Assembly (NCBI RefSeq): GCF_003383095.1 | Contig: NZ_PSYW01000002.1 | Location: 744,001-808,000 of the forward strand | DNA length: 64,000 nt | Source: Haloferax sp. Atlit-12N | GTDB taxonomy: Archaea; Halobacteriota; Halobacteria; Halobacteriales; Haloferacaceae | Reading direction: 5' to 3' | Shown here: positions 1 through 64,000 of the stretch, in pieces | How the letters are laid out: the number at the start of each line of letters is the position of its first letter | Position numbering within the stretch: the stretch's first letter is position 1 | The notes under the pieces: generated by a model | The model's database searches: none | Told to the model about the DNA's origin: nothing | What the model saw: the letters and a program-made list of their open reading frames with translations, nothing else | Made by a program: the position numbers and the translations under genes

Positions 1-2
1 GG

Positions 3-1613
3 GTTTCGGAGTTCATCGCCCGCGAGGGGGCAGGAGCGGTCGAACCATCCCACGACGTGACCTACGACGGTGACGACCGGTCGATACGTATCTTCGACCC
101 CTCGGACGAGTCGCACGACTGTCGCGGACTGTCCGTCGCCGCGGACGCCGACGTGGAGGCGCGGGTGTACGTCAATTCAGAGCTGACGGGGACGGAAGAC
201 TACCTGCAACACGTCCAAGCGATCTATCTCGGTCAAGACGACAACCGTCGACACGTCTGTGCCGGAATCGGCAATCACGGGCCTGGTAACAGCCCGCGAC
301 TCGGGATTTTCTCGCCCGACACGAACACCTGGGAGGCGTTCACGTCAATCGACGGCTGGGACCAACAGACGTGGTACGAACTCACTGTCTCGACACAGGG
401 GACGACCGTCGACATCTCGCTCGAATCGGCGGCCGATGGCACGACTCACGCACAGGGGACGTACGAGCTAGCGAATGAGACCGACGAGCGGGTCGGTATC
501 TTCGGTGGGTTCGGAACGCGACAGACGGGAAGTCTCTACTTCGATGGGTTTTCTGTCAACGGCACTGCGGTCGACTTCCTTCGGACGGATTTCGATGAGA
601 AGAGCGGTGTGTCGACCGACTGTCTGTATCTCACACCGCAAGACCAGGGGACGTATGCCGGCCGAGACGTGCCGAAGCCCGGCGAGGGGGAGCGCACGGA
701 CTACAACGAGACCGTTGGAAACGGCTTCAACTATCTCTACGACGTCAAACGTGACACAGACCCCAGCGGCTTCTTCAGCGTCGAGTGGAACGCGCTGGAC
801 TACTGGGACGTTCGGCCACGCGAGGCCGACTCCGTCCGGTTGCGGCTAACGATGCTGACGGCGTGCGACGATGTCGCAATCGCCACCGGTGACCCGCCGC
901 AGCGGTGGAACAACCCGAAGTCGCTGAACTACCTCCTCGCCCATCGACACCCCGAGGACGGCCAGTCCGTCTTTCGGTCCGTCATCGAATCGTACGAAGA
1001 CGAGCGAGCGGTCGCCGCTGTGACCGGCGCCCCCGTCGAGAGTCGCGACCCCACCGCCCGTGCAGTACAGGTCGAACTGAACAACGGACGGACAGACTAC
1101 ATCCTCTGTGCGACCGCTCGTCCCGATGATGAACCGACCGAGCACACCGTCGACGGCGTCTTCACCTGTGACGGTGCGGTTGCGGTCTACTCCACCGACA
1201 GCGATGGGAATCACGAACACGCCTATCTGCTCGATGGGTCGACGTTGACAGCCGACGGCGACCAGTTACTCGACCAGCAGCCCCGTATTGAGGGCGTCGT
1301 CGACGACTTCACGAGGTCGCTCTCGCTCGACAACGAACTGCACGTCAGCGTGACGAACGGCCCACTCGACCCCGGCCTCATCGAAAAAGCGGTCGGCTCG
1401 TGGGTGTACGCCGACGCGGTCGATGGCCGAAACGGAGCGTACGAAATCGTCGGCGTCGAGAACGTAACGAGCACCAGCGCGACGCTCAAACTCGGCGAGC
1501 AGACGACGGTCAAACAGTTCACCGACCCGAGCAACCCGGACGCCGGTTACGACTACATCCTCGAAGAACACGGACGGTTCGTCATCCCGCTGCGCACCAC
1601 GTGGTCGGGATAG
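3..1613 (+). CDS. Heparinase II/III-like polysaccharide lyase, C-terminal part (5' truncated by window)
   Basis: The reading frame is open from base 3, so the start lies outside the window; the internal GTG at 57 is not a convincing start. The visible 536 residues begin with a LamG/concanavalin-like beta-sandwich region (about the first 200 residues) and continue into a beta-rich region. In that region the stretch LNYLLAHRHPEDGQSVFRSV resembles the C-terminal beta-sheet domain of heparinase II/III family lyases, which cleave uronic-acid polysaccharides such as alginate or heparin-like glycans. The catalytic toroid would be upstream and is not visible. It would fit with the sugar-acid operon at 49-56 kb, although the two are far apart. 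Family call is by motif memory; the exact substrate is unknown. Confidence 0.6.
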   Translation, partial: VSEFIAREGAGAVEPSHDVTYDGDDRSIRIFDPSDESHDCRGLSVAADADVEARVYVNSELTGTEDYLQHVQAIYLGQDDNRRHVCAGIGNHGPGNSPRLGIFSPDTNTWEAFTSIDGWDQQTWYELTVSTQGTTVDISLESAADGTTHAQGTYELANETDERVGIFGGFGTRQTGSLYFDGFSVNGTAVDFLRTDFDEKSGVSTDCLYLTPQDQGTYAGRDVPKPGEGERTDYNETVGNGFNYLYDVKRDTDPSGFFSVEWNALDYWDVRPREADSVRLRLTMLTACDDVAIATGDPPQRWNNPKSLNYLLAHRHPEDGQSVFRSVIESYEDERAVAAVTGAPVESRDPTARAVQVELNNGRTDYILCATARPDDEPTEHTVDGVFTCDGAVAVYSTDSDGNHEHAYLLDGSTLTADGDQLLDQQPRIEGVVDDFTRSLSLDNELHVSVTNGPLDPGLIEKAVGSWVYADAVDGRNGAYEIVGVENVTSTSATLKLGEQTTVKQFTDPSNPDAGYDYILEEHGRFVIPLRTTWSG

Positions 1614-1682
1614 CCGCCCCATCAGCCTTCGTCCGGTCGCGCGCACCCGTTCGGCCCCGCGCGTCGACGTGGTGGGGGTGCA

Positions 1683-1958
1683 CTACTTCTTCAGGCCGAG
1701 AATCCACTCGCACTTCCCGCAGGGCGTCTTGCCCGTTCGCTTGGCCTCGGCGCGGGTGACCTCGACGAACCGGCCGTCGCTGTGGCCGCCGCAGACGATG
1801 TCGCCGTCGTCGTCGAGTTCGTGGTACGCGTAGCCGCCGGTGTACGCACCATTGGGGGTCGTAGCCACGCGGTCGTCGTCGTCGCGGGTGTCCTGTGCAG
1901 CGAGTTCGCTTCGCTGCTCGCTCGTGGGTTTCTGGTCGATGTGCTCTCGCGTCGGCAT
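1683..1958 (-). CDS. Small cysteine-containing haloarchaeal protein
   Basis: A 91-residue acidic protein with a likely zinc-binding set: Cys-Gly-Gly-His in the middle and a C-terminal CGKC. Spacing (CGGH then about 20 residues then CxxC) suggests one structural zinc. The N-terminal third is hydrophilic and probably disordered. It is transcribed convergently to the lyase gene before it, with about 70 bases between. I do not recognise a function; similar short CxxC proteins are common and mostly uncharacterised in haloarchaea. Confidence 0.6.
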   Translation of the reverse strand: MPTREHIDQKPTSEQRSELAAQDTRDDDDRVATTPNGAYTGGYAYHELDDDGDIVCGGHSDGRFVEVTRAEAKRTGKTPCGKCEWILGLKK

Positions 1959-2111
1959 CCGTGCAGGAACACTCGCCCGGCGGCATATGTTTATTTCGGC
2001 CGCGACAGACCGTGAAAAACCGTCATAGATACCCGCGGCGCGAGATGGGTTCTTGTCACCAGTTCGTGCTCGGGCTAACTGTTATTATACCTCGTTGCAC
2101 TATATCAGACA

Positions 2112-2801
2112 GTGTCCGAAGAAACAAAACAAGGTATAAACATCTGCCTTCCCGTCACCCCCGGTGATGACGCGAAGATATTCAGGCTCCACGCGGCCGA
2201 CGACCTGCTTCGACTGCTCGTCGACGCCCACCAGTCAGAGTTCACGATAAAGGAGCTGTCCGAGATGACCGACCGGAGTCGGTCAACAGTCTGGCGGGCA
2301 GTCGAGTTCCTCGACGAACTCGACATCGTTCAGGTGCGAGAGACGACACAGCGAAAGTACGTCTCTATCGACCCCGCGCGACTCCAGAAAGACGACCCGA
2401 TACTCGGCATCGAACAGACCGAGTACCACGCTCCGGTTCGTACGTTCGTAGAGCGCGTCGAGACAGTGGTCGAGAACTCGGACCAAGTCGACCAACTGCT
2501 CGGCGTTCTCGTGTTTGGGAGCGTCGCTCGCGGTGAGGCCGACCGGAAGAGCGACATCGACGTGTTTGTCCTCGTTGACGGCGACCGAACGACTGCTCGT
2601 CGTGTCGTCTCGAACGTGGCTAGTGAACTCGGCGAAGAGCGATTTGACGGCGACCGGTACACGTTCGAACCGTTCGTCGAGAGTGAGGGGAGTTCGATCC
2701 GAGCGGGCCAAAAGCTTCGAGAGATATTCCGAGAGGGAATCACCGTCTACGGTGGCGACGAGTTCCAACGACTTCGGACGACGGTGATGAGTCGTGAGTA
2801 G
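2112..2801 (+). CDS. HTH-MNT nucleotidyltransferase-type antitoxin
   Basis: 229 residues with two parts. Residues 25-90 form a winged helix (TIKELSEMTDRSRSTVWRAV). Residues 125-215 form a minimal nucleotidyltransferase domain with the signature GSVARGEADRKSDIDV at 136-151; Gly136-Ser137 and the metal ligands Asp148 and Asp150 are intact. In MNT-HEPN modules this enzyme transfers AMP to a tyrosine of the HEPN partner and neutralises it. The gene starts with GTG and overlaps the HEPN gene by 8 bases, so the two are translationally coupled. The fused HTH suggests autoregulation. Function is known for the family and inferred here. Confidence 0.85.
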   Translation: MSEETKQGINICLPVTPGDDAKIFRLHAADDLLRLLVDAHQSEFTIKELSEMTDRSRSTVWRAVEFLDELDIVQVRETTQRKYVSIDPARLQKDDPILGIEQTEYHAPVRTFVERVETVVENSDQVDQLLGVLVFGSVARGEADRKSDIDVFVLVDGDRTTARRVVSNVASELGEERFDGDRYTFEPFVESEGSSIRAGQKLREIFREGITVYGGDEFQRLRTTVMSRE

Positions 2802-3279
2802 TTCTCGAATTGAGACGTTGGTCGACGAGGTGCAAGCCGCCTTCGACTATCGGCCCGAAAATATCGAGGAAGGGCTAGAGACGAGCGAGGCGGACGTCCT
2901 CCAGCTCCGAAAGTCGTGTCGACTACTCGCGGGTGCAGGAACGCTGCTGAAACAAGGGTTCTACACATTGGTAATCGAGGCGTCGTTCGTCGCGATCGAG
3001 CGCGTTGTCGAGTTCAAACTCCTCGAAGGTGGCATCGAACCGCGAGACCTTCCCGGAACACACCCCGGCGTGTACACAGAAGCAGCGAGACGCGGGATTC
3101 TTTCAGAACACGTCGCCGAGAGTCTCCAAGATCTGTGGCGGAACCACCGTGCGAAGACGTACTACCAAGATGGACTCGCAGCGAGAGAGCGCGCAGAGAT
3201 GCTATACGAACTCGCGTCGGAGACCCACGAGTACGTCGTTAATCAGTCGGCGAAGAAACACGAGTGCATCTGCCAGTGA
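2794..3279 (+). CDS. HEPN-domain toxin partner with altered active site
   Basis: 161 residues, largely helical, starting with GTG inside the end of the MNT gene. HEPN toxins are RNases with an Rx4-6H motif; in HepT-type proteins the motif is Rx4HxY and the Tyr is AMPylated by MNT. The matching stretch here is RNHRAKTYY at 116-124: Arg116 and Tyr123 line up, but the position of the catalytic His is Lys121. A His at 118 does not have the usual spacing. The protein may therefore be inactive, act non-catalytically, or use another residue. Operon position and length fit the HEPN family well. Confidence 0.75.
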   Translation: MSSSRIETLVDEVQAAFDYRPENIEEGLETSEADVLQLRKSCRLLAGAGTLLKQGFYTLVIEASFVAIERVVEFKLLEGGIEPRDLPGTHPGVYTEAARRGILSEHVAESLQDLWRNHRAKTYYQDGLAARERAEMLYELASETHEYVVNQSAKKHECICQ

Positions 3280-3440
3280 TTGAACAAGAAGTCCGGCTGG
3301 ACGAGACACCCCACGTTTCGTTCGCTCACGAGAGCGCTGCCCTCGTGAACGCAGTCGACTCCCACTCACACTCTCCGGTCAAACCGTGCGGAAGGGACCG
3401 CCCATCTAGTTTAGGCGAAATCCTTTGTCGGAGTGGGCCG

Positions 3441-3776
3441 ATGGAGCCGACAATGAGTCGGACGCTCGAACTCACTGGCGCGCGGCTCAGCTACTTGCTG
3501 TACGCGGTCCAACTAGCTGTGCTCGCATTGGTCCTCGCGTTCGTCGTGCCCGCACTCGAGTACCCAGTCAACATCTTCTTGGGCGGGTTGTTCGCCGTGG
3601 TCATGCTCGCGTCGGTGGTCGCGCTGTGGCGGCGTGCGGCCGGACGAGACGGGGGCAGCCAGCTCGGAACCGCGGACGACATCACGTATGACCCGGTTGC
3701 CGAGCCCGGGCAGGCCGCCCGCGACAGGTGGGAGAAAGCCGTTCGACGGCTTCCCGGGTTTGATGACGAGAAGTGA
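3441..3776 (+). CDS. Small two-helix membrane protein
   Basis: 111 residues from the ATG at 3441; the frame is open further upstream, but the extension is low in hydrophobic residues and has no homology-like features. Two adjacent transmembrane helices span roughly residues 15-60, followed by an RRAAGRD positive patch and an acidic cytoplasmic tail of about 40 residues. A second ATG at 3453 is possible. No function recognised. It converges with the halogenase-like gene downstream. Confidence 0.6.
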   Translation: MEPTMSRTLELTGARLSYLLYAVQLAVLALVLAFVVPALEYPVNIFLGGLFAVVMLASVVALWRRAAGRDGGSQLGTADDITYDPVAEPGQAARDRWEKAVRRLPGFDDEK

Positions 3777-3815
3777 GACACCGTCCTCGGTCCGTCTGTA
3801 GCGAGGTTCAGGGAG

Positions 3816-5525
3816 TTAGGCCATCTCGGGAACGGGAAAGTCGAACAGTTCCGCGCGAAGCTGTTCGGGTGACTCGGTCTTTCCCCACTGAATGAGTTTC
3901 CCCACGAGCTCGGGGTCGGAGAAGTCGACGTGTCGCGCCCGCTCGTCGCCCCAGTCGTAGACGTGCTTCGGGAGCCAGTCTGCCCGTCGCAGTTCCGCGA
4001 ACAGCAGGCCAGCGGCCTCGTCAACGCTCGCGTCGTCCGCCCGGTAGGCGTCCAGTATCTCGCCCATTCGTCGGTGTATCTCGGCTTTCTCCGGCACGAA
4101 CGGCGCGCCATCGCCCGGCGTCGGTTCTTCGAGAAGCGAGTCGAACTCGGCGGGCTGTCCCGACGCGAGGTAGGTAAAGCAATGCCGCTGGAGATACAGG
4201 TCGTGAAACAGGACCTGCCCCAGCCACATCTGGGTCCACGCGTTCCAGAGCCGGAAGTCACCCATCGATTTGTACGCGTTGCTGATGACCCGGTCGTTGG
4301 TCGCGAGTTGGCGGCGGTGCATCTCGTCGATGGGCGCGAAGCGCGTCGCCGAGAACTCGTCGTCTTCGAACGCGTCCAGCAGCAGGTTGGTCGACACGAA
4401 GACGGATTCGAGGGTGTTCACCAGCCCGACCGCATAGAGCGGGTCGACGAAGCCGTAGGTGTTGTTGGTCAGGTAGTGGCGGTGCCCCGCGGACTGATTG
4501 GCGGTCCGCTGGAGTCTCCCGGTCCGGACCCACGGTCGCACCGGCGTCGCCGACTCGACATGGCGTTCGATGTCGGGAAACTCGGCGATGACTCGGCGAG
4601 CCTCTCGCTCGGCGCTGACCGACTCGTCTGTGGGGTACTGCGTCCGGTCGAGCACCAACCCGACGCTCGCCTTGTTCGCCTCGGAGCGCTCGAAGTTGTC
4701 GAAGGGAATAATCCACATCCATCCCCCGTCGAACACGTGGTGGAGCGTCCCGTCGTGGAGGCGGTTAGACTGTCCGGGGCGGGCAGCCTCGTCGAGTAGC
4801 TCGTCGAACGGAGCGAGCCCTTCGACGTGCGTGAAGATGGCGCGCGAATCCGTCTCCAACTCCGGCGCGTCCTCGCGATACCCCATCTCGTCGGCGAGGA
4901 CGGAGTTCCCGCCGGTGCCATCGACGTAGAACGTCGCGTCGATACGACCGCGGTCGGTCGTCACGGCCACCTCGTCTTGCCCGATGTCCACGCCGGTGAT
5001 TTCGGTCTCGTCGAGGTACTCGACGCCGTACCGCTCGGCGGCCGCGACCAGATACTGGTCGACCTCCGAACGCAGGAGGTGGCTTTCGCTGTAGAACGGC
5101 AGGCTCGGCGGGATCAACTGGTGGCTGTGGTCCGTCGCGACCGACTGGCCTGGCTCGTGGTACGCGAAGCCGATGGAGTGTTTGATACCGCACGACGACG
5201 TGACGTTGTCGACGATGTCGTTGGTGTCGCTGAGATACTGAATCTCCGGGATGCCGTGGTACTCCCCGAGAATCCACATCCACATCGAACTCTGCGGGAG
5301 CATCGCCTCGCCGACGGCGAACCGCGGATGCGACCCGGCCTCCAGCATCACCACGTCGAGGCCGTGTTTCCCCAGAATCATCGCGGTGAGCGATGCCGAC
5401 ATCCCGGAGCCGCCGATAATTACGTCGTAGGTGTCGGTCGTTGGTGATTCTCCGTTGCCCCGGTCGTCTCGTCGCCCGTGCTGTCGATTCTCGTCGCCCG
5501 AATCGGTCTGCCCTGTCCGTTCCAT
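3816..5525 (-). CDS. Flavin-dependent halogenase-like FAD monooxygenase
   Basis: 569 residues. A disordered hydrophilic leader (1-30) is followed by an FAD-binding Rossmann motif (IIGGSGMSAS, 36-45), the GEAMLP motif at 72-77 typical of tryptophan-halogenase-like proteins, and the halogenase signature WxWxIP as WMWIIP at 269-274. DPLYAVGL at 361-368 matches the late FAD-binding motif. Lys115 in GIKHSIGF sits where halogenases carry the Lys that handles hypohalous acid. Known members use FADH2, O2 and halide to halogenate aromatic or phenolic substrates. The substrate is unknown, and no flavin reductase or carrier protein is adjacent. A role as a non-halogenating reductase or hydroxylase of the same superfamily cannot be excluded. 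Confidence 0.75.
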   Translation of the reverse strand: MERTGQTDSGDENRQHGRRDDRGNGESPTTDTYDVIIGGSGMSASLTAMILGKHGLDVVMLEAGSHPRFAVGEAMLPQSSMWMWILGEYHGIPEIQYLSDTNDIVDNVTSSCGIKHSIGFAYHEPGQSVATDHSHQLIPPSLPFYSESHLLRSEVDQYLVAAAERYGVEYLDETEITGVDIGQDEVAVTTDRGRIDATFYVDGTGGNSVLADEMGYREDAPELETDSRAIFTHVEGLAPFDELLDEAARPGQSNRLHDGTLHHVFDGGWMWIIPFDNFERSEANKASVGLVLDRTQYPTDESVSAEREARRVIAEFPDIERHVESATPVRPWVRTGRLQRTANQSAGHRHYLTNNTYGFVDPLYAVGLVNTLESVFVSTNLLLDAFEDDEFSATRFAPIDEMHRRQLATNDRVISNAYKSMGDFRLWNAWTQMWLGQVLFHDLYLQRHCFTYLASGQPAEFDSLLEEPTPGDGAPFVPEKAEIHRRMGEILDAYRADDASVDEAAGLLFAELRRADWLPKHVYDWGDERARHVDFSDPELVGKLIQWGKTESPEQLRAELFDFPVPEMA

Positions 5526-5562
5526 ATCCTGCTCGACGGACAGATCAGGATTATAGTCATTC

Positions 5563-5581
5563 CCTGAGACGGCGTCTCAGG
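5563..5581. promoter_or_regulatory. Perfect palindrome in the halogenase promoter
   Basis: CCTGAGAC-GGC-GTCTCAGG: 8-base arms around a 3-base spacer. It lies about 40 bases upstream of the halogenase start. An A/T-rich TATA-like stretch (ACTATAAT on the minus strand, near 5550-5558) sits between them at the distance expected for a leaderless archaeal transcript. The palindrome would overlap the BRE/TFB site. A further GTGAGAC half site follows at about 5585. The adjacent HTH regulator is the obvious candidate binder (inference). Confidence 0.6.
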
Positions 5582-5627
5582 TCGTGAGACACGGTTCACG
5601 CAGCATACAGATTTTGCGCGGGAGTGG

Positions 5628-6413
5628 CTACAGCCCGGTACTCATCTGCGTCACGTCGAGCCTGTCCGCTTCGCGCTTGTAGCGCCGATAGAGATCCACG
5701 GCCCACTCGCGAGCCTCGGGGTCATCGGTCGTGACGGAGGCAATCGGGAGGGCTGTCTCGTCGTCGAAGCCGCCGACGATGACCACGTCGTCGATGATGC
5801 CCATCGTGAACGGCAGTCCGGGGTGGGTGTACAACGCGGGCGCGTCAGCCGACGCGATGGTGTCGAACGCGTTCTTCGAGGCGTTTCGGTCCGCTTCGAG
5901 CGCCAGCGGCGTACAGATGGCCTCGAAGTCCACGTCGTTTTGGGCGTGCTCGATACCCTGTTCTGTGACCTTCGGCGGGCAGCCGGCGACGACCAGACTC
6001 CGCGAGCGGTCGAACGACGCGAACTGTTCGAGCCACGGTTCGATGGGCGCGTTCGGGTTCTGCGGCGTGGCGACGTGGAGATCGGCGTCGGCAAACAGAT
6101 GGACGTGACGCGTGAACTCCGGCGCTGAAATCTGAGCGAGCAGGGGTTCTAATCGGTCGGCCGCAGCGATTGAGCGCTCGAATCGGGACACGGCATCGGC
6201 CACGGCACAGCCCGCGCCCGTCGTCTGGTAGCCCGTCGCCGTCTGTTCGAGCAACTGCCCGTCCGTGAGCGCGGACGTCCACCGATAGGCCGTCGCACGA
6301 GAGATGTCGAGTTCATCCTGGAGCGTGGACCTATCGAGCGGCCCATCACGGGCCGCATCCAACAGCGGTGCCTGGTCCAGCAACTGGTGTGAGTCCGGTC
6401 CGTGAGGAGTCAT
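5628..6413 (-). CDS. HTH transcriptional regulator (COG4742/FilR1-like)
   Basis: 261 residues from ATG 6413; an in-frame start 7 codons upstream is also possible. Residues about 10-80 form a winged helix (LQDELDISRATAYRWTSAL). The rest resembles the effector domain of haloarchaeal DUF1724-type regulators, ending in ALYTHPGLPFTMGIIDDVVI and a DLYRRYKREA helix. It lies directly upstream of the halogenase gene in the same direction, with 102 bases between that contain the palindrome. It probably controls the halogenase gene and may sense its substrate or product (inference from position). Confidence 0.75.
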   Translation of the reverse strand: MTPHGPDSHQLLDQAPLLDAARDGPLDRSTLQDELDISRATAYRWTSALTDGQLLEQTATGYQTTGAGCAVADAVSRFERSIAAADRLEPLLAQISAPEFTRHVHLFADADLHVATPQNPNAPIEPWLEQFASFDRSRSLVVAGCPPKVTEQGIEHAQNDVDFEAICTPLALEADRNASKNAFDTIASADAPALYTHPGLPFTMGIIDDVVIVGGFDDETALPIASVTTDDPEAREWAVDLYRRYKREADRLDVTQMSTGL

Positions 6414-6534
6414 GTTCTCGGAACGGACCTGCAAACTGTAAGTGTATCTCTAGAAGACTGTCGAGAAATCGAGGATGACTGAAACTCGTCTGTCGACGAC
6501 GCTGCCGTCGCGACGCGCCGACCGGGCGAACAAC

Positions 6535-6915
6535 TCACCGAATCCGGTCGTGAATCTCGAGGAACCCGAGCGACCACACGAGTGCCCCAGCCAGTCCGGT
6601 GAACGCCGATGCGTTCCCCAAGAGCCCGAGCCACTCCCCGTACAGGACGCCCGCGTTGAAGCCGAGGAAGAACCCGTCGAACGACGCGATGGTCTTCGCA
6701 CGGACTCCCGCGTAGCGTTCGAGGACGACGAGCCCACACAGGAGGACGACAGACCCGGCGAGGAGCGCACCGCCGATGTGTACGAGTGAGGCCTGCCGGC
6801 CCACCGTCGACTCGACGTACCAAAACGGACCGAAGGGCGCACCGAGAGCGACAGCGATGAGCGCGTACGTCCCGAGCCGTTTGCTCGTCTCGCCGAGTGT
6901 GTGGGTGTCGGTCAT
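6535..6915 (-). CDS. Four-helix membrane protein, unknown function
   Basis: 126 residues with four predicted transmembrane helices: about 15-35, 43-63, 75-93 and 98-118. The N-terminal MTDTHTLGETSKR is cytoplasmic-like, and the C-terminus is a short charged tail (EIHDRIR). No catalytic motif is seen. It lies upstream of the COG4742-type regulator in the same direction, but with about 120 bases between, so co-transcription is uncertain. Confidence 0.65.
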   Translation of the reverse strand: MTDTHTLGETSKRLGTYALIAVALGAPFGPFWYVESTVGRQASLVHIGGALLAGSVVLLCGLVVLERYAGVRAKTIASFDGFFLGFNAGVLYGEWLGLLGNASAFTGLAGALVWSLGFLEIHDRIR

Positions 6916-6974
6916 TTCGTATTCGTGTGTCGGTTCGGGGAGTGAAATAAGTCCGCGCCGTCTCGTCGGGGGTG

Positions 6975-7115
6975 TTACTGGAGACCCCGACCGGGTGGGT
7001 CACCGAGGAGTCCCTCGCTCCGGACCAGGATGTACAGGAGGATAGGGCCGACGACCAGGAACAACACAAACAGCAGGCCGATGAGTCCCTTGAGTATCGA
7101 CTGTACGGGAACCAT
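6975..7115 (-). CDS. Single-helix small membrane protein
   Basis: 46 residues starting at ATG 7115 (MVPVQSILKGLIGLLFVLF...). One hydrophobic helix of about 25 residues is followed by a short RSEGLLGDPPGRG tail. A longer in-frame extension to 7247 is Arg/Cys-rich with no coding character and is rejected. It lies upstream of the four-helix membrane protein with about 60 bases between, so the two may be co-transcribed. Function unknown. Confidence 0.5.
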   Translation of the reverse strand: MVPVQSILKGLIGLLFVLFLVVGPILLYILVRSEGLLGDPPGRGLQ

Positions 7116-8227
7116 ATTCTCCGTCTTCAGTTCGAGTCGGAAAAATCCACTCCCGTTGGTGGGGCGAGTCAGCGTACACCCACACATTCTCCCGCAACAA
7201 CGTGTCCGCTGTGGCCGTCGTCGCGTCGACTCCAAGTCGGCCGGCAATCGCGGCCAAATTCGGGCCCTCTCGACGAACCCCCATTTCAGGTCGAACGGGT
7301 CGAACTAACCGTTCAGACGGCGACAGACGGGAGACTGTGGACTGTCGCCGACGCGCGTCGTGCCTGCATCGAGACGCCACTTCGAGGCGGATTTCCGCGT
7401 TCGGAATCGGTCGATACACCCCATCCACGACTGGGTGTACCGGGGAATTGACGATTTTCGACCCTGCCAAAGCGACGACGAACGGCCGTCGAGACGGCAT
7501 TCGCAGGGGGACTGTGAACCTACAAATACGCCCAGGGAGGGTGTGAGACGGCTGCAGGCCGGAATTGGGTAAGGCGACGAACGCCACACAGCCGGCGTCG
7601 ATGGCCGCCCGGATGCGTCACGAATCGACGCGAATCGAGTACACCCTTGCGGAGAATCGGCGTCCATGTACACCCCTGCATGTCGGGGGTGTAGCGCGTG
7701 TCTCCCGGTTCACCCTCGCTACCAGGGGTGTAGAATCAGCCGGGTATTTCGGCAGGGGTGTATCGCGGTGGGCGGCGTGGTAGCGTCGGCGCAGTCGTGA
7801 ATGGCTGGCTGTGGAGTGCGCCGGTTCGCCGTCTACGGTTGTGTTAGATTCTCCATACGAATCGGATGCCTCGGACTGTCGCCAGCGCGGCATCGCTCCG
7901 GTGTGCGTCCGCAACTGAGTGGTGAGACCAGCGCGTTACAGGTGGGCGAACGACGCCAAGCGTACCAGCCCGCGGTCGACCACTCGCCGTGAAACGACTG
8001 TTGAAACCTCCCGGTATGTCTGGCGAGTTGCTGACTAGTGAAGTGCCAACAGAACCACGAAAACCCGAGCAGAGCGACTCCCAACGATTCAACGGTGACG
8101 GCTGTCAGGGGAGCCGTCTCGATATGTTGGGATTCGATAAACAGGACCCCCGTGGTCAACAGTTCACTACATAGCACTAGTGTCAAATATTATAAGTTCT
8201 TAACGTGCCCGCCCGAGGGCATCGGGT
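7116..8227. other. 1.1-kb region without a convincing gene
   Basis: Open frames here are short and have the arginine- or serine-rich composition of shadow frames. The region holds the TACACCC repeat cluster (7415-7762). An A/T-rich promoter-like segment (AATATTATAAG, near 8187-8197) precedes the Tat-exported propeller gene. A minus-strand frame at 7833-8186 with two hydrophobic stretches is the only weak coding candidate. The region could be a decayed gene or a long regulatory or non-coding RNA locus. Confidence 0.4.
7415..7762. repeat. Cluster of seven TACACCC/GGGTGTA motifs
   Basis: Forward copies (TACACCC) start at 7415, 7640 and 7669. Inverted copies (GGGTGTA) end at 7439, 7693, 7732 and 7762. 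The best pair is TACACCCCTGC at 7669-7679 and its exact complement GCAGGGGTGTA at 7752-7762. The first two copies also form a small inverted repeat (7415-7439). No gene covers the cluster, so codon use does not explain it. A protein-binding array or structured transcript is possible. Confidence 0.45.
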
Positions 8228-10033
8228 GTGGAACGAACACACCAGACGAGCGAAATCGGGCGTCGAGCTGTGCTCGGACTCACCGGCGGAACCGTTCTTG
8301 GACTCCTCGCAGGGACGGCTGTCGCGGGTAACGACACGGCGGCGGCTGGCTCCGAGGCTGCGGGTGGGTTTTCGGGCGTCGAGAACGTCGCGTTAGAACA
8401 GATCGGCCGGTACGAGTCGGGGCTGTTCGACGAGGGTGGGGCCGAAATCATCGCCTACCACGCCCCCACCCAGCGGCTGTTCGTGATCAACGCCGAGCTT
8501 GGCGGCGTCGACGTGCTGGACGTGTCGGACCCGACCGCGCCCGAGAAAGTCGGTGCGATCGACGCCGCGAGCGAGCTCGACGACGTGAGCTCCGCGAACA
8601 GCGTCGCGACGTCCGCCGACGTCGTCGCCGTCGCGCTCGAAGCCGAGGTCGCACAGGACCCCGGGCAGGTCGGCTTCTACGACCCCGAGACGCTCGACCG
8701 CCTGGGGACGGCTCCGGTCGGTCCGCTGCCGGACAAAGTCACCTTCACCCCCGACGGAACGCGGGTGCTCGTCGCGAACGAGGGCGAGCCGACGGACAAC
8801 TACGCGTACGACCCCCGTGGCTCGGTCAGCATCGTCGACGTGTCCGACGGCGCGGCTGCGCCGACGGTCAGCACTGCCGACTTCACCGCCTTCGACGGCA
8901 AGGAAGACCAGCTCCGAAAGCGAGGCATCCGCATCTTCGGGCCGCACGCGAGCGCGTCGCAGGACTTCGAGCCGGAGTACGTGGCCGTGAGCGACGACTC
9001 GAAGACGGCGTGGGTCTCGCTGCAGGAGAACAACGCGATCGCGGAGGTCGACATCGACACGGCGACCATCACGGACCTCATGCCGCTGGGCTTCAAAGAC
9101 TACAGTCTAGCGGGGAACGAACTCGACGCGAGCAACGAGGACGGCGGGGTCAACATCCGGAACTGGCCGATCAACGGCATCCTCCAGCCCGACGCGATCG
9201 GCGCGTACAGCCCCGATGGCCAGACCTATCTCGTGACGGCCAACGAGGGCGATAGCCGGGATTACGGCTCGTTCAGCGAGGAAGCGGAAGTCGCGGACCT
9301 TCGACTCGACCCCGAGGCGTTCGACTTCGACCAGATCGAGGGGATCGACAGCGTCGAGGAACTCCAGCGGCCCGAGAACCTCGGCGCAAAAGGCGTGACG
9401 ACGACGCTCGGTGACGTCGACGGCGACGGGCGCTACGAAGAACTCTACGTCTTCGGCGGGCGGTCGTTCAGCATCTTCACGACGAACGGCACGCGAGTGT
9501 TCGACAGCGGGAGCGACTTCGAAGACATCACCGCCGAGCGATTCGGCGACCAGTTCAACAACGACAACAACGAACACGACCCTGACGGCCGCAGCGACAA
9601 CAAAGGTCCCGAGCCCGAGGGGCTGACAATCGGGCAGGTCGGCGACCGGTACTACGCGTTCATCGGCCTCGAACGCATCGGCGGCGTCATGGTGTACGAC
9701 ATCACCGACCCCGAGTGTGCCACGTTCGTCGAGTACGTCAACAACCGGGACTTCTCGGTCGACATCGAGGCGGCCATCGAAGACGGTGACGCGCCCGCCG
9801 GCGCTGCTGGCGACCTCGGTCCGGAGGGACTGGACTTCGCGACCGCCGAAGAGAGCCCGGTTGACGACCCGCTCGTCTTCGTCGGCCACGAAATCAGCGG
9901 GACGACGGCGATATTTCGCGTGACGAGCGACACGAGCGCGGACGCCGCGGTCGGGTCGTGCAGCGCCGACTCACCGGGGAACGGGCGTAAGAACGGACAT
10001 GGAAAGGGCCGTGGCAACGGCCGCGGCTCGTGA
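8228..10033 (+). CDS. Tat-exported choice-of-anchor-I beta-propeller protein
   Basis: 601 residues from a GTG start with a Tat signal (RRAVLGLTGG, about residues 12-35). The mature part contains LVIVD/YncE-like propeller repeats (VDVLDVSDPTAPEKVG; GSVSIVDVSDG; VTFTPDGTRVLVANEGEP) and motifs such as YLVTANEGDSRDYG and PEGLTIG. These are typical of choice-of-anchor-I proteins, related to mesenchyme-specific cell-surface glycoprotein and some alkaline-phosphatase-associated propellers. The C-terminus is a Gly/Lys/Arg-rich tail (NGRKNGHGKGRGNGRG). It is probably secreted or cell-surface; a ligand or enzyme activity is not evident. It appears monocistronic. Confidence 0.85.
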   Translation: MERTHQTSEIGRRAVLGLTGGTVLGLLAGTAVAGNDTAAAGSEAAGGFSGVENVALEQIGRYESGLFDEGGAEIIAYHAPTQRLFVINAELGGVDVLDVSDPTAPEKVGAIDAASELDDVSSANSVATSADVVAVALEAEVAQDPGQVGFYDPETLDRLGTAPVGPLPDKVTFTPDGTRVLVANEGEPTDNYAYDPRGSVSIVDVSDGAAAPTVSTADFTAFDGKEDQLRKRGIRIFGPHASASQDFEPEYVAVSDDSKTAWVSLQENNAIAEVDIDTATITDLMPLGFKDYSLAGNELDASNEDGGVNIRNWPINGILQPDAIGAYSPDGQTYLVTANEGDSRDYGSFSEEAEVADLRLDPEAFDFDQIEGIDSVEELQRPENLGAKGVTTTLGDVDGDGRYEELYVFGGRSFSIFTTNGTRVFDSGSDFEDITAERFGDQFNNDNNEHDPDGRSDNKGPEPEGLTIGQVGDRYYAFIGLERIGGVMVYDITDPECATFVEYVNNRDFSVDIEAAIEDGDAPAGAAGDLGPEGLDFATAEESPVDDPLVFVGHEISGTTAIFRVTSDTSADAAVGSCSADSPGNGRKNGHGKGRGNGRGS

Positions 10034-10227
10034 GCTAACGGTGTCAACTGCGGGTCCGTAGCGGGCGACGGCAGATACACACGGCGAGCACCTCGGGGGT
10101 GGACGGCACTCGACGCTGTCCGTGGTGACGAGCGACTCCGCGTCGCGAATCATGTGACCCCGAGGTGGCCCACTCGGGCGGTGCTCCTCTCCGTGAGCCC
10201 ACGGTGGTTAGCTTGCAGGCTTTCGGA

Positions 10228-11613
10228 CTACACGTTGTTTGTTATGTCAGTTAACCCAAACAGCCGCACGTCATCTCGCTTTGCAACCGCTTTTCGGACA
10301 GTTTGGGTCGCCCCGCTCCGAGTAAACAGTGCATACTCTTTGTCGACTTCTCCGCCACTGTCAGGGGTCCATCTGATTTCTTCTGTGTGTTCTTCGAGTG
10401 ACGCAAGCGCACTGTAGTCGAGCGGGGCATTCGTGAATTTACACTCGCCGACGACCATCGTACCCTCCGTAGTGAAACCGACGATGTCGACTTCGTGTTC
10501 TTTGTACCACCACCGGCCGATATCTAAGAACGTTTTATCCGGATACAGTCCAGGAAGCGCATCCTGGCAGAGGACTTCAAACTGTGAACTCACGAAGTCA
10601 GGGAGTTCGGGCTCGATGACTGCCTCATACGCTTCGTCGCCCAATCGCTCGTATCGGTCTTCGTTCCCGTAGACAAATCGGAACCAGAACCGAAACAGTG
10701 GGTCGAGAATCCGGTAGCGGCCACGGCGGGAGCGAGCTTTCTCTTCTGTGAGTGGAACTTCGCGTTCGATGAGCCGAAGGCGTTCTAGTTTCTGGGTGTA
10801 GGTCGAAATCTGCTTTCCGTCGATTCCAACCATCTGTGCAATCTCATTTGACGTGGTATTCCCTGCAGCGATGGCCTTGAGAATCGCAAAGTATCGATTC
10901 GGCTCAGTTAACTCAGTTCGGAGGACGTACTCCGGTTCGTTGTGGAGATATCCCTGCTGTGAGAGGAGGGAGTCAGAAATCACAGTTCCAAGGTCGTGCT
11001 CAAGGTCGATGCCATCGAGATAGTATGGAACACCACCGAAGACACCCCATGCAAAAATCCGGTCTTCAGGCGTGTAGCTTTCTGGGAAGAACTCCTGGGC
11101 AGCAGCAAATCCGAGTTGTCGGAGATCGATTTTCTCGGTGAATCGCCCGTAAAGCGGGCTGTTTCCTAACAGGGTTGCTTCCTCCATCATGCTAATCGAT
11201 GATCCAACGAGGATGAGTGTTCCACTCGTGTTCTGGAGGCGTTGGTCCCACAATCGCTGAATCACCGAAGGGATGCTCTTGTCGGCGTCGATGAGATATG
11301 GAAATTCGTCGAGTACGACAATTCCGCCTTGTTCGACAAGATATCCGAGTAGTGACTCCCAATTCTGTTTGATATGCTCAATGCCAGGGAAGGAATCTGA
11401 GGCGGCGTCAACGAATTCGTCAAGTTGCACCTGTGGTGTCGTCTGCGTCGCTTGGTATACGACGGCATCATCTCGCTGCGTGAGTGAGTGTTGAACGAGC
11501 TGCGTCTTTCCGAGCCGACGCCGTCCAAAGATGACAATCATCTCTGGGCTGTCGGACGCGTAGCACGCTCGCAGCCGAGATAGTTCGCTTTCCCGATCCA
11601 CAAACCGTTCCAT
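10228..11613 (-). CDS. Archaeal AAA ATPase with DUF234 nuclease-like C-terminus
   Basis: 461 residues from ATG 11613. The P-loop is GRRRLGKT (30-37) and Walker B is GIVVLDEF (97-104). A winged helix follows (EIAQMVGIDGKQISTYTQKLERL, about 265-290). The C-terminal DUF234 domain has a PD-(D/E)xK-like core: the Asp of HEVDIVG, then MVVGECKF. This family (archaeal ATPase of the SWIM/MNS lineage) is common in mobile archaeal regions; its role is unproven, with DNA maintenance or defence suggested. Tandem repeats sit upstream and an IS remnant follows further upstream. The gene is isolated from others on the same strand. Confidence 0.85.
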   Translation of the reverse strand: MERFVDRESELSRLRACYASDSPEMIVIFGRRRLGKTQLVQHSLTQRDDAVVYQATQTTPQVQLDEFVDAASDSFPGIEHIKQNWESLLGYLVEQGGIVVLDEFPYLIDADKSIPSVIQRLWDQRLQNTSGTLILVGSSISMMEEATLLGNSPLYGRFTEKIDLRQLGFAAAQEFFPESYTPEDRIFAWGVFGGVPYYLDGIDLEHDLGTVISDSLLSQQGYLHNEPEYVLRTELTEPNRYFAILKAIAAGNTTSNEIAQMVGIDGKQISTYTQKLERLRLIEREVPLTEEKARSRRGRYRILDPLFRFWFRFVYGNEDRYERLGDEAYEAVIEPELPDFVSSQFEVLCQDALPGLYPDKTFLDIGRWWYKEHEVDIVGFTTEGTMVVGECKFTNAPLDYSALASLEEHTEEIRWTPDSGGEVDKEYALFTRSGATQTVRKAVAKRDDVRLFGLTDITNNV

Positions 11614-11664
11614 GATCCTCACCTCTCCTCGCACGCAGTTAACTATGCCGAATAACCAAATTCA

Positions 11665-11691
11665 AAATAGGCTATTCTGAAATAGGCTATT
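11665..11691. promoter_or_regulatory. Tandem 12-bp operator-like repeat before the DUF234 ATPase
   Basis: AAATAGGCTATT occurs at 11665-11676 and again at 11680-11691, a 15-base period. Each copy is close to a palindrome (AATAG-G-CTATT). The pair is about 50 bases upstream of the ATPase start, where regulators or the BRE/TATA would lie. The encoded winged helix of the ATPase itself is one possible binder (inference). Confidence 0.5.
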
Positions 11692-11873
11692 TTCGAGTAC
11701 GGAGACTCACATGATTACGAGGAGGAAGCCCACGGCTGAAGCCGTGGGAGGAATCCGACCCGCTGTATGCAGCACGCACATTCTGTCAGGCCCAGGGGAG
11801 TTCAACAGAGCCGTCCCTTCCTATCGAGACTGAAGCGTCGATTGCAGGCGTGTTAGCGCTTGAAGCGCGCTGA

Positions 11874-11997
11874 AACAGATGAAGTCGTGGGGTACGGTAC
11901 TGCTTCACATCGCCAGCACGAATTTCGTCGTGTCCCCGAATCCTCGGTGTGGACTGTTCAATACGGTCTGCTCGCTCCCCCCACGACTTCATCTGTT
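11874..11997. repeat. 19-bp perfect inverted repeat in the IS remnant
   Basis: AACAGATGAAGTCGTGGGG at 11874-11892 is exactly complementary to CCCCACGACTTCATCTGTT at 11979-11997, enclosing 86 bases. If transcribed it would form a long stem with a large loop. It is longer than the IS end hairpin and is not a known terminal repeat of IS1341-type elements. Confidence 0.7.
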
Positions 11998-12115
11998 CTT
12001 GCGGGACGTTCGCGTCTTCGGCAGTGACTGGGTCACGAACGAACCCTTCGCTTCCGATGGGCAGTGCGTATCGGAAATCGGAGGGAGAAGCCACGAGAAG
12101 CAGCTAAAGGCGTCC

Positions 12116-12184
12116 CCAGAACGCAGCGCGTTCTGGTGTGCGAACGAGACCGCTGGTCTCGTCAACGCTGGAACCCCGAGCGTT
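12116..12184. repeat. Three consecutive hairpins in the IS remnant
   Basis: Stem 1 is CCAGAACGC-AGC-GCGTTCTGG (12116-12136), stem 2 is ACGAGACC-GCT-GGTCTCGT (12144-12162), and stem 3 is AACGCT...AGCGTT (12164-12184). Perfect 9-, 8- and 6-base stems in a row suggest a structured RNA, perhaps a relic of an omega-RNA-like transcript (inference). Confidence 0.5.
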
Positions 12185-12215
12185 GAGGTATTAAACGCCC
12201 GAAGCGGACACCCGT

Positions 12216-12569
12216 TCAATTGAGTCCGAGGCTCAGTTTGAGTGCATCGTCAACTTGTTCCATCGTTCCAGTAGCCAGGTTCCCGACGACCGAGTGAATC
12301 CGCTTTTCGATAGAGACGACACGAATCTGGTCAAGCCGGACTGACGAATCCTTCTCGAATGGTGAGTTGTCCGCTTCGACCAGTACTTCGAACGGGTAGC
12401 CACGGTACGTGCCTGTCGCAGGTGCGACAATAGTCGTACTCGAATTTGCGTTCCCGACATCGTTCTGGATGACAACTGCCGGCCGGGTCTTCTTCATCTC
12501 GTGGCCTTCAGCAGGATCCAATCGGACGATGACGACGTCACCGCGTTGAACGTCCGTCTCCTCGCTCAT
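12216..12569 (-). CDS. MazF/PemK-family endoribonuclease toxin
   Basis: 117 residues with the MazF fold signature: RGDVVIVRLDPAEGHEMKKTRPAVVIQND at the N-terminus (first strand, basic loop and R-PAVVI strand), then STTIVAPAT and the late SSVRLDQIRVVS strand. MazF toxins cleave mRNA at short motifs. The start codon overlaps the antitoxin stop (ATGA), giving a coupled two-gene operon with antitoxin first. It ends at the edge of the IS remnant, but the C-terminus appears complete. Confidence 0.85.
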   Translation of the reverse strand: MSEETDVQRGDVVIVRLDPAEGHEMKKTRPAVVIQNDVGNANSSTTIVAPATGTYRGYPFEVLVEADNSPFEKDSSVRLDQIRVVSIEKRIHSVVGNLATGTMEQVDDALKLSLGLN

Positions 12570-12802
12570 TCATCCAGCCCCTGCCACGCTTCGTCCGACG
12601 TGTCGTCCCACGCTTCGGCCAACGATGCCGCACTCTCAGAGGCTTCTTGATAGGCAGCTGCGAGTTCGTCTTCGTCAGGGTGGTTGTTTTCGACTTCCAC
12701 TACAGCGATGGTCACGCGCTTGTTCGCGTACTCCGTCCCGAGATAAATTCGACCTCGGTCGTCGGTGTCGTTGGTTCGCAGGTCACGGGCGTCTATTTCC
12801 AT
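12566..12802 (-). CDS. Antitoxin of the MazF-type pair
   Basis: 78 residues from ATG 12802 (MEIDARDLRTNDTDDRGRIY). An upstream in-frame GTG at 12814 falls inside the operator repeats and is rejected. The N-terminal half, with GRIYLGTEYANKRVTIAVVE, looks like a swapped-hairpin or short beta DNA-binding region. The C-terminal half is a very acidic helix (DEDELAAAYQEASESAASLAEAWDD), typical of the flexible toxin-wrapping tail of antitoxins. It overlaps the toxin start by 4 bases. Confidence 0.75.
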   Translation of the reverse strand: MEIDARDLRTNDTDDRGRIYLGTEYANKRVTIAVVEVENNHPDEDELAAAYQEASESAASLAEAWDDTSDEAWQGLDE

Positions 12803-12808
12803 CGTGAT

Positions 12809-12847
12809 ACCCACTATAACCCACTACAACAAATGCTTTACCCACTA
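12809..12847. promoter_or_regulatory. TAGTGGGT triple repeat: toxin-antitoxin operator
   Basis: On the minus strand TAGTGGGT occurs three times (plus-strand ACCCACTA at 12809-12816, 12819-12826 and 12840-12847). Spacings are 10 and 21 bases, i.e. one and two helical turns, so all copies face the same side of the DNA. The array ends 6 bases before the antitoxin ATG. Autoregulation by the antitoxin is the likely role (family knowledge plus position). Confidence 0.65.
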
Positions 12848-13008
12848 TTGCCCACGGCGTAGATCTAGTCAGTACCGCCATGACGTCGGTCGTGGGTGAT
12901 GTAAATTGCCTGCGTCAGCACGTGTTTGTTCTCTGTGCCAGCGCTGTTGGAACGTCTCGTCGAGAACTCGTGGGGCGTATTTACACTCGCGGGTGCTGAA
13001 TAACGACT

Positions 13009-13197
13009 ATGACCGGTGATCGACTCCTGAGTACCGAGACGAAGACGACGCTCGTGTTCATGGTTCTCGGGCTTACCGCCTGGTACCTAGCACAAGAGTA
13101 TCTGGGGAACGGGCTTGTCGAACTCGTCGCGCTGTTCGGTGTGGGTATCGTCGTCCCGACGTTGATCAACGAGGCCCGTCGGCAGTCCGGAGAGTAG
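13009..13197 (+). CDS. Small two-helix membrane protein
   Basis: 62 residues from ATG 13009, with hydrophobic segments at about 14-32 and 36-54 (ETKTTLVFMVLGLTAWYLAQ; LVELVALFGVGIVVPTLI) and a charged C-terminus. Good codon use and an acidic N-terminus support a real gene. Function unknown. It converges with the DUF7344 gene. Confidence 0.6.
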   Translation: MTGDRLLSTETKTTLVFMVLGLTAWYLAQEYLGNGLVELVALFGVGIVVPTLINEARRQSGE

Positions 13198-13238
13198 GGT
13201 AGGGACGTTCTCGGATGGGCTGTTGGGTTGGAGTGCGA

Positions 13239-13577
13239 CTAGTCCCGCTCTTCGAGTGCCGACACCTGTTCGAGCAGTTGTTCGAGCAGACGAGTTGGAC
13301 GGTACCGGACACACCCACTCCGGCGGTCGTGTTCGATGACGCCCGCGGCGACGAGTTTCGGCAGCGAGACGTGGTGCAGCCGCTGTTCGACTCGTGCTGT
13401 CTCGTCACCCGTCCGCTCGACGAGAGACTGGACGAGCCGCTCGACAGCCACAGTCGCTTCGTCCGCGTCACGGAGAGAGTACAGGACGTGGCGACGACGC
13501 TGTTTTGCGATGACGTCGCAAAGCTCTCCGATTCGATCAGGTTCCTGCTGCGACGACGGCACGTCGAAAGTGGACAT
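13239..13577 (-). CDS. DUF7344-type winged-helix protein
   Basis: 112 residues. The pattern QRRRHVLYSLRDADEATVAVERLVQSLV, then RVEQRLHHVSLPKLVAAGVIEHD, then RSGCVRYRP is the haloarchaeal DUF7344 winged helix: recognition region followed by a beta-wing. These proteins are presumed transcriptional regulators. It lies divergent to the HTH_10 regulator gene, with a 100-base shared promoter region. Confidence 0.8.
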   Translation of the reverse strand: MSTFDVPSSQQEPDRIGELCDVIAKQRRRHVLYSLRDADEATVAVERLVQSLVERTGDETARVEQRLHHVSLPKLVAAGVIEHDRRSGCVRYRPTRLLEQLLEQVSALEERD

Positions 13578-13679
13578 CTACAGGTTGTTCTATCGAGGAT
13601 GGAATGAGTCCCCTGCCTGACCCTCCCGGGTGTTTATCTATGACCCCCACATTTTATTATCTGGTGAGGGGTGCTACCA

Positions 13680-14339
13680 ATGCTCATAGCAGAATTCACG
13701 ATCGACCATCCGATCTTGCTCACGGCGTTACGGGAGATACCCGACATTGAGGTCGAATGGGAAGAGACGTATCAGGGGCCAGACGACCGGACGCAGATGC
13801 TCTTTTCCGTGCGGAGCGACGACTTCGCGGCGGTCGGGCGGGCGCTGGCTGACGACCGCTCAGTCACGAACCCAACCGTCTTGGACGATACGGGTGACCG
13901 CCGATTCTACCGGGTGGACTTCACTCCGGTCGGAGACGAGACGAATCTCATGCCCGAGTTCATCTCGGTCGGGGGCGTCCTTCAGCGTGCGGTCGGGACC
14001 AACAGCGGCTGGCGGTGTCACGCCCAGTTCCCGAGTCGAGACGCGTTCAGACACATCATGCAGTTCTGTCGTGACCACGAGATCGACATCTCCGTCAAGC
14101 GACTCTACGAGGAGACGTACCAAGACGGACCCAGTGTGTCGCTGACGGACGCCCAACGGGAGATGTTGGTTGTTGCATCTGAGTGTGGGTATCTGGAAAT
14201 TCCGCGGACGTGTTCGCTGGCCGACCTGGGAGAGCAGCTTGACATCTCGGATAGCTCTGCGTCCGAACGGTTTCGCAGAGGCGTGAAGCAACTCGTGCAA
14301 CAGACAGTCGTGAACGAGTCGGCGTCTGCCCACGGGTAG
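13680..14339 (+). CDS. Bacterio-opsin-activator-type HTH regulator
   Basis: 219 residues from ATG 13680, which has a purine-rich GGTGAGGGG just upstream; the GTG at 13671 is an alternative. Residues 1-150 form a haloarchaeal sensory domain of the Bat/DmsR class. Residues 155-215 hold an HTH_10 domain (LTDAQREMLVVASECGYLEIPR then LADLGEQLDISDSSASERFRR). These act as transcription activators. The target is unknown; the divergent DUF7344 gene is a candidate. Confidence 0.85.
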   Translation: MLIAEFTIDHPILLTALREIPDIEVEWEETYQGPDDRTQMLFSVRSDDFAAVGRALADDRSVTNPTVLDDTGDRRFYRVDFTPVGDETNLMPEFISVGGVLQRAVGTNSGWRCHAQFPSRDAFRHIMQFCRDHEIDISVKRLYEETYQDGPSVSLTDAQREMLVVASECGYLEIPRTCSLADLGEQLDISDSSASERFRRGVKQLVQQTVVNESASAHG

Positions 14340-14442
14340 GTCGTTGGCTCCCGCTGTGATTCACGTGTCTCGCCGTGTGCTCTCGTTCTGTACGCCGTTT
14401 CTGTGGCGTCTCACATCTACGAGACGGACCGTGTGCTCCGGA

Positions 14443-14619
14443 TCAGCTATCGACGACGTTCTCGATGAGAACTGCCCCAACGAGGTACACCGGGCCCAGA
14501 TACAGAATCGCCATCACGGGGAACACGATGAATATCGGTGTGTGACCATCACCGGTCTCGTATACCTGTGCAGCCAACAGCACGACGATCAAGCCGAGGA
14601 AGAAGTCCGTCCGGTCCAT
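14443..14619 (-). CDS. Small two-helix membrane protein
   Basis: 58 residues from ATG 14619 (MDRTDFFLGLIVVLLAAQVY...). Two transmembrane helices, about 7-21 and 30-52. The frame extends upstream but the added sequence is Arg-rich and not protein-like, so the short start is preferred. Function unknown. Confidence 0.55.
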   Translation of the reverse strand: MDRTDFFLGLIVVLLAAQVYETGDGHTPIFIVFPVMAILYLGPVYLVGAVLIENVVDS

Positions 14620-14753
14620 GGGCTGGCTTGGAGCGGGCCTTCTGTTAGTGTGGTGTGTTCGAGTCGTCAGCGAAACGGCAACGAAGGACTGTGACCAGAT
14701 CGGCGTCGAGTCGGTGGTTCGCCTCTCGGCGTGCTCGGCGACGAGTAGTAGTG

Positions 14754-15194
14754 CTATTCTCTCGGACGCGTGAGCAGCACCTCGACGACGCGACGCCACT
14801 CGACTTCGAACGCGACGGCGTACGCGATGCAGAACGCGCCCAGCCAAGAGAGCCCGGTCTGCAGCGTCGGATACAGCGCACCGACGTGTCCGTCTCCACC
14901 ACCGACGAGCGTGGTGACAGCGGTCCCGATCACCAACGCAACCACGGTAAAGCCCGTCAGCTGTCGGTAGCTGGGTTGGTGGGCGCTATTGACGAGAACT
15001 GCAACGACGAGCGCCACGACGACGGTCGAGACGATGCTGGGCCGCACAATCGGGGTCGGCCCGAACGCGTGCTGGACCGTCGCACGCACACCGACGCCGA
15101 GTGAGTACTGGAGGATGAGAAGCGAGACGACCCCACGCCCCACTTGTTGAGCGTACGTCGACATTGCTTCGGTGGGCGACTCGGAGTCGCTCAC
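14754..15194 (-). CDS. Four-helix membrane protein coupled to a PQQ-like propeller gene
   Basis: 146 residues with hydrophobic segments at about 20-40, 53-72, 79-97 and 108-132, and a C-terminal charged tail (EVEWRRVVEVLLTRPRE). The start overlaps the stop of the upstream propeller gene by 4 bases, so the two are translationally coupled. A start at the internal ATG 10 codons later is possible. No motif identifies the function. Confidence 0.65.
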   Translation of the reverse strand: MSDSESPTEAMSTYAQQVGRGVVSLLILQYSLGVGVRATVQHAFGPTPIVRPSIVSTVVVALVVAVLVNSAHQPSYRQLTGFTVVALVIGTAVTTLVGGGDGHVGALYPTLQTGLSWLGAFCIAYAVAFEVEWRRVVEVLLTRPRE

Positions 15195-16441
15195 GAGTCA
15201 GCCTCCCCGGACGCGACGTACCCGCGGACCGACTCGTGCGTTCTCACGTAGAGATTGCCGTCGGCGCTCGCCATACCGTCGGGCGTCGACTCCGGGAGTG
15301 CGTGCCGAAACCGCGTCGAGCCGTCGGTCGTGTCGAGCGCGATGACGGCGTCGTCGCCGGGGATGTACAGTGTCTCACCAGCGATGACGGGCGGGACGAA
15401 CGGAGTGACTCCCCCGACCGATACCGACCACTGTCGAGTTCCGGTCGCCGCGTCAACCGCCATGGCGACGCCGCCACCGACGCCGTACACACGCTCGCCG
15501 TCGGTGACTGGCGATATCGACTCGGCACGGTCGACAATCGGGGTCTGCCACTCGACGCTCCCATCGGTGGCCGCGAACGCAGTCAGCCGCGGTCCACCGG
15601 CGTAGATGCGCCCCTGGCTAATCGCGGGGAGCGCGAACGCCTCGAACGCCGGCGCGTCGGCGGTCGTTCGCCAGTAGACGGAGCCATCGACTGGGTCGCG
15701 GCCGACCAACTGCTGGCTGTTGCTCTGTGCTGTGGTTCCGGTGAGGAGGAGTGGGGCGTCCACGTGGCCCTCCGTGCCCGACGCGAACGCGAGTGGGACC
15801 TCGGCGGTCACCCGCGACCAGCGCTCGAAACTCGTCGCCTGGTCGAGTGCGACGAGGGAGTCCTCGGACCCACGCGAGACGCCGGCGACGACGAGGTTGC
15901 CGACCGGGAGGACGTGCTCGAAACTACTCGTCGTACGAAACGCCCACGTCGACTGCCCGCTTGTGGCGTCGAGGCCGTACAGCGTCACTCCACCGACGAC
16001 GTACAGGTGGTCGCCGCTGACGGTCGGGCCGGTCTGGAGGAACTCGAAGGGGGCGCGACTGGTGAGGACGCTCGGGGCGTTCTCACGCGGTCGCGTCCAG
16101 TCGGGCTGGCCGTCAGCACTCGCGAGCGCTCGCACCGTGTACCGACCGACGGTGTACACCCGGTCGTGCGTCGCCACCAGTCCCGGGGAGACGACAGTCG
16201 CGGATTCGACGGGCTGGTGCCACGCCTCGACGAGGCCGTCTTGGGGGCCGGGCTGTGGTTGAAAACTGGTTCGTCGCGGCGTCCGTTTCGCCATCGGCCA
16301 CTCGCCGGCGGGGACTCGGTGTTCGAGACTGAGCGGCGGGCGGACGGCGTCCGACCCAACCACCGCCCCGAGACTAATCGACGCGGCCCCACCCAGCGTG
16401 GCTAGCAGGCCGCGGCGTGAGACGAGCGATTCGGAGGGCAT
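15191..16441 (-). CDS. Tat-exported PQQ-like beta-propeller protein
   Basis: 416 residues with a Tat signal (SRRGLLATLGGAASISLGAV, residues 8-27). The body holds about seven PQQ-type blades, seen in repeats such as LYGLDATSGQSTWAFRT, VYWRTTADAP, LTAFAATDGSVEWQTP, AMAVDAATGTRQWSV and VIALDTTDGSTRFRH. Such proteins are BamB/quinoprotein-like; without the acidic calcium and PQQ ligands evident, it is more likely a scaffold or binding protein than a dehydrogenase. It is the first gene of a two-gene operon with the membrane protein. Confidence 0.85.
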   Translation of the reverse strand: MPSESLVSRRGLLATLGGAASISLGAVVGSDAVRPPLSLEHRVPAGEWPMAKRTPRRTSFQPQPGPQDGLVEAWHQPVESATVVSPGLVATHDRVYTVGRYTVRALASADGQPDWTRPRENAPSVLTSRAPFEFLQTGPTVSGDHLYVVGGVTLYGLDATSGQSTWAFRTTSSFEHVLPVGNLVVAGVSRGSEDSLVALDQATSFERWSRVTAEVPLAFASGTEGHVDAPLLLTGTTAQSNSQQLVGRDPVDGSVYWRTTADAPAFEAFALPAISQGRIYAGGPRLTAFAATDGSVEWQTPIVDRAESISPVTDGERVYGVGGGVAMAVDAATGTRQWSVSVGGVTPFVPPVIAGETLYIPGDDAVIALDTTDGSTRFRHALPESTPDGMASADGNLYVRTHESVRGYVASGEADS

Positions 16442-16704
16442 ACTCGTCGGTTTTGCGCTCGGGATATAGTGTCTGTCGCTGTTGTTGACATGAATACAGT
16501 CATCATGGTGTTCGCCCGGAGTCCGTGCGGTGCTGTTCAGACAGGTGTGGCAGTTGTATGACTGTGATACCGATTCGGTTCTCGTGGCGGTCGCTCAGCC
16601 ACCCCGGGACTGCGATACCGACCACCTGAGGGAGACCACACTCGTGCTGTCGGTCGTCGAACAAGAGTCAAATTTACAATAACTCCGCCGACGATAGTGG
16701 ATCC

Positions 16705-16878
16705 ATGGATTCGGCCCTCCGCAGACACCTGCTGTTGATCGAGTTCTACCTGCTCGTCCTGATCGTCATCGGCGTGTTCAGCTACGGGCAGTTGGTCCCG
16801 CAATCTGGATACCTTGGCCTTGGACTCATCGGCCTCGTTGGAATACTGTATCTGGCTGTCTACGACTCGACCGGCTGA
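16705..16878 (+). CDS. 57-residue membrane protein
   Basis: MDSALRRHLLLIEFYLLVLIV... from ATG 16705 to TGA 16876-16878. Two hydrophobic helices (about 8-25 and 34-52) are joined by a short polar loop. An A/T-rich stretch (AAATTTACAATAA) lies just upstream as a possible promoter. Very short, so support rests on the clean membrane pattern and codon use. Function unknown. Confidence 0.5.
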   Translation: MDSALRRHLLLIEFYLLVLIVIGVFSYGQLVPQSGYLGLGLIGLVGILYLAVYDSTG

Positions 16879-16911
16879 CCCATGCTGAATTTCACGCCCG
16901 TCGGGGCGTAG

Positions 16912-17430
16912 TCAGTCCTCGTCGAGATATGGTTTTTCGATGTGTTGGTCGCCGCCGATAAGTGACGTCAGCCATCGCGTGACGATGTCGAACAACACGA
17001 CGAGTGGCCTCAGTACACGTTCGACGTACGAGATTGGGCGGGCGACACGGAGACTCCAGGATTCCGCGTGACCGAGGCCGTAGGATTTCGGCACGATTTC
17101 CCCGAACACGAGGACGAGCACGCTCACACAGAGTGTTGCAATCACGACGGTGTATCCGGGGGGAACGAACCGTGCAACCAGCAGTGTGACGATGCTGGTG
17201 ATGGCGATGTTGACGAGATTGTTGCCGACCAACAGTGTGACGAGGAGTCGATGCGGGTTCGCGCGGAGTTGCTGGAGTGTGCGGCTGTCTTTCGTACTGT
17301 CTTCGGTCGCGGGCTGCATGTCATCCGGGAGCGAAAAGATCGCTGACTCGCTGCTGGAAAAGAACGCACTCAGCAACAACAAAATCACGACTGCGACGAG
17401 TGACGGCCCCAAAATCGAGTATGTATTCAT
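16912..17430 (-). CDS. Stand-alone CNNM/DUF21 membrane protein
   Basis: 172 residues from ATG 17430 (MNTYSILGPSLVAVVILLLLSAFFSSSESAIFSL). The SAFFSSSESA motif, followed by VGNNLVNIAIT and FGEIVPKSYG, is the CNNM transmembrane domain of CorC/HlyC and CBS-pair divalent-cation transporters. Family members usually carry CBS and CorC_HlyC domains after this, near 400 residues; here the protein stops after the membrane part. Mg2+ or Co2+ efflux is the family role. No truncation of the reading frame is seen, so this may be a genuine short form. Confidence 0.8.
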   Translation of the reverse strand: MNTYSILGPSLVAVVILLLLSAFFSSSESAIFSLPDDMQPATEDSTKDSRTLQQLRANPHRLLVTLLVGNNLVNIAITSIVTLLVARFVPPGYTVVIATLCVSVLVLVFGEIVPKSYGLGHAESWSLRVARPISYVERVLRPLVVLFDIVTRWLTSLIGGDQHIEKPYLDED

Positions 17431-17615
17431 ATCACACTCGTTCGCTGGTAGGGGTATGAATATCGGTGGTTGGTTGGCGCGTTCGTGTCCGAGTCGACTG
17501 GCCCGACCGAGACCGACCAAGCCTGAGCGCTGTGTGTTCCTGTTTCTGTGTCGGTCAGTGCGGACTCCCGCTCACTAAGGAGTTGACTCCTCCACGCCAG
17601 GGGGCGCGAAAGCCG

Positions 17616-19091
17616 TCACTCACTCAGTGCGGCAGGCAACGTGAGAGACACAACGGTTCCTCGAGGGACGTTTTCGTCGATTGAAATACTGCCGCCTAAC
17701 TGTGTCATCAGCCAATTGACCATCCACAACCCGGTTCCCCGACCATGCAGGAGGGGTTCTTCAGTACCCATCTCGAGAACCTCTTGTTCCATCTCCGGAA
17801 TGCCCGGGCCTGTATCTGCGACCTGAATACGAACTCGCTCGTTGTCGACTCGGGAAATGGAAACCTCGACTGTCGGTGACGCGTCGTGAGTATGGACAAT
17901 TGCGTTCTCTATGAGTTCAGTAAGCGCCATCTCGAGGGATTCTTCGTTTCCCTTCACGCCGACCGCTTGTTTTTCGACGTGAATACTTGCAGTGGGATAC
18001 TGGTCGGTGAACTTCGAGACGAGTCGATCGACAACTGTCGGGACATCGACGTAGTACCGCACCGGACCACGTTCTAACACACGACTCAGCTGCCGGGCAT
18101 TTTCAGCCAGCTCAACCAACTGCGTCGCGTTGTCAGCAATCTTCGAAAGCATGCGACGACTATCATCAAGTGGAAACGAAGCCGTTTCAGCGAGGTACGT
18201 CTCAAGTGGATCGAGTGCTTCCAGTTCTTCTGCCAGTAACTCTGCGTTCCCAATGACGACGCCAAGTGTATTCCTAATATTGTGCCTGAGAACCCGACTC
18301 AACACCATCAACCGTTGGTCACGGATTTTTCGGTCGGTGATATCCTGGATCACGCCCCTGAGAACGGTGGTCTCACCACGTTGTACCCGATCGCCCCTAC
18401 AGTAGACCCATCGCTCACGTCCTTCGGCAGTAATCAACCGGAGTTCAACACCATACGGTTCGCCGGACGTCAGGCACTGTTGGACCACCTTCTCGATTGT
18501 TTGTCTGTCCGCTGGATGGATGAACTTGAAGGCATCCTCTACTGTCGGGTTGTACTCCGGCGAGACATCGTGGATTTGTCTCGTCCCCTGTGTCCACCAC
18601 AGGTCGTTCGTTTCGGGTATCAGTTCCCACCCACCAATGTCGGATACGAGTTCTGTCTCGGCAAGGTGTTCTGTCGCTCGTCTGAGCTGCTGCGCTGTGT
18701 GTTTTTTATCAGTTACGTCTCGCCCAACACCAATCAGACGCTCCGGGTCGTCTCCGTCATCGTAGGTCACTTCCCCCTGTGCAGCGACCCATCGCTCTGT
18801 GTCATCGGCAAGGCGGAACTCGGTCACGTAGTGCCCGGTCTCTTCAACTGCGACCTCCAGTGCGTGAACGACGCGCTGTGTGTCTGTCGGATGAACCTGA
18901 CTCAAGAAGTCATCAAGGTCGGCGATATCTTCGAACACAGTCTGCGAAGGAGGATACAGCGAGACAGCATCCGCGGAGATATCCCAGTCCCAGATAACGG
19001 TCTCTGTGGCCTGGAGCGCATATGCCATAATCGAGGCCGAGTTGTCGCCCGGTCTGTAGTTTGTTGACGATTCGTTCCCAGGACCCGTCAT
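17616..19091 (-). CDS. PAS-domain sensor histidine kinase
   Basis: 491 residues, no membrane helices, so a cytoplasmic sensor. Two PAS/PAC domains (about 25-130 and 140-255, each ending in a GVGRDVTDKK or GVIQDITDRK PAC tail) are followed by the dimerisation helix with the phospho-acceptor in RVLRHNIRN (His270). The HATPase domain has the N-box ELIENAIVHT, DTGPGIP, and GRGTGLWMV. No response regulator is adjacent, as is common in haloarchaea. Tandem repeats lie directly upstream of the start. The signal sensed is unknown. Confidence 0.9.
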   Translation of the reverse strand: MTGPGNESSTNYRPGDNSASIMAYALQATETVIWDWDISADAVSLYPPSQTVFEDIADLDDFLSQVHPTDTQRVVHALEVAVEETGHYVTEFRLADDTERWVAAQGEVTYDDGDDPERLIGVGRDVTDKKHTAQQLRRATEHLAETELVSDIGGWELIPETNDLWWTQGTRQIHDVSPEYNPTVEDAFKFIHPADRQTIEKVVQQCLTSGEPYGVELRLITAEGRERWVYCRGDRVQRGETTVLRGVIQDITDRKIRDQRLMVLSRVLRHNIRNTLGVVIGNAELLAEELEALDPLETYLAETASFPLDDSRRMLSKIADNATQLVELAENARQLSRVLERGPVRYYVDVPTVVDRLVSKFTDQYPTASIHVEKQAVGVKGNEESLEMALTELIENAIVHTHDASPTVEVSISRVDNERVRIQVADTGPGIPEMEQEVLEMGTEEPLLHGRGTGLWMVNWLMTQLGGSISIDENVPRGTVVSLTLPAALSE

Positions 19092-19110
19092 GTCGGTTAT
19101 ATTGATTGCG

Positions 19111-19145
19111 TATCACTTCAATATTACATATCAGTTCAATATTAC
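19111..19145. promoter_or_regulatory. Tandem 17-bp repeat upstream of the sensor kinase
   Basis: TATCACTTCAATATTAC (19111-19127) and TATCAGTTCAATATTAC (19129-19145) differ at one base and have an 18-base period. They lie 20-54 bases upstream of the kinase start, covering the expected TATA/BRE region. Probable regulator-binding site or duplicated promoter. Confidence 0.5.
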
Positions 19146-19527
19146 CCGGCGATATCAGAGTGTGATACTACTGCTCCCCGACCAACGCATGCTCACGACA
19201 ATCGACGTCACGGGACTACAGCGTGATGCAGTCCAGCAACGACTCCGCTTGGAGGTCGCCGTTGATGATAATCGTGAAAATAGCGTGAGATATGAGATGA
19301 ACGGGGCCTGTTGGATTGGATCGCTTTCGCGCTTCGATGCGAAGCCGATACATTGAGAGCGCCGGTCGCAACGACTGTGCAGTAGGCATCGCAATCGGCG
19401 TGGCGCTCGGGGCGGGGCTGGGAGCCGGGTTGTCGATGGGGGAGGGTGTGTTTCGCGTCGACCCAACCGTAGTTTTGGTAGTGTGGCGACACACTAGGCT
19501 TTCACCAAGTGGTTCTAGTGGTCAGTC
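19146..19527. other. Non-coding stretch before the AbrB-like gene
   Basis: No supported gene. Frames on both strands are short, and their composition is that of shadows. No repeat or hairpin stands out apart from the promoter repeats at its left edge. Confidence 0.4.
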
Positions 19528-19779
19528 ATGAGTAGTGACCCAGTAGACGCTGAAAGCACGGTGTCTGGGAACCAAGCGACGATTCCAGCACGGATTCGTC
19601 GAGAACTGGGGATCGACGATGGCGACCAACTTCGCTGGCATCTCGAAGACGACGGAAGTATTCGAGTTCGTGTCGTCCAACAACGGAGTGGGACGTTTGC
19701 GGATTTCGATGGCTATGCTGTCGACGAAGAAACGGACGCCACCGAGAACCATGACGCGTGGGGCGTCGGGGCGGAGTAA
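19528..19779 (+). CDS. AbrB/SpoVT-type DNA-binding protein
   Basis: 83 residues. The swapped-hairpin signature ESTVSGNQATIPARIRRELGIDDGDQLRWHL (residues 9-39) is typical of AbrB/MazE-like transcription factors and antitoxins. The C-terminal part is acidic and disordered (VDEETDATENHDAWG). No toxin gene (PIN, MazF or similar) follows, so it is either a solitary regulator or an orphan antitoxin. Confidence 0.8.
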   Translation: MSSDPVDAESTVSGNQATIPARIRRELGIDDGDQLRWHLEDDGSIRVRVVQQRSGTFADFDGYAVDEETDATENHDAWGVGAE

Positions 19780-19856
19780 ACGAGAGTGGGTTTTCTCCGG
19801 AAACGGTGGGGTGTATTGAGCGTCACCCTGCCCTCACGTTTGGGACTGTGTCGTCC

Positions 19857-20519
19857 TCAGGTTCGACGCCGAGTGTCCGCGCTCGTTTCCTGCAGTTCGA
19901 GGCGTGCCGTCGCAAGGTCCCGTTCCGAGGCTCCGAAGAATCCCTGCGTGAAACCCGCCCCGAACATCGCATCGACGAGTGCGTCACCTCGCTCGGGGAC
20001 GTCCTCACGGTCCACGACAGTAGCGAAGCGAAACGTGTGCGAATTCCCTGTCGCAGCGTCAAACGTCAGTTGCCATCGGTACTGTCTCGCCGACCGGCCA
20101 GTACCCAGGTACAGGTTCGAGTCGGCGTTGTCATCGTCACCCGGCACAACGTCTCCAGCGTGAGAGACGAGTGATCCGGCGTTCCACCTGTGTTCGACCG
20201 TCAGAGAGGCAGTTTTCCACCCGCTCCTCGCGTGATAGTTCGACCCTGGAATAAGTTGATACGTGGTGACGAGGGCGTAGCGGCCGGTCGCCTCGAGGTC
20301 GTGAACCGACGCTGACTGTCGGACGGTTCCGTACGTCGTGCTCCCCGCCGTCGTCGTGTCGGTGGCCACGACGGGGCTGTCGCGTTGACCTGTCGACGGG
20401 ACTGGCTCCGGAGCGGAGGTGGCTGGTGGAACGGAAGGCTCGCCGGCACCCCAGTTCGCCCCGAGGACGCCGACGACTCCGGCGCTGGCGACCAGTCCGA
20501 GAAGCGTGCGACGGTGCAT
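19857..20519 (-). CDS. Tat-exported protein of unknown function
   Basis: 220 residues from ATG 20519 (MHRRTLLGLVASAGVVGVLGANWG), a Tat-like signal. A Pro/Ser/Thr-rich linker (about 25-55) is followed by a beta-rich domain (YALVTTYQLIPGSNYHARSGWKTASLTVEHRW and RQYRWQLTFDAATG). The domain is not recognised. The longer frame to 20585 would hide the signal peptide and is rejected. Probably a secreted or membrane-anchored protein. Confidence 0.6.
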   Translation of the reverse strand: MHRRTLLGLVASAGVVGVLGANWGAGEPSVPPATSAPEPVPSTGQRDSPVVATDTTTAGSTTYGTVRQSASVHDLEATGRYALVTTYQLIPGSNYHARSGWKTASLTVEHRWNAGSLVSHAGDVVPGDDDNADSNLYLGTGRSARQYRWQLTFDAATGNSHTFRFATVVDREDVPERGDALVDAMFGAGFTQGFFGASERDLATARLELQETSADTRRRT

Positions 20520-20602
20520 CGTTCCGAGCGAGTCGCTCCGCGAGTGAATCTCTGTTGGTGTACGAGGACGGAGTGTTCGACGCACTCACGAGAACGACCG
20601 TC

Positions 20603-20920
20603 TCAAGAATCGCGCCACTTGTGGCCACACTCGACGCACGTGAACAGCCGTACCTCGTAGGAGCCACCCGGTTTCGGCATCATCTGATAGTTGGCTCGGT
20701 CGCTGTCGCAGTCGTCCGCCGGACAGGGCTCCTGCATCGTCTCGGAGGAGTCTTGGGTCGCGTCGGCCACGGCGGGTGCGCCGTCGTCTCGCTGTCCGTC
20801 CTGAATCGACATGGCTGCTTCCGCTTGCGAGTCCCGCGGTTCTTCGTGTTCGCAGGAGCGACACACCCACGTGTCACCTTCCGTGTGCATTAGCGACCCG
20901 CATTCGGAGCAAAATTGCAT
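20603..20920 (-). CDS. TFS-like zinc-ribbon protein lacking the acidic loop
   Basis: 105 residues from ATG 20920. The N-terminal zinc ribbon uses Cys4, Cys7, Cys20 and Cys23 (MQFCSECGSL, WVCRSC). The C-terminal ribbon uses Cys66, Cys71, Cys95 and Cys98 (EPCPADDC, FTCVECGHKWR). This is the layout of archaeal transcription factor S and RPB9/TFIIS-type proteins, which reactivate stalled RNA polymerase through an Asp-Glu pair in the second ribbon. Here that loop reads MPKPGGSYEVR, with no Asp-Glu, so cleavage stimulation is unlikely. It may be an RPB9-like or inhibitory paralogue. Confidence 0.8.
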   Translation of the reverse strand: MQFCSECGSLMHTEGDTWVCRSCEHEEPRDSQAEAAMSIQDGQRDDGAPAVADATQDSSETMQEPCPADDCDSDRANYQMMPKPGGSYEVRLFTCVECGHKWRDS

Positions 20921-21110
20921 CGTTGGCGGGAGTATACGGCTGGCCGATATATGTGTTAATTTCCGCTTCGTCGTGGAGGAGTGGCATCTCCACACCGTGT
21001 TCGAGTAGCATTCATGGTGTCAGTAACCCACTCTGCCGGGTGTCTAAGGCGATTTTGGGTAGGTTACGGTTCTAGACAGCGATTGTGGTCACGGGGGGAC
21101 CCGTTTTGGC

Positions 21111-22718
21111 TTAGTCGTCGTCGATACTCGACCCTGCCCGATTCGGCGAACTCGCTCGCTCGGCACCCGTCGAGTCGCTCGTGCCGGAGAGGAGTGGCTC
21201 AACTTGCTGGAATTCCAGGAGCATGCCAGCGATGGCGATGACAGAGATGAGTGCAAATGGGAATCCAGTGATGATTGCCGACGAGCGGAGCGCGTTGATA
21301 CCGCCACCGACGATGAGTAGCGACGCGAGCCCGCCCATGAGGGCCCCCCAGATGACGCGGTTGACAGTCGAGGGGTGTTGCTTCCCACCTGTCGTGAGCA
21401 TCCCGAGTGCGAGTGTCGAGGAGTCAGCAGACGTGATGAAGAATGTGACCACGAGGAACAGAAACACGGCCGAAAGCACGCCACCGAATGGCAACGAGCC
21501 GAACAACGGGAAGCCGGAGACGGCAACGCCGTGTTCGGCAACCATCTCGAGCATCGGTGCGATGTTCTGCCGTTCGAAGAAAATCGCACTCCCGCCCATC
21601 GTGAGGAACCACGGCGTGGTCGCAACGGTTGAGCCTACGAGTGCCGTGGCGACGACTTGCCTGATCGTCCGGCCGCGTGAGATCCGGGCTACGAACAGCC
21701 CACCAAATGGTGCCCACGAGAACACCCATGCCCAATAAAAGACAGTCCAGTTGCCGACCCACTCGCCAGATCCCGTCGCGTTGGTGTACAACGACATCTC
21801 GAGGAAGCCAACGAAGTAGCTCCCCATCGCCTGGAGGCCCGTATTCATGATGTAGTTGGTTGGCCCCAACAGGAACGTCATGACCGTCAGGACGGCGAAG
21901 ACGCCCATATTGAACCGTGAAATTCGGGCAATACCCTTCTTGACGCCGAGTGCAACCGAGGCGGTGAACGCAACCGTCAGCCCCGTGATTACCAGTACGG
22001 TCCCGGTATCACCGATCGAGACGCCGAAGTTGTACGCCAGCCCAGTGAGGAACTGCTCTCCGACGAATCCCAGCGTGGTTGCGATCCCACCAATCGTCGC
22101 GAACACGGCCAAGATATCGATGCCTTTCGCTAGAACGCCGTCAAGCTTGTCGACGCCGACGAATGGCGCGATAAGCGTCGACACCCGCATCGGGGCATCC
22201 TGACGGAACGCGTAGTACGCAATCGGGAGTGCGACGATGAGGTACGGAACCCAGTACGAGATCCCCCAATGAAAGAGGGTGTACTGAATTGCCCCGACTG
22301 CCGCGGTCGCCGATTGGGGTTCGCCCCCGATGAGTGGCGGCACCGTCTGATAGTGACTCAACGCCTCTGCAGGGCCCCAGAAAACGATCCCTGCTGCAAT
22401 GCCTGCCGAGAACATCATCGAAAAGTACGACAGCAGCCCAAACTCTGGGTCTTCGTCTGGTTTGCCGAGTTTGATGCGTCCCCACGGGCCAACCATCAGC
22501 CAGAGGCTGAACATGACCATCAGGAACATCGTTCCGATGTAGACCCACATATACTCCGTCCAGAGGAACGTATTGATCTGTTCCATCGCGTTTGCAGAGG
22601 CAGTGGGGTTGCTGAAGAACACGATAATCGCGAGCAGCGATACCGAGAATCCAATCCCGAAGATGGTGAAGTCAAGTTCGTCGACGAACCGTTGTATTGG
22701 GGTGTTATTTTCTACCAT
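21111..22718 (-). CDS. BCCT-family betaine/choline/carnitine transporter
   Basis: 535 residues with 12 membrane segments. BCCT hallmarks: the Gly-rich unwound helix in SMMFSAGIAAGIVFWGPAEA, and the Trp-rich segment WTVFYWAWVFSWAPFGGLFVARISRGRTIR. It is about the usual BCCT length without the long C-terminal osmosensor tail; the tail here is short and acidic. It most likely imports compatible solutes such as glycine betaine. It is monocistronic. Confidence 0.9.
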   Translation of the reverse strand: MVENNTPIQRFVDELDFTIFGIGFSVSLLAIIVFFSNPTASANAMEQINTFLWTEYMWVYIGTMFLMVMFSLWLMVGPWGRIKLGKPDEDPEFGLLSYFSMMFSAGIAAGIVFWGPAEALSHYQTVPPLIGGEPQSATAAVGAIQYTLFHWGISYWVPYLIVALPIAYYAFRQDAPMRVSTLIAPFVGVDKLDGVLAKGIDILAVFATIGGIATTLGFVGEQFLTGLAYNFGVSIGDTGTVLVITGLTVAFTASVALGVKKGIARISRFNMGVFAVLTVMTFLLGPTNYIMNTGLQAMGSYFVGFLEMSLYTNATGSGEWVGNWTVFYWAWVFSWAPFGGLFVARISRGRTIRQVVATALVGSTVATTPWFLTMGGSAIFFERQNIAPMLEMVAEHGVAVSGFPLFGSLPFGGVLSAVFLFLVVTFFITSADSSTLALGMLTTGGKQHPSTVNRVIWGALMGGLASLLIVGGGINALRSSAIITGFPFALISVIAIAGMLLEFQQVEPLLSGTSDSTGAERASSPNRAGSSIDDD

Positions 22719-22931
22719 TCGGAATGATGTCTTCCGTCATGGTGTCTCTAATTTCGGGTTGAATATGGCTCCTGTTTAAGTCAACGCTGTTCTCGACGGT
22801 GCCAGTCTTCCAACGATTCAGGGCAATTGACGACGAATTTACAGTAACGCTCCGGAAAACGTGTCACTCGGACAATGCGATGGGTGTCTCGGCAGGGTGT
22901 CACTCGGTGCGAGGGGTGGGGGACAGCCGAG

Positions 22932-23468
22932 TTACCCTGTCGGCGTCCGGTTTTCAATCGCAACGAGCGACTCGTCGAGCGCCCTGAGTACGTCACGGTT
23001 GGCTGGTTTATCGCCCCACGAGTACCGAGACGTCGTGGTTCTGAGGCCGACTTTTGCACCGACGACGAGGGATGGAGCTGGTTCGCTCTCGCTGTATCCC
23101 TGCGTGTCGAACACGTCGTTGAACGCATCGCTTCGAACCCACGACAGCCACGTTGTTTCAGCCTTTTCACCGAGGAGTGCAAGCACTCGGTCATCGATTA
23201 GCCACTCGACTGCCTGTGTGGCGTCGGTGTCTGTCTCGTCGGGGAGGACGAGCAGGTCGGCGTTGTGGGGTGCGCTCACGGTCTCGATGTCTGCGGGGGT
23301 TGAGAGGTCGACTCCATCGGCGATGTAGACTGGCGTCACGTCGAGCCGCTCGTACGATGGTTGTTCCGCGTTCGAATCGTCCGGTGGGAGGGCCGAACAC
23401 CCAGCGAGTGAACTGAGGGCGGCGATGCCGCACGCACGGAGGGCGTTCCGGCGGGTGTACTGTTGCAT
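22932..23468 (-). CDS. Tat lipoprotein, unknown function
   Basis: 178 residues. The signal TRRNALRACGIAALSSLAGC has the twin Arg and a lipobox Cys (LAGC, residue 24), so it is exported and probably lipid-anchored. The mature part is hydrophilic with alpha/beta character (ADLLVLPDETD, VEWLIDDRVLALLGEKAETTWLSWV). No domain recognised. It lies divergent to the epimerase gene with 146 bases between. Confidence 0.65.
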   Translation of the reverse strand: MQQYTRRNALRACGIAALSSLAGCSALPPDDSNAEQPSYERLDVTPVYIADGVDLSTPADIETVSAPHNADLLVLPDETDTDATQAVEWLIDDRVLALLGEKAETTWLSWVRSDAFNDVFDTQGYSESEPAPSLVVGAKVGLRTTTSRYSWGDKPANRDVLRALDESLVAIENRTPTG

Positions 23469-23614
23469 GGAATCGAGTTAGTCGGCGGGACTGAAAATAT
23501 GTTCTTGAAATAACTAGGTTCGGTTGGTTCCCGCAGGCGAACCGCGGTCGTCTCTCGTCTGGTGGACGAACACGCACGCGATAGGTTCTTGTCACTTGAC
23601 GAAAGCAACCACGT

Positions 23615-24532
23615 ATGGACGGCAAACGAGTCCTCGTTACTGGCGGTGCCGGATTCATCGGTTCGAATCTCGCCAACTCTCTCGCAGAAGACAACGACGT
23701 CATTGCAATCGACGACCTCTATCTCGGGACGCCCGAGAATCTGGATGATGCCGTGGAGTTCCACGACATGACGGTCCTCGACGACGACCTCCCGACCGAG
23801 GGCGTCGATGTGGTGTTCCATCTCGCGGCGCTGTCGTCGTACAAGATGCACGAAGAGAACCCGACGAAGGGTGCTCGTGTGAACATCGAAGGCTTCGTCA
23901 ACACGGTCGAACAGGCCCGGAAAGACGGGTGCGACACCGTCGTGTACGCGACGACCTCTTCGATCTATGGCTCGCGGACGGAACCCTCGCCGGAAGACAT
24001 GCCCGTGGAGTCGCGGACGGGCTACGAAGCGTCGAAGTTAGGCCGTGAGCGCTACGCGGAGTACTTCCACCACCACTACGACATGCAACTGGCTGGCATG
24101 CGTTTCTTCTCTGTGTACCAGGGCTTCGGTGGCGCAGAAGAACACAAAGGCGAGTTCGCGAATACGGTCGCGCAGTTCACCGACAAAATCGCCAATGGTG
24201 AGTCGCCGGAGCTGTTCGGTGATGGGTCACAGACGCGTGACTTCACCCACGTCGATGATATCGTTCGGGGGATCGAACTCGCGGCCGACGAGCGACTCCA
24301 GGGCATCTACAATCTCGGGACTGCCGAGAGCTACTCGTTCAACGAGATGGTCGACATGATCAACGAGGTGCTTGGGACGGATGTGGAGCCTGAGTATGTG
24401 GAAAACCCGTTCGAGGTGTACGTCCACGACACGAAAGCAGACTACTCGAAGATACACGAGGCGACAGGGTGGGAGCCTGAGATTTCGTTCGAGGAGGGAG
24501 TCGAGCGGGTTTGTGAGCCGTATCTCGACTGA
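23615..24532 (+). CDS. NAD-dependent sugar-nucleotide epimerase/dehydratase (extended SDR)
   Basis: 305 residues. The Rossmann motif GGAGFIGSNLA is at 9-19 and the catalytic YEASK (YxxxK) at about 135-139, with TSSIYGS upstream supplying the Ser. RFFSVYQGFGG and TRDFTHVDDIVRG are typical of UDP-glucose/GlcNAc 4-epimerase-like enzymes. It probably makes a sugar nucleotide for surface glycans and marks the left edge of the glycan region. Its 3' end (from 24356) has a diverged duplicate at 28303-28476. Confidence 0.88.
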   Translation: MDGKRVLVTGGAGFIGSNLANSLAEDNDVIAIDDLYLGTPENLDDAVEFHDMTVLDDDLPTEGVDVVFHLAALSSYKMHEENPTKGARVNIEGFVNTVEQARKDGCDTVVYATTSSIYGSRTEPSPEDMPVESRTGYEASKLGRERYAEYFHHHYDMQLAGMRFFSVYQGFGGAEEHKGEFANTVAQFTDKIANGESPELFGDGSQTRDFTHVDDIVRGIELAADERLQGIYNLGTAESYSFNEMVDMINEVLGTDVEPEYVENPFEVYVHDTKADYSKIHEATGWEPEISFEEGVERVCEPYLD

Positions 24533-24656
24533 CGAAGGAGTTCGTGGTTCGGCTGGGGGGTTTTGCGTTTGATTTTCGAGGTGGTCAAAGACGGTTCATC
24601 TGGGAGTCAGTTTCCAAGAAACCGGTTCAGTTCGGTAAATTCGTCGGATGAGAGAA

Positions 24657-24906
24657 TCACCTCAGATCATCAATCGTCAACACAGTATTCACACCTTGGT
24701 CAATCGCTACCCGATCATACGGTCCACCAGCGTCACTTATCGCAGTGTTTCTCCGCTCCCTTTCGAACCGCATCTCTGTGCTTCTGGGCAATTGGGTCGG
24801 CCTTTTCGATACGCGGCGTCGTCTCTTCTCGCTTTGAAGACGTTTCCTCAATAAGTTGCTCCATGCGGGCGAGAATTTCTTTGGGGTCGTCTTCCGAGTC
24901 AACCAT
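24657..24906 (-). pseudogene. Probable frameshifted small gene
   Basis: Reading from ATG 24906, one frame gives MVDSEDDPKEILARMEQLIE... and ends at 24733 in HRDAVRKGAEKHCDK. The next frame continues through ISDAGGPYDRVAIDQGVNTV to a stop at 24657. Both halves are protein-like (acidic helical N-part, then a GGPY-RVAI-GV-TVLTIDDL tail), and the junction is in the overlap, as expected for a 1-base indel. The combined product would be about 80 residues. A sequencing error is the alternative. Function unknown. Confidence 0.4.
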
Positions 24907-25099
24907 GGCTATACTCCTACAAAGAGTGGGAATGAGTATATCCGATTTGGTCAGTTGACCTCGTTCATCCCTAAGCAATACGTCTACAGAAAACACGCGG
25001 GTATGCGCTCGCACTATGTATCAACGCAGAGTGCCTCGGGCCTGTCCCTGTGGTACTTCACTTGGCGTCTTGACGCGTGACTTCGGCTACGCACACGGC

Positions 25100-25648
25100 C
25101 TACTTTCTCACCCCGCGTCGGTCCGCAGAGTACGCATACAGGTAGGTACATACGAGAATCGCCGCGCCAAGGCCAACCATATTCTGTAGGAGATCTGTGA
25201 CCGTCACGACGAACATGAGCGAAAACACGCCATAACACCCGAGGCCGGCAAAGAGACACATGGTGAACCGCTTTCGAACCCAGTACAGCTCGTGTTCGCG
25301 TCTCTGCGGGTGGCCATCGACTACCGGCCAGTACGAGCCTGCGATGAAGCCGATCGCAATTGCACACACGAACAGCAACAACAGAGCTTGCGCATTCCCA
25401 CCCAGTAGCTCACTCGGTGTCCAGTGGGTGACGGCACTCACGGCGAGGATCGACGCGCTCCCGACCGTTGGAGATGCGATGGCGGCGATACCAGCGCCCT
25501 GGCAGGCGGCCATGAATCGAGTCAGCGGGTCGGGACGAGTGGGACCGTACGATTCGACCGACATCGTGAGCGAGTCCACTCGCGGCTCGTAGTTGGCTAT
25601 TACGGCCGGGGGTCTCGTCAACGTGGGCTGGCCAACTTCGATGCTCAT
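25100..25648 (-). CDS. Four-helix membrane protein, unknown function
   Basis: 182 residues if the ATG at 25648 is used; a start at 25723 or a later internal Met is possible. Hydrophobic segments lie in the middle and C-terminal half (GAGIAAIASPTVGSASILAV, LLLLFVCAIAIGFIAGSYW, FTMCLFAGLGCYGVFSLMF, MVGLGAAILVCTYLYAY). The N-terminal 45 residues are polar. No motif identifies function. Confidence 0.55.
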   Translation of the reverse strand: MSIEVGQPTLTRPPAVIANYEPRVDSLTMSVESYGPTRPDPLTRFMAACQGAGIAAIASPTVGSASILAVSAVTHWTPSELLGGNAQALLLLFVCAIAIGFIAGSYWPVVDGHPQRREHELYWVRKRFTMCLFAGLGCYGVFSLMFVVTVTDLLQNMVGLGAAILVCTYLYAYSADRRGVRK

Positions 25649-25830
25649 CACACCCGTTGTGATTTGTCTCGGTTGACTCGAAGCTTCGAACTCGTTGTAT
25701 TCACTCACACTACCCGTGTCCACAGAGAGGCTTTTTCGAGTGCTGCTGCTAGCTTGGGGGGCTGTCCCCGCGGTGGGTGTCGACCGCGCGGCGGCGTGGA
25801 GTCGGTTATCGACTGGTGATCACACCCTCG

Positions 25831-26472
25831 TCAGCGCCACCTCATCACAACGTCCGTGATGCTGCTCGAGGCCGTTGGTGTCTCCGCGAGTTCCGAGACA
25901 ACGTGTTCGGAAAAGATGACGCGTTTGGTCCCGCGGCGTTTCACAATCTTCACACCCGCTTTCCCGAGGTCATCGAGAAAGTCCATGACGCGACTGACGG
26001 TTTGGGTGTGGGGGGTATGGCCTTCCTTTGCGTGGAGGACGGTGCGAATGGTACTCGAGTCGAGTGCGAAGCCTGCGGGGACGTTCGTGGCGTACTCTGT
26101 GATGTCTTTGGCGATGAAGCGAGCGCGTTCTTGATTGGCGGTGAGTTTCGAGACTGCCTTCGAGGGAAGCCGGATGAGTTGTTGGAGTGGCGAGAGCTGT
26201 GTGTTGGTCTCGTCAGTTGGTGTGTCGTCGGATTCGACGGCGTAGAGGCGCTGTTGGAGATGCTTGCGGTGGTCCGTCGCGGCGTCGAGTTCGGCTTCGA
26301 GTTCTTGGGTGCGGGTTTCGTAGTCAGCGAGTTGGTCGCGTTGGGATGCGATTGTCTCCGCTTGGGCATCGACTGTGTTTTCGAGTTGTTCGGTGTCGGC
26401 CTCGAGTTCGTCGACGCGGTCTTCGAGTTCGTCGATCCGGGCGGCGAGGTCTTCGATGGAGGGCTTGGTCAT
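25831..26472 (-). CDS. Coiled-coil plus winged-helix-like protein
   Basis: 213 residues. The N-terminal 80 residues form a strong coiled coil with heptads (IDELEDRVDELEADTEQLEN...). The C-terminal 100 residues (KDITEYATNVPAGFALDSST, TVSRVMDFLDDLGKAGVKIV, KRRGTKRVIF) look like a winged-helix DNA-binding domain. This architecture recurs on haloarchaeal plasmids and integrated elements; its role there is unproven. It stands between the epimerase gene and its duplicated end, which fits an inserted segment. Confidence 0.65.
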   Translation of the reverse strand: MTKPSIEDLAARIDELEDRVDELEADTEQLENTVDAQAETIASQRDQLADYETRTQELEAELDAATDHRKHLQQRLYAVESDDTPTDETNTQLSPLQQLIRLPSKAVSKLTANQERARFIAKDITEYATNVPAGFALDSSTIRTVLHAKEGHTPHTQTVSRVMDFLDDLGKAGVKIVKRRGTKRVIFSEHVVSELAETPTASSSITDVVMRWR

Positions 26473-26651
26473 TCGTGGCCCTCCGTGTGGGGTGGCTGTG
26501 CGACGAGACCTTTTTGCGTGGGTGGTGTGTTCGGAGACATGCGGTTGGGGTTAGACCGCACCGGATCCGTGCTACAACACGGGTCCTTTCTGAGAGGACC
26601 TGATGACCCGGTGAGTCGTTACGCTAGCTAATTCAGTCCACCCACTTCAAA

Positions 26652-26694
26652 TTAGTCACTAACTGGTGACTAATAACCACAATATGGTGACTAT
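26652..26694. promoter_or_regulatory. Palindromic operator before the winged-helix gene
   Basis: TTAGTCAC-TAACTG-GTGACTAA at 26652-26673 is a perfect inverted repeat with 8-base arms. A third half site, GTGACTAT, follows at 26687-26694. The set lies 49-91 bases upstream of the gene at 26743, in A/T-rich DNA. It is a likely binding site for that gene's product. Confidence 0.6.
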
Positions 26695-26742
26695 TATCTA
26701 ACATATCGATTCTGTTAACAGGATGTTCTAACTTGGGACTGT

Positions 26743-26991
26743 ATGCGCAAACGGGGGGATTGGATGAAGCCAACTGACGACCAGATTCTAGAGATATTGG
26801 GTGATTCTGGACTCGTATTGACGCCTACTGTTGTCGCATTCAATGCTGGGTTCGACCGCTCCCACGTGAATCGACGATTATCTGAATTCGTCGAGAAAGG
26901 ACTCGTGACACGTGTTGAACGAGGCAAATACGAAATCTCAGACAAAGGTCTGGGCTATCTATCCGGGGATGTCGACGCATCCGAACTGTAG
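26743..26991 (+). CDS. PhiH1-repressor-like winged-helix protein
   Basis: 82 residues. The pattern RGDWMKPTDDQILEILGDSG, then TPTVVAFNAGFDRSHVNRRLSEFVEKGLVTRVERGKYEISDKG, is the small haloarchaeal winged helix found in phage and plasmid repressors and in stand-alone regulators. The wing is the RVERGKYEIS hairpin. ATG 26764 is an alternative start, but the residues before it (RKRGDW) are typical of the family. The palindrome upstream suggests autoregulation. Confidence 0.8.
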   Translation: MRKRGDWMKPTDDQILEILGDSGLVLTPTVVAFNAGFDRSHVNRRLSEFVEKGLVTRVERGKYEISDKGLGYLSGDVDASEL

Positions 26992-27202
26992 TATCTGAAC
27001 GCTGCTCTTAGTCTTCTCGCGGATCACTCACGAATTCGAAGAGCCGAGTTGGTTCGTGGACCAGTTTCACGTAGTCGCGAGCCTCGGAGAGACTCCTGCG
27101 TCGGTGACGAGACGTGCGTTCAAATCCGGTGCAGACGCTACCGACAGCTGGTAACTGAACGGCACCCACGATTAATCTCACAGGGAGCCGTCAAAACAGC
27201 CA

Positions 27203-28066
27203 ATGTCGATATATCGGTCATCGAACGGGAGACGCGCAGTAGAGCAGGTCTACACCGAAGCCGTCGAGGAGCTTGCATTCGACGTGGACGAAACGTACGT
27301 CGAAACGCGGCATGGCGAAACCCACGTCCTCATCGCGGGGCCTGCGGATGGACAGCCCGTTATCGTCTTCCACGGCGGCAACGCCACGAACCCGCTGACA
27401 CTCGGCTGGTACAGCGGCCTGACTGATGAGTATCGATTGATCGCGCCGGATACTATCGGGCAACCGGGCCGGAGTGCCGAAACACGAGTTGCTCCCAACG
27501 GAGACGGCTACGGTGAGTGGGTCGTCGATCTCCTCGATGCATTCGATCTCGACGCGGTACCGATGATCGGTACCTCGTACGGTGGGGGGATTGTTCTGCG
27601 AACCGCAGCATACGCACCAGCGCGAATCACACGTGCTGGGCTCGTCGTACCAGCAGGATTCGGGACTGGAGGGCTCGTGTCGATGTTGAACGTCGGCATT
27701 CCGGCGCTCCTCTATCGCTTCTTGGGACGCGACTGGCTCTTAGCACACGCACTGAACGCGATGGGGACGCAAGCCGATTCAGACCCCCTCGTCCGAGCGA
27801 CTGTTGGTGCATCGCTTCGGTATGTAGACCTCGAACGCGAGTTCCCGAGTGCGACTGCCGACGAACTCGAGGAGTTTACGGCACCCGTCGCGTTGTTCGC
27901 CGCTGCGAACGACCCGTTCTTTCCCGCCCCCGCGATTGTTCCTCGCGCCCGCGCTCGTTTGTCGAACCTTTCGAAAACCGAGGTTTTGGACGATGAGAAA
28001 CATCTCCTCTCGCCAGCCGGACAGGAAGCAGTTACGTCGTCGCTCTTGGCGTTTCTGTCAGAGTGA
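27203..28066 (+). CDS. Alpha/beta-hydrolase
   Basis: 287 residues. Oxyanion motif HGGN at 57-60, nucleophile Ser125 in GTSYGGG, an acid probably in FAAANDPFFPA, and the catalytic His in LDDEKHLLSP. Cap-domain residues lie between about 145 and 210. It could be an esterase or a C-C hydrolase-type enzyme; the substrate cannot be told. The next 400 bases are gene debris, and no operon partner is present. Confidence 0.85.
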   Translation: MSIYRSSNGRRAVEQVYTEAVEELAFDVDETYVETRHGETHVLIAGPADGQPVIVFHGGNATNPLTLGWYSGLTDEYRLIAPDTIGQPGRSAETRVAPNGDGYGEWVVDLLDAFDLDAVPMIGTSYGGGIVLRTAAYAPARITRAGLVVPAGFGTGGLVSMLNVGIPALLYRFLGRDWLLAHALNAMGTQADSDPLVRATVGASLRYVDLEREFPSATADELEEFTAPVALFAAANDPFFPAPAIVPRARARLSNLSKTEVLDDEKHLLSPAGQEAVTSSLLAFLSE

Positions 28067-28221
28067 GTGGTTCCGACGCTCAGTTACTGGATTCCAGCAC
28101 AGACAGGGCCGGCAATACTGAGACGGGGAGCACTCGTGAGGAGACGGTGTTCAGGGGGTACGTTTCGAGTGTATCTGCGGGTGAGTCGTCGGTTCAGGCG
28201 GTGGCTTGGGTGTTTACGCTG

Positions 28222-28270
28222 TCACCAGCGACCGTCGATGGCACGCTTGGTCGGTTCGGCCTGGTCGGTC
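28222..28270 (-). pseudogene. Glycosyltransferase C-terminal stump (1)
   Basis: The minus strand ends with TDQAEPTKRAIDGRW and a stop at 28222-28224. This is a scrambled version of the terminus seen at 30030 (PTKRAEKYDWESVADQAEAAY...ERAIDGRW). Such tails end GT4 glycosyltransferases. Only about 15 residues are recognisable, so this is a relic. Confidence 0.45.
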
Positions 28271-28302
28271 AGCGGAGTCTCGTTTCGTCCAGGGACCAAC
28301 AG

Positions 28303-28497
28303 ATGATCAACGGGGGGCTTAGAACGACTGTGGAACTCAAGTACGTCGAGAATCCCTTCGAGGAGTACGTCCACGGCACGAAAGCCGACTACTCGAAGAT
28401 ATACGAGGCGACAGGGAGGGTGCCCGAGATCTCGTTCGAAGAGGGTGTGCAGAAGGTTTGTGAGCGTATCTTGAGGGGAGTGAATCGACGAGAGTGA
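28303..28497 (+). pseudogene. Duplicated 3' end of an epimerase gene
   Basis: In-frame sequence MINGGLRTTVELKYVENPFE and onward aligns with the last 57 residues of the epimerase at 23615, with about 42 identical by my count. The rest of the enzyme, including the Rossmann fold and YxxxK, is absent. The upstream part of the same open frame (28063-28302) has no resemblance to an epimerase. It is a fragment left by duplication or recombination, about 3.95 kb from the intact copy, in the same orientation. Confidence 0.75.
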
Positions 28498-28526
28498 GAG
28501 TACATTTCGTGTCAGTAGCCTAGAAC

Positions 28527-29834
28527 TCACTTCATAGGCTTGTCAGTGGACTCCCCTTCTTCCTCCGAGACGGAGCTGGCGTTGAAATCACCGTTCAGGT
28601 TCAGCGTCCCTGACGCAAGCGCACACTGACTGGGTGCGCCTCCACTCGAAGTCGTTTGCCCCGAGTGGAGTTGTTTCACGAGTTTGCGAGCGATATTCTT
28701 GCTCGCGTTGTAATCCGCATTCAGTTCGTACTCACACTTCTGACACACGAACCGGTGTTTCGATTGCCGATTCGACTTGTGTGTGAATCCACACTTTGAA
28801 CAGCGTTGACTCGTGTATGCTGGGTTGACCTGTCGAATTCCGACATTCAGAACCTCTGTTTTGAACGCAACATACTGGTACAGGCGACGGAACGCCCATG
28901 CATGAAACCGCTTCACGCCGCCCATTCGCGTCCGAATATCTGTTAGATTCTCAAATGCGATGTGCGTGCAGCCGTGAGTGACGGCTTCTTCGAGAATCAG
29001 ATTCGAGGCGCGGTGCAGTTGGTCTTGCATCCAGCGGTGTTCGCGGTTACTTATCGACTGAATCGCCAGATGCGCCGACCGCGTTCCAGACTGCTGCATT
29101 GAGCCACGAGTCTTTTCAAACTCACGACGACGGTGGTTCATCTCATCAGCGTTCCCGATGAACGCACCTGTTGAGGTTACAGCGAGAGAACCGTCTACGT
29201 TCAAATCAACGCCAAGGACTGTTTGGTGCTTGGCATCGGTAGACTGTGGTGTGCTGGAGTCACTTTCATCAATAGCCTGCATCATTCTCGCGTGAAGGTA
29301 GAACGACTCTGTGGACTTGTCGTACTGCAACGTAGCCATGCGAAACTCGAACTCTTTGTTCAAGAGGTAGTTCCCAATCGGTGTGCTATCAGGTTCTCTC
29401 GGAATTACATAGTCACACTCAACCCGGCCGTTAACTGTGGCAAGCGAAACGCGGTCTCGGTGGAACGTCGCAGAACGCTTGTCGTAAAGAATGCTCCACG
29501 CCTTGAAGTGTGGTTGACTCGTCTTGTCGCCATTCTTGAGTCGTTCGACTCCGGCTTTGGTAGCCTCAATACCGCGTCGGATTCCTTTCTGGACGAGGTT
29601 TACGACGAGCTCTGTTTCCTCACGGAGTGGGTGATAGAGCGCATCATGTGCTTCCAGATACGAAGTCACGCAGTAGTCGTGAGGATATCTCCACGCCCAG
29701 TCAGCTGCTCTGTTAGCACAGTGAAGAAATTGGTCTTTGGTTTGATGGAGATCATCGCACCGCTCAGTAGGCACGTCGAGCTTCACTTTCACGGTGCGAA
29801 TTATCCCCGTCACAGGAGGGGTTGGCCCCGTCAT
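28527..29834 (-). CDS. tnpB: IS1341-type TnpB (RNA-guided nuclease), apparently intact
   Basis: 435 residues. The RuvC-like site is complete: Asp210 (GVDLNVDG), Glu295 (IAFENL) and Asp374 (NADYNASKN). The zinc finger uses Cys345, Cys348, Cys364 and Cys367. TnpB proteins cut DNA guided by an RNA transcribed from the element end and so help the element persist. No TnpA gene is adjacent. A short hairpin (AGCCTA...TAGGCT) overlaps the stop codon at the 3' end, where an omega-RNA would be encoded. It inserted among glycosyltransferase and epimerase debris. Confidence 0.9.
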   Translation of the reverse strand: MTGPTPPVTGIIRTVKVKLDVPTERCDDLHQTKDQFLHCANRAADWAWRYPHDYCVTSYLEAHDALYHPLREETELVVNLVQKGIRRGIEATKAGVERLKNGDKTSQPHFKAWSILYDKRSATFHRDRVSLATVNGRVECDYVIPREPDSTPIGNYLLNKEFEFRMATLQYDKSTESFYLHARMMQAIDESDSSTPQSTDAKHQTVLGVDLNVDGSLAVTSTGAFIGNADEMNHRRREFEKTRGSMQQSGTRSAHLAIQSISNREHRWMQDQLHRASNLILEEAVTHGCTHIAFENLTDIRTRMGGVKRFHAWAFRRLYQYVAFKTEVLNVGIRQVNPAYTSQRCSKCGFTHKSNRQSKHRFVCQKCEYELNADYNASKNIARKLVKQLHSGQTTSSGGAPSQCALASGTLNLNGDFNASSVSEEEGESTDKPMK

Positions 29835-30029
29835 CGCTTTTAAACATACACATGCGAGTGGACACGTAGTGAGTAATCGCTTCTGAGCGGTGCGACTGGG
29901 AACCTCACTACGTTTTCAGAGTGTGTCTACACAGAAACCCGGCTGCTAAACCCAGAAGTCAATCTGGTTTGCTATCAATATTCGATTGGTGTTCGGATGA
30001 CTATGTGTCCTCGAACGAATGTTCGACCC

Positions 30030-30188
30030 TCACCAGCGTCCGTCGATAGCGCGCTCGTAGGCCGCTTCGGCCTGGTCGGCGACGCTTTCCCAATCGTACT
30101 TCTCGGCGCGTTTGGTCGGTTCGGTCGGCGGCGTCTCGCCCGCGAGTGCTCGGGCTAACGAGTCTGCGACCGAATCGACAGCCAAGAA
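30030..30188 (-). pseudogene. Glycosyltransferase C-terminal stump (2)
   Basis: The minus strand reads AVDSVADSLARALAGETPPT, then KRAEKYDWESVADQAEAAYERAIDGRW, stop at 30030. The YDWESVADQAE pattern is typical of the last helix of GT4 (GT-B) glycosyltransferases. No catalytic domain precedes it; the frame loses similarity near 30188. GC-rich like the flanking chromosome rather than the AT-rich cassette, so it is probably a remnant of an older, replaced glycan locus. Confidence 0.6.
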
Positions 30189-30288
30189 CAAGGAGGGAGT
30201 GGTACCACAAATACGGTTCCTGTGCCACCTAACCAGTTCGTGCGCAAAGCAATCAGTCGCTCAGGTGGCGTGCTATGGAACTACCCAG

Positions 30289-31254
30289 TCATTCGTCACC
30301 CTTCACAGGAACCGGGAATTTGTAGTCGTACGCCATGAGCGTATTCGAACGCCGCAAGTCGTCGAGGAACGTCCGTGCATCGTAGTCACGAAGCCGAATG
30401 TACAAACCAGACCCGTCCTCGATGCCCTTCTGTCTGACTGCGTAGTTGTCGTACCCCAATCTATCGACCTCTGACTGCAAGTGTTCGACGCACGACTCGG
30501 GAAAGCCGTGGGTCGCAAAGGAAACGCGCGGCGCACCGCTATCTCGGATTGAGCAGTTCCCATCACCCCAGTACCAATGCAGGAGTGCAGTCTTGTCGAG
30601 ATGGTAGTCCTTCGGGACGATTTTGCGGTTGTTCTTCTCGTCCCTGACTTCGTACCACTCCTCGTACATTCGCTGGAGGAGGGGCTGCGGTCGTGACGAG
30701 ACTACCCAGGACGTGTAATCTTCGTCTGTGAACTGGTTCAATCGGGTGATCGAGTTCGGCTGTGACTTCGGGAAGAATCCATCGGGAAGTTTTGTTATCA
30801 GCCGACGTGCGTGTTCTTCCGTCGTCGTCGAGAGTTGGAAGAAACACGACCCATCGTATCGGGAGTGTAAGCACCCATCTCCAAGTAGTTCGCCTTGGAT
30901 TACCGATACCTGAGATGGACTCAGTCCGTGGTCAGTCGTCTTCGGGAGCGAGATGGGGTCGGCACCCGCCTTTTCAAGATGGAACCGAATTGCGACCGGG
31001 GACGTGTCGTACTGGTCCGCAAGCGACTGGAGGGAACTCCGACGTTCGTACGCTTCGACCAGTTCCTCTCTTCGGTTCGCCAACTGCGTGTACGCCGGAC
31101 CACCATTTCGCATTGCGACATCGTGGTCCTGTAGACGGCGGTGAATCGTCGGTGCAGAGACATCGAACACGTCCGCAATCTCACGGAGCGACTGTCCCGC
31201 TTCATAGCGCTCAATGAGTTCGTCAACTCGCTCGTCGAGCCATTCGTACCGCAT
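30289..31254 (-). CDS. Free-standing LAGLIDADG-type homing endonuclease with HTH leader
   Basis: 321 residues. The N-terminal 100 residues hold two HTH-like repeats (ERYEAGQSLREIADVFDVSA and EAYERRSSLQSLADQYDTSP). Two LAGLIDADG-like motifs follow: QGELLGDGC (120-128, Asp126) and HWYWGDGN (226-233, Asp231), the expected pair in a monomeric enzyme. It is not inside an intron or intein that I can see. Homing endonucleases cut a long site and spread their own gene. It sits between a glycosyltransferase stump and the AT-rich cassette. Confidence 0.8.
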   Translation of the reverse strand: MRYEWLDERVDELIERYEAGQSLREIADVFDVSAPTIHRRLQDHDVAMRNGGPAYTQLANRREELVEAYERRSSLQSLADQYDTSPVAIRFHLEKAGADPISLPKTTDHGLSPSQVSVIQGELLGDGCLHSRYDGSCFFQLSTTTEEHARRLITKLPDGFFPKSQPNSITRLNQFTDEDYTSWVVSSRPQPLLQRMYEEWYEVRDEKNNRKIVPKDYHLDKTALLHWYWGDGNCSIRDSGAPRVSFATHGFPESCVEHLQSEVDRLGYDNYAVRQKGIEDGSGLYIRLRDYDARTFLDDLRRSNTLMAYDYKFPVPVKGDE

Positions 31255-31335
31255 CCGTCAGGCCCCCACCGAGGACGTTTGGTAGTCGTAATTCTGTTCA
31301 ACAGACTCTTGTCTATCTCTATCTGAGTTGCTCAT

Positions 31336-31405
31336 GCTTCGTCTTGGGCGAAGCACGGGGCGGTGTCTCCAGCACCGTCCTCTCCTTTGAGGCGACCCGT
31401 GCTTC
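31336..31405. other. Mutually exclusive hairpins (possible RNA switch or terminator)
   Basis: GCTTCG (31336-31341) can pair with CGAAGC (31349-31354). The same GAAGC bases are also part of GAAGCACGGG (31350-31359), which pairs perfectly with CCCGTGCTTC (31396-31405). Inside the second stem a further hairpin CGGTG/CACCG forms (31361-31377). Two alternative folds on one strand resemble an attenuator. It lies about 130 bases before the winged-helix gene and just upstream of its operator. Confidence 0.4.
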
Positions 31406-31441
31406 TCGATAGCTGCTACGGACGGTGGCTATTTAGAATTT

Positions 31442-31501
31442 TTGCTTAGCAAAATGCTTGGCAAACAGTTCGATTACATGCTTGGTAAATTGCTGAGTAT
31501 T
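31442..31501. promoter_or_regulatory. Phased 12-bp repeat array before a winged-helix gene
   Basis: Units of exactly 12 bases: TTGCTTAGCAAA (31442), ATGCTTGGCAAA (31454), a 12-base gap, ATGCTTGGTAAA (31478) and TTGCTGAGTATT (31490). The units are themselves near-palindromes (TTGCT.AGCAA). The array covers the likely promoter of the gene at 31533. An operator for the encoded protein is the simplest reading. Confidence 0.65.
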
Positions 31502-31532
31502 ATGCGTACGGAGTCAGAACTGCGCGCCATAC

Positions 31533-31769
31533 ATGGTCAACGAACGCTACGAACCAAACGAACGGGAGGAAGTGGTCCTCGAGTTATTCAAGCAGGGGCG
31601 GCGTTCCGGTTCGCCGTGGGGGCGTGTGAATCCGCTGTATCTGCGTGAGCATTCGGATCTGGAGAAAGGCCAGGTCGAGTACGCGCTTCGAAATCTGACG
31701 AATGCCGGCTGGATTACGCAGTTAAATCGAGGTGGGTTGTATGAGTTGGTGGAAGATCCGCGAGAGTAG
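31533..31769 (+). CDS. Small winged-helix regulator
   Basis: 78 residues from ATG 31533. The pattern NEREEVVLELFKQGRRSGSPWGRVNPLYLREHSDLEKGQVEYALRNLTNAGWITQLNRGGLYELVED is a compact winged helix of the type common near haloarchaeal mobile genes. It lies at the right end of the rearranged segment and ends about 20 bases from the sulfatase-like gene that converges on it. The 12-bp repeat array and hairpins upstream suggest tight control of its own expression. Confidence 0.75.
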   Translation: MVNERYEPNEREEVVLELFKQGRRSGSPWGRVNPLYLREHSDLEKGQVEYALRNLTNAGWITQLNRGGLYELVEDPRE

Positions 31770-31791
31770 GTTTGTCCGTCGAGATTGTTCG

Positions 31792-33246
31792 TTATTGTAG
31801 GTAACCTAGGTCTTCGAGTTTCTGCTTCGTGCTCTGGCTCATCTCAACTGAGTCATTCACAGATGCCTCCTCAAACGAATCTAACCACTTGTCTAGTGCT
31901 TCTTCCAGTTTCTCACTAGTTTCAATATCTGACTGAGAGATGTCCGTCTGTTCCGTGGGGGATTCTTGTAAGTCGAATAGTTGAATGTCTCCGGTTGAGT
32001 CACGAATCAGCTTGTATCGACTCGACTGTATTGACTTCAATTCTTTGTCATAACTCTCCAACTTCTTTTGATCAACACCTGTCTGTTCACTCAACCGCTC
32101 GACTGTCGGTTGCGGTGATAGATACTCTGCGTAGACATACTCTCGTTCTTCATCAGTCCGTTCTGGAGTAATTGCCTCCCCTTGGATGTGTTCCGGTGTA
32201 CTCACTCCTGCAATCTCTAACATCGTCGGGAACAGATCTAATGTCTGAACCAACTGGTCCGTACTATCTGTTCCGTTGAACTCTCCTCCATGGATAATAA
32301 GGGGGACGTGAAGGAGTGTATCGTGGACAGAGTACTGATGATCCATCAGGCCGTGATCTCCTATGTTCTCACCGTGATCCCCTACGACAATGAAAACTGT
32401 ATCTTCCCACTCCCCAGTTGATTTGAGTGTCTGTATCAGTTCACCGATCTGCTCATCTAAATACGCTATTTCTGCACGGTAGAGTGCTTGTAGAAGCTCA
32501 AATTCATCTTCAGAGATGTCGGTTGAGCCCGCCACGAACTCCCACGGCTCTTGTGGGACCTCCATCGCCTCCTCGTACGAAGTGTCAGGAGGCAAGAACT
32601 GCTCTGTGAACTCTTTCGGAGGTTGATAGTCCAGGTGTGGCTCTAAGTAGTTAATAAATAAGAAGAAGGGATTGTCGCTGTGCCTCCCCTCTAGGTGTTT
32701 TTGAACAAGTGCATTCGTTCGCTGTGCACCGTAGTCGTTCCGGCGATAGAAGAACTGTCCGTAGATTCCATTCGCAAGATTAGCAAGTATGTCCTTGCTG
32801 AACAGTTCCGAGAGTCCTTTCTTGATTAGCTCTGTACCATTTGAGGTGAGTTTGATTTCTCCGAAATCAGTATCTGACTGGATGTATTGCCAGACCTTGT
32901 AGAACTCATCAAAGCCGCTTGCTAATCCAAACTCGTCTGTCACCCACGCATTGTTTGTTATTCCAATGGTGTCGTATCCTGACTCAGAGAGGAGTTCTGC
33001 TACAGTTGGAAACTTCCCATCGTATCGTTTGTGACCTGCGTGAGTACCATGCTTTGAGGTATACGTCCCAGTAAACATTGAGGTATGGGACGGTAGCGTC
33101 CAAGGAGCGTTCGCGTATGCGTGTGTGAAATCTGAACCCTCGTTCGCAAGCGTTTCTAACGTTGACCCGGGTGTATTCTTTCGAACGAATCGCGTGTCGG
33201 ATGCACGGGCCGTATCCATTACGACGAGAACAATATTCTCACTCAT
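31792..33246 (-). CDS. Sulfatase-like enzyme A (Thr in place of the formylglycine Cys)
   Basis: 484 residues from ATG 33246. Metal-binding Asp11 in LVVMDTARASD; the nucleophile region APWTLPSHTSMFTG puts Thr50 where sulfatases have Cys/Ser of C/SxPSR; GDHGENIGDHG (Asp290-His291) supplies further ligands. Thr at this place is found in phosphoglycerol and phosphoethanolamine transferases (LtaS, EptA) of the alkaline-phosphatase superfamily. No signal peptide or membrane helix, so cytoplasmic. The C-terminus ends LEDLGYLQ, a tail shared with the three paralogues. It probably acts on a phosphate or sulfate ester of a glycan precursor. Confidence 0.8.
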   Translation of the reverse strand: MSENIVLVVMDTARASDTRFVRKNTPGSTLETLANEGSDFTHAYANAPWTLPSHTSMFTGTYTSKHGTHAGHKRYDGKFPTVAELLSESGYDTIGITNNAWVTDEFGLASGFDEFYKVWQYIQSDTDFGEIKLTSNGTELIKKGLSELFSKDILANLANGIYGQFFYRRNDYGAQRTNALVQKHLEGRHSDNPFFLFINYLEPHLDYQPPKEFTEQFLPPDTSYEEAMEVPQEPWEFVAGSTDISEDEFELLQALYRAEIAYLDEQIGELIQTLKSTGEWEDTVFIVVGDHGENIGDHGLMDHQYSVHDTLLHVPLIIHGGEFNGTDSTDQLVQTLDLFPTMLEIAGVSTPEHIQGEAITPERTDEEREYVYAEYLSPQPTVERLSEQTGVDQKKLESYDKELKSIQSSRYKLIRDSTGDIQLFDLQESPTEQTDISQSDIETSEKLEEALDKWLDSFEEASVNDSVEMSQSTKQKLEDLGYLQ

Positions 33247-33365
33247 GCTGGTCACAGATATCTACTCATCCAGTTGAAGGGATAATAATGTTCTCTATCC
33301 TCAGGAATGTTCTTACTAGACCTTCCAAAAGAATATAACCAACTTGGTTAGATAGTCCTACCATC

Positions 33366-34529
33366 GTGACTACCGAACGAGAGACCACACACGGAGCCTC
33401 AGACTCCGGTGATCTCACAGTCTTAGCACTAAATAAGCGTAGCTGGTGCCATTCTAAGGCAGGTGGTTCTGAACTCAATCTTGAGGAGAGTCTAAAGCGC
33501 CTCGCAGAGAGAGGACATGACGTCCATCTACTAACTGGATCTGACGAGGGACGGAATCCGGTTGAAGAAGACGACTCAGTATCGATTCGTCGAGTAGGTT
33601 TTGACGATCGTCTTCCAGCCCCTTGGGACGTCGTCTTATCCTACCTTACAGTCAGTCTCTACTTCTATGTGTACTCGTTTCGTGTGTCACCAGACATCGT
33701 CTATACCGTGAATACGCCACTACCGTGGCTCATTGTAACCCGACGGCCTCGTGTTGGAATCTTCCATCATATTGCGATTGACTCCTTTTTCGAGACGCAC
33801 CCCTTCCCACAGAACCTACTTGGCTACGTCTCTCAGTGGGTCGGTGTGCTTCGAGAACGAGGTAATCCAACGGTAAGCGTAAGCCCAAGTACAACCCGTG
33901 AATTAGTTTCGAGAGGACATGAGTCCCAGAACGTTCATGAGATCCGAAATGGATTAGACCTCGGGACGTACTCGCCCGGAGAGACATCACCAGTACCTCG
34001 TGTTCTGTATGTTGGTGGCCTCGAGCGCTACAAAGGAGTCGATAGAATCCCTGAGATCCACCAGTCTCTGACTGAGATTTTTGACTCGACTGTTCACATA
34101 GATGTTGCTGGACGTGATGGCCCAGTCAAAGAAGAGATTGAGACATACTGTGCTCAAGTCGAGTTCGCTCACTTCCACGGGTTTGTTTCGATGGAGAAAA
34201 AAATCGATCTCCTCCAGTCCGCATGGGTTTTCATTGCCCCAAGCAGAGTAGAGGGCTGGGGTATCGCGGTACTAGAAGCAAACGCCTGTGGGACCCCTGC
34301 CGTGGGAAGCGATGTTAACGGGCTTCGTGACTCAATTAGAGACGGTGAAACCGGGCTTCTTGCAGACGGAGCGAATTCAACTAAGTTTGCAGAATGCGTC
34401 GACGAGTTACTGTCGAACGAGCAGAAACGGGAGTCTTTCGAGGTAGAAGCCCGATCGTGGGCAGAACAGCACTCTTGGGAACAGACGGTAGACCAACTCG
34501 AAGAGTTGTTTGAGTCAGTCTCATCTTGA
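33366..34529 (+). CDS. GT4-type glycosyltransferase
   Basis: 387 residues from a GTG start. The GT-B fold is shown by the acceptor-side motif KAGGSELNLEESLKRLAERGHDVHLLTG near the N-terminus, the donor-side VLYVGGLERYKGVDRIPEI, and the E-x7-E region PSRVEGWGIAVLEANACGTPAVG. Activity: transfer of an activated sugar to a lipid-linked or soluble acceptor, cytoplasmic face. Its 3' end overlaps the convergent next gene by 9 bases. AT-rich codons. Confidence 0.88.
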   Translation: MTTERETTHGASDSGDLTVLALNKRSWCHSKAGGSELNLEESLKRLAERGHDVHLLTGSDEGRNPVEEDDSVSIRRVGFDDRLPAPWDVVLSYLTVSLYFYVYSFRVSPDIVYTVNTPLPWLIVTRRPRVGIFHHIAIDSFFETHPFPQNLLGYVSQWVGVLRERGNPTVSVSPSTTRELVSRGHESQNVHEIRNGLDLGTYSPGETSPVPRVLYVGGLERYKGVDRIPEIHQSLTEIFDSTVHIDVAGRDGPVKEEIETYCAQVEFAHFHGFVSMEKKIDLLQSAWVFIAPSRVEGWGIAVLEANACGTPAVGSDVNGLRDSIRDGETGLLADGANSTKFAECVDELLSNEQKRESFEVEARSWAEQHSWEQTVDQLEELFESVSS

Positions 34530-35666
34530 GCTGAGTGACCTGTAGCAATCCTCGAGACGGTCTATCCGTGAACGTAAGGAGAAATACTCTTCTGCCGTTT
34601 CTCTTGCACAGTCACCCATCGAAGCGAGACGACTTGGATTGCTCGCCATCTTCTGAATCGATTTCGTAAGCTCCTCTGGATTTCCGGGAGGTATGAATAT
34701 ACTATCTTTCCCATCTTGTATTCCGAGCGGGTTCTCGGACAGCTCTGAGGCAACTACTGGCGTCCCAGATGCGTATGATTCAATCATGGTTAGTGTTGGG
34801 AACGCTTCTCCGCTTTTAGAGGTGAAGAGAAATGCGTCAGCACTTGCGTAGTAGCTGGAAAGAGCATCGTCAGAAACGCGGCCGAGGACTTCCAGATTAT
34901 GTACTTCACTAGCTACTGTCTCAACTTCTTCTCGTAGCGGGCCATCTCCAGCAATTGCAATGTGTGCGTCTGCGTTTTTCGAATCCAACTCTTTGACTGC
35001 TTGCAAGAGTGTGTCTACTCCCTTCTTTTGCGACATTCGAGAAAGTGTGAAGAAGACCGGAGTGTCCTCATTACAGCCAAACTGGTTCGTCTCTGCCTCT
35101 CTGGGGTGGAATCGCTCCGTATCAATTCCATTCACCATAACCTCTGTGTTGGCGCGGGGGTCGATCTGCGTGACGTATCGTTCGATATCTTGACTCACGC
35201 AAAAGACGTGGTCTGCGCGAGACAGATTCCATTTCCCCACGGTTTCGTCATTGATTTTCTCTACCCAGCGAGCAGGAATGGGGTAATCTACGAACGGCGT
35301 ATGTTGATGCAGAACGACCGGAACCTCTGCTGGCGCGGCGTGGAGTACTTTTGTAGTCGTGAGGTAGTTCATTCCATGGACGTGGAGAATATCTGTGTTT
35401 GCGAGAGTACGTTGGATATCTCCAGGGAATTGGAATGGGGTTGGAATTGGATACGGAATTCCTAGGCGCTCTGCTGGATTCCAGGCATTGTACCTCTGGA
35501 TGGTGTATCCATCTCTTCGCTCGGTGCTTGTTCCACCACCAATGTCTGTACTAATGACCGTCACATCGTGTCCACGCTGAGCCAAGCGTTCAGCTTGTGA
35601 TTCAACGACAGATTCGATTCCGCCAATGTGTGGATAGAAGTAATGAGATGCGAGTGCTATTTTCAT
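34521..35666 (-). CDS. GT4-type glycosyltransferase
   Basis: 381 residues. N-terminal MKIALASHYFYPHIGGIESVV with the GG loop, middle MSQKKGVDTLLQAVKEL, and the donor-binding motif TSKSGEAFPTLTMIESYASGTPVVAS. These identify a GT-B glycosyltransferase of family 4, retaining type. It probably adds a sugar during assembly of the surface glycan. Oriented opposite to the neighbouring GT genes on both sides. Confidence 0.9.
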   Translation of the reverse strand: MKIALASHYFYPHIGGIESVVESQAERLAQRGHDVTVISTDIGGGTSTERRDGYTIQRYNAWNPAERLGIPYPIPTPFQFPGDIQRTLANTDILHVHGMNYLTTTKVLHAAPAEVPVVLHQHTPFVDYPIPARWVEKINDETVGKWNLSRADHVFCVSQDIERYVTQIDPRANTEVMVNGIDTERFHPREAETNQFGCNEDTPVFFTLSRMSQKKGVDTLLQAVKELDSKNADAHIAIAGDGPLREEVETVASEVHNLEVLGRVSDDALSSYYASADAFLFTSKSGEAFPTLTMIESYASGTPVVASELSENPLGIQDGKDSIFIPPGNPEELTKSIQKMASNPSRLASMGDCARETAEEYFSLRSRIDRLEDCYRSLSSR

Positions 35667-35775
35667 TGGAGTGGCCGTCTTGCGCTGTATTTAGTGATTT
35701 CACATACACCCTTTGTGAATGTTATAGATTCTCATTTCGGAATGTTTAGGCTCTGTTAGCCACACCAGAGGTGCA

Positions 35776-36975
35776 ATGGCAGATATCTGTCTGGTGAATG
35801 GTGTATTTCCACCAGACGAGTTTGGTGGTGCAGAAAACTACGTACATCGTGTAGCTGTGGCTCTCCAAGAGAGAGGACATGATGTCTTGATTTTAACAAC
35901 GACTAGTGAGCGTAGTCGTGAGTCTCTCACACCAATCAAAGACTCATACAAAGGTGTTCCAGTCTACCGATTTTATCCGCTTAATCATTCCCATCGTAGT
36001 GATAGTACTGGTGAAAATGTCCTTGCTAAAGCACTCTGGCACCAATTAGACACGGTGAACCCACATGCAAAAAGGGTAGTGTCGAAGTTTTTAGAGAAAC
36101 ATCAGCCGGACGTTGTCCACACGAACAACTTCATGGGGATTACTGCATCAGCTGGCAAAGCTATCTCGGAGTCTGACGCTCGATATGTTCACACACTCCA
36201 TGACTACAGCCTCATCTGTCCGAAGAGCAATCTACTGAGAGATCGAACTGCCCCAGAAGGGGAATTGCGAGTTTGTGAAGATCCACCCACTCCATGTCTG
36301 CTATATGCTGGTGTAAAACGGAAGATGATTGGTGAGCCTGACATAGTCATCGGGCCAAGTCAACATGTTGTTGATGTCCATCGTGAACATGGATTCTTTA
36401 CAGGAATTGAGTCCGCTTGTATCCCGCACGGTATTGAAGAAGTTGCAGATGAGCCAGGAGACGAATCATTAGGTCCATCCGTTCTCTATGCAGGGAAGCA
36501 TCTCCGAGCAAAAGGACTTGAAACGTTATTCGACGCCGCTAGGAACCTACCCGAAGTTACCTTCCATCTCTGTGGAACCGGACCATTCGATGACCGGTCT
36601 GAGGAAGTAGCGTCTACCCTTTCAAACGTGGAATACCACGGCTTTGTGTCAGATGAGCGGTTGCGTGAACTACGACGTTCGGTATCGGCTGCTGTCGTCC
36701 CATCGATTTGGATGGAAAATTCCCCATTAGTAATCTATGAGAGCTTTGCAGAGGGACTTCCAGTCATTGGAGCAGATGTTGGTGGAATTCCCGAACTCGT
36801 AGATGAAACTCGTGGCCGACTGTTTTCGTCTGGGGACGCCGATGAATTGGTAAGTCAGATTAGAGAAATAACGGGAGAAGAGACAATTCTACTTCGGCAG
36901 AATACATTATCTTGGGCAGGCAAGCATTCCCTGCAAAAGCATATCAATTCAATTGAAAACCACTACGAAGTCTGA
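35776..36975 (+). CDS. GT4-type glycosyltransferase
   Basis: 399 residues. N-terminal CLVNGVFPPDEFGGAENYVH, HTLHDYSLICPKSNLLRDR in the middle (a motif of GT4 enzymes with an HDY sequence), SVLYAGKHLRAKGLETLF, and the donor site PSIWMENSPLVIYESFAEGL. The protein is complete. It precedes sulfatase-like gene B by 45 bases in the same direction, suggesting an operon with the next two genes. Confidence 0.9.
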   Translation: MADICLVNGVFPPDEFGGAENYVHRVAVALQERGHDVLILTTTSERSRESLTPIKDSYKGVPVYRFYPLNHSHRSDSTGENVLAKALWHQLDTVNPHAKRVVSKFLEKHQPDVVHTNNFMGITASAGKAISESDARYVHTLHDYSLICPKSNLLRDRTAPEGELRVCEDPPTPCLLYAGVKRKMIGEPDIVIGPSQHVVDVHREHGFFTGIESACIPHGIEEVADEPGDESLGPSVLYAGKHLRAKGLETLFDAARNLPEVTFHLCGTGPFDDRSEEVASTLSNVEYHGFVSDERLRELRRSVSAAVVPSIWMENSPLVIYESFAEGLPVIGADVGGIPELVDETRGRLFSSGDADELVSQIREITGEETILLRQNTLSWAGKHSLQKHINSIENHYEV

Positions 36976-37020
36976 CAACAGATGGAAATTATATTACCTG
37001 AGTTCATCCATTAACGACGC

Positions 37021-38370
37021 ATGAGTATGCTGAGGGAGCGACTTGATCCACAATCATTGCTAAATATCATTCCATCACCGATTGAGAAAGCTGCGTTAAA
37101 CGGGTATTATCGATATATTTCATTGAAAGCCGACCAAGAACACACATCTATTGGTGAACGATTTAGCACTCATGAAGGGGCAACAGACCACGTCCTTGTT
37201 ATCGTTCTTGACGCGCTTCGTCCAGATTTCGTACCGGACCTAGATTTTGAGTTTACACGCGCGGTAGCTGCTGGGACTTGGACATTCCCATCTGTCACGA
37301 GCCTACAAACGGGTCTGTATCCTCATGAACATGAATCAGTCGCACATACACATCCAGATGATGACCAGTATGTAATGCCGGAACAAGCAATTCCAGATTA
37401 TACAATCTCATCTGTCTTAGAGTCTGCAGGTTACGAAACATACGGTGGCTTTGCGTTTATGACTCCGTTCTTAGCGTCGCGTGGATGGTATCAAAAACAC
37501 CGTGTATATCAGGACACACGTGCCGAGCAGGTTATTTCTGACTTTCAAGCCTGGAGAAACGGTCGTGATCAGACATTTGGGTATCTTCACTTAGGTGATC
37601 TACATGCGCCAATTGAGCCACCTGCGGAATATGTGGAACGATATAACGTTGACACATCGATAAGAGACTTAGAGCGATTAGTTCGATACACAGATGATTT
37701 TGATGGTTCAGAAGAATGTGAAAAGTTCCGTGAAGAACGACTGAAACTGTATGCCGCTGCACTTGCGTACGTTGAGGACGTGCTTGAGCCGTTTTTAGAA
37801 GAAGTGTCTCAAGATACGACGATTGTGATAACTGGAGACCACGGTGAAGCCCACTGGGAACACTTCGAGGTCGACCAGCAATTTACTGATTCTCGGCCGA
37901 ACTATGGCGTTGGGCATGGTGGAACGCCATTTGATATGACTGCAAGAGTTCCACTTTCCTTCTTCAAGCCAACTGGCTCGCTAACCCCAGAAGGTGGACA
38001 TCCAAGTTTATGTGACGTACCAGCGGCGATTTGCAAGCACGTGCTGAATGAGAGTCCTTTCGGAAAAGAAGACTGGAGCGTTCCAATCCCAGACTCTCGA
38101 ACGGTATTCTGTGAAGCCACTCGGTATGGTGCCGAGCGGAAAGCAGCGTACAGAGGTACTGACAAGGTAATCCATGGTGAGACAGATGAGGTCACATTGG
38201 CGGCCACCGTCAAATCGGAGGGTGGTGAGATCTTTAATCAAATCTCTGTTTCTAGTCAACACACTTCCGAACTAGTTCAGTCACTCCCCGACTACTGGGA
38301 AGATGGGAATATTTCGCATGATACGGACAGAATGGTTGAAGATCAACTCTCTGCGTTGGGATACAAGTAG
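37021..38370 (+). CDS. Sulfatase-like enzyme B (Thr nucleophile)
   Basis: 449 residues. Asp64 in VIVLDALRPD, nucleophile region TWTFPSVTSLQTGLYPHEH with Thr88 at the formylglycine site, TGDHGEAHWEH with Asp273-His274. The C-terminus ends DQLSALGYK. No signal peptide. An N-terminal 50-residue helical leader (IIPSPIEKAALNGYYRYISL) may contact membrane or partners. The same reaction class as enzyme A is expected: phospho- or sulfo-ester hydrolysis or transfer. Confidence 0.78.
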   Translation: MSMLRERLDPQSLLNIIPSPIEKAALNGYYRYISLKADQEHTSIGERFSTHEGATDHVLVIVLDALRPDFVPDLDFEFTRAVAAGTWTFPSVTSLQTGLYPHEHESVAHTHPDDDQYVMPEQAIPDYTISSVLESAGYETYGGFAFMTPFLASRGWYQKHRVYQDTRAEQVISDFQAWRNGRDQTFGYLHLGDLHAPIEPPAEYVERYNVDTSIRDLERLVRYTDDFDGSEECEKFREERLKLYAAALAYVEDVLEPFLEEVSQDTTIVITGDHGEAHWEHFEVDQQFTDSRPNYGVGHGGTPFDMTARVPLSFFKPTGSLTPEGGHPSLCDVPAAICKHVLNESPFGKEDWSVPIPDSRTVFCEATRYGAERKAAYRGTDKVIHGETDEVTLAATVKSEGGEIFNQISVSSQHTSELVQSLPDYWEDGNISHDTDRMVEDQLSALGYK

Positions 38371-38455
38371 GACCTTAATTCGAATTTTCGATTAAGTTTT
38401 GACGGAATAGTATATCACCGGAAATATCAAGAGAATACAATCGTATCATCTGTCT

Positions 38456-39376
38456 ATGGATATCGGACCCTGGATTGATGAATCAATTGAGCAAATTCGT
38501 ACTGACGGTTACGAAGGTTTTAAACAGTCATGCCGTCCAGTCAGGAATAAGTTACTCTCTGGGGGAAATTTGTTCCGATCTTCTGGTCGGTCAATCTATG
38601 AGGATGACTGGGATTTACTTGTTGTGTTGGATGCCTGCCGTTACGATTTATTGACTGAAGTTGAGGCCGAATTTGAGTGGCTTAACTCGATCCAGAATGT
38701 ATGGTCGGTTAATAGTACTACTGCATTTTGGATGCGTCAGACATTTACTGAAAATAGATCCACGGAGATCAAAAATACTGCGTATGTCTGCGGAAATCCA
38801 TTTAGTGAGAGCGAACTTAACCCGAGTGACTTCGCAGAACTAATTGAATTGTGGCGTACGGCATGGACTAATCCAGGTACTGTTCCACCAGAAGCGGTGA
38901 CCGATGAAACGATTAGACTTATGCGAAATGAAGAACACGACCGGGTCATCGCACACTATATGCAACCACATTGTCCATTTATCCCTTCTCCGGAATTGAG
39001 TAAAGGGAAGGATGTTACCAAATTCGGGAATCAAGATTGGCGTGATGTCTGGGAAATGCTACGTGATGGTGATGTTGAGTTAGAGGATGTTTGGAGAGGA
39101 TATCGCGACAATTTACGATTAGGGTTGAATGAAGTGACCGATCTACTACAAAATGTTGATGCGGAGAAAGTCATCGTAACTTCTGATCATGGTAATTCAA
39201 CTGGAGAATGGGGTGTCTACGGCCATCCCCCCAACCTCCCGCTTACAAACTTACGTAAGGTACCATGGATTGAAACCACTGCCCGTGACCTCGGTGAAAG
39301 GTCTCCAGGGAACTGGTTGAAAGCAGATTCTGATCTTGACCGTGATGAACAACTTGCTGCACTTGGATACAAATAA
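38456..39376 (+). CDS. Short sulfatase-like enzyme C (Ser at nucleophile position)
   Basis: 306 residues, much shorter than paralogues A, B and D. Asp59 in LLVVLDACRYD; the nucleophile stretch is VWSVNSTTAFW, where Ser84 aligns with Thr/Cys and the Pro-Ser of CxPSR is missing; TSDHGNSTGEWGVYGHPP supplies metal ligands. It ends DEQLAALGYK, almost the same tail as enzyme B. Likely the same operon as B. Activity could be altered or lost; it may be a specificity partner. Confidence 0.7.
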   Translation: MDIGPWIDESIEQIRTDGYEGFKQSCRPVRNKLLSGGNLFRSSGRSIYEDDWDLLVVLDACRYDLLTEVEAEFEWLNSIQNVWSVNSTTAFWMRQTFTENRSTEIKNTAYVCGNPFSESELNPSDFAELIELWRTAWTNPGTVPPEAVTDETIRLMRNEEHDRVIAHYMQPHCPFIPSPELSKGKDVTKFGNQDWRDVWEMLRDGDVELEDVWRGYRDNLRLGLNEVTDLLQNVDAEKVIVTSDHGNSTGEWGVYGHPPNLPLTNLRKVPWIETTARDLGERSPGNWLKADSDLDRDEQLAALGYK

Positions 39377-39383
39377 GCCGAGC

Positions 39384-40814
39384 TCACCACCAAGCCCAGT
39401 CCAATTTTGAGCATGTTAGGTAGCCATTGTCCCCACTATGATAAATTGTATCGGCAGAAGGGTTGTATTCGATATATCCTTGCTTTTCAAATATCAACTT
39501 TGAAGCAAGCACTTTGTCTACTTTGTTATGTATCTGGATGCAGTCTGTATTGTATTCCCCCATCCATTGGATTTTGTCGACTTGATTTTTTTCTGCATAG
39601 TGATCATAGGGTTGGCCAGTACCATCAAGTACAGTCCTCTTCACAGCGAACCCACTACTAATTACAAGAATTATTAATATACAGACGAGTGTCAGATTTT
39701 TCCATCCAATCGAACTCTGGATTGGTATCTGTTGAAGTAAATTTGGTTGTCGGTAGGCAATATAGAATAATCCAAAAACGCCTGGAATAACAATCAGGCG
39801 TTTGAATGTAGCAAGGTCACCAGCTGCAAGAAGAAGTAAACAGACTAGACTAACGTATCCAAAGATCACGATTGTAAATCGTTCAGTTGGTGAATGGTCG
39901 GTCATATACCACTCTCGAAGTGCAAATAATCCTGCAATTGCGGTTAGTGTCGCTACAAAGAGTGTACCAAAACTATAGATAAACCAGACTGAAAATTCAA
40001 TACCCAGTACGTCAATAGTTGGCCAACCAGAGATTAGTGAGGTAGCTTTTCCAGAAGGTGCCGCTGCCGTTTGCTGCTCGCTGATAAACAATTGTCGGGC
40101 TTTCTGTGTGATATATCGTTCATGGAAGCCAGTCCCTGGGAGGTATGCTGGAGACAAATACGCAGAAATACCGACTGCAATTGATGCAGTAACATCATAC
40201 TGACTAAATTGTCGGATATTTTGATGTGAAAGGAGACTAGTTATAAAGAACCCGGACCATATAGCTCCCCAAACATAGTTGGTGAGTGCAATACCTACGC
40301 ATGCGCAGGCACCTATTATTACAAATCGACGATCATCTGTCTGTAGATATTCGAAGATGGATATAAAGAGTAAGAATATCAAAATATAACTGTGTGCTTT
40401 GTGCGTTGTTTCCATCATTCGTTTTATGAATACTGGGAATACAAAAACGCCAACGCTAGGTAATAAAAACCCCCAGCTTGGCCCATCGGAAGTCCGTCGA
40501 TATATCGATAAAAACGCAATAGCGATGAATGATAATGTAAACACACCATATATTGGTGTCCAGAGTTCCCAAAACCCATAAGATGTCCCTAATATGCGCA
40601 TCGTTATTCCACTCTCCATTTGGAAGGCTAAGCCAGATTGGTAGATCGGGTCAAGAAGGTGAGGATACTGGGAGATATAATATATGTCGTATGCCACAAA
40701 CTGTTCATCAGTAATTGCTCTGAAATAATGGGTGTTCTGAGCCCATAAGAAGTAGGTGATTGAAACTGAAAAGAAGATAAGTACATACTTCACTTGCTTC
40801 CCTAACTGGCCCAT
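39384..40814 (-). CDS. Polytopic membrane protein: candidate GT-C enzyme or glycan polymerase
   Basis: 476 residues with about ten transmembrane helices. After the first helix a loop carries ITDEQFVAYDIYYISQYPHLLDP, where paired acidic residues in the first external loop recall GT-C transferases. A C-terminal soluble segment of about 90 residues follows the last helix. Such proteins in glycan loci are lipid-linked-sugar transferases or Wzy-type polymerases. I cannot decide between these. It converges with enzyme C, 7 bases apart. Confidence 0.55.
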   Translation of the reverse strand: MGQLGKQVKYVLIFFSVSITYFLWAQNTHYFRAITDEQFVAYDIYYISQYPHLLDPIYQSGLAFQMESGITMRILGTSYGFWELWTPIYGVFTLSFIAIAFLSIYRRTSDGPSWGFLLPSVGVFVFPVFIKRMMETTHKAHSYILIFLLFISIFEYLQTDDRRFVIIGACACVGIALTNYVWGAIWSGFFITSLLSHQNIRQFSQYDVTASIAVGISAYLSPAYLPGTGFHERYITQKARQLFISEQQTAAAPSGKATSLISGWPTIDVLGIEFSVWFIYSFGTLFVATLTAIAGLFALREWYMTDHSPTERFTIVIFGYVSLVCLLLLAAGDLATFKRLIVIPGVFGLFYIAYRQPNLLQQIPIQSSIGWKNLTLVCILIILVISSGFAVKRTVLDGTGQPYDHYAEKNQVDKIQWMGEYNTDCIQIHNKVDKVLASKLIFEKQGYIEYNPSADTIYHSGDNGYLTCSKLDWAWW

Positions 40815-40954
40815 GGTATGAGGTATATCTCATACGAGGTAAATCATACTGTTCTCAAGAGTAGGTGATCAGGAGTAATGCTCTCAACCACAGATAGTCA
40901 GTTAGATAATTATCAGGGGAAGAACTAATACATTGAAGTCAGATTGGAAGAACA

Positions 40955-42433
40955 ATGGGTTCACCACATGTCTTTTTACTGACCGTCGACTGTCTTCGTG
41001 CCGATCGTGTAGGTTGTTATGGATATGAAAAAGACACCACACCAAACATTGACAAATTGGCTAGTGATGGTGTTACGTATACTCGTTGTTACTCAACTGG
41101 TCCTCGAACAAACGAAAGTTTCCCTGGAATCGTTTCAAGTGGACTCTCTACAGACTGTGCATTTGCTGGAGATCGGTGGCACAGAGTCCCCCCAAAGCCT
41201 ACAATTGCTTCTTGGTTATCTGAAAATGGATACGATACGGGTGCTAGGCTCTCGAACCCGCAATTGGCAGCTAATAAACAATATGATCATGGTTTTGATT
41301 CGTTTGAAAACTTGGCTGTTGGGACTGTTGGTTGGGGTGTTTCAGAATCTGAAGAGAACGAAGAACAAGACGGAAATGGGAACATAAATACATTTTTCAA
41401 AAATATTGGCTCAAAAATCCACGATATTAGATCAAACCTTCGAGAATCATCTGCGTTCTCTAGATGGGGATTCTATATTCCATTATTCTGTTCGTACCGA
41501 GAATACCAAAGACGAACTGGGTGGCCGATCGTTGATGGTGCAACGATTCGGCGTGAGATAATCAACATTACACCAGACTCGACAACAGGCTTAAATCCAA
41601 TATTCCGGTGGGCTCATTTTAATGACATTCATGCACCAATTCACCCAGATAGAGTGAATCAATCTAAACTAGATTCAATTCCAGTCTATAGACAATACCT
41701 TTCAGACATTGAACGTATTCGGCAAGTTGAGTCAAAGGGATATGAACGAATGTATGACTCAATGGTTCGATATGTTGACCAGCAAATCGGACATGTTATG
41801 TCTGAAATTAAGAATAGTGGACTTTGGGAAGATTCAATCATCATTGTCACTTCTGACCATGGTGAAGCACTATTTGACCGGGGAGTACATGGTCATGCAT
41901 CTGGTCAAGACCGGTATCTACATGATAAATCTCGAGACTATATGTATGATGAGTTACTGAATGTACCGCTTATTGTTGGTGGGGGTGCTACAGAGCATAA
42001 TGCTACAATCACGGCCCCAGTCTCTACTGCATGGATTAATGAGATTATTGCACAATTAGCTGACCTTCCCAAGGGAGAGTTCGTTAGGAGCTCAGGAGAT
42101 TCAGACTTATTATCAGGACAAATTGAAGAGGTAGTACTGTCAGATGCGTTGACTGAAAACGGGCATACTTTTTCTGGTATTTTTGGAGATTTTAAGTTGG
42201 TGACAAAATCTCTCTCCCCGGAAGATGATATTCTAGAAAACTCATACCTATTTAAATTAGCTGACGATCCGAATGAGTTACGCCCGCTAGATCATGACTC
42301 AGTACCACCTCAAATTGAAAAAGCAATTAGAGGCAACATTCGAGACATCTCTGATCTATCTGAAATCGACCACGCCGAGCAGGTGAGTGACCAAGCAAAA
42401 GAGTTGTTGTCTCAATTGGGATATACCGAGTGA
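40955..42433 (+). CDS. Sulfatase-like enzyme D (Thr nucleophile, degenerate motif)
   Basis: 492 residues. TVDCLRADRVGCYGYEKDTTPNIDKLA is the classic sulfatase N-terminus with Asp12. The nucleophile region reads GPRTNESFPGIVSSG: Thr52 aligns with the catalytic position but the Pro of CxPS is absent. TSDHGEALFDRGVHGH supplies metal ligands. It ends LLSQLGYTE. No signal peptide. It was probably acquired with the cassette; strong AT codon bias. Confidence 0.75.
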   Translation: MGSPHVFLLTVDCLRADRVGCYGYEKDTTPNIDKLASDGVTYTRCYSTGPRTNESFPGIVSSGLSTDCAFAGDRWHRVPPKPTIASWLSENGYDTGARLSNPQLAANKQYDHGFDSFENLAVGTVGWGVSESEENEEQDGNGNINTFFKNIGSKIHDIRSNLRESSAFSRWGFYIPLFCSYREYQRRTGWPIVDGATIRREIINITPDSTTGLNPIFRWAHFNDIHAPIHPDRVNQSKLDSIPVYRQYLSDIERIRQVESKGYERMYDSMVRYVDQQIGHVMSEIKNSGLWEDSIIIVTSDHGEALFDRGVHGHASGQDRYLHDKSRDYMYDELLNVPLIVGGGATEHNATITAPVSTAWINEIIAQLADLPKGEFVRSSGDSDLLSGQIEEVVLSDALTENGHTFSGIFGDFKLVTKSLSPEDDILENSYLFKLADDPNELRPLDHDSVPPQIEKAIRGNIRDISDLSEIDHAEQVSDQAKELLSQLGYTE

Positions 42434-42461
42434 TGGCTAGCGGAAGTCTCTAATTTCAGTC

Positions 42462-43991
42462 TTAGCGACCATATTCTAAAACTTTCCGTGTGAATCGGAG
42501 GTCTCTTCCAACCTTTTTCTCAAATTTGTCCAAGAGAACCATATCCGTATCTTCAATACTATTTGTAAGAATCACCGAAGAAAGGACCAATAATGTCGTC
42601 ATAGCTGCCATAGTAATTATAGATATAATTGGCTTTGATAAATTAATTTGATTATGAATAAAATACGTTAACACGGTGCTCAATAATATTGGTTTAACAA
42701 TATTAGAGGAAAACGGAGTCACACCAACTCTCTCGTATATTAAATACAGCTCAATGACATTATATACAGTATATCCTGCCACAGTTGCGAGTGCTGCACC
42801 AGCAATTCCATAGGCTGGGATGAATATTAAGTTGAGAGTGAAATTTGCAACCACACCACCAATTCCAGAAACGAATTCAATTCGGGTATTTTTTATTGCT
42901 TGTACCATATCGCCATTAGGACCCGTAAGTGATCGGACAAACAAACCTCCACAGAGAATAGCAAGTGGGAGTGCTGCACTTTCATAAGCTGGACCGAAGA
43001 GGAAATTCACAATTCTATCTGATTCGAAAACAAAAACTAACACAACTGGTAGTGTGAGTATAACCGACCACTTTGTAATTGTTGTGAATAATTGGTCTAA
43101 CTCAGTCTGGTTACCCTGCTCGAATGCTCTCGTTGCTAGTGGCAAGAACAAGAAGCCAAAAGATGAAAGAACAACAGTCGTTGCTTGTCTTAATGGTTGG
43201 ATTGCTCTATAATTCCCAACATTCCCTGCGTCTAAAAAGTAACCAATCATTAGAACATCTAATTGGGATAGAAACAAAAAGATAATCGAACTAAGGGCAA
43301 GAGGCCAAGAAAAACCCAATAGACGGATAAATTCGGATTTGGAAGGGACAGAAAACGAATCCTTGCTGAGAAAACCAGATCTGTGAATAAAGAACCAACC
43401 AAACGCCACAATTATTGATGGAATTGAAATCCAGTACACTATCGCAGTCTTTTCAGATACACCAAGGTGAACAAAACCACCTAAGATTGCTAACCCACCC
43501 ACTCGGGCGGCGATGGACCGAGACAAGACTGTTGCTAAACTCTGTTCTCCGGCACGAAGGATTCCAATTGTAACTTTAGACAGGGGAAACACCACTAAAT
43601 ATGGTGAAATGAGTATTAGACTTCTATTTAAATCAGGGAGGGACATAATCTGAGTGAGGGATCCCGAGAAAAACCAAATCAACAGCATCCCTATCGATCC
43701 GGCTGTAGCGGCGGTTATACTACCTGCTAAAACCATTTCCCAACGTGAAGATTTTCTACTAGCTGTCGAAGAGAACCTCGTAACTCCATCATGAACCCCT
43801 AAAAGTAATATGTTCCCAGAGGTTGACACAATTGTGTAAGCAAGCGCCACACTACCGTAGACTTCTGGTCCTAACTCTCTGGCCAATAGAGTCTCAGCAA
43901 CCAACCCTAATGACCTGCCAATTAGCGAACCAACCATCATCAGCGCAGCACTTCCAGCGATTGAGCTTAGTGAATCAGAAATGTCAGTCAC
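42462..43991 (-). CDS. Wzx-like polysaccharide flippase (MOP superfamily)
   Basis: 509 residues from GTG, with 12-14 membrane segments. SLGLVAETLLARELGPEVYGSVALAYTI near the N-terminus is the conserved start of PST/MATE-type oligosaccharide flippases. It would move the lipid-linked glycan built by the neighbouring transferases to the outer face. The C-terminal 30 residues are soluble and charged (LLDKFEKKVGRDLRFTRKVL). Last gene of the AT-rich block. Confidence 0.85.
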   Translation of the reverse strand: MTDISDSLSSIAGSAALMMVGSLIGRSLGLVAETLLARELGPEVYGSVALAYTIVSTSGNILLLGVHDGVTRFSSTASRKSSRWEMVLAGSITAATAGSIGMLLIWFFSGSLTQIMSLPDLNRSLILISPYLVVFPLSKVTIGILRAGEQSLATVLSRSIAARVGGLAILGGFVHLGVSEKTAIVYWISIPSIIVAFGWFFIHRSGFLSKDSFSVPSKSEFIRLLGFSWPLALSSIIFLFLSQLDVLMIGYFLDAGNVGNYRAIQPLRQATTVVLSSFGFLFLPLATRAFEQGNQTELDQLFTTITKWSVILTLPVVLVFVFESDRIVNFLFGPAYESAALPLAILCGGLFVRSLTGPNGDMVQAIKNTRIEFVSGIGGVVANFTLNLIFIPAYGIAGAALATVAGYTVYNVIELYLIYERVGVTPFSSNIVKPILLSTVLTYFIHNQINLSKPIISIITMAAMTTLLVLSSVILTNSIEDTDMVLLDKFEKKVGRDLRFTRKVLEYGR

Positions 43992-44143
43992 TATTTATAT
44001 ATTCTTTAGCTGATCGTATTTTCAAGTATTCAAACATCCAAGTGAGGCTTTTGAGTATTTATTGCCGTCTAACATGTACCCTGATTGCGTTAGTTCCTAT
44101 CTGCTGGTACTGTGATACCACCGAATAAATACTTCGAATAGGA

Positions 44144-45388
44144 CTACTCGTCGAGCGAACCCAACAGGAACGACCCGAACACCATCTGCAACCCGACCAC
44201 CACGGCCACGGTCGCAACCACGTCGGCAACCGCGATAGGCAGCGCACTGAACCCGCTCGTCACCCACGTAAAGGCCAGGTAGCCACCGTAGGCGAGCCCA
44301 GCAAGGAACACGAGCGAGCCGATCGTCGCCCCTCTCTCAAGCGAAATCCGCTTCGTGAACCACGTCGTAAACGGATCCGACGCACCACGAACCGGATCCG
44401 AAGACACCGTCGAGAACGCCCCGAACAGCATCAACTGGAAGCCAGCGAGCGTCAACAACCCACCACCAATCCCGGTGTGAATGCCGAACTGCGCGCCGCC
44501 AAGCTCCACACCACTCCACGCCATCACCAGCGCCAGCACACCAACCACAGACAACCCGAACCCAGGTGCAGAGAACAGGTAGCCGGGCGCATTCACGAGC
44601 ATAAACCGAACGTGTCGCCAGCCATCGGGGAAGCTCTCGAGGTTGGCCTCACCCTCACGGGGATGGTAGGTAATCGGCTTCTCTTCGATCTCGAGGTCCT
44701 TCGCCCCGGCCTCCATAATCATTTCGCTGGCGAACTCCATGCCCGTCGACGAACACTCCATGGTCTCCCAGGCATCACGCGTGAACACGCGCATCCCACT
44801 GTGCGCGTCACTCACGCCAGCGCCGTAGAACACGTTCAAGAACTTCGTCAACAGCGGGTTGCCGACGTGTTCGTGCAGCGGTGGCATCGACCCGGGCAAG
44901 ATCTCACCTTCAAGCCGCGAGCCCATGGCCATATCCGCATCACCGGAGCGAACCATGTTCAGGAGCTTCGGCAGCTCCTTGAAGTCGTAGGTACAGTCAG
45001 CGTCGCCCATGGCGATGTACTGGCCGCGGACGCGCTCGAAGGCGTACAGGTAGGCGTACCCGTAGCCCTTGCCGTCGGGTTCGATGACGACCGCACCATT
45101 CTCTGCCGCAATCTCGGGCGTGCGGTCGTCCGAACTGTCGGCGACGACGACCTCGCCGTAGATCTGCATGTCCTCGAGGGCGGCTTTGACCCACTCGATA
45201 CACTGGGCGATGCCACCTTCTTCGTTGAGGGTGGGCATCACGACCGAGAGCGTCGGCGTGATGTCGCTGTCTGCGGACAACAGCAACTCATCACCACTGA
45301 GTTGGATATCCGATGCTGACGTTTCGCTCGTTCCATTACCCAGCTGTTTTGCACGCTGGGGTTCGTTGTGTGCGCTTGACGTTCCCAT
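44144..45388 (-). CDS. AglJ/AglD-type dolichyl-phosphate glycosyltransferase (GT2)
   Basis: 414 residues from ATG 45388; the extension to 45445 is not favoured. GT2 domain at about 50-280: VVMPTLNEEGGIAQCIEWV, VVADSSDDRTPEIA, and the DxD-like GDADCTYDF. HSGMRVFTRDAWETM is typical of dolichol-phosphate mannose/glucose synthases. Four C-terminal membrane helices follow. Such enzymes charge dolichol phosphate with the first or a late sugar of archaeal N-glycans. The gene is GC-rich, so it belongs to the older core of the glycosylation locus. Confidence 0.85.
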   Translation of the reverse strand: MGTSSAHNEPQRAKQLGNGTSETSASDIQLSGDELLLSADSDITPTLSVVMPTLNEEGGIAQCIEWVKAALEDMQIYGEVVVADSSDDRTPEIAAENGAVVIEPDGKGYGYAYLYAFERVRGQYIAMGDADCTYDFKELPKLLNMVRSGDADMAMGSRLEGEILPGSMPPLHEHVGNPLLTKFLNVFYGAGVSDAHSGMRVFTRDAWETMECSSTGMEFASEMIMEAGAKDLEIEEKPITYHPREGEANLESFPDGWRHVRFMLVNAPGYLFSAPGFGLSVVGVLALVMAWSGVELGGAQFGIHTGIGGGLLTLAGFQLMLFGAFSTVSSDPVRGASDPFTTWFTKRISLERGATIGSLVFLAGLAYGGYLAFTWVTSGFSALPIAVADVVATVAVVVGLQMVFGSFLLGSLDE

Positions 45389-45559
45389 AGAGGTTGACCA
45401 CCTGTTGTGAGGCACCGCCGAATCACTGTGCAGTGTTCGGTGCACTCGACGAACGGTTTCTATTGTGTTGACTCGGAGAGCCTCGTAAAGAGTTTATCGT
45501 CTGAGCACTCTGTGTAGACAGAATATAATATTGATAATATATATGCGAAAACAATTTCG

Positions 45560-46156
45560 ATGAGTGAGTTTATGGGTGGGACGTGCCTCCATCGGCGTGT
45601 GTATCCCCTTGGCCACCTCGCACTCGGCTATCTCTCCGTCGTGGCCTTCGCTCGCGTGCGTGACTGGGAGTTCCAGTACCCCCACGGGAAGTTCCGATAC
45701 CCTCACGGCCTGACGCTCGCGCTCCTCGCCATAGGGACGCAACTGCCGGACATTATCGACAAGCCGCTGGCCTACGCGGGCGTGCTCCCGAACGGGCGGT
45801 CGCTCGCGCATTCACTCCTAATACTCACCCCGGTCGTCTTCCTTGGTGTCCGGTATCTCACACACAAGGGCTACGGCACCGAAGCGCGCGTCCTCGCGGT
45901 CGCAATCGCATCACACATCCTTGGCGACTCGTATCTCCTCGTCTTCCGCCAGGAGTGGCGCGAACTCGGCTTTCTGTTGTGGCCCGTCGTGCCCGGCCTC
46001 CAGTACCCGAGCGACGACATCGCCCCGTGGGCGCGGATTCTCAACGCCGGCTTCGACAGCCCGCAACTGCAGTTCCAGTATCTGCTGTTCGCCGGTGCCG
46101 TGGCCATCTGGCTCGTGAGCGTCTATCGACGACGCCGGCGTCGAGCGTCGACGTGA
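45560..46156 (+). CDS. DUF457-like membrane-bound metal-dependent hydrolase
   Basis: 198 residues. PLGHLALGYL near residue 17, LLAIGTQLPDIIDKPLAY, RSLAHSLLIL and IASHILGDSYLLV give the His/Asp pattern of the YdjM/DUF457 membrane hydrolase family (GH, LPDxxDK, HS, H-LGD). Several helices cross the membrane, and the C-terminus is Arg-rich (YRRRRRRAST). Substrate unknown. It is divergent to the AglJ-type gene, with A/T-rich promoter sequence between. Confidence 0.8.
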   Translation: MSEFMGGTCLHRRVYPLGHLALGYLSVVAFARVRDWEFQYPHGKFRYPHGLTLALLAIGTQLPDIIDKPLAYAGVLPNGRSLAHSLLILTPVVFLGVRYLTHKGYGTEARVLAVAIASHILGDSYLLVFRQEWRELGFLLWPVVPGLQYPSDDIAPWARILNAGFDSPQLQFQYLLFAGAVAIWLVSVYRRRRRRAST

Positions 46157-46545
46157 CGACGCAATAGTGTAACGACCATATGTTTGTTTCACAAGTTGGC
46201 GACGAGAACAGTTAGAATACCAACTATTTTGTCCCATAATAACATACACCATTATTGGGGGAGGAGTAAGTTGTCAGCTCGGCACCCAACATCGAACGAC
46301 GACTGAGTCCCTGCGTGACCACCACAGCGGTCGGTGGGTCACCAACACGGGACGCTTGCAGACGTGGATTGGTTCCCGCGGTCTCCACTCGGTGGTTGGC
46401 GTGCGTGTCGACGACGACCGCATTGTATCGCAGTCGGCGTCGATCTCGTGCGAACACGGGTTGGTGCAATCCCAATCGATATACTCGTGCTTCTGGTAGT
46501 CAAGGCTAGGAGCACGCGCGTACGACACACGCTCTCAGCCACCCT
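46157..46545. other. Non-coding stretch
   Basis: No supported gene. An A/T-rich part (46165-46262) could hold promoters. The remaining frames are short and lack protein-like composition. I see no repeat or hairpin of note. Confidence 0.4.
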
Positions 46546-46701
46546 ATGATCGACGAGTCAACGACGATTGGCCGTTGTCCGGACTGCGAGACGGAGCTTC
46601 ACGAGTATCACGTGCTAATCGAGTTCGAGACGGAAGACGACGAGACTGGCCTGTTCGCGGACTGTCCCGAGTGTGATGATGTCGTTCGGCTGAATCGGTG
46701 A
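46546..46701 (+). CDS. 51-residue zinc-ribbon protein
   Basis: MIDESTTIGRCPDCETELHE... from ATG 46546 to TGA 46699-46701. CPDC and CPEC pairs (residues 11-14 and 40-43) form one zinc ribbon. The acidic middle (FETEDDETG) is typical of haloarchaeal micro-proteins of this kind. Function unknown, possibly nucleic-acid binding or a regulatory partner. Confidence 0.65.
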   Translation: MIDESTTIGRCPDCETELHEYHVLIEFETEDDETGLFADCPECDDVVRLNR

Positions 46702-46806
46702 CGTTCGCTTCCTTGTGGTATCTGTGAGGTGTGTCTGCGGCTGTGCGTGACGGCACGGTGAATTCTCTCTGGGTCTGATGCGCTCACGAAAAATCTGAAA
46801 GGTCGT

Positions 46807-47232
46807 TTAGCCGTTGTAGGTCCACTTCTGCAGGGTCGCAGAGTTAGACCCGGATTCCGAGGTCCAGACAACGCGGACGGTTTCGCCACCAGTGAGAGTA
46901 TCTTTCACTTCGAGGGTGACTGGCGTACCCGCAGTGACAGTAGTAGTCCAGGGAGTCGTGGTTTGAGTGGTGTTCAGTGCGTCACCAGCGACAGAGAGCC
47001 TTGCGTCATCAATCGCTTCCCCGCTCTCGTGAGTGACGACGAGATCGTACTGGGCGTTGTCGTAATCGAAGCTAAAACTCGCCTGCGGGGCGGTGTCGCC
47101 GACTTGGTCGCCGAGGCCGAGGACGAACGTCCCGATGACGGCCGCGAGGATGACGGTAATCGCGACCATCAGAATCACGCCGATAACCGGCGAAACAGCG
47201 GAGTCGTCTTTGAAGAGGTGTGTAAGTTGCAT
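46807..47232 (-). CDS. Type IV pilin (archaeal DUF1628/PilA-like)
   Basis: 141 residues from ATG 47232. The short charged leader [20 protein letters not shown] has the archaeal prepilin site (after DDSA or nearby), followed by a 25-residue hydrophobic H-domain ([20 protein letters not shown]). The mature C-terminal part is beta-rich ([20 protein letters not shown]). Processed by PibD-type peptidase and assembled into adhesion pili. The frame extends upstream to 47424, but that part has no pilin leader. Confidence 0.9.
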
Positions 47233-47544
47233 TGTGTATCTCCTATGCCCGAGCAGATTGCCATCGACGCGTAGTCGACGCGTGTCGCATGCAGCGAACA
47301 GATGATGGTACCTGTTGCATGCCCGCGACCCCTGTGGGCTTACAACCAAACATATGTTGGGCATGCTAATAAAGATAGATTGAGTGACTTTCTCATAGCA
47401 TGGTATAATCACAAAGACAGACAATTCGTGGGAGAACCCATCGAACCAACCCAGCAGAACCGCGTTAACGAGTCGCGATTATCACGCTCGTCCTGAATGT
47501 ATCGAATCGCGATAGTTATCTCTGAGCAACACGTCCGGACTCTC

Positions 47545-48324
47545 ATGCCGCTTGCGACGGAGCCAGCAGTCGCGCGGACGTACGCAACGCCGGTCGCCGA
47601 CCCGTGGGAGTACGTACTGCAGTATCGTGAGACGTTGGACTACGCCGCGGCCAACCCCAACAAGGGGTCGACCGCGGTCAGCACCGCGCTGGGTCTCCCG
47701 CGGAGTCGCGTCCGCGAGTGGATGGACGGAAGCGTCCCGGACGTGGTCCGCGGGCTGAACACGGCCATCGAACGCGGGTGGGTCCCCGACTCACTCCGCC
47801 AGCCGGCCGCCCGCGCGCTCAATCGACTCGTCGCCGCGGTGTTCGCGACGGGGAGCATCGCCCTGGAGAACTACCGGCCGTCGTTCGTCGTCGACGAGGC
47901 GACCCGCGACACCGTCGCCGACGCGCTCACGACACTTGGTACGGGCCACCGGACGATTCACACCGACGACGAGCGACGTGCGACTGAACTCGTCCCGCGA
48001 CGCGACGCCGCAGTGTTGGGTCGCGTGCTCGCCGCGGCCGGCGCGCCGGTCGGTCCGAAAGCCCAACTGGAGGCGCTTTCGCTTCCCGCGTACCTCGACG
48101 ACGCGCCGCTGTCGATACAGGTCGATTTCGTCGAGGTGTACGTCGACAGTCGGGGGACCGAACTCGACGGGAAGGCGACGACCCCGCTGCTCGAACAGCG
48201 AAACGATGCGTTTCGTCGTGAACTCGCGGCGCTCGTCTCGCGGGTGACCGACGAACCCGTCTCGGTCGGCACCAACGGCGTGTATCTGTCGGCGACGGCC
48301 GCGCGCCGACTCGGCGTGCGGTGA
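47545..48324 (+). CDS. HTH protein with a degenerate LAGLIDADG-like fold
   Basis: 259 residues from ATG 47545; the frame extends to 47497. The first 70 residues hold an HTH (GSTAVSTALGLPRSRVREWM). The rest looks like the DNA-binding fold of homing endonucleases: LNRLVAAVFATGSIALENYR (where LAGLIDADG enzymes have an acidic residue, here FATGS) and a second similar part, PLSIQVDFVEVYVDSRGTEL. The missing acid suggests a non-cutting regulator. Similar proteins are widespread in haloarchaea as hypotheticals. Confidence 0.6.
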   Translation: MPLATEPAVARTYATPVADPWEYVLQYRETLDYAAANPNKGSTAVSTALGLPRSRVREWMDGSVPDVVRGLNTAIERGWVPDSLRQPAARALNRLVAAVFATGSIALENYRPSFVVDEATRDTVADALTTLGTGHRTIHTDDERRATELVPRRDAAVLGRVLAAAGAPVGPKAQLEALSLPAYLDDAPLSIQVDFVEVYVDSRGTELDGKATTPLLEQRNDAFRRELAALVSRVTDEPVSVGTNGVYLSATAARRLGVR

Positions 48325-48860
48325 GTTCCGGGGAACCCAGACTGTGGTGTCGACTACTCAAGTCGAGATACATTCTCAATAACTGAGTAAATCGACTTGG
48401 TGGTGGTGAATTCAAACCCATCAACCACAGTAACCCAATAAAATTTCCCACAGAATTCGATAGTCAGATTTTTCTACCGTGGATTGTAGAATTTTGTTTC
48501 ATTATACGAGGAGAAGACATCGACGGCCCTCGATCGGAAATATGTTGGACAACAGGTTATATTCAGATCATCACACAGAACATACATAGCCTAATCGAAC
48601 TGTCTGCCCGGGCGAGTGCGTCGGGGGAACACTCCCTCGGAGGTCCTATGCAGGATACGATAATCGTCTGCATACTGATTGACCGCGAACACGAACTCGG
48701 CTGGGCGGCGTCCCAGTTCACGCGAAGTGACCACCATCGAGTTGCTCCGCCCGGTGTGATGACGCTGACCGAGACCAAACGGGACGCGTCGCTGTCACGG
48801 GTGGCCCATCGCTAGGAGATTGTAATCCTCGAGAGGAGAGAACGGCGTCAATCGACGGTG
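48325..48860. other. Non-coding stretch, moderately AT-rich
   Basis: No supported gene. A 55-codon frame at 48648-48815 (plus strand) is the longest with any protein-like features, but has no hydrophobic core or motif. Composition is lower in GC than flanking genes. It may be a decayed gene or regulatory region. Confidence 0.35.
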
Positions 48861-49007
48861 CTAGTCCGACTGGTCGGTCACGCCGTCGCACGCACAGAGT
48901 TGCAGCGCATTCCGAAGGTGGAAGTCCTTCTCGACGGGATCGTCTGTTTCGAGCGCTTTTCGCAGGTGGACTTTCGTCTGCTCGACGAACGACGCCGGTT
49001 CACTCAT
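48861..49007 (-). CDS. Short acidic protein with Cys pair
   Basis: 48 residues from ATG 49007 (MSEPASFVEQTKVHLRKALE...). One amphipathic helix (FVEQTKVHLRKALETDDPVEKDFHLRNALQL) ends in LCACDG. The pattern recurs as a small conserved protein in haloarchaea, as far as I recall. An upstream in-frame start at 49049 adds poorly conserved residues. Function unknown. Confidence 0.55.
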   Translation of the reverse strand: MSEPASFVEQTKVHLRKALETDDPVEKDFHLRNALQLCACDGVTDQSD

Positions 49008-49221
49008 CGCTCCCGGTGTCGGTGTCACTAGCAGGTGTTCGGAGGCCAACCACGGTCCAGTCTACGTGAGGGTCGGGTTGTTGAAACATACCACTCATGT
49101 TGCCTAGCTAACCTTATTCTCAAAAGTGTTTCTAGACGATTGCTGTCCCTATAGCCGTGTCTCAGTAGGTTTCGATACGAATGTAGACGGCCAGGTCCAC
49201 AAACAGTCAGTCGACACCCGC

Positions 49222-50373
49222 TCACCACTCGGCGAGTCGGCCGTCGTCGTGATGCCAGACGGGGTTGTACCAGTTGACCTCGCCTTGGGAGCGCTCGCGG
49301 ACGTACGCCTCGTCCACGTCGATACCCAGTCCCGGGCCGGTCGGTCGCTTGACGAAGCCGTCGTCGAAGTCGAACTGGTGGGGGTCGTCGAGATACGCGA
49401 GGCCGACGCTCTCGGATGGGTCGTGGAGGCCGAGGTCCTGTTCCTGCATCACCGCGCTGTGGGAGGCGAAGCCGGCTTGGAGGTTCGCCGCGAAGGCGAC
49501 CGGGCTCAACGGACAATGTGGGACGACGGACACGTCGAACGCCTCGGCCATCGTCATCACCTTCCGGAGTTCGGTGATGCCGCCGACGTGGGTGACGTCC
49601 GGCTGGAGCACCGACACCGACCCCTCGGTCAACAGCGGCTTGAAATCGTAGCGAGAGTAGAATCGCTCGCCGGTCGCGAGCGGGGTGGTCGTCCCCTCGG
49701 CGAGGGCGGCGAGCGCCTCGGAGTGCTCGGGGCGGACGGGCTGGTCGATGAACATCAGGCCGTAGGGTTCGAGCGCCTCGACCAACTGCGAGGCCATTGA
49801 CTTCGAGACGCGCCCGTGGAAGTCGACGCCGAGGTTGAGGTCGTCGCCAAGCGCCTCCCGAACGGCGGCGACGCGCTTGCGGGCGGTCTCGACGGCGGCC
49901 GGCGGCTCCAGCGGGCCGAACTCGTTGGTCGCGTTCATCTTGAGCGCCGTGTACCCCTGGTCGCGCCGCTGAATCGCCTCTTTGGCGACTTCTTCCGGCG
50001 TCTCGCCGCCGACCCACTGGTGGACGGGCATCCGGTCGCGGACGTGGCCGCCGAGGAGGTCGTACACCGGTGCGTCGTAGTGCTTGCCCTTGATATCCCA
50101 CAGCGCGTGGTCGATGCCGGACAGCGCGCTCATGAGGACCGGCCCACCGCGATAGTACCCGCTTTGGTACAGCTTTCGCCAATGATACTCGGTCCGAAGC
50201 GGGTCTTCGCCCAACAGGTACACCTCCACGAGTTCCTCCACCGCGGCCCGGACCGTCCGAAGGCGACCCTGCACGATGGGCTCACCCCAGCCGACGAGGC
50301 CGTCGCTCGTCTCTAATTTGAGCAGGAGCCACCGCGGAGGCACCGCAAACAGTTCGTAGTCCGTGATGTGCAT
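49222..50373 (-). CDS. D-galactonate dehydratase-like enolase-superfamily enzyme
   Basis: 383 residues from ATG 50373 (MHITDYELFAVPPRWLLLKL). The DgoD-type pattern is clear: VGWGEPIVQGR, YRGGPVLMSALSGIDHALWDIKG, VDFHGRVSK (metal Asp and catalytic His), ATGERFYSR (metal Glu) and VVPHCPLSPVA (second His). The central metal-ligand motif reads FIDQP, where most relatives have FIEEP or FIEQP. It dehydrates a sugar acid to a 2-keto-3-deoxy acid; galactonate is best supported, but haloarchaeal xylonate and gluconate dehydratases belong to the same superfamily. Last gene of the sugar operon. Confidence 0.8.
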   Translation of the reverse strand: MHITDYELFAVPPRWLLLKLETSDGLVGWGEPIVQGRLRTVRAAVEELVEVYLLGEDPLRTEYHWRKLYQSGYYRGGPVLMSALSGIDHALWDIKGKHYDAPVYDLLGGHVRDRMPVHQWVGGETPEEVAKEAIQRRDQGYTALKMNATNEFGPLEPPAAVETARKRVAAVREALGDDLNLGVDFHGRVSKSMASQLVEALEPYGLMFIDQPVRPEHSEALAALAEGTTTPLATGERFYSRYDFKPLLTEGSVSVLQPDVTHVGGITELRKVMTMAEAFDVSVVPHCPLSPVAFAANLQAGFASHSAVMQEQDLGLHDPSESVGLAYLDDPHQFDFDDGFVKRPTGPGLGIDVDEAYVRERSQGEVNWYNPVWHHDDGRLAEW

Positions 50374-50473
50374 GGTCGCACAACCCGGAGAAGCTACTTC
50401 AATTGAAGGGAGGAGTGTCCGATTGACGGCGGGGCCGTGAGCGTGAGGCTGGTCGATATCGGGGCGAGCGTGG

Positions 50474-51643
50474 TCAGTCCGCCTCCGCGTTCGCGTTCGT
50501 AAGCGGGTCCGAGAGCGCACTTTTCGCGTCGTCGGTGAGTTCTCGTTGGTGAATCGTCTCGCCGGTCTGGGTGTCGAACAGGTGGACGTCCGTCGCCGGG
50601 GCGTGCGCGTACAACCGTTCGCCTTCGCTGATGGGTTGTTGTCCGTCGACTTCGACGACGAACGTCTCGTCGTGAGACGCCGCGACCGACCGGACGTACA
50701 CGTACGAGACGCTGCCCATCGGTTCGACGACATCGACGACGACCTCGAAGCCGTTGTCCGTGGGCGCTTCGGAGAGGGTGTAGTCTTCCGGGCGCGCGCC
50801 CAGAGTCACCGCGGTCCGGTCGCCGACGTTCGCCCGCATGCGTTCCGAGAGGTCGTACTCGAAGCCGTCGGCGACGAGCGTGCCGTCTGCGACCTCGCCC
50901 TCGAAGAAATTCATCGACGGCGACCCGATGAAGCCGGCGACGAACCGGTTTGCCGGGCGGTAGAAACACTCCAGCGGCGTGCCGACCTGCTGGAGTTCGC
51001 CGTAGTTGAGGACGACGAGGCGGTCGCCCATCGTCATCGCCTCCGTCTGGTCGTGCGTGACGTACAGCGTCGTCACGCCGAGGTCGTTCTGGAGGCGATT
51101 GATTTCGGTGCGCATCGTCGTCCGGAGCTTCGCGTCGAGGTTCGACAGCGGCTCGTCCATCAGGAACACGTTCGGGTCGCGGACGATGGCGCGACCGAGC
51201 GCGACGCGCTGTTGCTGGCCGCCCGAGAGTTCGCCGGGCGTGTTGTCCAACAGCGACTCGATACCCATCATCTCGGCCGTCTCGGTCACCGTCGCTTCGA
51301 TTTCGTCGGCCGAGAGGTCGGTCGACATCTTGAGCCCGAACGACATGTTCTCCTCGACGGTCATGTTCGGGTACAGCGCGTAGTTCTGGAACACCATCGC
51401 GATGTCCCGCGCACGCGGGCCGAGCTGATTGACGATTTGGTCGCCGATGGACACGTCGCCCTCGGTCTGCGTTTCGAGGCCGGCGACCATCCGCATGAGC
51501 GTGGACTTCCCGCTCCCGGACGGGCCGACGAAGACGACGAACTCGCCGTCTTCGATGTCGAGCGATACGTCGTCGACGGCGACGACCGCGTCGCCACCGT
51601 CGCCGAACTCCTTCGTTACGTCGTCTAGGGTGATACTGGCCAT
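50474..51643 (-). CDS. Sugar ABC transporter ATPase (MalK/UgpC type)
   Basis: 389 residues from ATG 51643. Walker A GPSGSGKST, signature LSGGQQQRVALGRAI, Walker B FLMDEPLSNLDAKLRT and the switch His in YVTHDQTEAMTMGD are all present. The C-terminal TOBE/OB region (GARPEDYTLSEAP and following) is typical of carbohydrate importers. It powers the two permeases encoded just upstream. Confidence 0.93.
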   Translation of the reverse strand: MASITLDDVTKEFGDGGDAVVAVDDVSLDIEDGEFVVFVGPSGSGKSTLMRMVAGLETQTEGDVSIGDQIVNQLGPRARDIAMVFQNYALYPNMTVEENMSFGLKMSTDLSADEIEATVTETAEMMGIESLLDNTPGELSGGQQQRVALGRAIVRDPNVFLMDEPLSNLDAKLRTTMRTEINRLQNDLGVTTLYVTHDQTEAMTMGDRLVVLNYGELQQVGTPLECFYRPANRFVAGFIGSPSMNFFEGEVADGTLVADGFEYDLSERMRANVGDRTAVTLGARPEDYTLSEAPTDNGFEVVVDVVEPMGSVSYVYVRSVAASHDETFVVEVDGQQPISEGERLYAHAPATDVHLFDTQTGETIHQRELTDDAKSALSDPLTNANAEAD

Positions 51644-51779
51644 GAGTGTGTCTCCGTGTTCGTGGTGCGGCTGTCTGCCCCCGCCGCGTGGGTATGGATG
51701 GTGGTGGTGTCGGTGTGATTCACGAGCGATGCGTGCTGTCGTGCCGACGGTCGTCGGCCGTGTGAGAGCCAAGTCAGTG

Positions 51780-52691
51780 TCATTCTTTGATCACCACGCC
51801 GAAGCTCAGCCCGGCGGCGAGGTACTTGTTCACCGCGATGAGGAAGACGACGACCGGCAGAATCATCGCCATCGAGGCCGCGGCGAGCATCCCCCACTCG
51901 ATAGAGCGCGAGCCGATAAACGAGTAGACGAACAGTGTCACCGGGACGGCCTTGAAGTTCGTCAGGACGAGCCCGAACAGGAGCTCGATCCACGCGAAGA
52001 TGAAGCTGATAATCGCGACCGAGAAGATGCCCGGCTTCGCCGCCGGGAGGACGACCTTGCGGAAGCCTTGGAACCGGGTCGCGCCGTCGACGCGGGCGGC
52101 CTCTTCGAGCGTCTCGGGAATGCCGTCGAAGAACGCCTTCATCACCCACACGACGAGCGAGAGGTTGATGCTAACGTACATGAACACCATCCCGATGCGG
52201 CTGTCGAAGAGGTTGAGTTCCCGGAAGATGACGAAAAACGGGATGACGACGGCGATGGGCGGGAGCATCCGCGAGGAGAGAATCCACACGAGCACGTCCC
52301 GCTCCATCGGGATGTCGTACCGCGAGAGGACGTACGCCGCGGGCACGCCGATGAGCAACACGAGCACGACCGACGCCGACACCATGACGACGCTGTTGGC
52401 GAACGCCGCGAGGAACGCGCCGTCCTGTGCGAGTTGGATGTAGTTGTACACCGTCGGCAGGAAGAGCCAATCCGGCGGCAACGCGTTCGCTTCGCCCGGC
52501 GGCTTCAGCGACATCGATGCCAGCCAGTACAGCGGGAACAGCACGACGAACGACCACACCAAGAGGAGGCCGTGTCGGGCGACGCTGACGAGCGTCTCTC
52601 GGGTATCTTTGTCGAGTCGCTGCGACCCGGTGTCGACGGGCGACTGGGACTGGGACTGGGACTGCGTCTGCGACTGGTTCTGGGACGCCAT
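51780..52691 (-). CDS. Sugar ABC transporter permease (MalG type)
   Basis: 303 residues. A Gln/Ser-rich leader (NQSQTQSQSQSQSP) precedes six membrane helices. The EAA loop EEAARVDGATRFQGFRKVVLP contacts the ATPase. Its start codon touches the stop of the other permease (TGATG), so the two are translationally coupled. The SQ repeat leader is low-complexity and may vary in length. Confidence 0.92.
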   Translation of the reverse strand: MASQNQSQTQSQSQSQSPVDTGSQRLDKDTRETLVSVARHGLLLVWSFVVLFPLYWLASMSLKPPGEANALPPDWLFLPTVYNYIQLAQDGAFLAAFANSVVMVSASVVLVLLIGVPAAYVLSRYDIPMERDVLVWILSSRMLPPIAVVIPFFVIFRELNLFDSRIGMVFMYVSINLSLVVWVMKAFFDGIPETLEEAARVDGATRFQGFRKVVLPAAKPGIFSVAIISFIFAWIELLFGLVLTNFKAVPVTLFVYSFIGSRSIEWGMLAAASMAMILPVVVFLIAVNKYLAAGLSFGVVIKE

Positions 52692-53629
52692 CAGTCCCAC
52701 ACCCCCTCGAAGCCGACCTTGGCGATGACGATGTTCGCGATGGCGACGACGAAGACGAGATAGACGACCGCAATCGCGGCCGCCACGCCCGGCGAGTTGT
52801 TGATGAACATCTGTTCGTAGATGTTGATACTCACGAGTTGGGTGGCCGTCCCCGGACCGCCTTGGGTCAGGCCGTAGACGACGCCGAACGTCCGAAAGAG
52901 GTCGATAAGCCGGATGAGCGTGGCGACGAACACCACGGGCTTCATGTACGGGATGACGACGTGGAGATAGCGACGCCACAGCGGCGCGCCGTCGACGCGC
53001 GACGCCTCGATGAGCGTGTCGGGCACCGACGAGAGGCCGGCGTAGAAGATGATGAACATGAACGGCGTCCAGTTCCACGTGTCGAGGAGCACCACCGTCA
53101 ACAGCGGAATCTCAGAGAGGAACGCCGGGGCTGCGAAGGGCGTCGTCGCCTCGATGAGATAGGGGATGACCCCGATTTCGCTGTTCAGCATGATGCGACC
53201 GATGGTCGCAAGCGAGACGGGCGCGACGGCCATCGGGATGATAAACAGCACTCGATAGAACGACTGCAGTCGCTCGGACTCCACGCCGGCGACGAGCGCG
53301 GCGAGGCCGAACCCGAGGACGCTCTCGAGGGCGAGCGCGCTGACGACGACGGTCACCGTGATGACAAACGAGTGCAGCGCGCCGCCGCGGCCGAACGCCG
53401 TCTCGTAGTTCTGCAGGCCGACGAACTCGGCCGCGAAGATGTTGAACGTGGGCTCTTCGATGACGCTGAGATAGAGGTCGTACGCACCGGGGAAGAAGGT
53501 GATAAGCACCATCACCAGCACCATCGGTGCGATGAACCAGTACGGGAGGTAGTCGTTCCACAGCGCCCGCAGCCTGGCGACCCCCGTCTCGCTCGTCGTC
53601 GTCGTTTCGGTCTGTGTTTGCGTGCTCAT
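52691..53629 (-). CDS. Sugar ABC transporter permease (MalF type)
   Basis: 312 residues from ATG 53629; the earlier in-frame start at 53659 is less likely because it overlaps the binding-protein gene. Six membrane helices, with the EAA loop IEASRVDGAPLWRRYLHVVIP. A Thr/Gln-rich N-terminus (TQTQTETTTTSETG) lies before the first helix. It pairs with the downstream MalG-type permease to form the channel. Confidence 0.92.
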   Translation of the reverse strand: MSTQTQTETTTTSETGVARLRALWNDYLPYWFIAPMVLVMVLITFFPGAYDLYLSVIEEPTFNIFAAEFVGLQNYETAFGRGGALHSFVITVTVVVSALALESVLGFGLAALVAGVESERLQSFYRVLFIIPMAVAPVSLATIGRIMLNSEIGVIPYLIEATTPFAAPAFLSEIPLLTVVLLDTWNWTPFMFIIFYAGLSSVPDTLIEASRVDGAPLWRRYLHVVIPYMKPVVFVATLIRLIDLFRTFGVVYGLTQGGPGTATQLVSINIYEQMFINNSPGVAAAIAVVYLVFVVAIANIVIAKVGFEGVWD

Positions 53630-53633
53630 AGCG

Positions 53634-55073
53634 TCACTCGCTGTAGATCTCCTCTGCAATCTCCGCGGCCGACGTCATCGCGGCCTCGGCGGACTTTTGG
53701 CCCGCGAGCGCCCGCTGGAGTTCCTCGGAGTAGCGCTGTCCCCATTCGGGGTACTTCCGGTCGAACGGGTCCGGAGACGCCGACTGGAGCGATTCGAGCG
53801 TCACCTGCGCGAACTCCTCGCCGACCTGCGAGCGGAACTCGTCGTTCTCCCAGACCGACTGGCGGACGGAGAAGGCGGCGTCGCTGTGGAGGTGCATCCA
53901 CGTGTTCGTCGGTTCCGAGGTCGCCCAGAGCATGAACAGGAACGCCTGTTTCGAGTTGGCCGCGTTCTTCGACGTCGAAATCTGCCAGTTGTACGCGTTG
54001 GGTGCGAACTCGCCGTCGGCCGGCTTCGGAACCTTCGCGATGCCGACGGTGTCGGAAATCGACGACTCCGAGCCGGTCAGGCCGGGCCAAAACAGGTTCG
54101 CGTCGGCGACGATGTGACCCGCGCGGCCCTCCTGCATCGTCGAGAGCACGTCGGACCACGACTGCGTGGACGCGCCGTCAGCGCCGTAGTCCCGCAGGAG
54201 GTTCGTGTACCACGTCGCCGCGTCGATGACGCCCGACGAGTCGAGGCCGGAGTCAGTCGGGAACTCCGTCCAGAGCGACGAGCCCATCTCGCGGAGGAAC
54301 GTGTTCAGGATGTAGATGTTCATCCCGTAGCCCTTCTGGCCGCGGCCGACAGTACCGACGACGTCCGACTCGTTTTCGTGGATCGTCTGGGCGTTCCGTC
54401 GGAACTCCTCGAGCGTCTCTGCGACTTCGAGGTCGTGTTTCTCGTAGAGGTCGGTCCGGTAGAACTGGGTCTGCACTTCGACGGTGATGGGCAGGCCGGT
54501 CCAGTCGTCGCTGAAGCCGCCGCCGTGGGCCTGCCATCGCGACGCCTCGAAGAGGTCGTCGGGCTGGTACCAGGCTTCGTCGTACAGGCTCTCGTCTTCG
54601 AAGTAGGGGTCGAGCGGCTGGAGCCAGCCTTCGTTTCGGTACTGGTTGACCACCTGGTCCATGAAGAAGACGTCGAACTGGCCAGCGCCGGTACTCACGT
54701 CGGTCTGGCGCTTCGTCCGAAACTGGTTTTCGGGGAGGATGTTCCAGACGACGTCGATGCCGGTGAGTTCCTCGAAGACGGGGATTGCCGGCTTGATGGC
54801 CGAGACCCACGGGTGCTGGACGGCACCGATGTTGATTTGGGAGCCCTCGAACTGCGCCCAGTCGATGTCGGCGTCGTACTCGCTGAGCGGGATGACGGGT
54901 TCGGACGACGACGCCTCGGTCGAGGTGTCGCCGTCGGTGCTCCCTCCGCCGTCAGTCGAGCCGCCGCTGTTCTGTGCCTGTTCGCCGCCGCGGGTACAGC
55001 CGGCGAGGCCGCCGAGGAGACCCGCTGCTGCTGCCGTCTTGATGAAACGTCGTCGGTTGTGGTCGTTCGTCAT
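53634..55073 (-). CDS. Tat lipoprotein sugar-binding protein of the ABC importer
   Basis: 479 residues from ATG 55073. The signal NRRRFIKTAAAAGLLGGLAGC carries RR and a lipobox Cys. A Gly/Ser/Thr/Asp-rich linker follows, then a family 1 solute-binding domain (FEELTGIDVVWNILPENQFRT; GWLQPLDPYFEDE; WTGLPITVEVQTQFYRTDLY). The much longer open frame to 55892 is an out-of-frame shadow of the dehydrogenase gene and is rejected. First transporter gene in the operon. Confidence 0.92.
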   Translation of the reverse strand: MTNDHNRRRFIKTAAAAGLLGGLAGCTRGGEQAQNSGGSTDGGGSTDGDTSTEASSSEPVIPLSEYDADIDWAQFEGSQINIGAVQHPWVSAIKPAIPVFEELTGIDVVWNILPENQFRTKRQTDVSTGAGQFDVFFMDQVVNQYRNEGWLQPLDPYFEDESLYDEAWYQPDDLFEASRWQAHGGGFSDDWTGLPITVEVQTQFYRTDLYEKHDLEVAETLEEFRRNAQTIHENESDVVGTVGRGQKGYGMNIYILNTFLREMGSSLWTEFPTDSGLDSSGVIDAATWYTNLLRDYGADGASTQSWSDVLSTMQEGRAGHIVADANLFWPGLTGSESSISDTVGIAKVPKPADGEFAPNAYNWQISTSKNAANSKQAFLFMLWATSEPTNTWMHLHSDAAFSVRQSVWENDEFRSQVGEEFAQVTLESLQSASPDPFDRKYPEWGQRYSEELQRALAGQKSAEAAMTSAAEIAEEIYSE

Positions 55074-55126
55074 TGGTAGTGCTGTGGTGTGTGGTGTGTC
55101 TGAGTGGTCAGTCGCGTCGTGTCGCG

Positions 55127-56152
55127 TCACCGGGCCGGGTAGATAATCTTCTTCAGCCCGCGGTTGTCCTCCATCTGGTCGAACGCGGTTTCGAGGCCAG
55201 CGAGACCGAACTCGTCGGTGACGAGTGTGTCCACGTCGATACGGCCGTTCTGGAGCAGTCGCACCGCTCGCGCGAACGTGTCCGGCGTGAGCGAGTAGCT
55301 CGCAACGAGCTCGCGTTCCTCGAAAAACAGCTCGTACGGCGAGAGTTCGATCGTCGCGTCGGTCGGGGGGACGCCGAAGATGAGCGTCCGGCCACCCGGC
55401 CCGGTGAGCGACTGCGCCTGCGCGATGGTCTGGGGGAGGCCGACGGCCTCGACCGCGATGTCGACGTCGCCGACGAGGTTCGGAATCACCGTCGTCGGGT
55501 CCGTGACGGTCGGGTCGATGGTGTGGTCGGCACCGACCGACTTCGCCACCGCTCGACGCTCGTCGACGGGTTCGGAGACGACGATAGTCCCCGCACCGCT
55601 CGCCCGGAGCGCCTGGACGAGAAGCAGGCCGATGAAGCCCGCGCCGACCACGACGACCGTCTCGCCGCTCGTCAGGTCGACCTGGTCGACGCCGTTGATG
55701 ACGCAGCCGAGGGGTTCGGCGAACGCGGCCGTCCGGTAGTCGAGGTCGCCAATGGATTCGACGTTGCCGACGGGGACGGCCGCGTACTCCGCGAACGCGC
55801 CGTCGATGACGTGTTTCGCTGCCCCGCCGAGCGAAGTGAGGTCGTGACAGAGGTTCTCCCGGCCGGCCTTGCAGGCGCGACACTCGTGGCACGGCACCGA
55901 CGGGTTGATAGCGACCCGGTCGCCCACCCCGTAGGCGTCGACGTCCGACCCGACATCGACGACTTCGCCCGCGCTCTCGTGGCCGGGGACCGTCGGGAAC
56001 TCGACGTCGAGGTTGCCGTGGTACATGTGCAGGTCGGTCGTACAGACCCCACAGGCGTGTATCTCGACCAGCACCTCGTCCGCGTCGGGGCGCGGTTTCG
56101 CTGTGTCGGTGATCGCTACCGTGTGGGTATCCGTCAGTTGGGCAGATTTCAT
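55127..56152 (-). CDS. Zinc-dependent sugar/alcohol dehydrogenase (MDR family)
   Basis: 341 residues from ATG 56152. Catalytic zinc ligands in HACGVCTTDLHMYHG and GHESAGEVVDVG; structural zinc in PCHECRACKAGRENLC (four Cys); Rossmann motif VVVGAGFIGLLLVQ. It oxidises a sugar or sugar alcohol with NAD(P). Placed before the importer genes and the sugar-acid dehydratase, it likely performs the first oxidation of the imported sugar, e.g. galactose or a pentose to the lactone (inference). Confidence 0.88.
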   Translation of the reverse strand: MKSAQLTDTHTVAITDTAKPRPDADEVLVEIHACGVCTTDLHMYHGNLDVEFPTVPGHESAGEVVDVGSDVDAYGVGDRVAINPSVPCHECRACKAGRENLCHDLTSLGGAAKHVIDGAFAEYAAVPVGNVESIGDLDYRTAAFAEPLGCVINGVDQVDLTSGETVVVVGAGFIGLLLVQALRASGAGTIVVSEPVDERRAVAKSVGADHTIDPTVTDPTTVIPNLVGDVDIAVEAVGLPQTIAQAQSLTGPGGRTLIFGVPPTDATIELSPYELFFEERELVASYSLTPDTFARAVRLLQNGRIDVDTLVTDEFGLAGLETAFDQMEDNRGLKKIIYPAR

Positions 56153-56243
56153 TGGTTCGACCGTGACAATCCGTTCAAAAACTGATTGATAAAACCCCAT
56201 GGCCGGAATCGAAGCCGCTCGTTTAGAGAGCCATACTACCAAA

Positions 56244-56331
56244 AATCGGCCGATTCAGATTGTTCTGCAGAGCAAAACGAGGTAGCTATTGCCGACCATT
56301 TGTTGTATAAGCTATAATAATTAACAATTAT
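56244..56331. promoter_or_regulatory. Two palindromes in the divergent promoter of the sugar operon
   Basis: AATCGGCCGATT at 56244-56255 and ATAATT-AAC-AATTAT at 56317-56331 are both perfect. They lie between the dehydrogenase start (56152) and the IclR-type start (56421). The first is closer to the operon, the second to the regulator gene. Either may bind the IclR-type protein. Confidence 0.45.
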
Positions 56332-56420
56332 GCGCGTGCTGGAGCGTGTGTGGGCTGGGCCGTCGTTCTGCTCTGAAAAACAAATTCTATATAGGTGTGA
56401 TAGTACGTAGCACTACAGAG

Positions 56421-57179
56421 ATGACGGGGACAACGACGGTCGACGCGACGATGAACTCGTTTCGCATCCTCGAGCGACTGGTCGCGTCAGACGAGGCGCT
56501 CGGCGTCACCGAACTCGCGGCCGACGTCGGGCTCTCGAAGGGCGTCGTGCACACGCACCTCAACACGCTCTCGGAACTCGGCTACGTGACGAAGCGAGAC
56601 CGGAAGTATCTCGCGTCGATGGGGCTGTTAGCCCTCGGTGAGGAGGTCCGGTCGCATCTCGGCGTGTTCACCGCCGCGAGACAGCATCTCGACAACTTGG
56701 CGCGGGTCACCGGCGAGGTTTCGACGCTGTTCGTCGAGGAAGACGGCGTCGGCATCTGCGCGTACATGGCTCACGGGCCGAACGACTGGACGCCCGAGTA
56801 CGCGTGTGGAACCCGCATCCCGCTCCACGTCACGGCCCCCGGCAAGGCCATGCTCGCGTCGCTCGGCCGCGAGCGCGTCGACGATATCCTCGACGAACAC
56901 GGCCTCGATGCACAGACGGCTGAGACGATTACCGACCGGAACGTGCTTCGGGGCGAACTCCGGACGATTCGCGAGAACGGGATTTCGTTTTGCAGAGAAG
57001 AACAATCTGCGGGGGTCATCGGGGTGGGAACGTCCATCGCCCTGACTGAGCGCGCGCCAGCGGCGGCCATCGGGGTCTGTGGACCGTCGAGTCGACTCAC
57101 CGGCCGGTATCTCGAAGAGGACATCACCGGGCAGGTCATCAGCACCGCGAAATCGATTCAGGTCGAACTGACGCGGTGA
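56421..57179 (+). CDS. IclR-family regulator of the sugar operon
   Basis: 252 residues from ATG 56421. Residues 10-65 form the winged helix (NSFRILERLVASDEALGVTELAADVGLSKGVVHTHLNTLSELGYV). The rest is the GAF-like effector domain ending in ENGISFCREEQSAGVIGVGT and AAIGVCGPSSRLTGRYLEED. It is transcribed divergently from the operon. In haloarchaea such IclR proteins activate pentose and galactose catabolic genes; the same role is likely here. Confidence 0.9.
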   Translation: MTGTTTVDATMNSFRILERLVASDEALGVTELAADVGLSKGVVHTHLNTLSELGYVTKRDRKYLASMGLLALGEEVRSHLGVFTAARQHLDNLARVTGEVSTLFVEEDGVGICAYMAHGPNDWTPEYACGTRIPLHVTAPGKAMLASLGRERVDDILDEHGLDAQTAETITDRNVLRGELRTIRENGISFCREEQSAGVIGVGTSIALTERAPAAAIGVCGPSSRLTGRYLEEDITGQVISTAKSIQVELTR

Positions 57180-57226
57180 GTCGTGTGGGTTGGAGGTGAC
57201 GCTGCGCGCTCACCCCGGCGACGCGC

Positions 57227-58477
57227 CTACAGGTTTTCGCCCGCGACGACTTCCTCGACTCGCCCGTGGTCGAACAACTGTTCGTCGGCCCCGAAGTCGG
57301 GGTAGTCGTCGCCGTCCTCGTAGGTCGGCCAGTCGCCGAACTGGTCGGGGTACAGCTGTTTGGCCGTCATCTCGGTCTGGAACAGGTTCATCAGCGGCCC
57401 CTGCCACCGGGTCCCCTGCGGGTAGACGCGGTCGTTCTGGACGGCGGCCAGTTCGCGGCCGACCGGGTCGTCCTTGAGGTTCTGTTTCAGCCCGTCGAAG
57501 TCGAACGTCTCGGTGACCGTCCACAGCGCGAGAATCACGTCGGGGTCGGCCTCGAGAAGCGCCTCCATGTCGACCTCCTGGAACGGCCCCGTGAACTCCT
57601 CGTCGCCGAAGGCGTCGACCGCGCCGAGCGGCCGGGTGTGGGCGTTCCAGTAGCCGGGCGCGTTCAGGCGAAGGAGGTAGATGCTCGAGAGGTCAGTCGA
57701 GATAGAGAGGTACGCGGCGGTCGGGCGCTCGGACTCCGGCGGCAGGCCGTCTTCGATGGTAGTGAGCTGGTCGTCACGGACGGACTGGAGCGCCTCGTAG
57801 CGCTCGCGCTCGCCGTACAGCGACCCGACGCGCTCGAACAGGTCCCAGAGGTCGTAGTACTCGTAGCCGTCGGCCCACTCCTCCGGGGGCGCGGAGTTGA
57901 AGTTGCTGTAGTAGTTGCCGAACCACGGGCCGATGTTGTCCGCGACCTCGTCGATGTCGGCTTGGTTCCAGTTGTCCTGCGTGGACACCCACGCGGGGTC
58001 GACGAGGTGGAGGTCGCTGTCGAGTTCGTACAGCCGCTCTTTCGTGAAGCCGTACTCGCCCGCCGCGTCGGCCCACTCGATTTCGAAGTCGTCGAAGCCG
58101 GCGGTGAAGTATTCGAGGCCCGCGACGGTGCCGTCCCACCAGAGGTTGTTCACGGTGTCGCCCTGCCCGAGCGCGCTCGCCATGTCCGGGAACCACGGGA
58201 AGTGGGTGAACACATTCGTCGGCGGTTCGTCCAGCGTGACCGTCCCGACCGGCGATAACTCGGCCGTGTAGCCCGGGTCGTCCGTCGCAGTTTCGGTCGC
58301 CGTCTCGGTGGCCTCCGTCTCGGTTTCGGTCGCCATGGCGGTCTCAGTCGCCGTCGTCGTCGCATCGTCGCCCGACTGCCCGGCGCATCCCGCAAGCACC
58401 CCACCACCGAGGAGCGCGCCACCGTACGTCAGGTAGTCTCTCCGCGTCGGCCCCGCGTTCTCGTCGGTCTCTTTCAT
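57227..58477 (-). CDS. Tat lipoprotein siderophore-binding protein
   Basis: 416 residues from ATG 58477. The signal TRRDYLTYGGALLGGGVLAGC has RR and a lipobox Cys; a Thr/Glu-rich linker follows. The FepB/BtuF-type fold shows as VTLDEPPTNVFTHFPWFPDM, then ERLYELDSDLHLVDP and RLNAPGYWNAHTRPLGAVDAFGD. It captures an iron siderophore for an ABC importer, but no permease or ATPase gene is adjacent. The iron-box palindrome lies immediately before the start. A GTG 5 codons upstream lies within the box and is rejected. Confidence 0.85.
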   Translation of the reverse strand: MKETDENAGPTRRDYLTYGGALLGGGVLAGCAGQSGDDATTTATETAMATETETEATETATETATDDPGYTAELSPVGTVTLDEPPTNVFTHFPWFPDMASALGQGDTVNNLWWDGTVAGLEYFTAGFDDFEIEWADAAGEYGFTKERLYELDSDLHLVDPAWVSTQDNWNQADIDEVADNIGPWFGNYYSNFNSAPPEEWADGYEYYDLWDLFERVGSLYGERERYEALQSVRDDQLTTIEDGLPPESERPTAAYLSISTDLSSIYLLRLNAPGYWNAHTRPLGAVDAFGDEEFTGPFQEVDMEALLEADPDVILALWTVTETFDFDGLKQNLKDDPVGRELAAVQNDRVYPQGTRWQGPLMNLFQTEMTAKQLYPDQFGDWPTYEDGDDYPDFGADEQLFDHGRVEEVVAGENL

Positions 58478-58482
58478 ACGAA

Positions 58483-58533
58483 TTAGGCCCACCTAAACCA
58501 ATATAGATGCTTCGAAGTTTAGGTCGGGCTAAA
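58483..58533. promoter_or_regulatory. Two iron-box-like sites flanking the TATA box
   Basis: TTAGG-CCCA-CCTAA at 58483-58496 and a weaker TTTAG...CTAAA at 58518-58533 flank an A/T-rich TATA-like element (CTATATTG on the minus strand) about 27 bases before the ATG. The same TTAGG-N4-CCTAA pattern occurs before the second siderophore-binding gene. DtxR/SirR/Idr-type repressors of haloarchaea bind such sites. Confidence 0.7.
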
Positions 58534-58561
58534 GATTACTGACACGAGCCGAACAGTCGGT

Positions 58562-59773
58562 TTACGACACCTCTCCGGTGATGATGTCAGCGACGCGCTG
58601 GTGGTCGAACAGCTGTGCGTCCTCGTCGTGAAGCGTCTCGATATCATCCCACGCGCCGAACTGCTCGGGGTAGAACTGCTTGGCCGCAATTTCGGTCTGG
58701 ATGAGGTTGATGATCGGCCCCTGATACGACGTGCCGCCGCGGTAGAGACGGTCGTTTTGCACCGCGGTGAGCTGCTGGCCGAGTGGGTGGTCGCGAAGCT
58801 GCTCCATCCGCGTCTCGAACTCGCTGTGCGAGAGACTGGCGAAGCCGTACGGGAAGACCAGGATGTCCGGGTCGGCTTCGAGCAACTGTTCGTAGTCCCA
58901 ACTCGCGTAGCTCCCGTCGATGTGGGGACCGAATCCGTCGACGATTCCGAGGTCCTGGTACTGCTTTTTCCCGTTGCCGGCACCGATGGGATACGCGTCG
59001 AGCGACCCTTCCGAGAAGTCGGAGAACGACGAGATGAGGCCGATTTCGGGGCGTTCGCGCTCCGGGGGAAGGTTCGTCTGGAGGTCCGCGATGAACGTGT
59101 CGTGGACCGACCGTATCCCCTCGTAGCGCTCTCGTTCTTGGAATACTTCGGCGACCTTCTCGAACGCCTCGTACAGCGAGTAGTACTCGTAGTCGTGCCA
59201 GTCCTGGCCGTGCCGCCGAATGTAGTTGCCGACGACCGGACCGACGTTCGATACGATTTCGTCGAAGTCCGCGGCCGAAAAGCCGTCGTGTTTCAGGCTG
59301 ACGAAGTGGGGGTCGAGCAGATGCACGTCGGCGTCGAGTTCGTAGAACACCTCTTTGTCGAACGTCCCCGACGAGAGCTGACGAACGCTGTCGAACGACA
59401 CGTCGACGCCGGGGAGGGTGTCGTAGAACTGCAGCGGCCAGCCGTCGCGGTAGACGAGCGCCTGCAGCGAATCGAGTTTGCCGAGGGCGATTCCCATGTC
59501 GCCGTAGTTGCTGTAGTACGCCATCCACGTCTCCGGAACGGCGTCGAACTCGACGTCACCGGCGGGAGCCATCGTCACCGTGTACGACGTGTCTTCCGGC
59601 GTGGCCGTCTCGGTTGCCGTCGATGTCGCGGTCTGCGTTCCGGTCTCAGTCTGCGTCGCGGTCGAGTCGCGCTGCGAACAGCCGGCAAGTAACCCGCCGC
59701 CGATGATTGCGCCACCGTACTTCACGTAGTCTCGCCGCGTCGGAGCGTCGCGTCCGTTGCCATCACTTGACAT
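58562..59773 (-). CDS. Second Tat lipoprotein siderophore-binding protein
   Basis: 403 residues. Tat lipoprotein signal (TRRDYVKYGGAIIGGGLLAGC), Thr-rich linker, then a periplasmic-binding fold: VFYELDADVHLLDPHFVSLK, IGLISSFSDFSEGSLDAYPI, ADPDILVFPYGFA, NDRLYRGGTSYQGPIINLIQ. It is clearly a paralogue of the gene downstream (shared signal, RLYRGGT/RVYPQGT and the C-terminal QLFDH). Each has its own promoter and iron box, so they may bind different siderophores. Confidence 0.85.
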   Translation of the reverse strand: MSSDGNGRDAPTRRDYVKYGGAIIGGGLLAGCSQRDSTATQTETGTQTATSTATETATPEDTSYTVTMAPAGDVEFDAVPETWMAYYSNYGDMGIALGKLDSLQALVYRDGWPLQFYDTLPGVDVSFDSVRQLSSGTFDKEVFYELDADVHLLDPHFVSLKHDGFSAADFDEIVSNVGPVVGNYIRRHGQDWHDYEYYSLYEAFEKVAEVFQERERYEGIRSVHDTFIADLQTNLPPERERPEIGLISSFSDFSEGSLDAYPIGAGNGKKQYQDLGIVDGFGPHIDGSYASWDYEQLLEADPDILVFPYGFASLSHSEFETRMEQLRDHPLGQQLTAVQNDRLYRGGTSYQGPIINLIQTEIAAKQFYPEQFGAWDDIETLHDEDAQLFDHQRVADIITGEVS

Positions 59774-59778
59774 TCGTT

Positions 59779-59794
59779 TTTAGGCTAGCCTAAA
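59779..59794. promoter_or_regulatory. Perfect iron-box palindrome
   Basis: TTTAGGCTAGCCTAAA is a perfect 16-base palindrome located 6 bases before the start of the second siderophore-binding gene. An A/T-rich TATA-like element (ATAATC/ATATAA) lies just upstream at about 59796-59804. Best candidate for iron-dependent repression by a DtxR-family protein. Confidence 0.75.
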
Positions 59795-59933
59795 TCAATA
59801 TAATCACTTCGGTTCCGCGATGTTGACCGCCGCTGCTGTCGCGTCCCACCCGGCGCGGCCGCTCGACGCGTGTTCGACATCGACTCTCAGTTGGGGGTGT
59901 CGGCCCGACGATGCCCGGCGGCGAAGCCGTGCG

Positions 59934-60947
59934 TTACGGTTCGGACACGCCGACGACCTGCTTGCCGATGTTGTCGCCGGAGAACAGGCCGAGGAACGCA
60001 TCGGGCGCGTTCTCCAGGCCGTCGACGACCGTCTCGCGGTGTTCGAGGTCGCCCGAGGCAACCCACGAGCCGAGTTGCTCGCTGGCCTGGCCGAATCGGG
60101 TGGCGTAGTCGCTGACGAGCAGTCCCTGAACCTTCGCCCGCGGCGCGATGAGTTGCGGGAGCTTTCGCGGCCCGGTCGGCACGCCCTCGTCGTTGTAGTG
60201 AGCAATCTGCCCGCAGACAGCGACGCGGGCGTCGAGGTTCAACTTCGTGAACACCGCGTCGGTGATGGGGCCGCCGACGTTGTCGAAGTACACGTCTACC
60301 CCGTCGGGCGCGGCCTCGTCGAGCGCCGCACGGTAGTCGTCGACCGCCTTGTAGTTGATTGCGGCGTCGAAGCCGAGGTCGTCGGTGAGCCACGACACCT
60401 TCTCGTCGGAGCCGGCGAAGCCGACAACGCGACAACCGTTGAACTTCGCAATCTGGCCGACGACGGAGCCAACTGCACCGGCCGCGCCGGACACGACGAC
60501 CGTCTCGCCGGGCGAGGGGTCACCCACCTCAAGCAGGCCGAAGTACGCCGTCCGGCCGGGCATCCCGAGCACGCCGAGATAGGCGGGGAGGTCCGCGACG
60601 GATGGGTCGACGGGCGCGACGTTGTCGGCGTCGAGGACGGTGTAGTCGGCCCACGTCCCGTTGCCGGTCACGAGGTCGCCGGTATCGTACGCCTCGCTCT
60701 CGCTTTCGACGACTTCGCCGACGACGCCGCCCTGCAGCGGCTCGCCGACCGACCACGGTTCGGCGTACGACTCCGCGTCCCGCATCCGCCCGCGCATGTA
60801 CGGGTCGACAGAGAGGTATCGCACGCGCACGAGGAGCTCCCCGTGTCGCGGCTCCGGGAGGTCGCCCTCGCGGATTTCGAAACTGTCCATGTCCGGTTCG
60901 CCCTCGGGGCGCTCGGCAAAAATCCACTCGCGGTTCGTATCGCGCAT
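59934..60947 (-). CDS. NADP-dependent oxidoreductase (zinc-free MDR, CurA/YncB type)
   Basis: 337 residues. RVRYLSVDPYMRGRMRD and the nucleotide-binding ETVVVSGAAGAVGSVVGQIAKF, together with GSDEKVSWLTDDLGFDAAINYK and VDVYFDNVGGPITDAVF, identify the leukotriene-B4 dehydrogenase/CurA branch. No structural zinc Cys set is present. It reduces an activated double bond (enone or quinone) using NADPH. It stands alone between the iron genes and the signalling group. Confidence 0.9.
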   Translation of the reverse strand: MRDTNREWIFAERPEGEPDMDSFEIREGDLPEPRHGELLVRVRYLSVDPYMRGRMRDAESYAEPWSVGEPLQGGVVGEVVESESEAYDTGDLVTGNGTWADYTVLDADNVAPVDPSVADLPAYLGVLGMPGRTAYFGLLEVGDPSPGETVVVSGAAGAVGSVVGQIAKFNGCRVVGFAGSDEKVSWLTDDLGFDAAINYKAVDDYRAALDEAAPDGVDVYFDNVGGPITDAVFTKLNLDARVAVCGQIAHYNDEGVPTGPRKLPQLIAPRAKVQGLLVSDYATRFGQASEQLGSWVASGDLEHRETVVDGLENAPDAFLGLFSGDNIGKQVVGVSEP

Positions 60948-61073
60948 ACCCGAACACCGACCCGCGACGGTAACGACGGTGTTGTTTCCAGCAGCACCGT
61001 CCGGTTCGGCGGGGCGGTGTTGGGTGGCGAGGAACGGTCTGTCGTTTTGCGCTGTCTGTGCGCGGAGCGGACG

Positions 61074-61757
61074 TCAATCGCCGTGTCCCGTCTGCAGAAC
61101 CGTCGACTCGATCGTGTCCAGAAGGCCAGCGATATCGACATCTTGGTACGGTGCGAAGCTCACGGAATACAAGGTTCCATCCGAATCTTGGGCAATGAGT
61201 AGTGCTTCCGGGTCGAAGAAGTACACCTGTGCCCAGCACTGTTTATTTGGGATATTCAGATCAAGATTAACGCGTTGGAACGCCAGTTCTCGGGCACCGT
61301 CTGTCAGTTCCTGTTCTGTGTACTCGGCGAGCGCGTCATCATCGGCGTACAAGAGCCTGGCCGCATCTCCGTCGTACATACCGACGAACCGGAGTTTGTC
61401 TCTGAGTAGTTGAGTTACTGCTTCGACGAGTCGGCTGCTTGTTTCAGTCGTCGAGTTGGTGACCTGCCACTCCAAATGTAAAATGTCAGAACGGATGTCC
61501 TCCCACGCCACCTCACCGAAGTCAGTCAGCCCGTAGTACCGCCCAACTGTTCGCTCTTCTGGTGCGTAGAGTTCAACGATGTCCTCGTCACGTAACTCCG
61601 AAACCGCCCTGGAGATATGTGAGCGTTGGAGTTCCGTATTCTCGGCAAGTTCGGTCGGAGTCGCGAGATTGGCTCTCGCCAGCCCTTTTAGCACGTGTTT
61701 TCGGTATTTGGAACTAAGAACGAACGAGCGTGCCGCTTCGATCCTGTCTCGTTCCAT
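61074..61757 (-). CDS. Winged-helix regulator with a sensory C-terminal domain
   Basis: 227 residues. Residues 10-75 form an ArsR/MarR-like winged helix (SSKYRKHVLKGLARANLATPTELAENTELQRSHISRAVSELRDEDIVELY). The C-terminal 130 residues form an unrecognised alpha/beta domain (VGMYDGDAARLLYADDDALAEY...). It is divergent to the KaiC-like ATPase with about 110 bases between, suggesting it may control that gene. Confidence 0.75.
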   Translation of the reverse strand: MERDRIEAARSFVLSSKYRKHVLKGLARANLATPTELAENTELQRSHISRAVSELRDEDIVELYAPEERTVGRYYGLTDFGEVAWEDIRSDILHLEWQVTNSTTETSSRLVEAVTQLLRDKLRFVGMYDGDAARLLYADDDALAEYTEQELTDGARELAFQRVNLDLNIPNKQCWAQVYFFDPEALLIAQDSDGTLYSVSFAPYQDVDIAGLLDTIESTVLQTGHGD

Positions 61758-61866
61758 TATCTCACATACAGAGAGCCGGCGTTATAGGACATTTGTTGGT
61801 TTCTCTGCACGTGTGTACCATTCCGGTACCAGAACGAATATACTCTCCTGTCCAGAGATAGAAATA

Positions 61867-63306
61867 ATGGATAGCATCAGTTCAGGTATCCCCGGGTTGG
61901 ACTCAGTTCTTCATGGAGGGTTTGCCAGGGGAAGAATGTATCTGGTGAGAGGAGAGCCAGGCGCCGGAAAATCTCTACTTGGTGCACACTTCCTCGAAGC
62001 GGGCCTCGAAGCGGGCGAATCGGTAGTCTATATGCACGGTGAAGAATCGAAAACGAACGTTTTGCTGAATGCGGAGCAGGTCAGCATCGACATTTCCGAT
62101 GCGCATTTTCTCGACCTCGGCCCGGAAACTGAGTTTTTCACCGAAGACCAATCGTACGATCTCGTCGAGCCGGGTGATGTGCAATCGGAACGATTCACAG
62201 AAGACATCATGCAAGCGATCGAGGAGCACGACCCGTCACGCATACTCATCGATCCGATAACGCAGCTCAAGTATATCGAGACAGACCAGTACCAGTACCG
62301 CAAGCGCCTCCTGTCGCTCATGCGGTATCTCCGTGACCGAGAGACGACAGTCGTCGGGACGCTCACGACTCGAAGTGACGACAGCGGGAACTGGCCGGAA
62401 GACGCGGAGTCGCTGAGTGACGGACTCCTCGATCTCACAAATGGAACGACTGGACGCCGATTCGAAGTGAAGAAACACCGCGGGCTCGGTCACGAGAGTG
62501 GCTCACACGGACTTGAGATACGCGCGCAGGGGCTCGAAGTGTATCCACGGATCGTCCCCCAACAGCGAACGACACCGTTCGATCCGAGCGTTCTCTCTTC
62601 GGGGAACGACAATCTCGATGCACTGCTGGGAGGCGGTATCAGAGAGGGCTCTGTGACGTTCATTAGCGGTCCAAGCGGCGTCGGGAAAACGACGACTGGA
62701 ACACAGTTCCTACACGGCGTTGCCAACCAAGGCAACCCCGCCCTCGGGTTCCTCTTCGAGGAGTCGACAGACCAGTTCAGCTACCGTGCTGAAAACCTCG
62801 GGACACCTGTCGGAGACCTCGTCGAACACGGGTTGTTGGAGCTACACGAGATCGAACCGCTTGTACGCTCACCCGAAGAGTTCGCGCAACTCGTGCTCGA
62901 TGCCGTTGAACGACAGCGTCCAGATGTCGTGCTAATCGATGGCATTGCAGGCTACAAGATGTCGATTCGGGGCGATGATATGCAACTCGTCCGGCGGCTT
63001 CATACGCTCACACGGACGTTGAAACAACGAGGTATCTCGGTCATCATCACAGACGAGGTTGGCAGAGTCACCGGCGTTGAGTCGCCGACGAGCGCAGGAG
63101 CCAGCTATCTGGCGGACAACGTCGTGTTTCTGTCGTATGTCCAGCAGGCAGGAGGGATGGAACGAATGATTGGCGTACTGAAAAAGCGCCTCGGCGATTT
63201 CGATAACCAGTTTCACCGGTTCACGATCGAAGATGCACAGGGGTTGCAACTGCACGGGCCCTTTGAGACGGCCCCGGACATCACCCGCGGGATCTTCGAC
63301 GAGTAA
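61867..63306 (+). CDS. KaiC-like two-domain RecA-superfamily ATPase
   Basis: 479 residues from ATG 61867; the frame is open upstream only as a shadow. Two RecA/KaiC domains are present: the first with GEPGAGKS and MHGEES, the second with GPSGVGKTT and LFEEST. Walker B-type strands RILIDPITQ and VVLIDGIAG follow each. This is the KaiC/RadA-like signalling ATPase class of haloarchaea, usually paired with PAS sensors. It ends 31 bases before the PAS-sensor gene, so the two are probably co-transcribed. Confidence 0.9.
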   Translation: MDSISSGIPGLDSVLHGGFARGRMYLVRGEPGAGKSLLGAHFLEAGLEAGESVVYMHGEESKTNVLLNAEQVSIDISDAHFLDLGPETEFFTEDQSYDLVEPGDVQSERFTEDIMQAIEEHDPSRILIDPITQLKYIETDQYQYRKRLLSLMRYLRDRETTVVGTLTTRSDDSGNWPEDAESLSDGLLDLTNGTTGRRFEVKKHRGLGHESGSHGLEIRAQGLEVYPRIVPQQRTTPFDPSVLSSGNDNLDALLGGGIREGSVTFISGPSGVGKTTTGTQFLHGVANQGNPALGFLFEESTDQFSYRAENLGTPVGDLVEHGLLELHEIEPLVRSPEEFAQLVLDAVERQRPDVVLIDGIAGYKMSIRGDDMQLVRRLHTLTRTLKQRGISVIITDEVGRVTGVESPTSAGASYLADNVVFLSYVQQAGGMERMIGVLKKRLGDFDNQFHRFTIEDAQGLQLHGPFETAPDITRGIFDE

Positions 63307-63337
63307 GTTGTCCACGACTGTTTGACGATCCTCACTA

Positions 63338-64000
63338 ATGTTTGAGACGAGACACAACGAGACAACGGTTCAGTTGCTCGTGAGTGGTGAACAAGACCAA
63401 TCAGCGATTCGAGAGCTACTGCTGTCGGAGTACGACATCATCGTCGACGACGAGATTCGACCTGCGTCGTGCTACCTGATCGAAGACCGTCTCCTCCCGG
63501 AATACGGTCCGAGGCTATTAGATCGAAAACAGGCCGAACATCCGACGTTTTGTCCGGTCGTGGTGATCAAGCGTCAGGACTCATCGTTCAGCCTCGGAGG
63601 TACACAGCAGATGTGGCAGCGAGAGCAGGCCGTCGTCGACGATATCGTCGCTGCACCAATTGACGAGCAGGTCCTCAACTATCGTCTCAAAAACCTCTGT
63701 ATCCGACGGGTGCAATCTCGAAAGCTCACGACTCAGTACGAAAAAATCGAAGAGCGGTACGAACGACTGTTCGAGTCCGCAGAAGAGGCCATCATCGTCG
63801 TCGACATCGAGTCGAACGAGATTGTCGAGTGCAACAGGGCAGCCTGCGAACTCTTCGGCTACTCCGAGTTCGAACTACAGCGATTTGACCCGTCGGACGT
63901 CATCCAGTTCGAAGACGGCTGTGGGTTCACCGGCCTCACCGAACGCGTCTTCCAACAGGATGCTGGCGTCACGAAGACGCTCGTCTGTACGACACGGTGG
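63338..64000 (+). CDS. PAS-domain sensor protein (3' truncated by window)
   Basis: 221 codons from ATG 63338 to the window end. The first 110 residues resemble a receiver-like domain (QLLVSGEQDQSAIRELLLSEYDIIV; VVVIKRQDSS), and a coiled linker (LTTQYEKIEERYERLFESA) leads into a PAS domain (EEAIIVVDIESNEIVECNRA, then CELFGYSEFEL). The rest would be more PAS domains and a kinase or HTH output. Likely works with the KaiC-like ATPase in a signalling pair. Confidence 0.85.
   Translation, partial: MFETRHNETTVQLLVSGEQDQSAIRELLLSEYDIIVDDEIRPASCYLIEDRLLPEYGPRLLDRKQAEHPTFCPVVVIKRQDSSFSLGGTQQMWQREQAVVDDIVAAPIDEQVLNYRLKNLCIRRVQSRKLTTQYEKIEERYERLFESAEEAIIVVDIESNEIVECNRAACELFGYSEFELQRFDPSDVIQFEDGCGFTGLTERVFQQDAGVTKTLVCTTRW

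Follow-up and report, generated by a model that had tools for sequence, protein, structure and literature searches.

A haloarchaeal glycan cassette whose four sulfatase-like enzymes may add sulfate rather than remove it

The window studied here, a 64,000-nucleotide stretch of the Haloferax sp. Atlit-12N genome, contains at positions 31,792-43,991 a glycan cassette with four enzymes of the alkaline phosphatase (AP) superfamily, called A to D, three GT4 glycosyltransferases, an orphan membrane protein, and a flippase. The system is of the kind described in 2025 for Agl30 and Agl31 of Halobacterium salinarum. On balance we favor the view that the cassette makes a sulfated lipid-linked glycan through AP-superfamily sulfotransferases, probably for N-glycosylation of the S-layer. 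The database label of such proteins is sulfatase, an enzyme of sulfate removal, while the evidence points to the reverse reaction. The first-pass annotation had proposed, from the Thr residues at the presumed active sites, a phosphate- or phosphodiester-decorated glycan. This proposal is not supported, as the nearest characterized homologues, Agl30 and Agl31, are N-glycan sulfotransferases, and we lean toward sulfate in its place as the first hypothesis.

The description of the region as an AT-rich glycan cassette stands. All genes lie where they had been placed (Table 1), and the GC content is 0.451 inside the cassette versus 0.603 in the remainder of the window. An AglJ-like transferase, just beyond the range first described, adjoins the cassette; it scores 162 bits with the AglJ model, under the model cut-off of 325. 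The orphan membrane protein gave no Pfam or NCBIfam match, and no relatives of it were seen in the compared neighborhoods. No aglB gene was recognized within the stretch studied. The left flank carries a TnpB/IS605-like transposase gene (28527-29834) and a LAGLIDADG homing-endonuclease gene (30289-31254), and a pilin gene lies on the right flank of the island. A gene for an NAD-dependent sugar epimerase/dehydratase is located ~7 kb to the left of the cassette (23615-24532). The host assembly comprises 4.0 Mb in 104 contigs and contains a second cluster (contig C5, ~210,600-220,000) with at least five AP-superfamily genes, one of them Agl30-like, and glycosyltransferases nearby.

Table 1. Genes of the cassette and the adjoining transferase, with positions in the window
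Feature	Position	Strand	Properties
AP enzyme A	31792..33255	-	487 aa (484 from ATG); Thr nucleophile in W-T-L-P-S-H; PF00884 134 bits
GT4 glycosyltransferase 1	33366..34529	+	PF00534 116 bits
GT4 glycosyltransferase 2	34521..35666	-	PF00534/PF13439
GT4 glycosyltransferase 3	35776..36975	+	PF13692/PF13439
AP enzyme B	37021..38370	+	449 aa; Thr88 in W-T-F-P-S-V; PF00884 63.5 bits
AP enzyme C	38456..39376	+	306 aa; taken as Agl30 family; Ser84 in W-S-V-N-S
Orphan polytopic membrane protein	39384..40814	-	476 aa; ~7 predicted helices (hydropathy)
AP enzyme D	40955..42433	+	492 aa; Thr52 in P-R-T-N-E-S-F-P; PF00884 116 bits
Wzx/MOP-type flippase	42462..43991	-	PF01943 88 bits
AglJ-like GT2, dolichol-phosphate sugar transferase type	44144..45445	-	best NCBIfam model TIGR04182 AglJ

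The Pfam Sulfatase model (PF00884) scores C at only 17 bits, under its 25-bit cut-off. We nonetheless assign C to the AP superfamily because iterated profiles arrive at a single set of 252-268 proteins whichever of the four enzymes is used as the seed. The residues first quoted for the nucleophile position are right for all four enzymes, with Thr50 of A counted from the ATG start (Thr53 from GTG). In a profile alignment with Cys-type haloarchaeal sulfatases as the positive control, which aligned as expected, the Thr residues of A, B, and D occupy the Cys/formylglycine column. Ser84 of C is unchanged across 91 relatives, and this family-wide conservation rules out chance; for A and B chance is ruled out by the occurrence of orthologues in other species. 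All four enzymes also retain the metal-ligand motifs noted earlier, an Asp in D-x-x-R followed by D-H-G, in an Asp-Ser/Thr-Asp-His pattern. Classical sulfatases have a DN metal motif where A-D have DH.

The first-pass reading of the four enzymes as something other than formylglycine sulfatases is supported. The motif Cys/Ser-x-Pro/Ala-x-Arg is missing from each of them, the corresponding residues being T-L-P-S-H in A, T-F-P-S-V in B, S-V-N-S-T in C, and T-N-E-S-F in D. The host genome gave no match to the formylglycine-generating enzyme (FGE, PF03781), and its best match to the anaerobic maturase model (TIGR03942), at 39.7 bits, fell far below the cut-off of 349. FGE was found in 26 of 243 Halobacteriales genomes. 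Two FGE loci, L167 and L168, were examined, and both have a Cys-type sulfatase; this observation and the lack of an FGE match in the host form part of the evidence for sulfate transfer. Among A-type proteins with the column aligned, 101 have Thr, 19 have Ser, and 13 have Cys, although this is no unbiased census as the loci were fetched mostly around cassette-type genes. The Cys group carries the sulfatase-motif Arg and includes the sulfatases of both FGE loci. In a tree built with FastTree, proteins with Thr and with Ser are mixed inside one large group and 11 of the 12 Cys proteins cluster together. D, for which no close orthologue was seen among the fetched proteins, sits in a well-supported all-Thr clade, and B is on a long branch of unsure position.

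To be true sulfatases, A-D would need an unusual nucleophile or an unrecognized maturation route. Their fold and Pfam family would suit such a role, and another sulfatase of the host does have a Cys motif, CIPAR. We know of no case in which Thr yields formylglycine. The negative searches for maturation enzymes and the site column, which on the tree parts the Thr/Ser proteins from the majority of the Cys proteins, make this explanation highly improbable. Half of the Pfam seed carries Thr at the formylglycine position, and these Thr-type members are not proven or accepted as sulfatases (PMC5066984). PF00884 has ten matches in the host genome, one of them Cys-type. The host sulfatase L002 (contig C3:181676-182665) contains the canonical C-I-P-A-R motif, although the assembly gave no FGE match.

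The comparison with Agl30 and Agl31 speaks for sulfate. In H. salinarum, the aglB cluster encodes the AP-superfamily proteins VNG1056C, which is the membrane-bound Agl30, and VNG1057C, which is the soluble Agl31, and gene deletion together with heterologous expression in Haloferax volcanii identified them as N-glycan sulfotransferases (PMC11980604). Deletion of VNG1056C lowered the di-sulfated N-linked tetrasaccharide peptide ~250-fold and deletion of VNG1057C more than 50-fold, while expression of either gene in Hfx. volcanii gave a glycan with an added group of the mass of sulfate (PMC11980604). Taken alone, this +80 shift does not tell sulfate from phosphate. The third AP member of the H. 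salinarum cluster, VNG1063H, had no effect on sulfation (PMC11980604).

The published primers provided a route from these genes to the cassette. Those for VNG1056C (PMC11980604) translate to DFGHLDM, RAITDRTV, and HLEDLGYL, and a protein of Halobellus rufus (L067, 9983-10963) contains the counterparts DFGQLDM, RAITDRTV, and HLEDLGYL, ordered alike, and has a hydrophobic segment at its N-terminus close to where the Agl30 helix was reported. C is 37% identical to this protein over 323 columns (E 8e-64). We therefore place C in the Agl30 family, a link that runs through short primer-derived peptides, although C lacks the N-terminal membrane helix of Agl30. Homology to VNG1056C was found for C only, while A, B, and D show homology at the level of the superfamily. 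The primer-derived terminus of VNG1057C is LEELGYT, and A-D all finish in LxxLGY plus one or two residues. A, B, and D are tied to Agl31 less firmly, through the common superfamily and this C-terminus, and are only distantly related to the proven sulfotransferases. A search for Agl31 itself with the peptides NGAEIK, NYIQAA, and LEELGYT turned up nothing convincing in the set of fetched proteins. The cassette shares with the H. salinarum cluster its location among glycan-assembly genes, here the three GT4 enzymes, the flippase, and the AglJ-like transferase; it differs in having four AP genes instead of three and in its set of glycosyltransferases. H. salinarum was absent from the results of the genome-contig scan. 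The nearest Halobacterium genome (G064) shares 83% identity with it in an S-layer peptide. A locus of that genome, L046, was considered as the exact Agl30/Agl31 pair and was kept as a family member only, its N-terminus being unlike the published one.

The main competing explanation is that some or all of the four enzymes are phosphotransferases of the EptA or LtaS kind, placing a phosphodiester such as glycerol-phosphate onto a glycan or lipid carrier. EptA and LtaS use a Thr nucleophile, and A-D share with them an unmodified Thr or Ser and an Asp-Asp-His metal site, features that are non-specific in being common to Agl30-like proteins as well. Both EptA and LtaS have a membrane anchor and work outside the cell. 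A simple hydropathy scan of A-D agreed with the earlier annotation in finding no signal peptide or transmembrane helix, so that these enzymes show neither a membrane domain nor signs of export, unlike EptA and LtaS. The best sequence match of C in the PDB was EptA, at a marginal E of 1e-4. The only characterized haloarchaeal homologues work in glycan sulfation, which argues against phosphotransfer, while VNG1063H, which its primer-derived sequence (VHYFQPH) places in the same family, leaves, together with the fold of C, more room for it in individual enzymes. We regard phosphotransfer as unlikely.

Predicted structures were compared with EptA, phosphonate monoester hydrolases, and sulfatases, as the first-pass annotation had suggested, and the outcome was divided. 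The AlphaFold model of A (pLDDT 86) consistently matched sulfatases and phosphonate monoester hydrolases (Foldseek E ~1e-25; VIA Z up to 41), resembling them in fold and domain order, a point against the EptA kind. The model of C (pLDDT 91.6) had MCR/EptA proteins as its best Foldseek matches (E 2e-8), and its fold is shared with them. In VIA, EptA (Z 15.7, rmsd 3.0, 206 aligned residues) tied with a sulfatase (Z 15.3, rmsd 3.8, 206 aligned), and the fold was dropped as an arbiter between phosphate and sulfate. The models show that either transfer chemistry could be accommodated, the fold alone being unable to separate sulfotransfer from phosphotransfer. The top Foldseek match of A was a phosphonate monoester hydrolase, and the AP superfamily is catalytically promiscuous. 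These points would also fit hydrolases, either phosphodiesterases or phosphatases of the PMH/NPP type, acting on glycan or nucleotide-sugar intermediates to trim or recycle them. Deletion of Agl30 or Agl31, however, brings a loss and not a gain of sulfate, and addition fits this better than removal does, as it does the presence of four paralogues in a single assembly cassette. A hydrolytic role for A-D is therefore quite improbable.

Under the sulfotransferase model, a lipid-linked oligosaccharide would be assembled in the cytoplasm by the AglJ-like first transferase and the three GT4 enzymes. Several AP-superfamily sulfotransferases of the Agl30/Agl31 kind would then add sulfate to this lipid-linked glycan. 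The flippase would turn the decorated glycan outward, and the product would probably serve N-glycosylation of S-layer proteins. Cytoplasmic action on a precursor, also proposed in the first-pass annotation, is supported, as A-D look soluble and biosynthetic and are so placed. With one metal ion and an unmodified Ser or Thr as the nucleophile, each AP enzyme would receive a sulfuryl group from a donor and hand it to a sugar hydroxyl. We infer that sulfate is the group moved by A-D, that a covalent sulfo-enzyme intermediate is formed, and that the product is an N-glycan. C probably transfers sulfate. For A and for D the chances are about even, and for B they fall slightly short of that. Several points weigh against sulfate: the link to Agl30 is made through short primer-derived peptides with Agl31 not placed, the kinship of A, B, and D with proven sulfotransferases is distant, VNG1063H belongs to the family and is without effect on sulfation, and the mass shift in Hfx. 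volcanii is ambiguous as described above.

Relatives of the cassette genes occur in other haloarchaea. Orthologues of A in genomes of the same family are 39-63% identical, and relatives of B in other genera of the family are 34-52% identical; a protein of Halocatena marina 47% identical to B lies close to an Agl30-like gene. GT4 1 has relatives of 59-65% identity next to B or A orthologues at two loci (L206 and L207), and GT4 3 has relatives of 53-56% identity in the L206 and Halegenticoccus clusters. The nearest syntenic clusters are those of Halegenticoccus tardaugens and H. soli (A 38-40%, GT4 3 53-56%, C 48-49%, flippase 38-40%, AglJ 61-62% identity), with C 49% identical to the H. tardaugens protein and the position of the AglJ-like transferase conserved. 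The GC content of these islands is 43-47%, compared with ~56-67% outside. A profile scan of genome contigs with an Agl30-like alignment returned 78 loci, nearly all carrying haloarchaeal names. At least one glycosyltransferase related to the queries was present at 52 of these, a related flippase at 24, and AglB (TIGR04154) or a clear homologue at 19, with two or more AP genes at 39. As the Agl30-like family is present in 209 of the 243 Halobacteriales genomes sampled, the correction from sulfate removal to sulfate addition would apply broadly.

The source of sulfate is a gap in this account. Sat-type ATP sulfurylase (PF01747) was not found in the host genome and is present in 7 of the 243 genomes. 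Full-length APS kinase (PF01583 at ~147 bits or more) occurs in ~17 of the 243, and the host gave a weak match only (E 6.5e-5). Among the 209 genomes with an Agl30-like protein, 205 are without Sat and ~193 without full-length APS kinase, counts that cover the Sat and APS kinase route, CysD/CysN-type ATP sulfurylase being outside the search. A literature search on sulfate activation in haloarchaea yielded nothing useful. That neither Sat nor full-length APS kinase was found in the host genome counts against sulfate transfer and in favor of phosphotransfer. We raise as a tentative suggestion, on the doubtful side, a haloarchaeal class of AP-fold sulfotransferases that act through a sulfo-enzyme on an unmodified Ser or Thr and whose donor is not the PAPS that Sat and APS kinase produce. 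The scarcity of these two enzymes turns the origin of the sulfate on archaeal glycans into a specific problem and, together with the width of the family, makes the result more than a relabeling.

PAPS-dependent sulfotransferases (PF00685/PF13469) would share with A-D the presumed outcome of a sulfated glycan. They belong to a different Pfam family and, in the haloarchaeal loci opened, adjoin Sat and/or APS kinase. The one Sat locus opened (L218, genome G196, same genus as the host) has Sat beside a PF00685 sulfotransferase in a compact module that also includes APS kinase and a PHP-domain protein. At another locus (L215, 6143-7003), an APS kinase carries a fused cytidylyltransferase-like domain and lies next to a weak sulfotransferase match; in a second genome (L216, 6568-7428) the arrangement is the same as judged from the start and length of the sequence.
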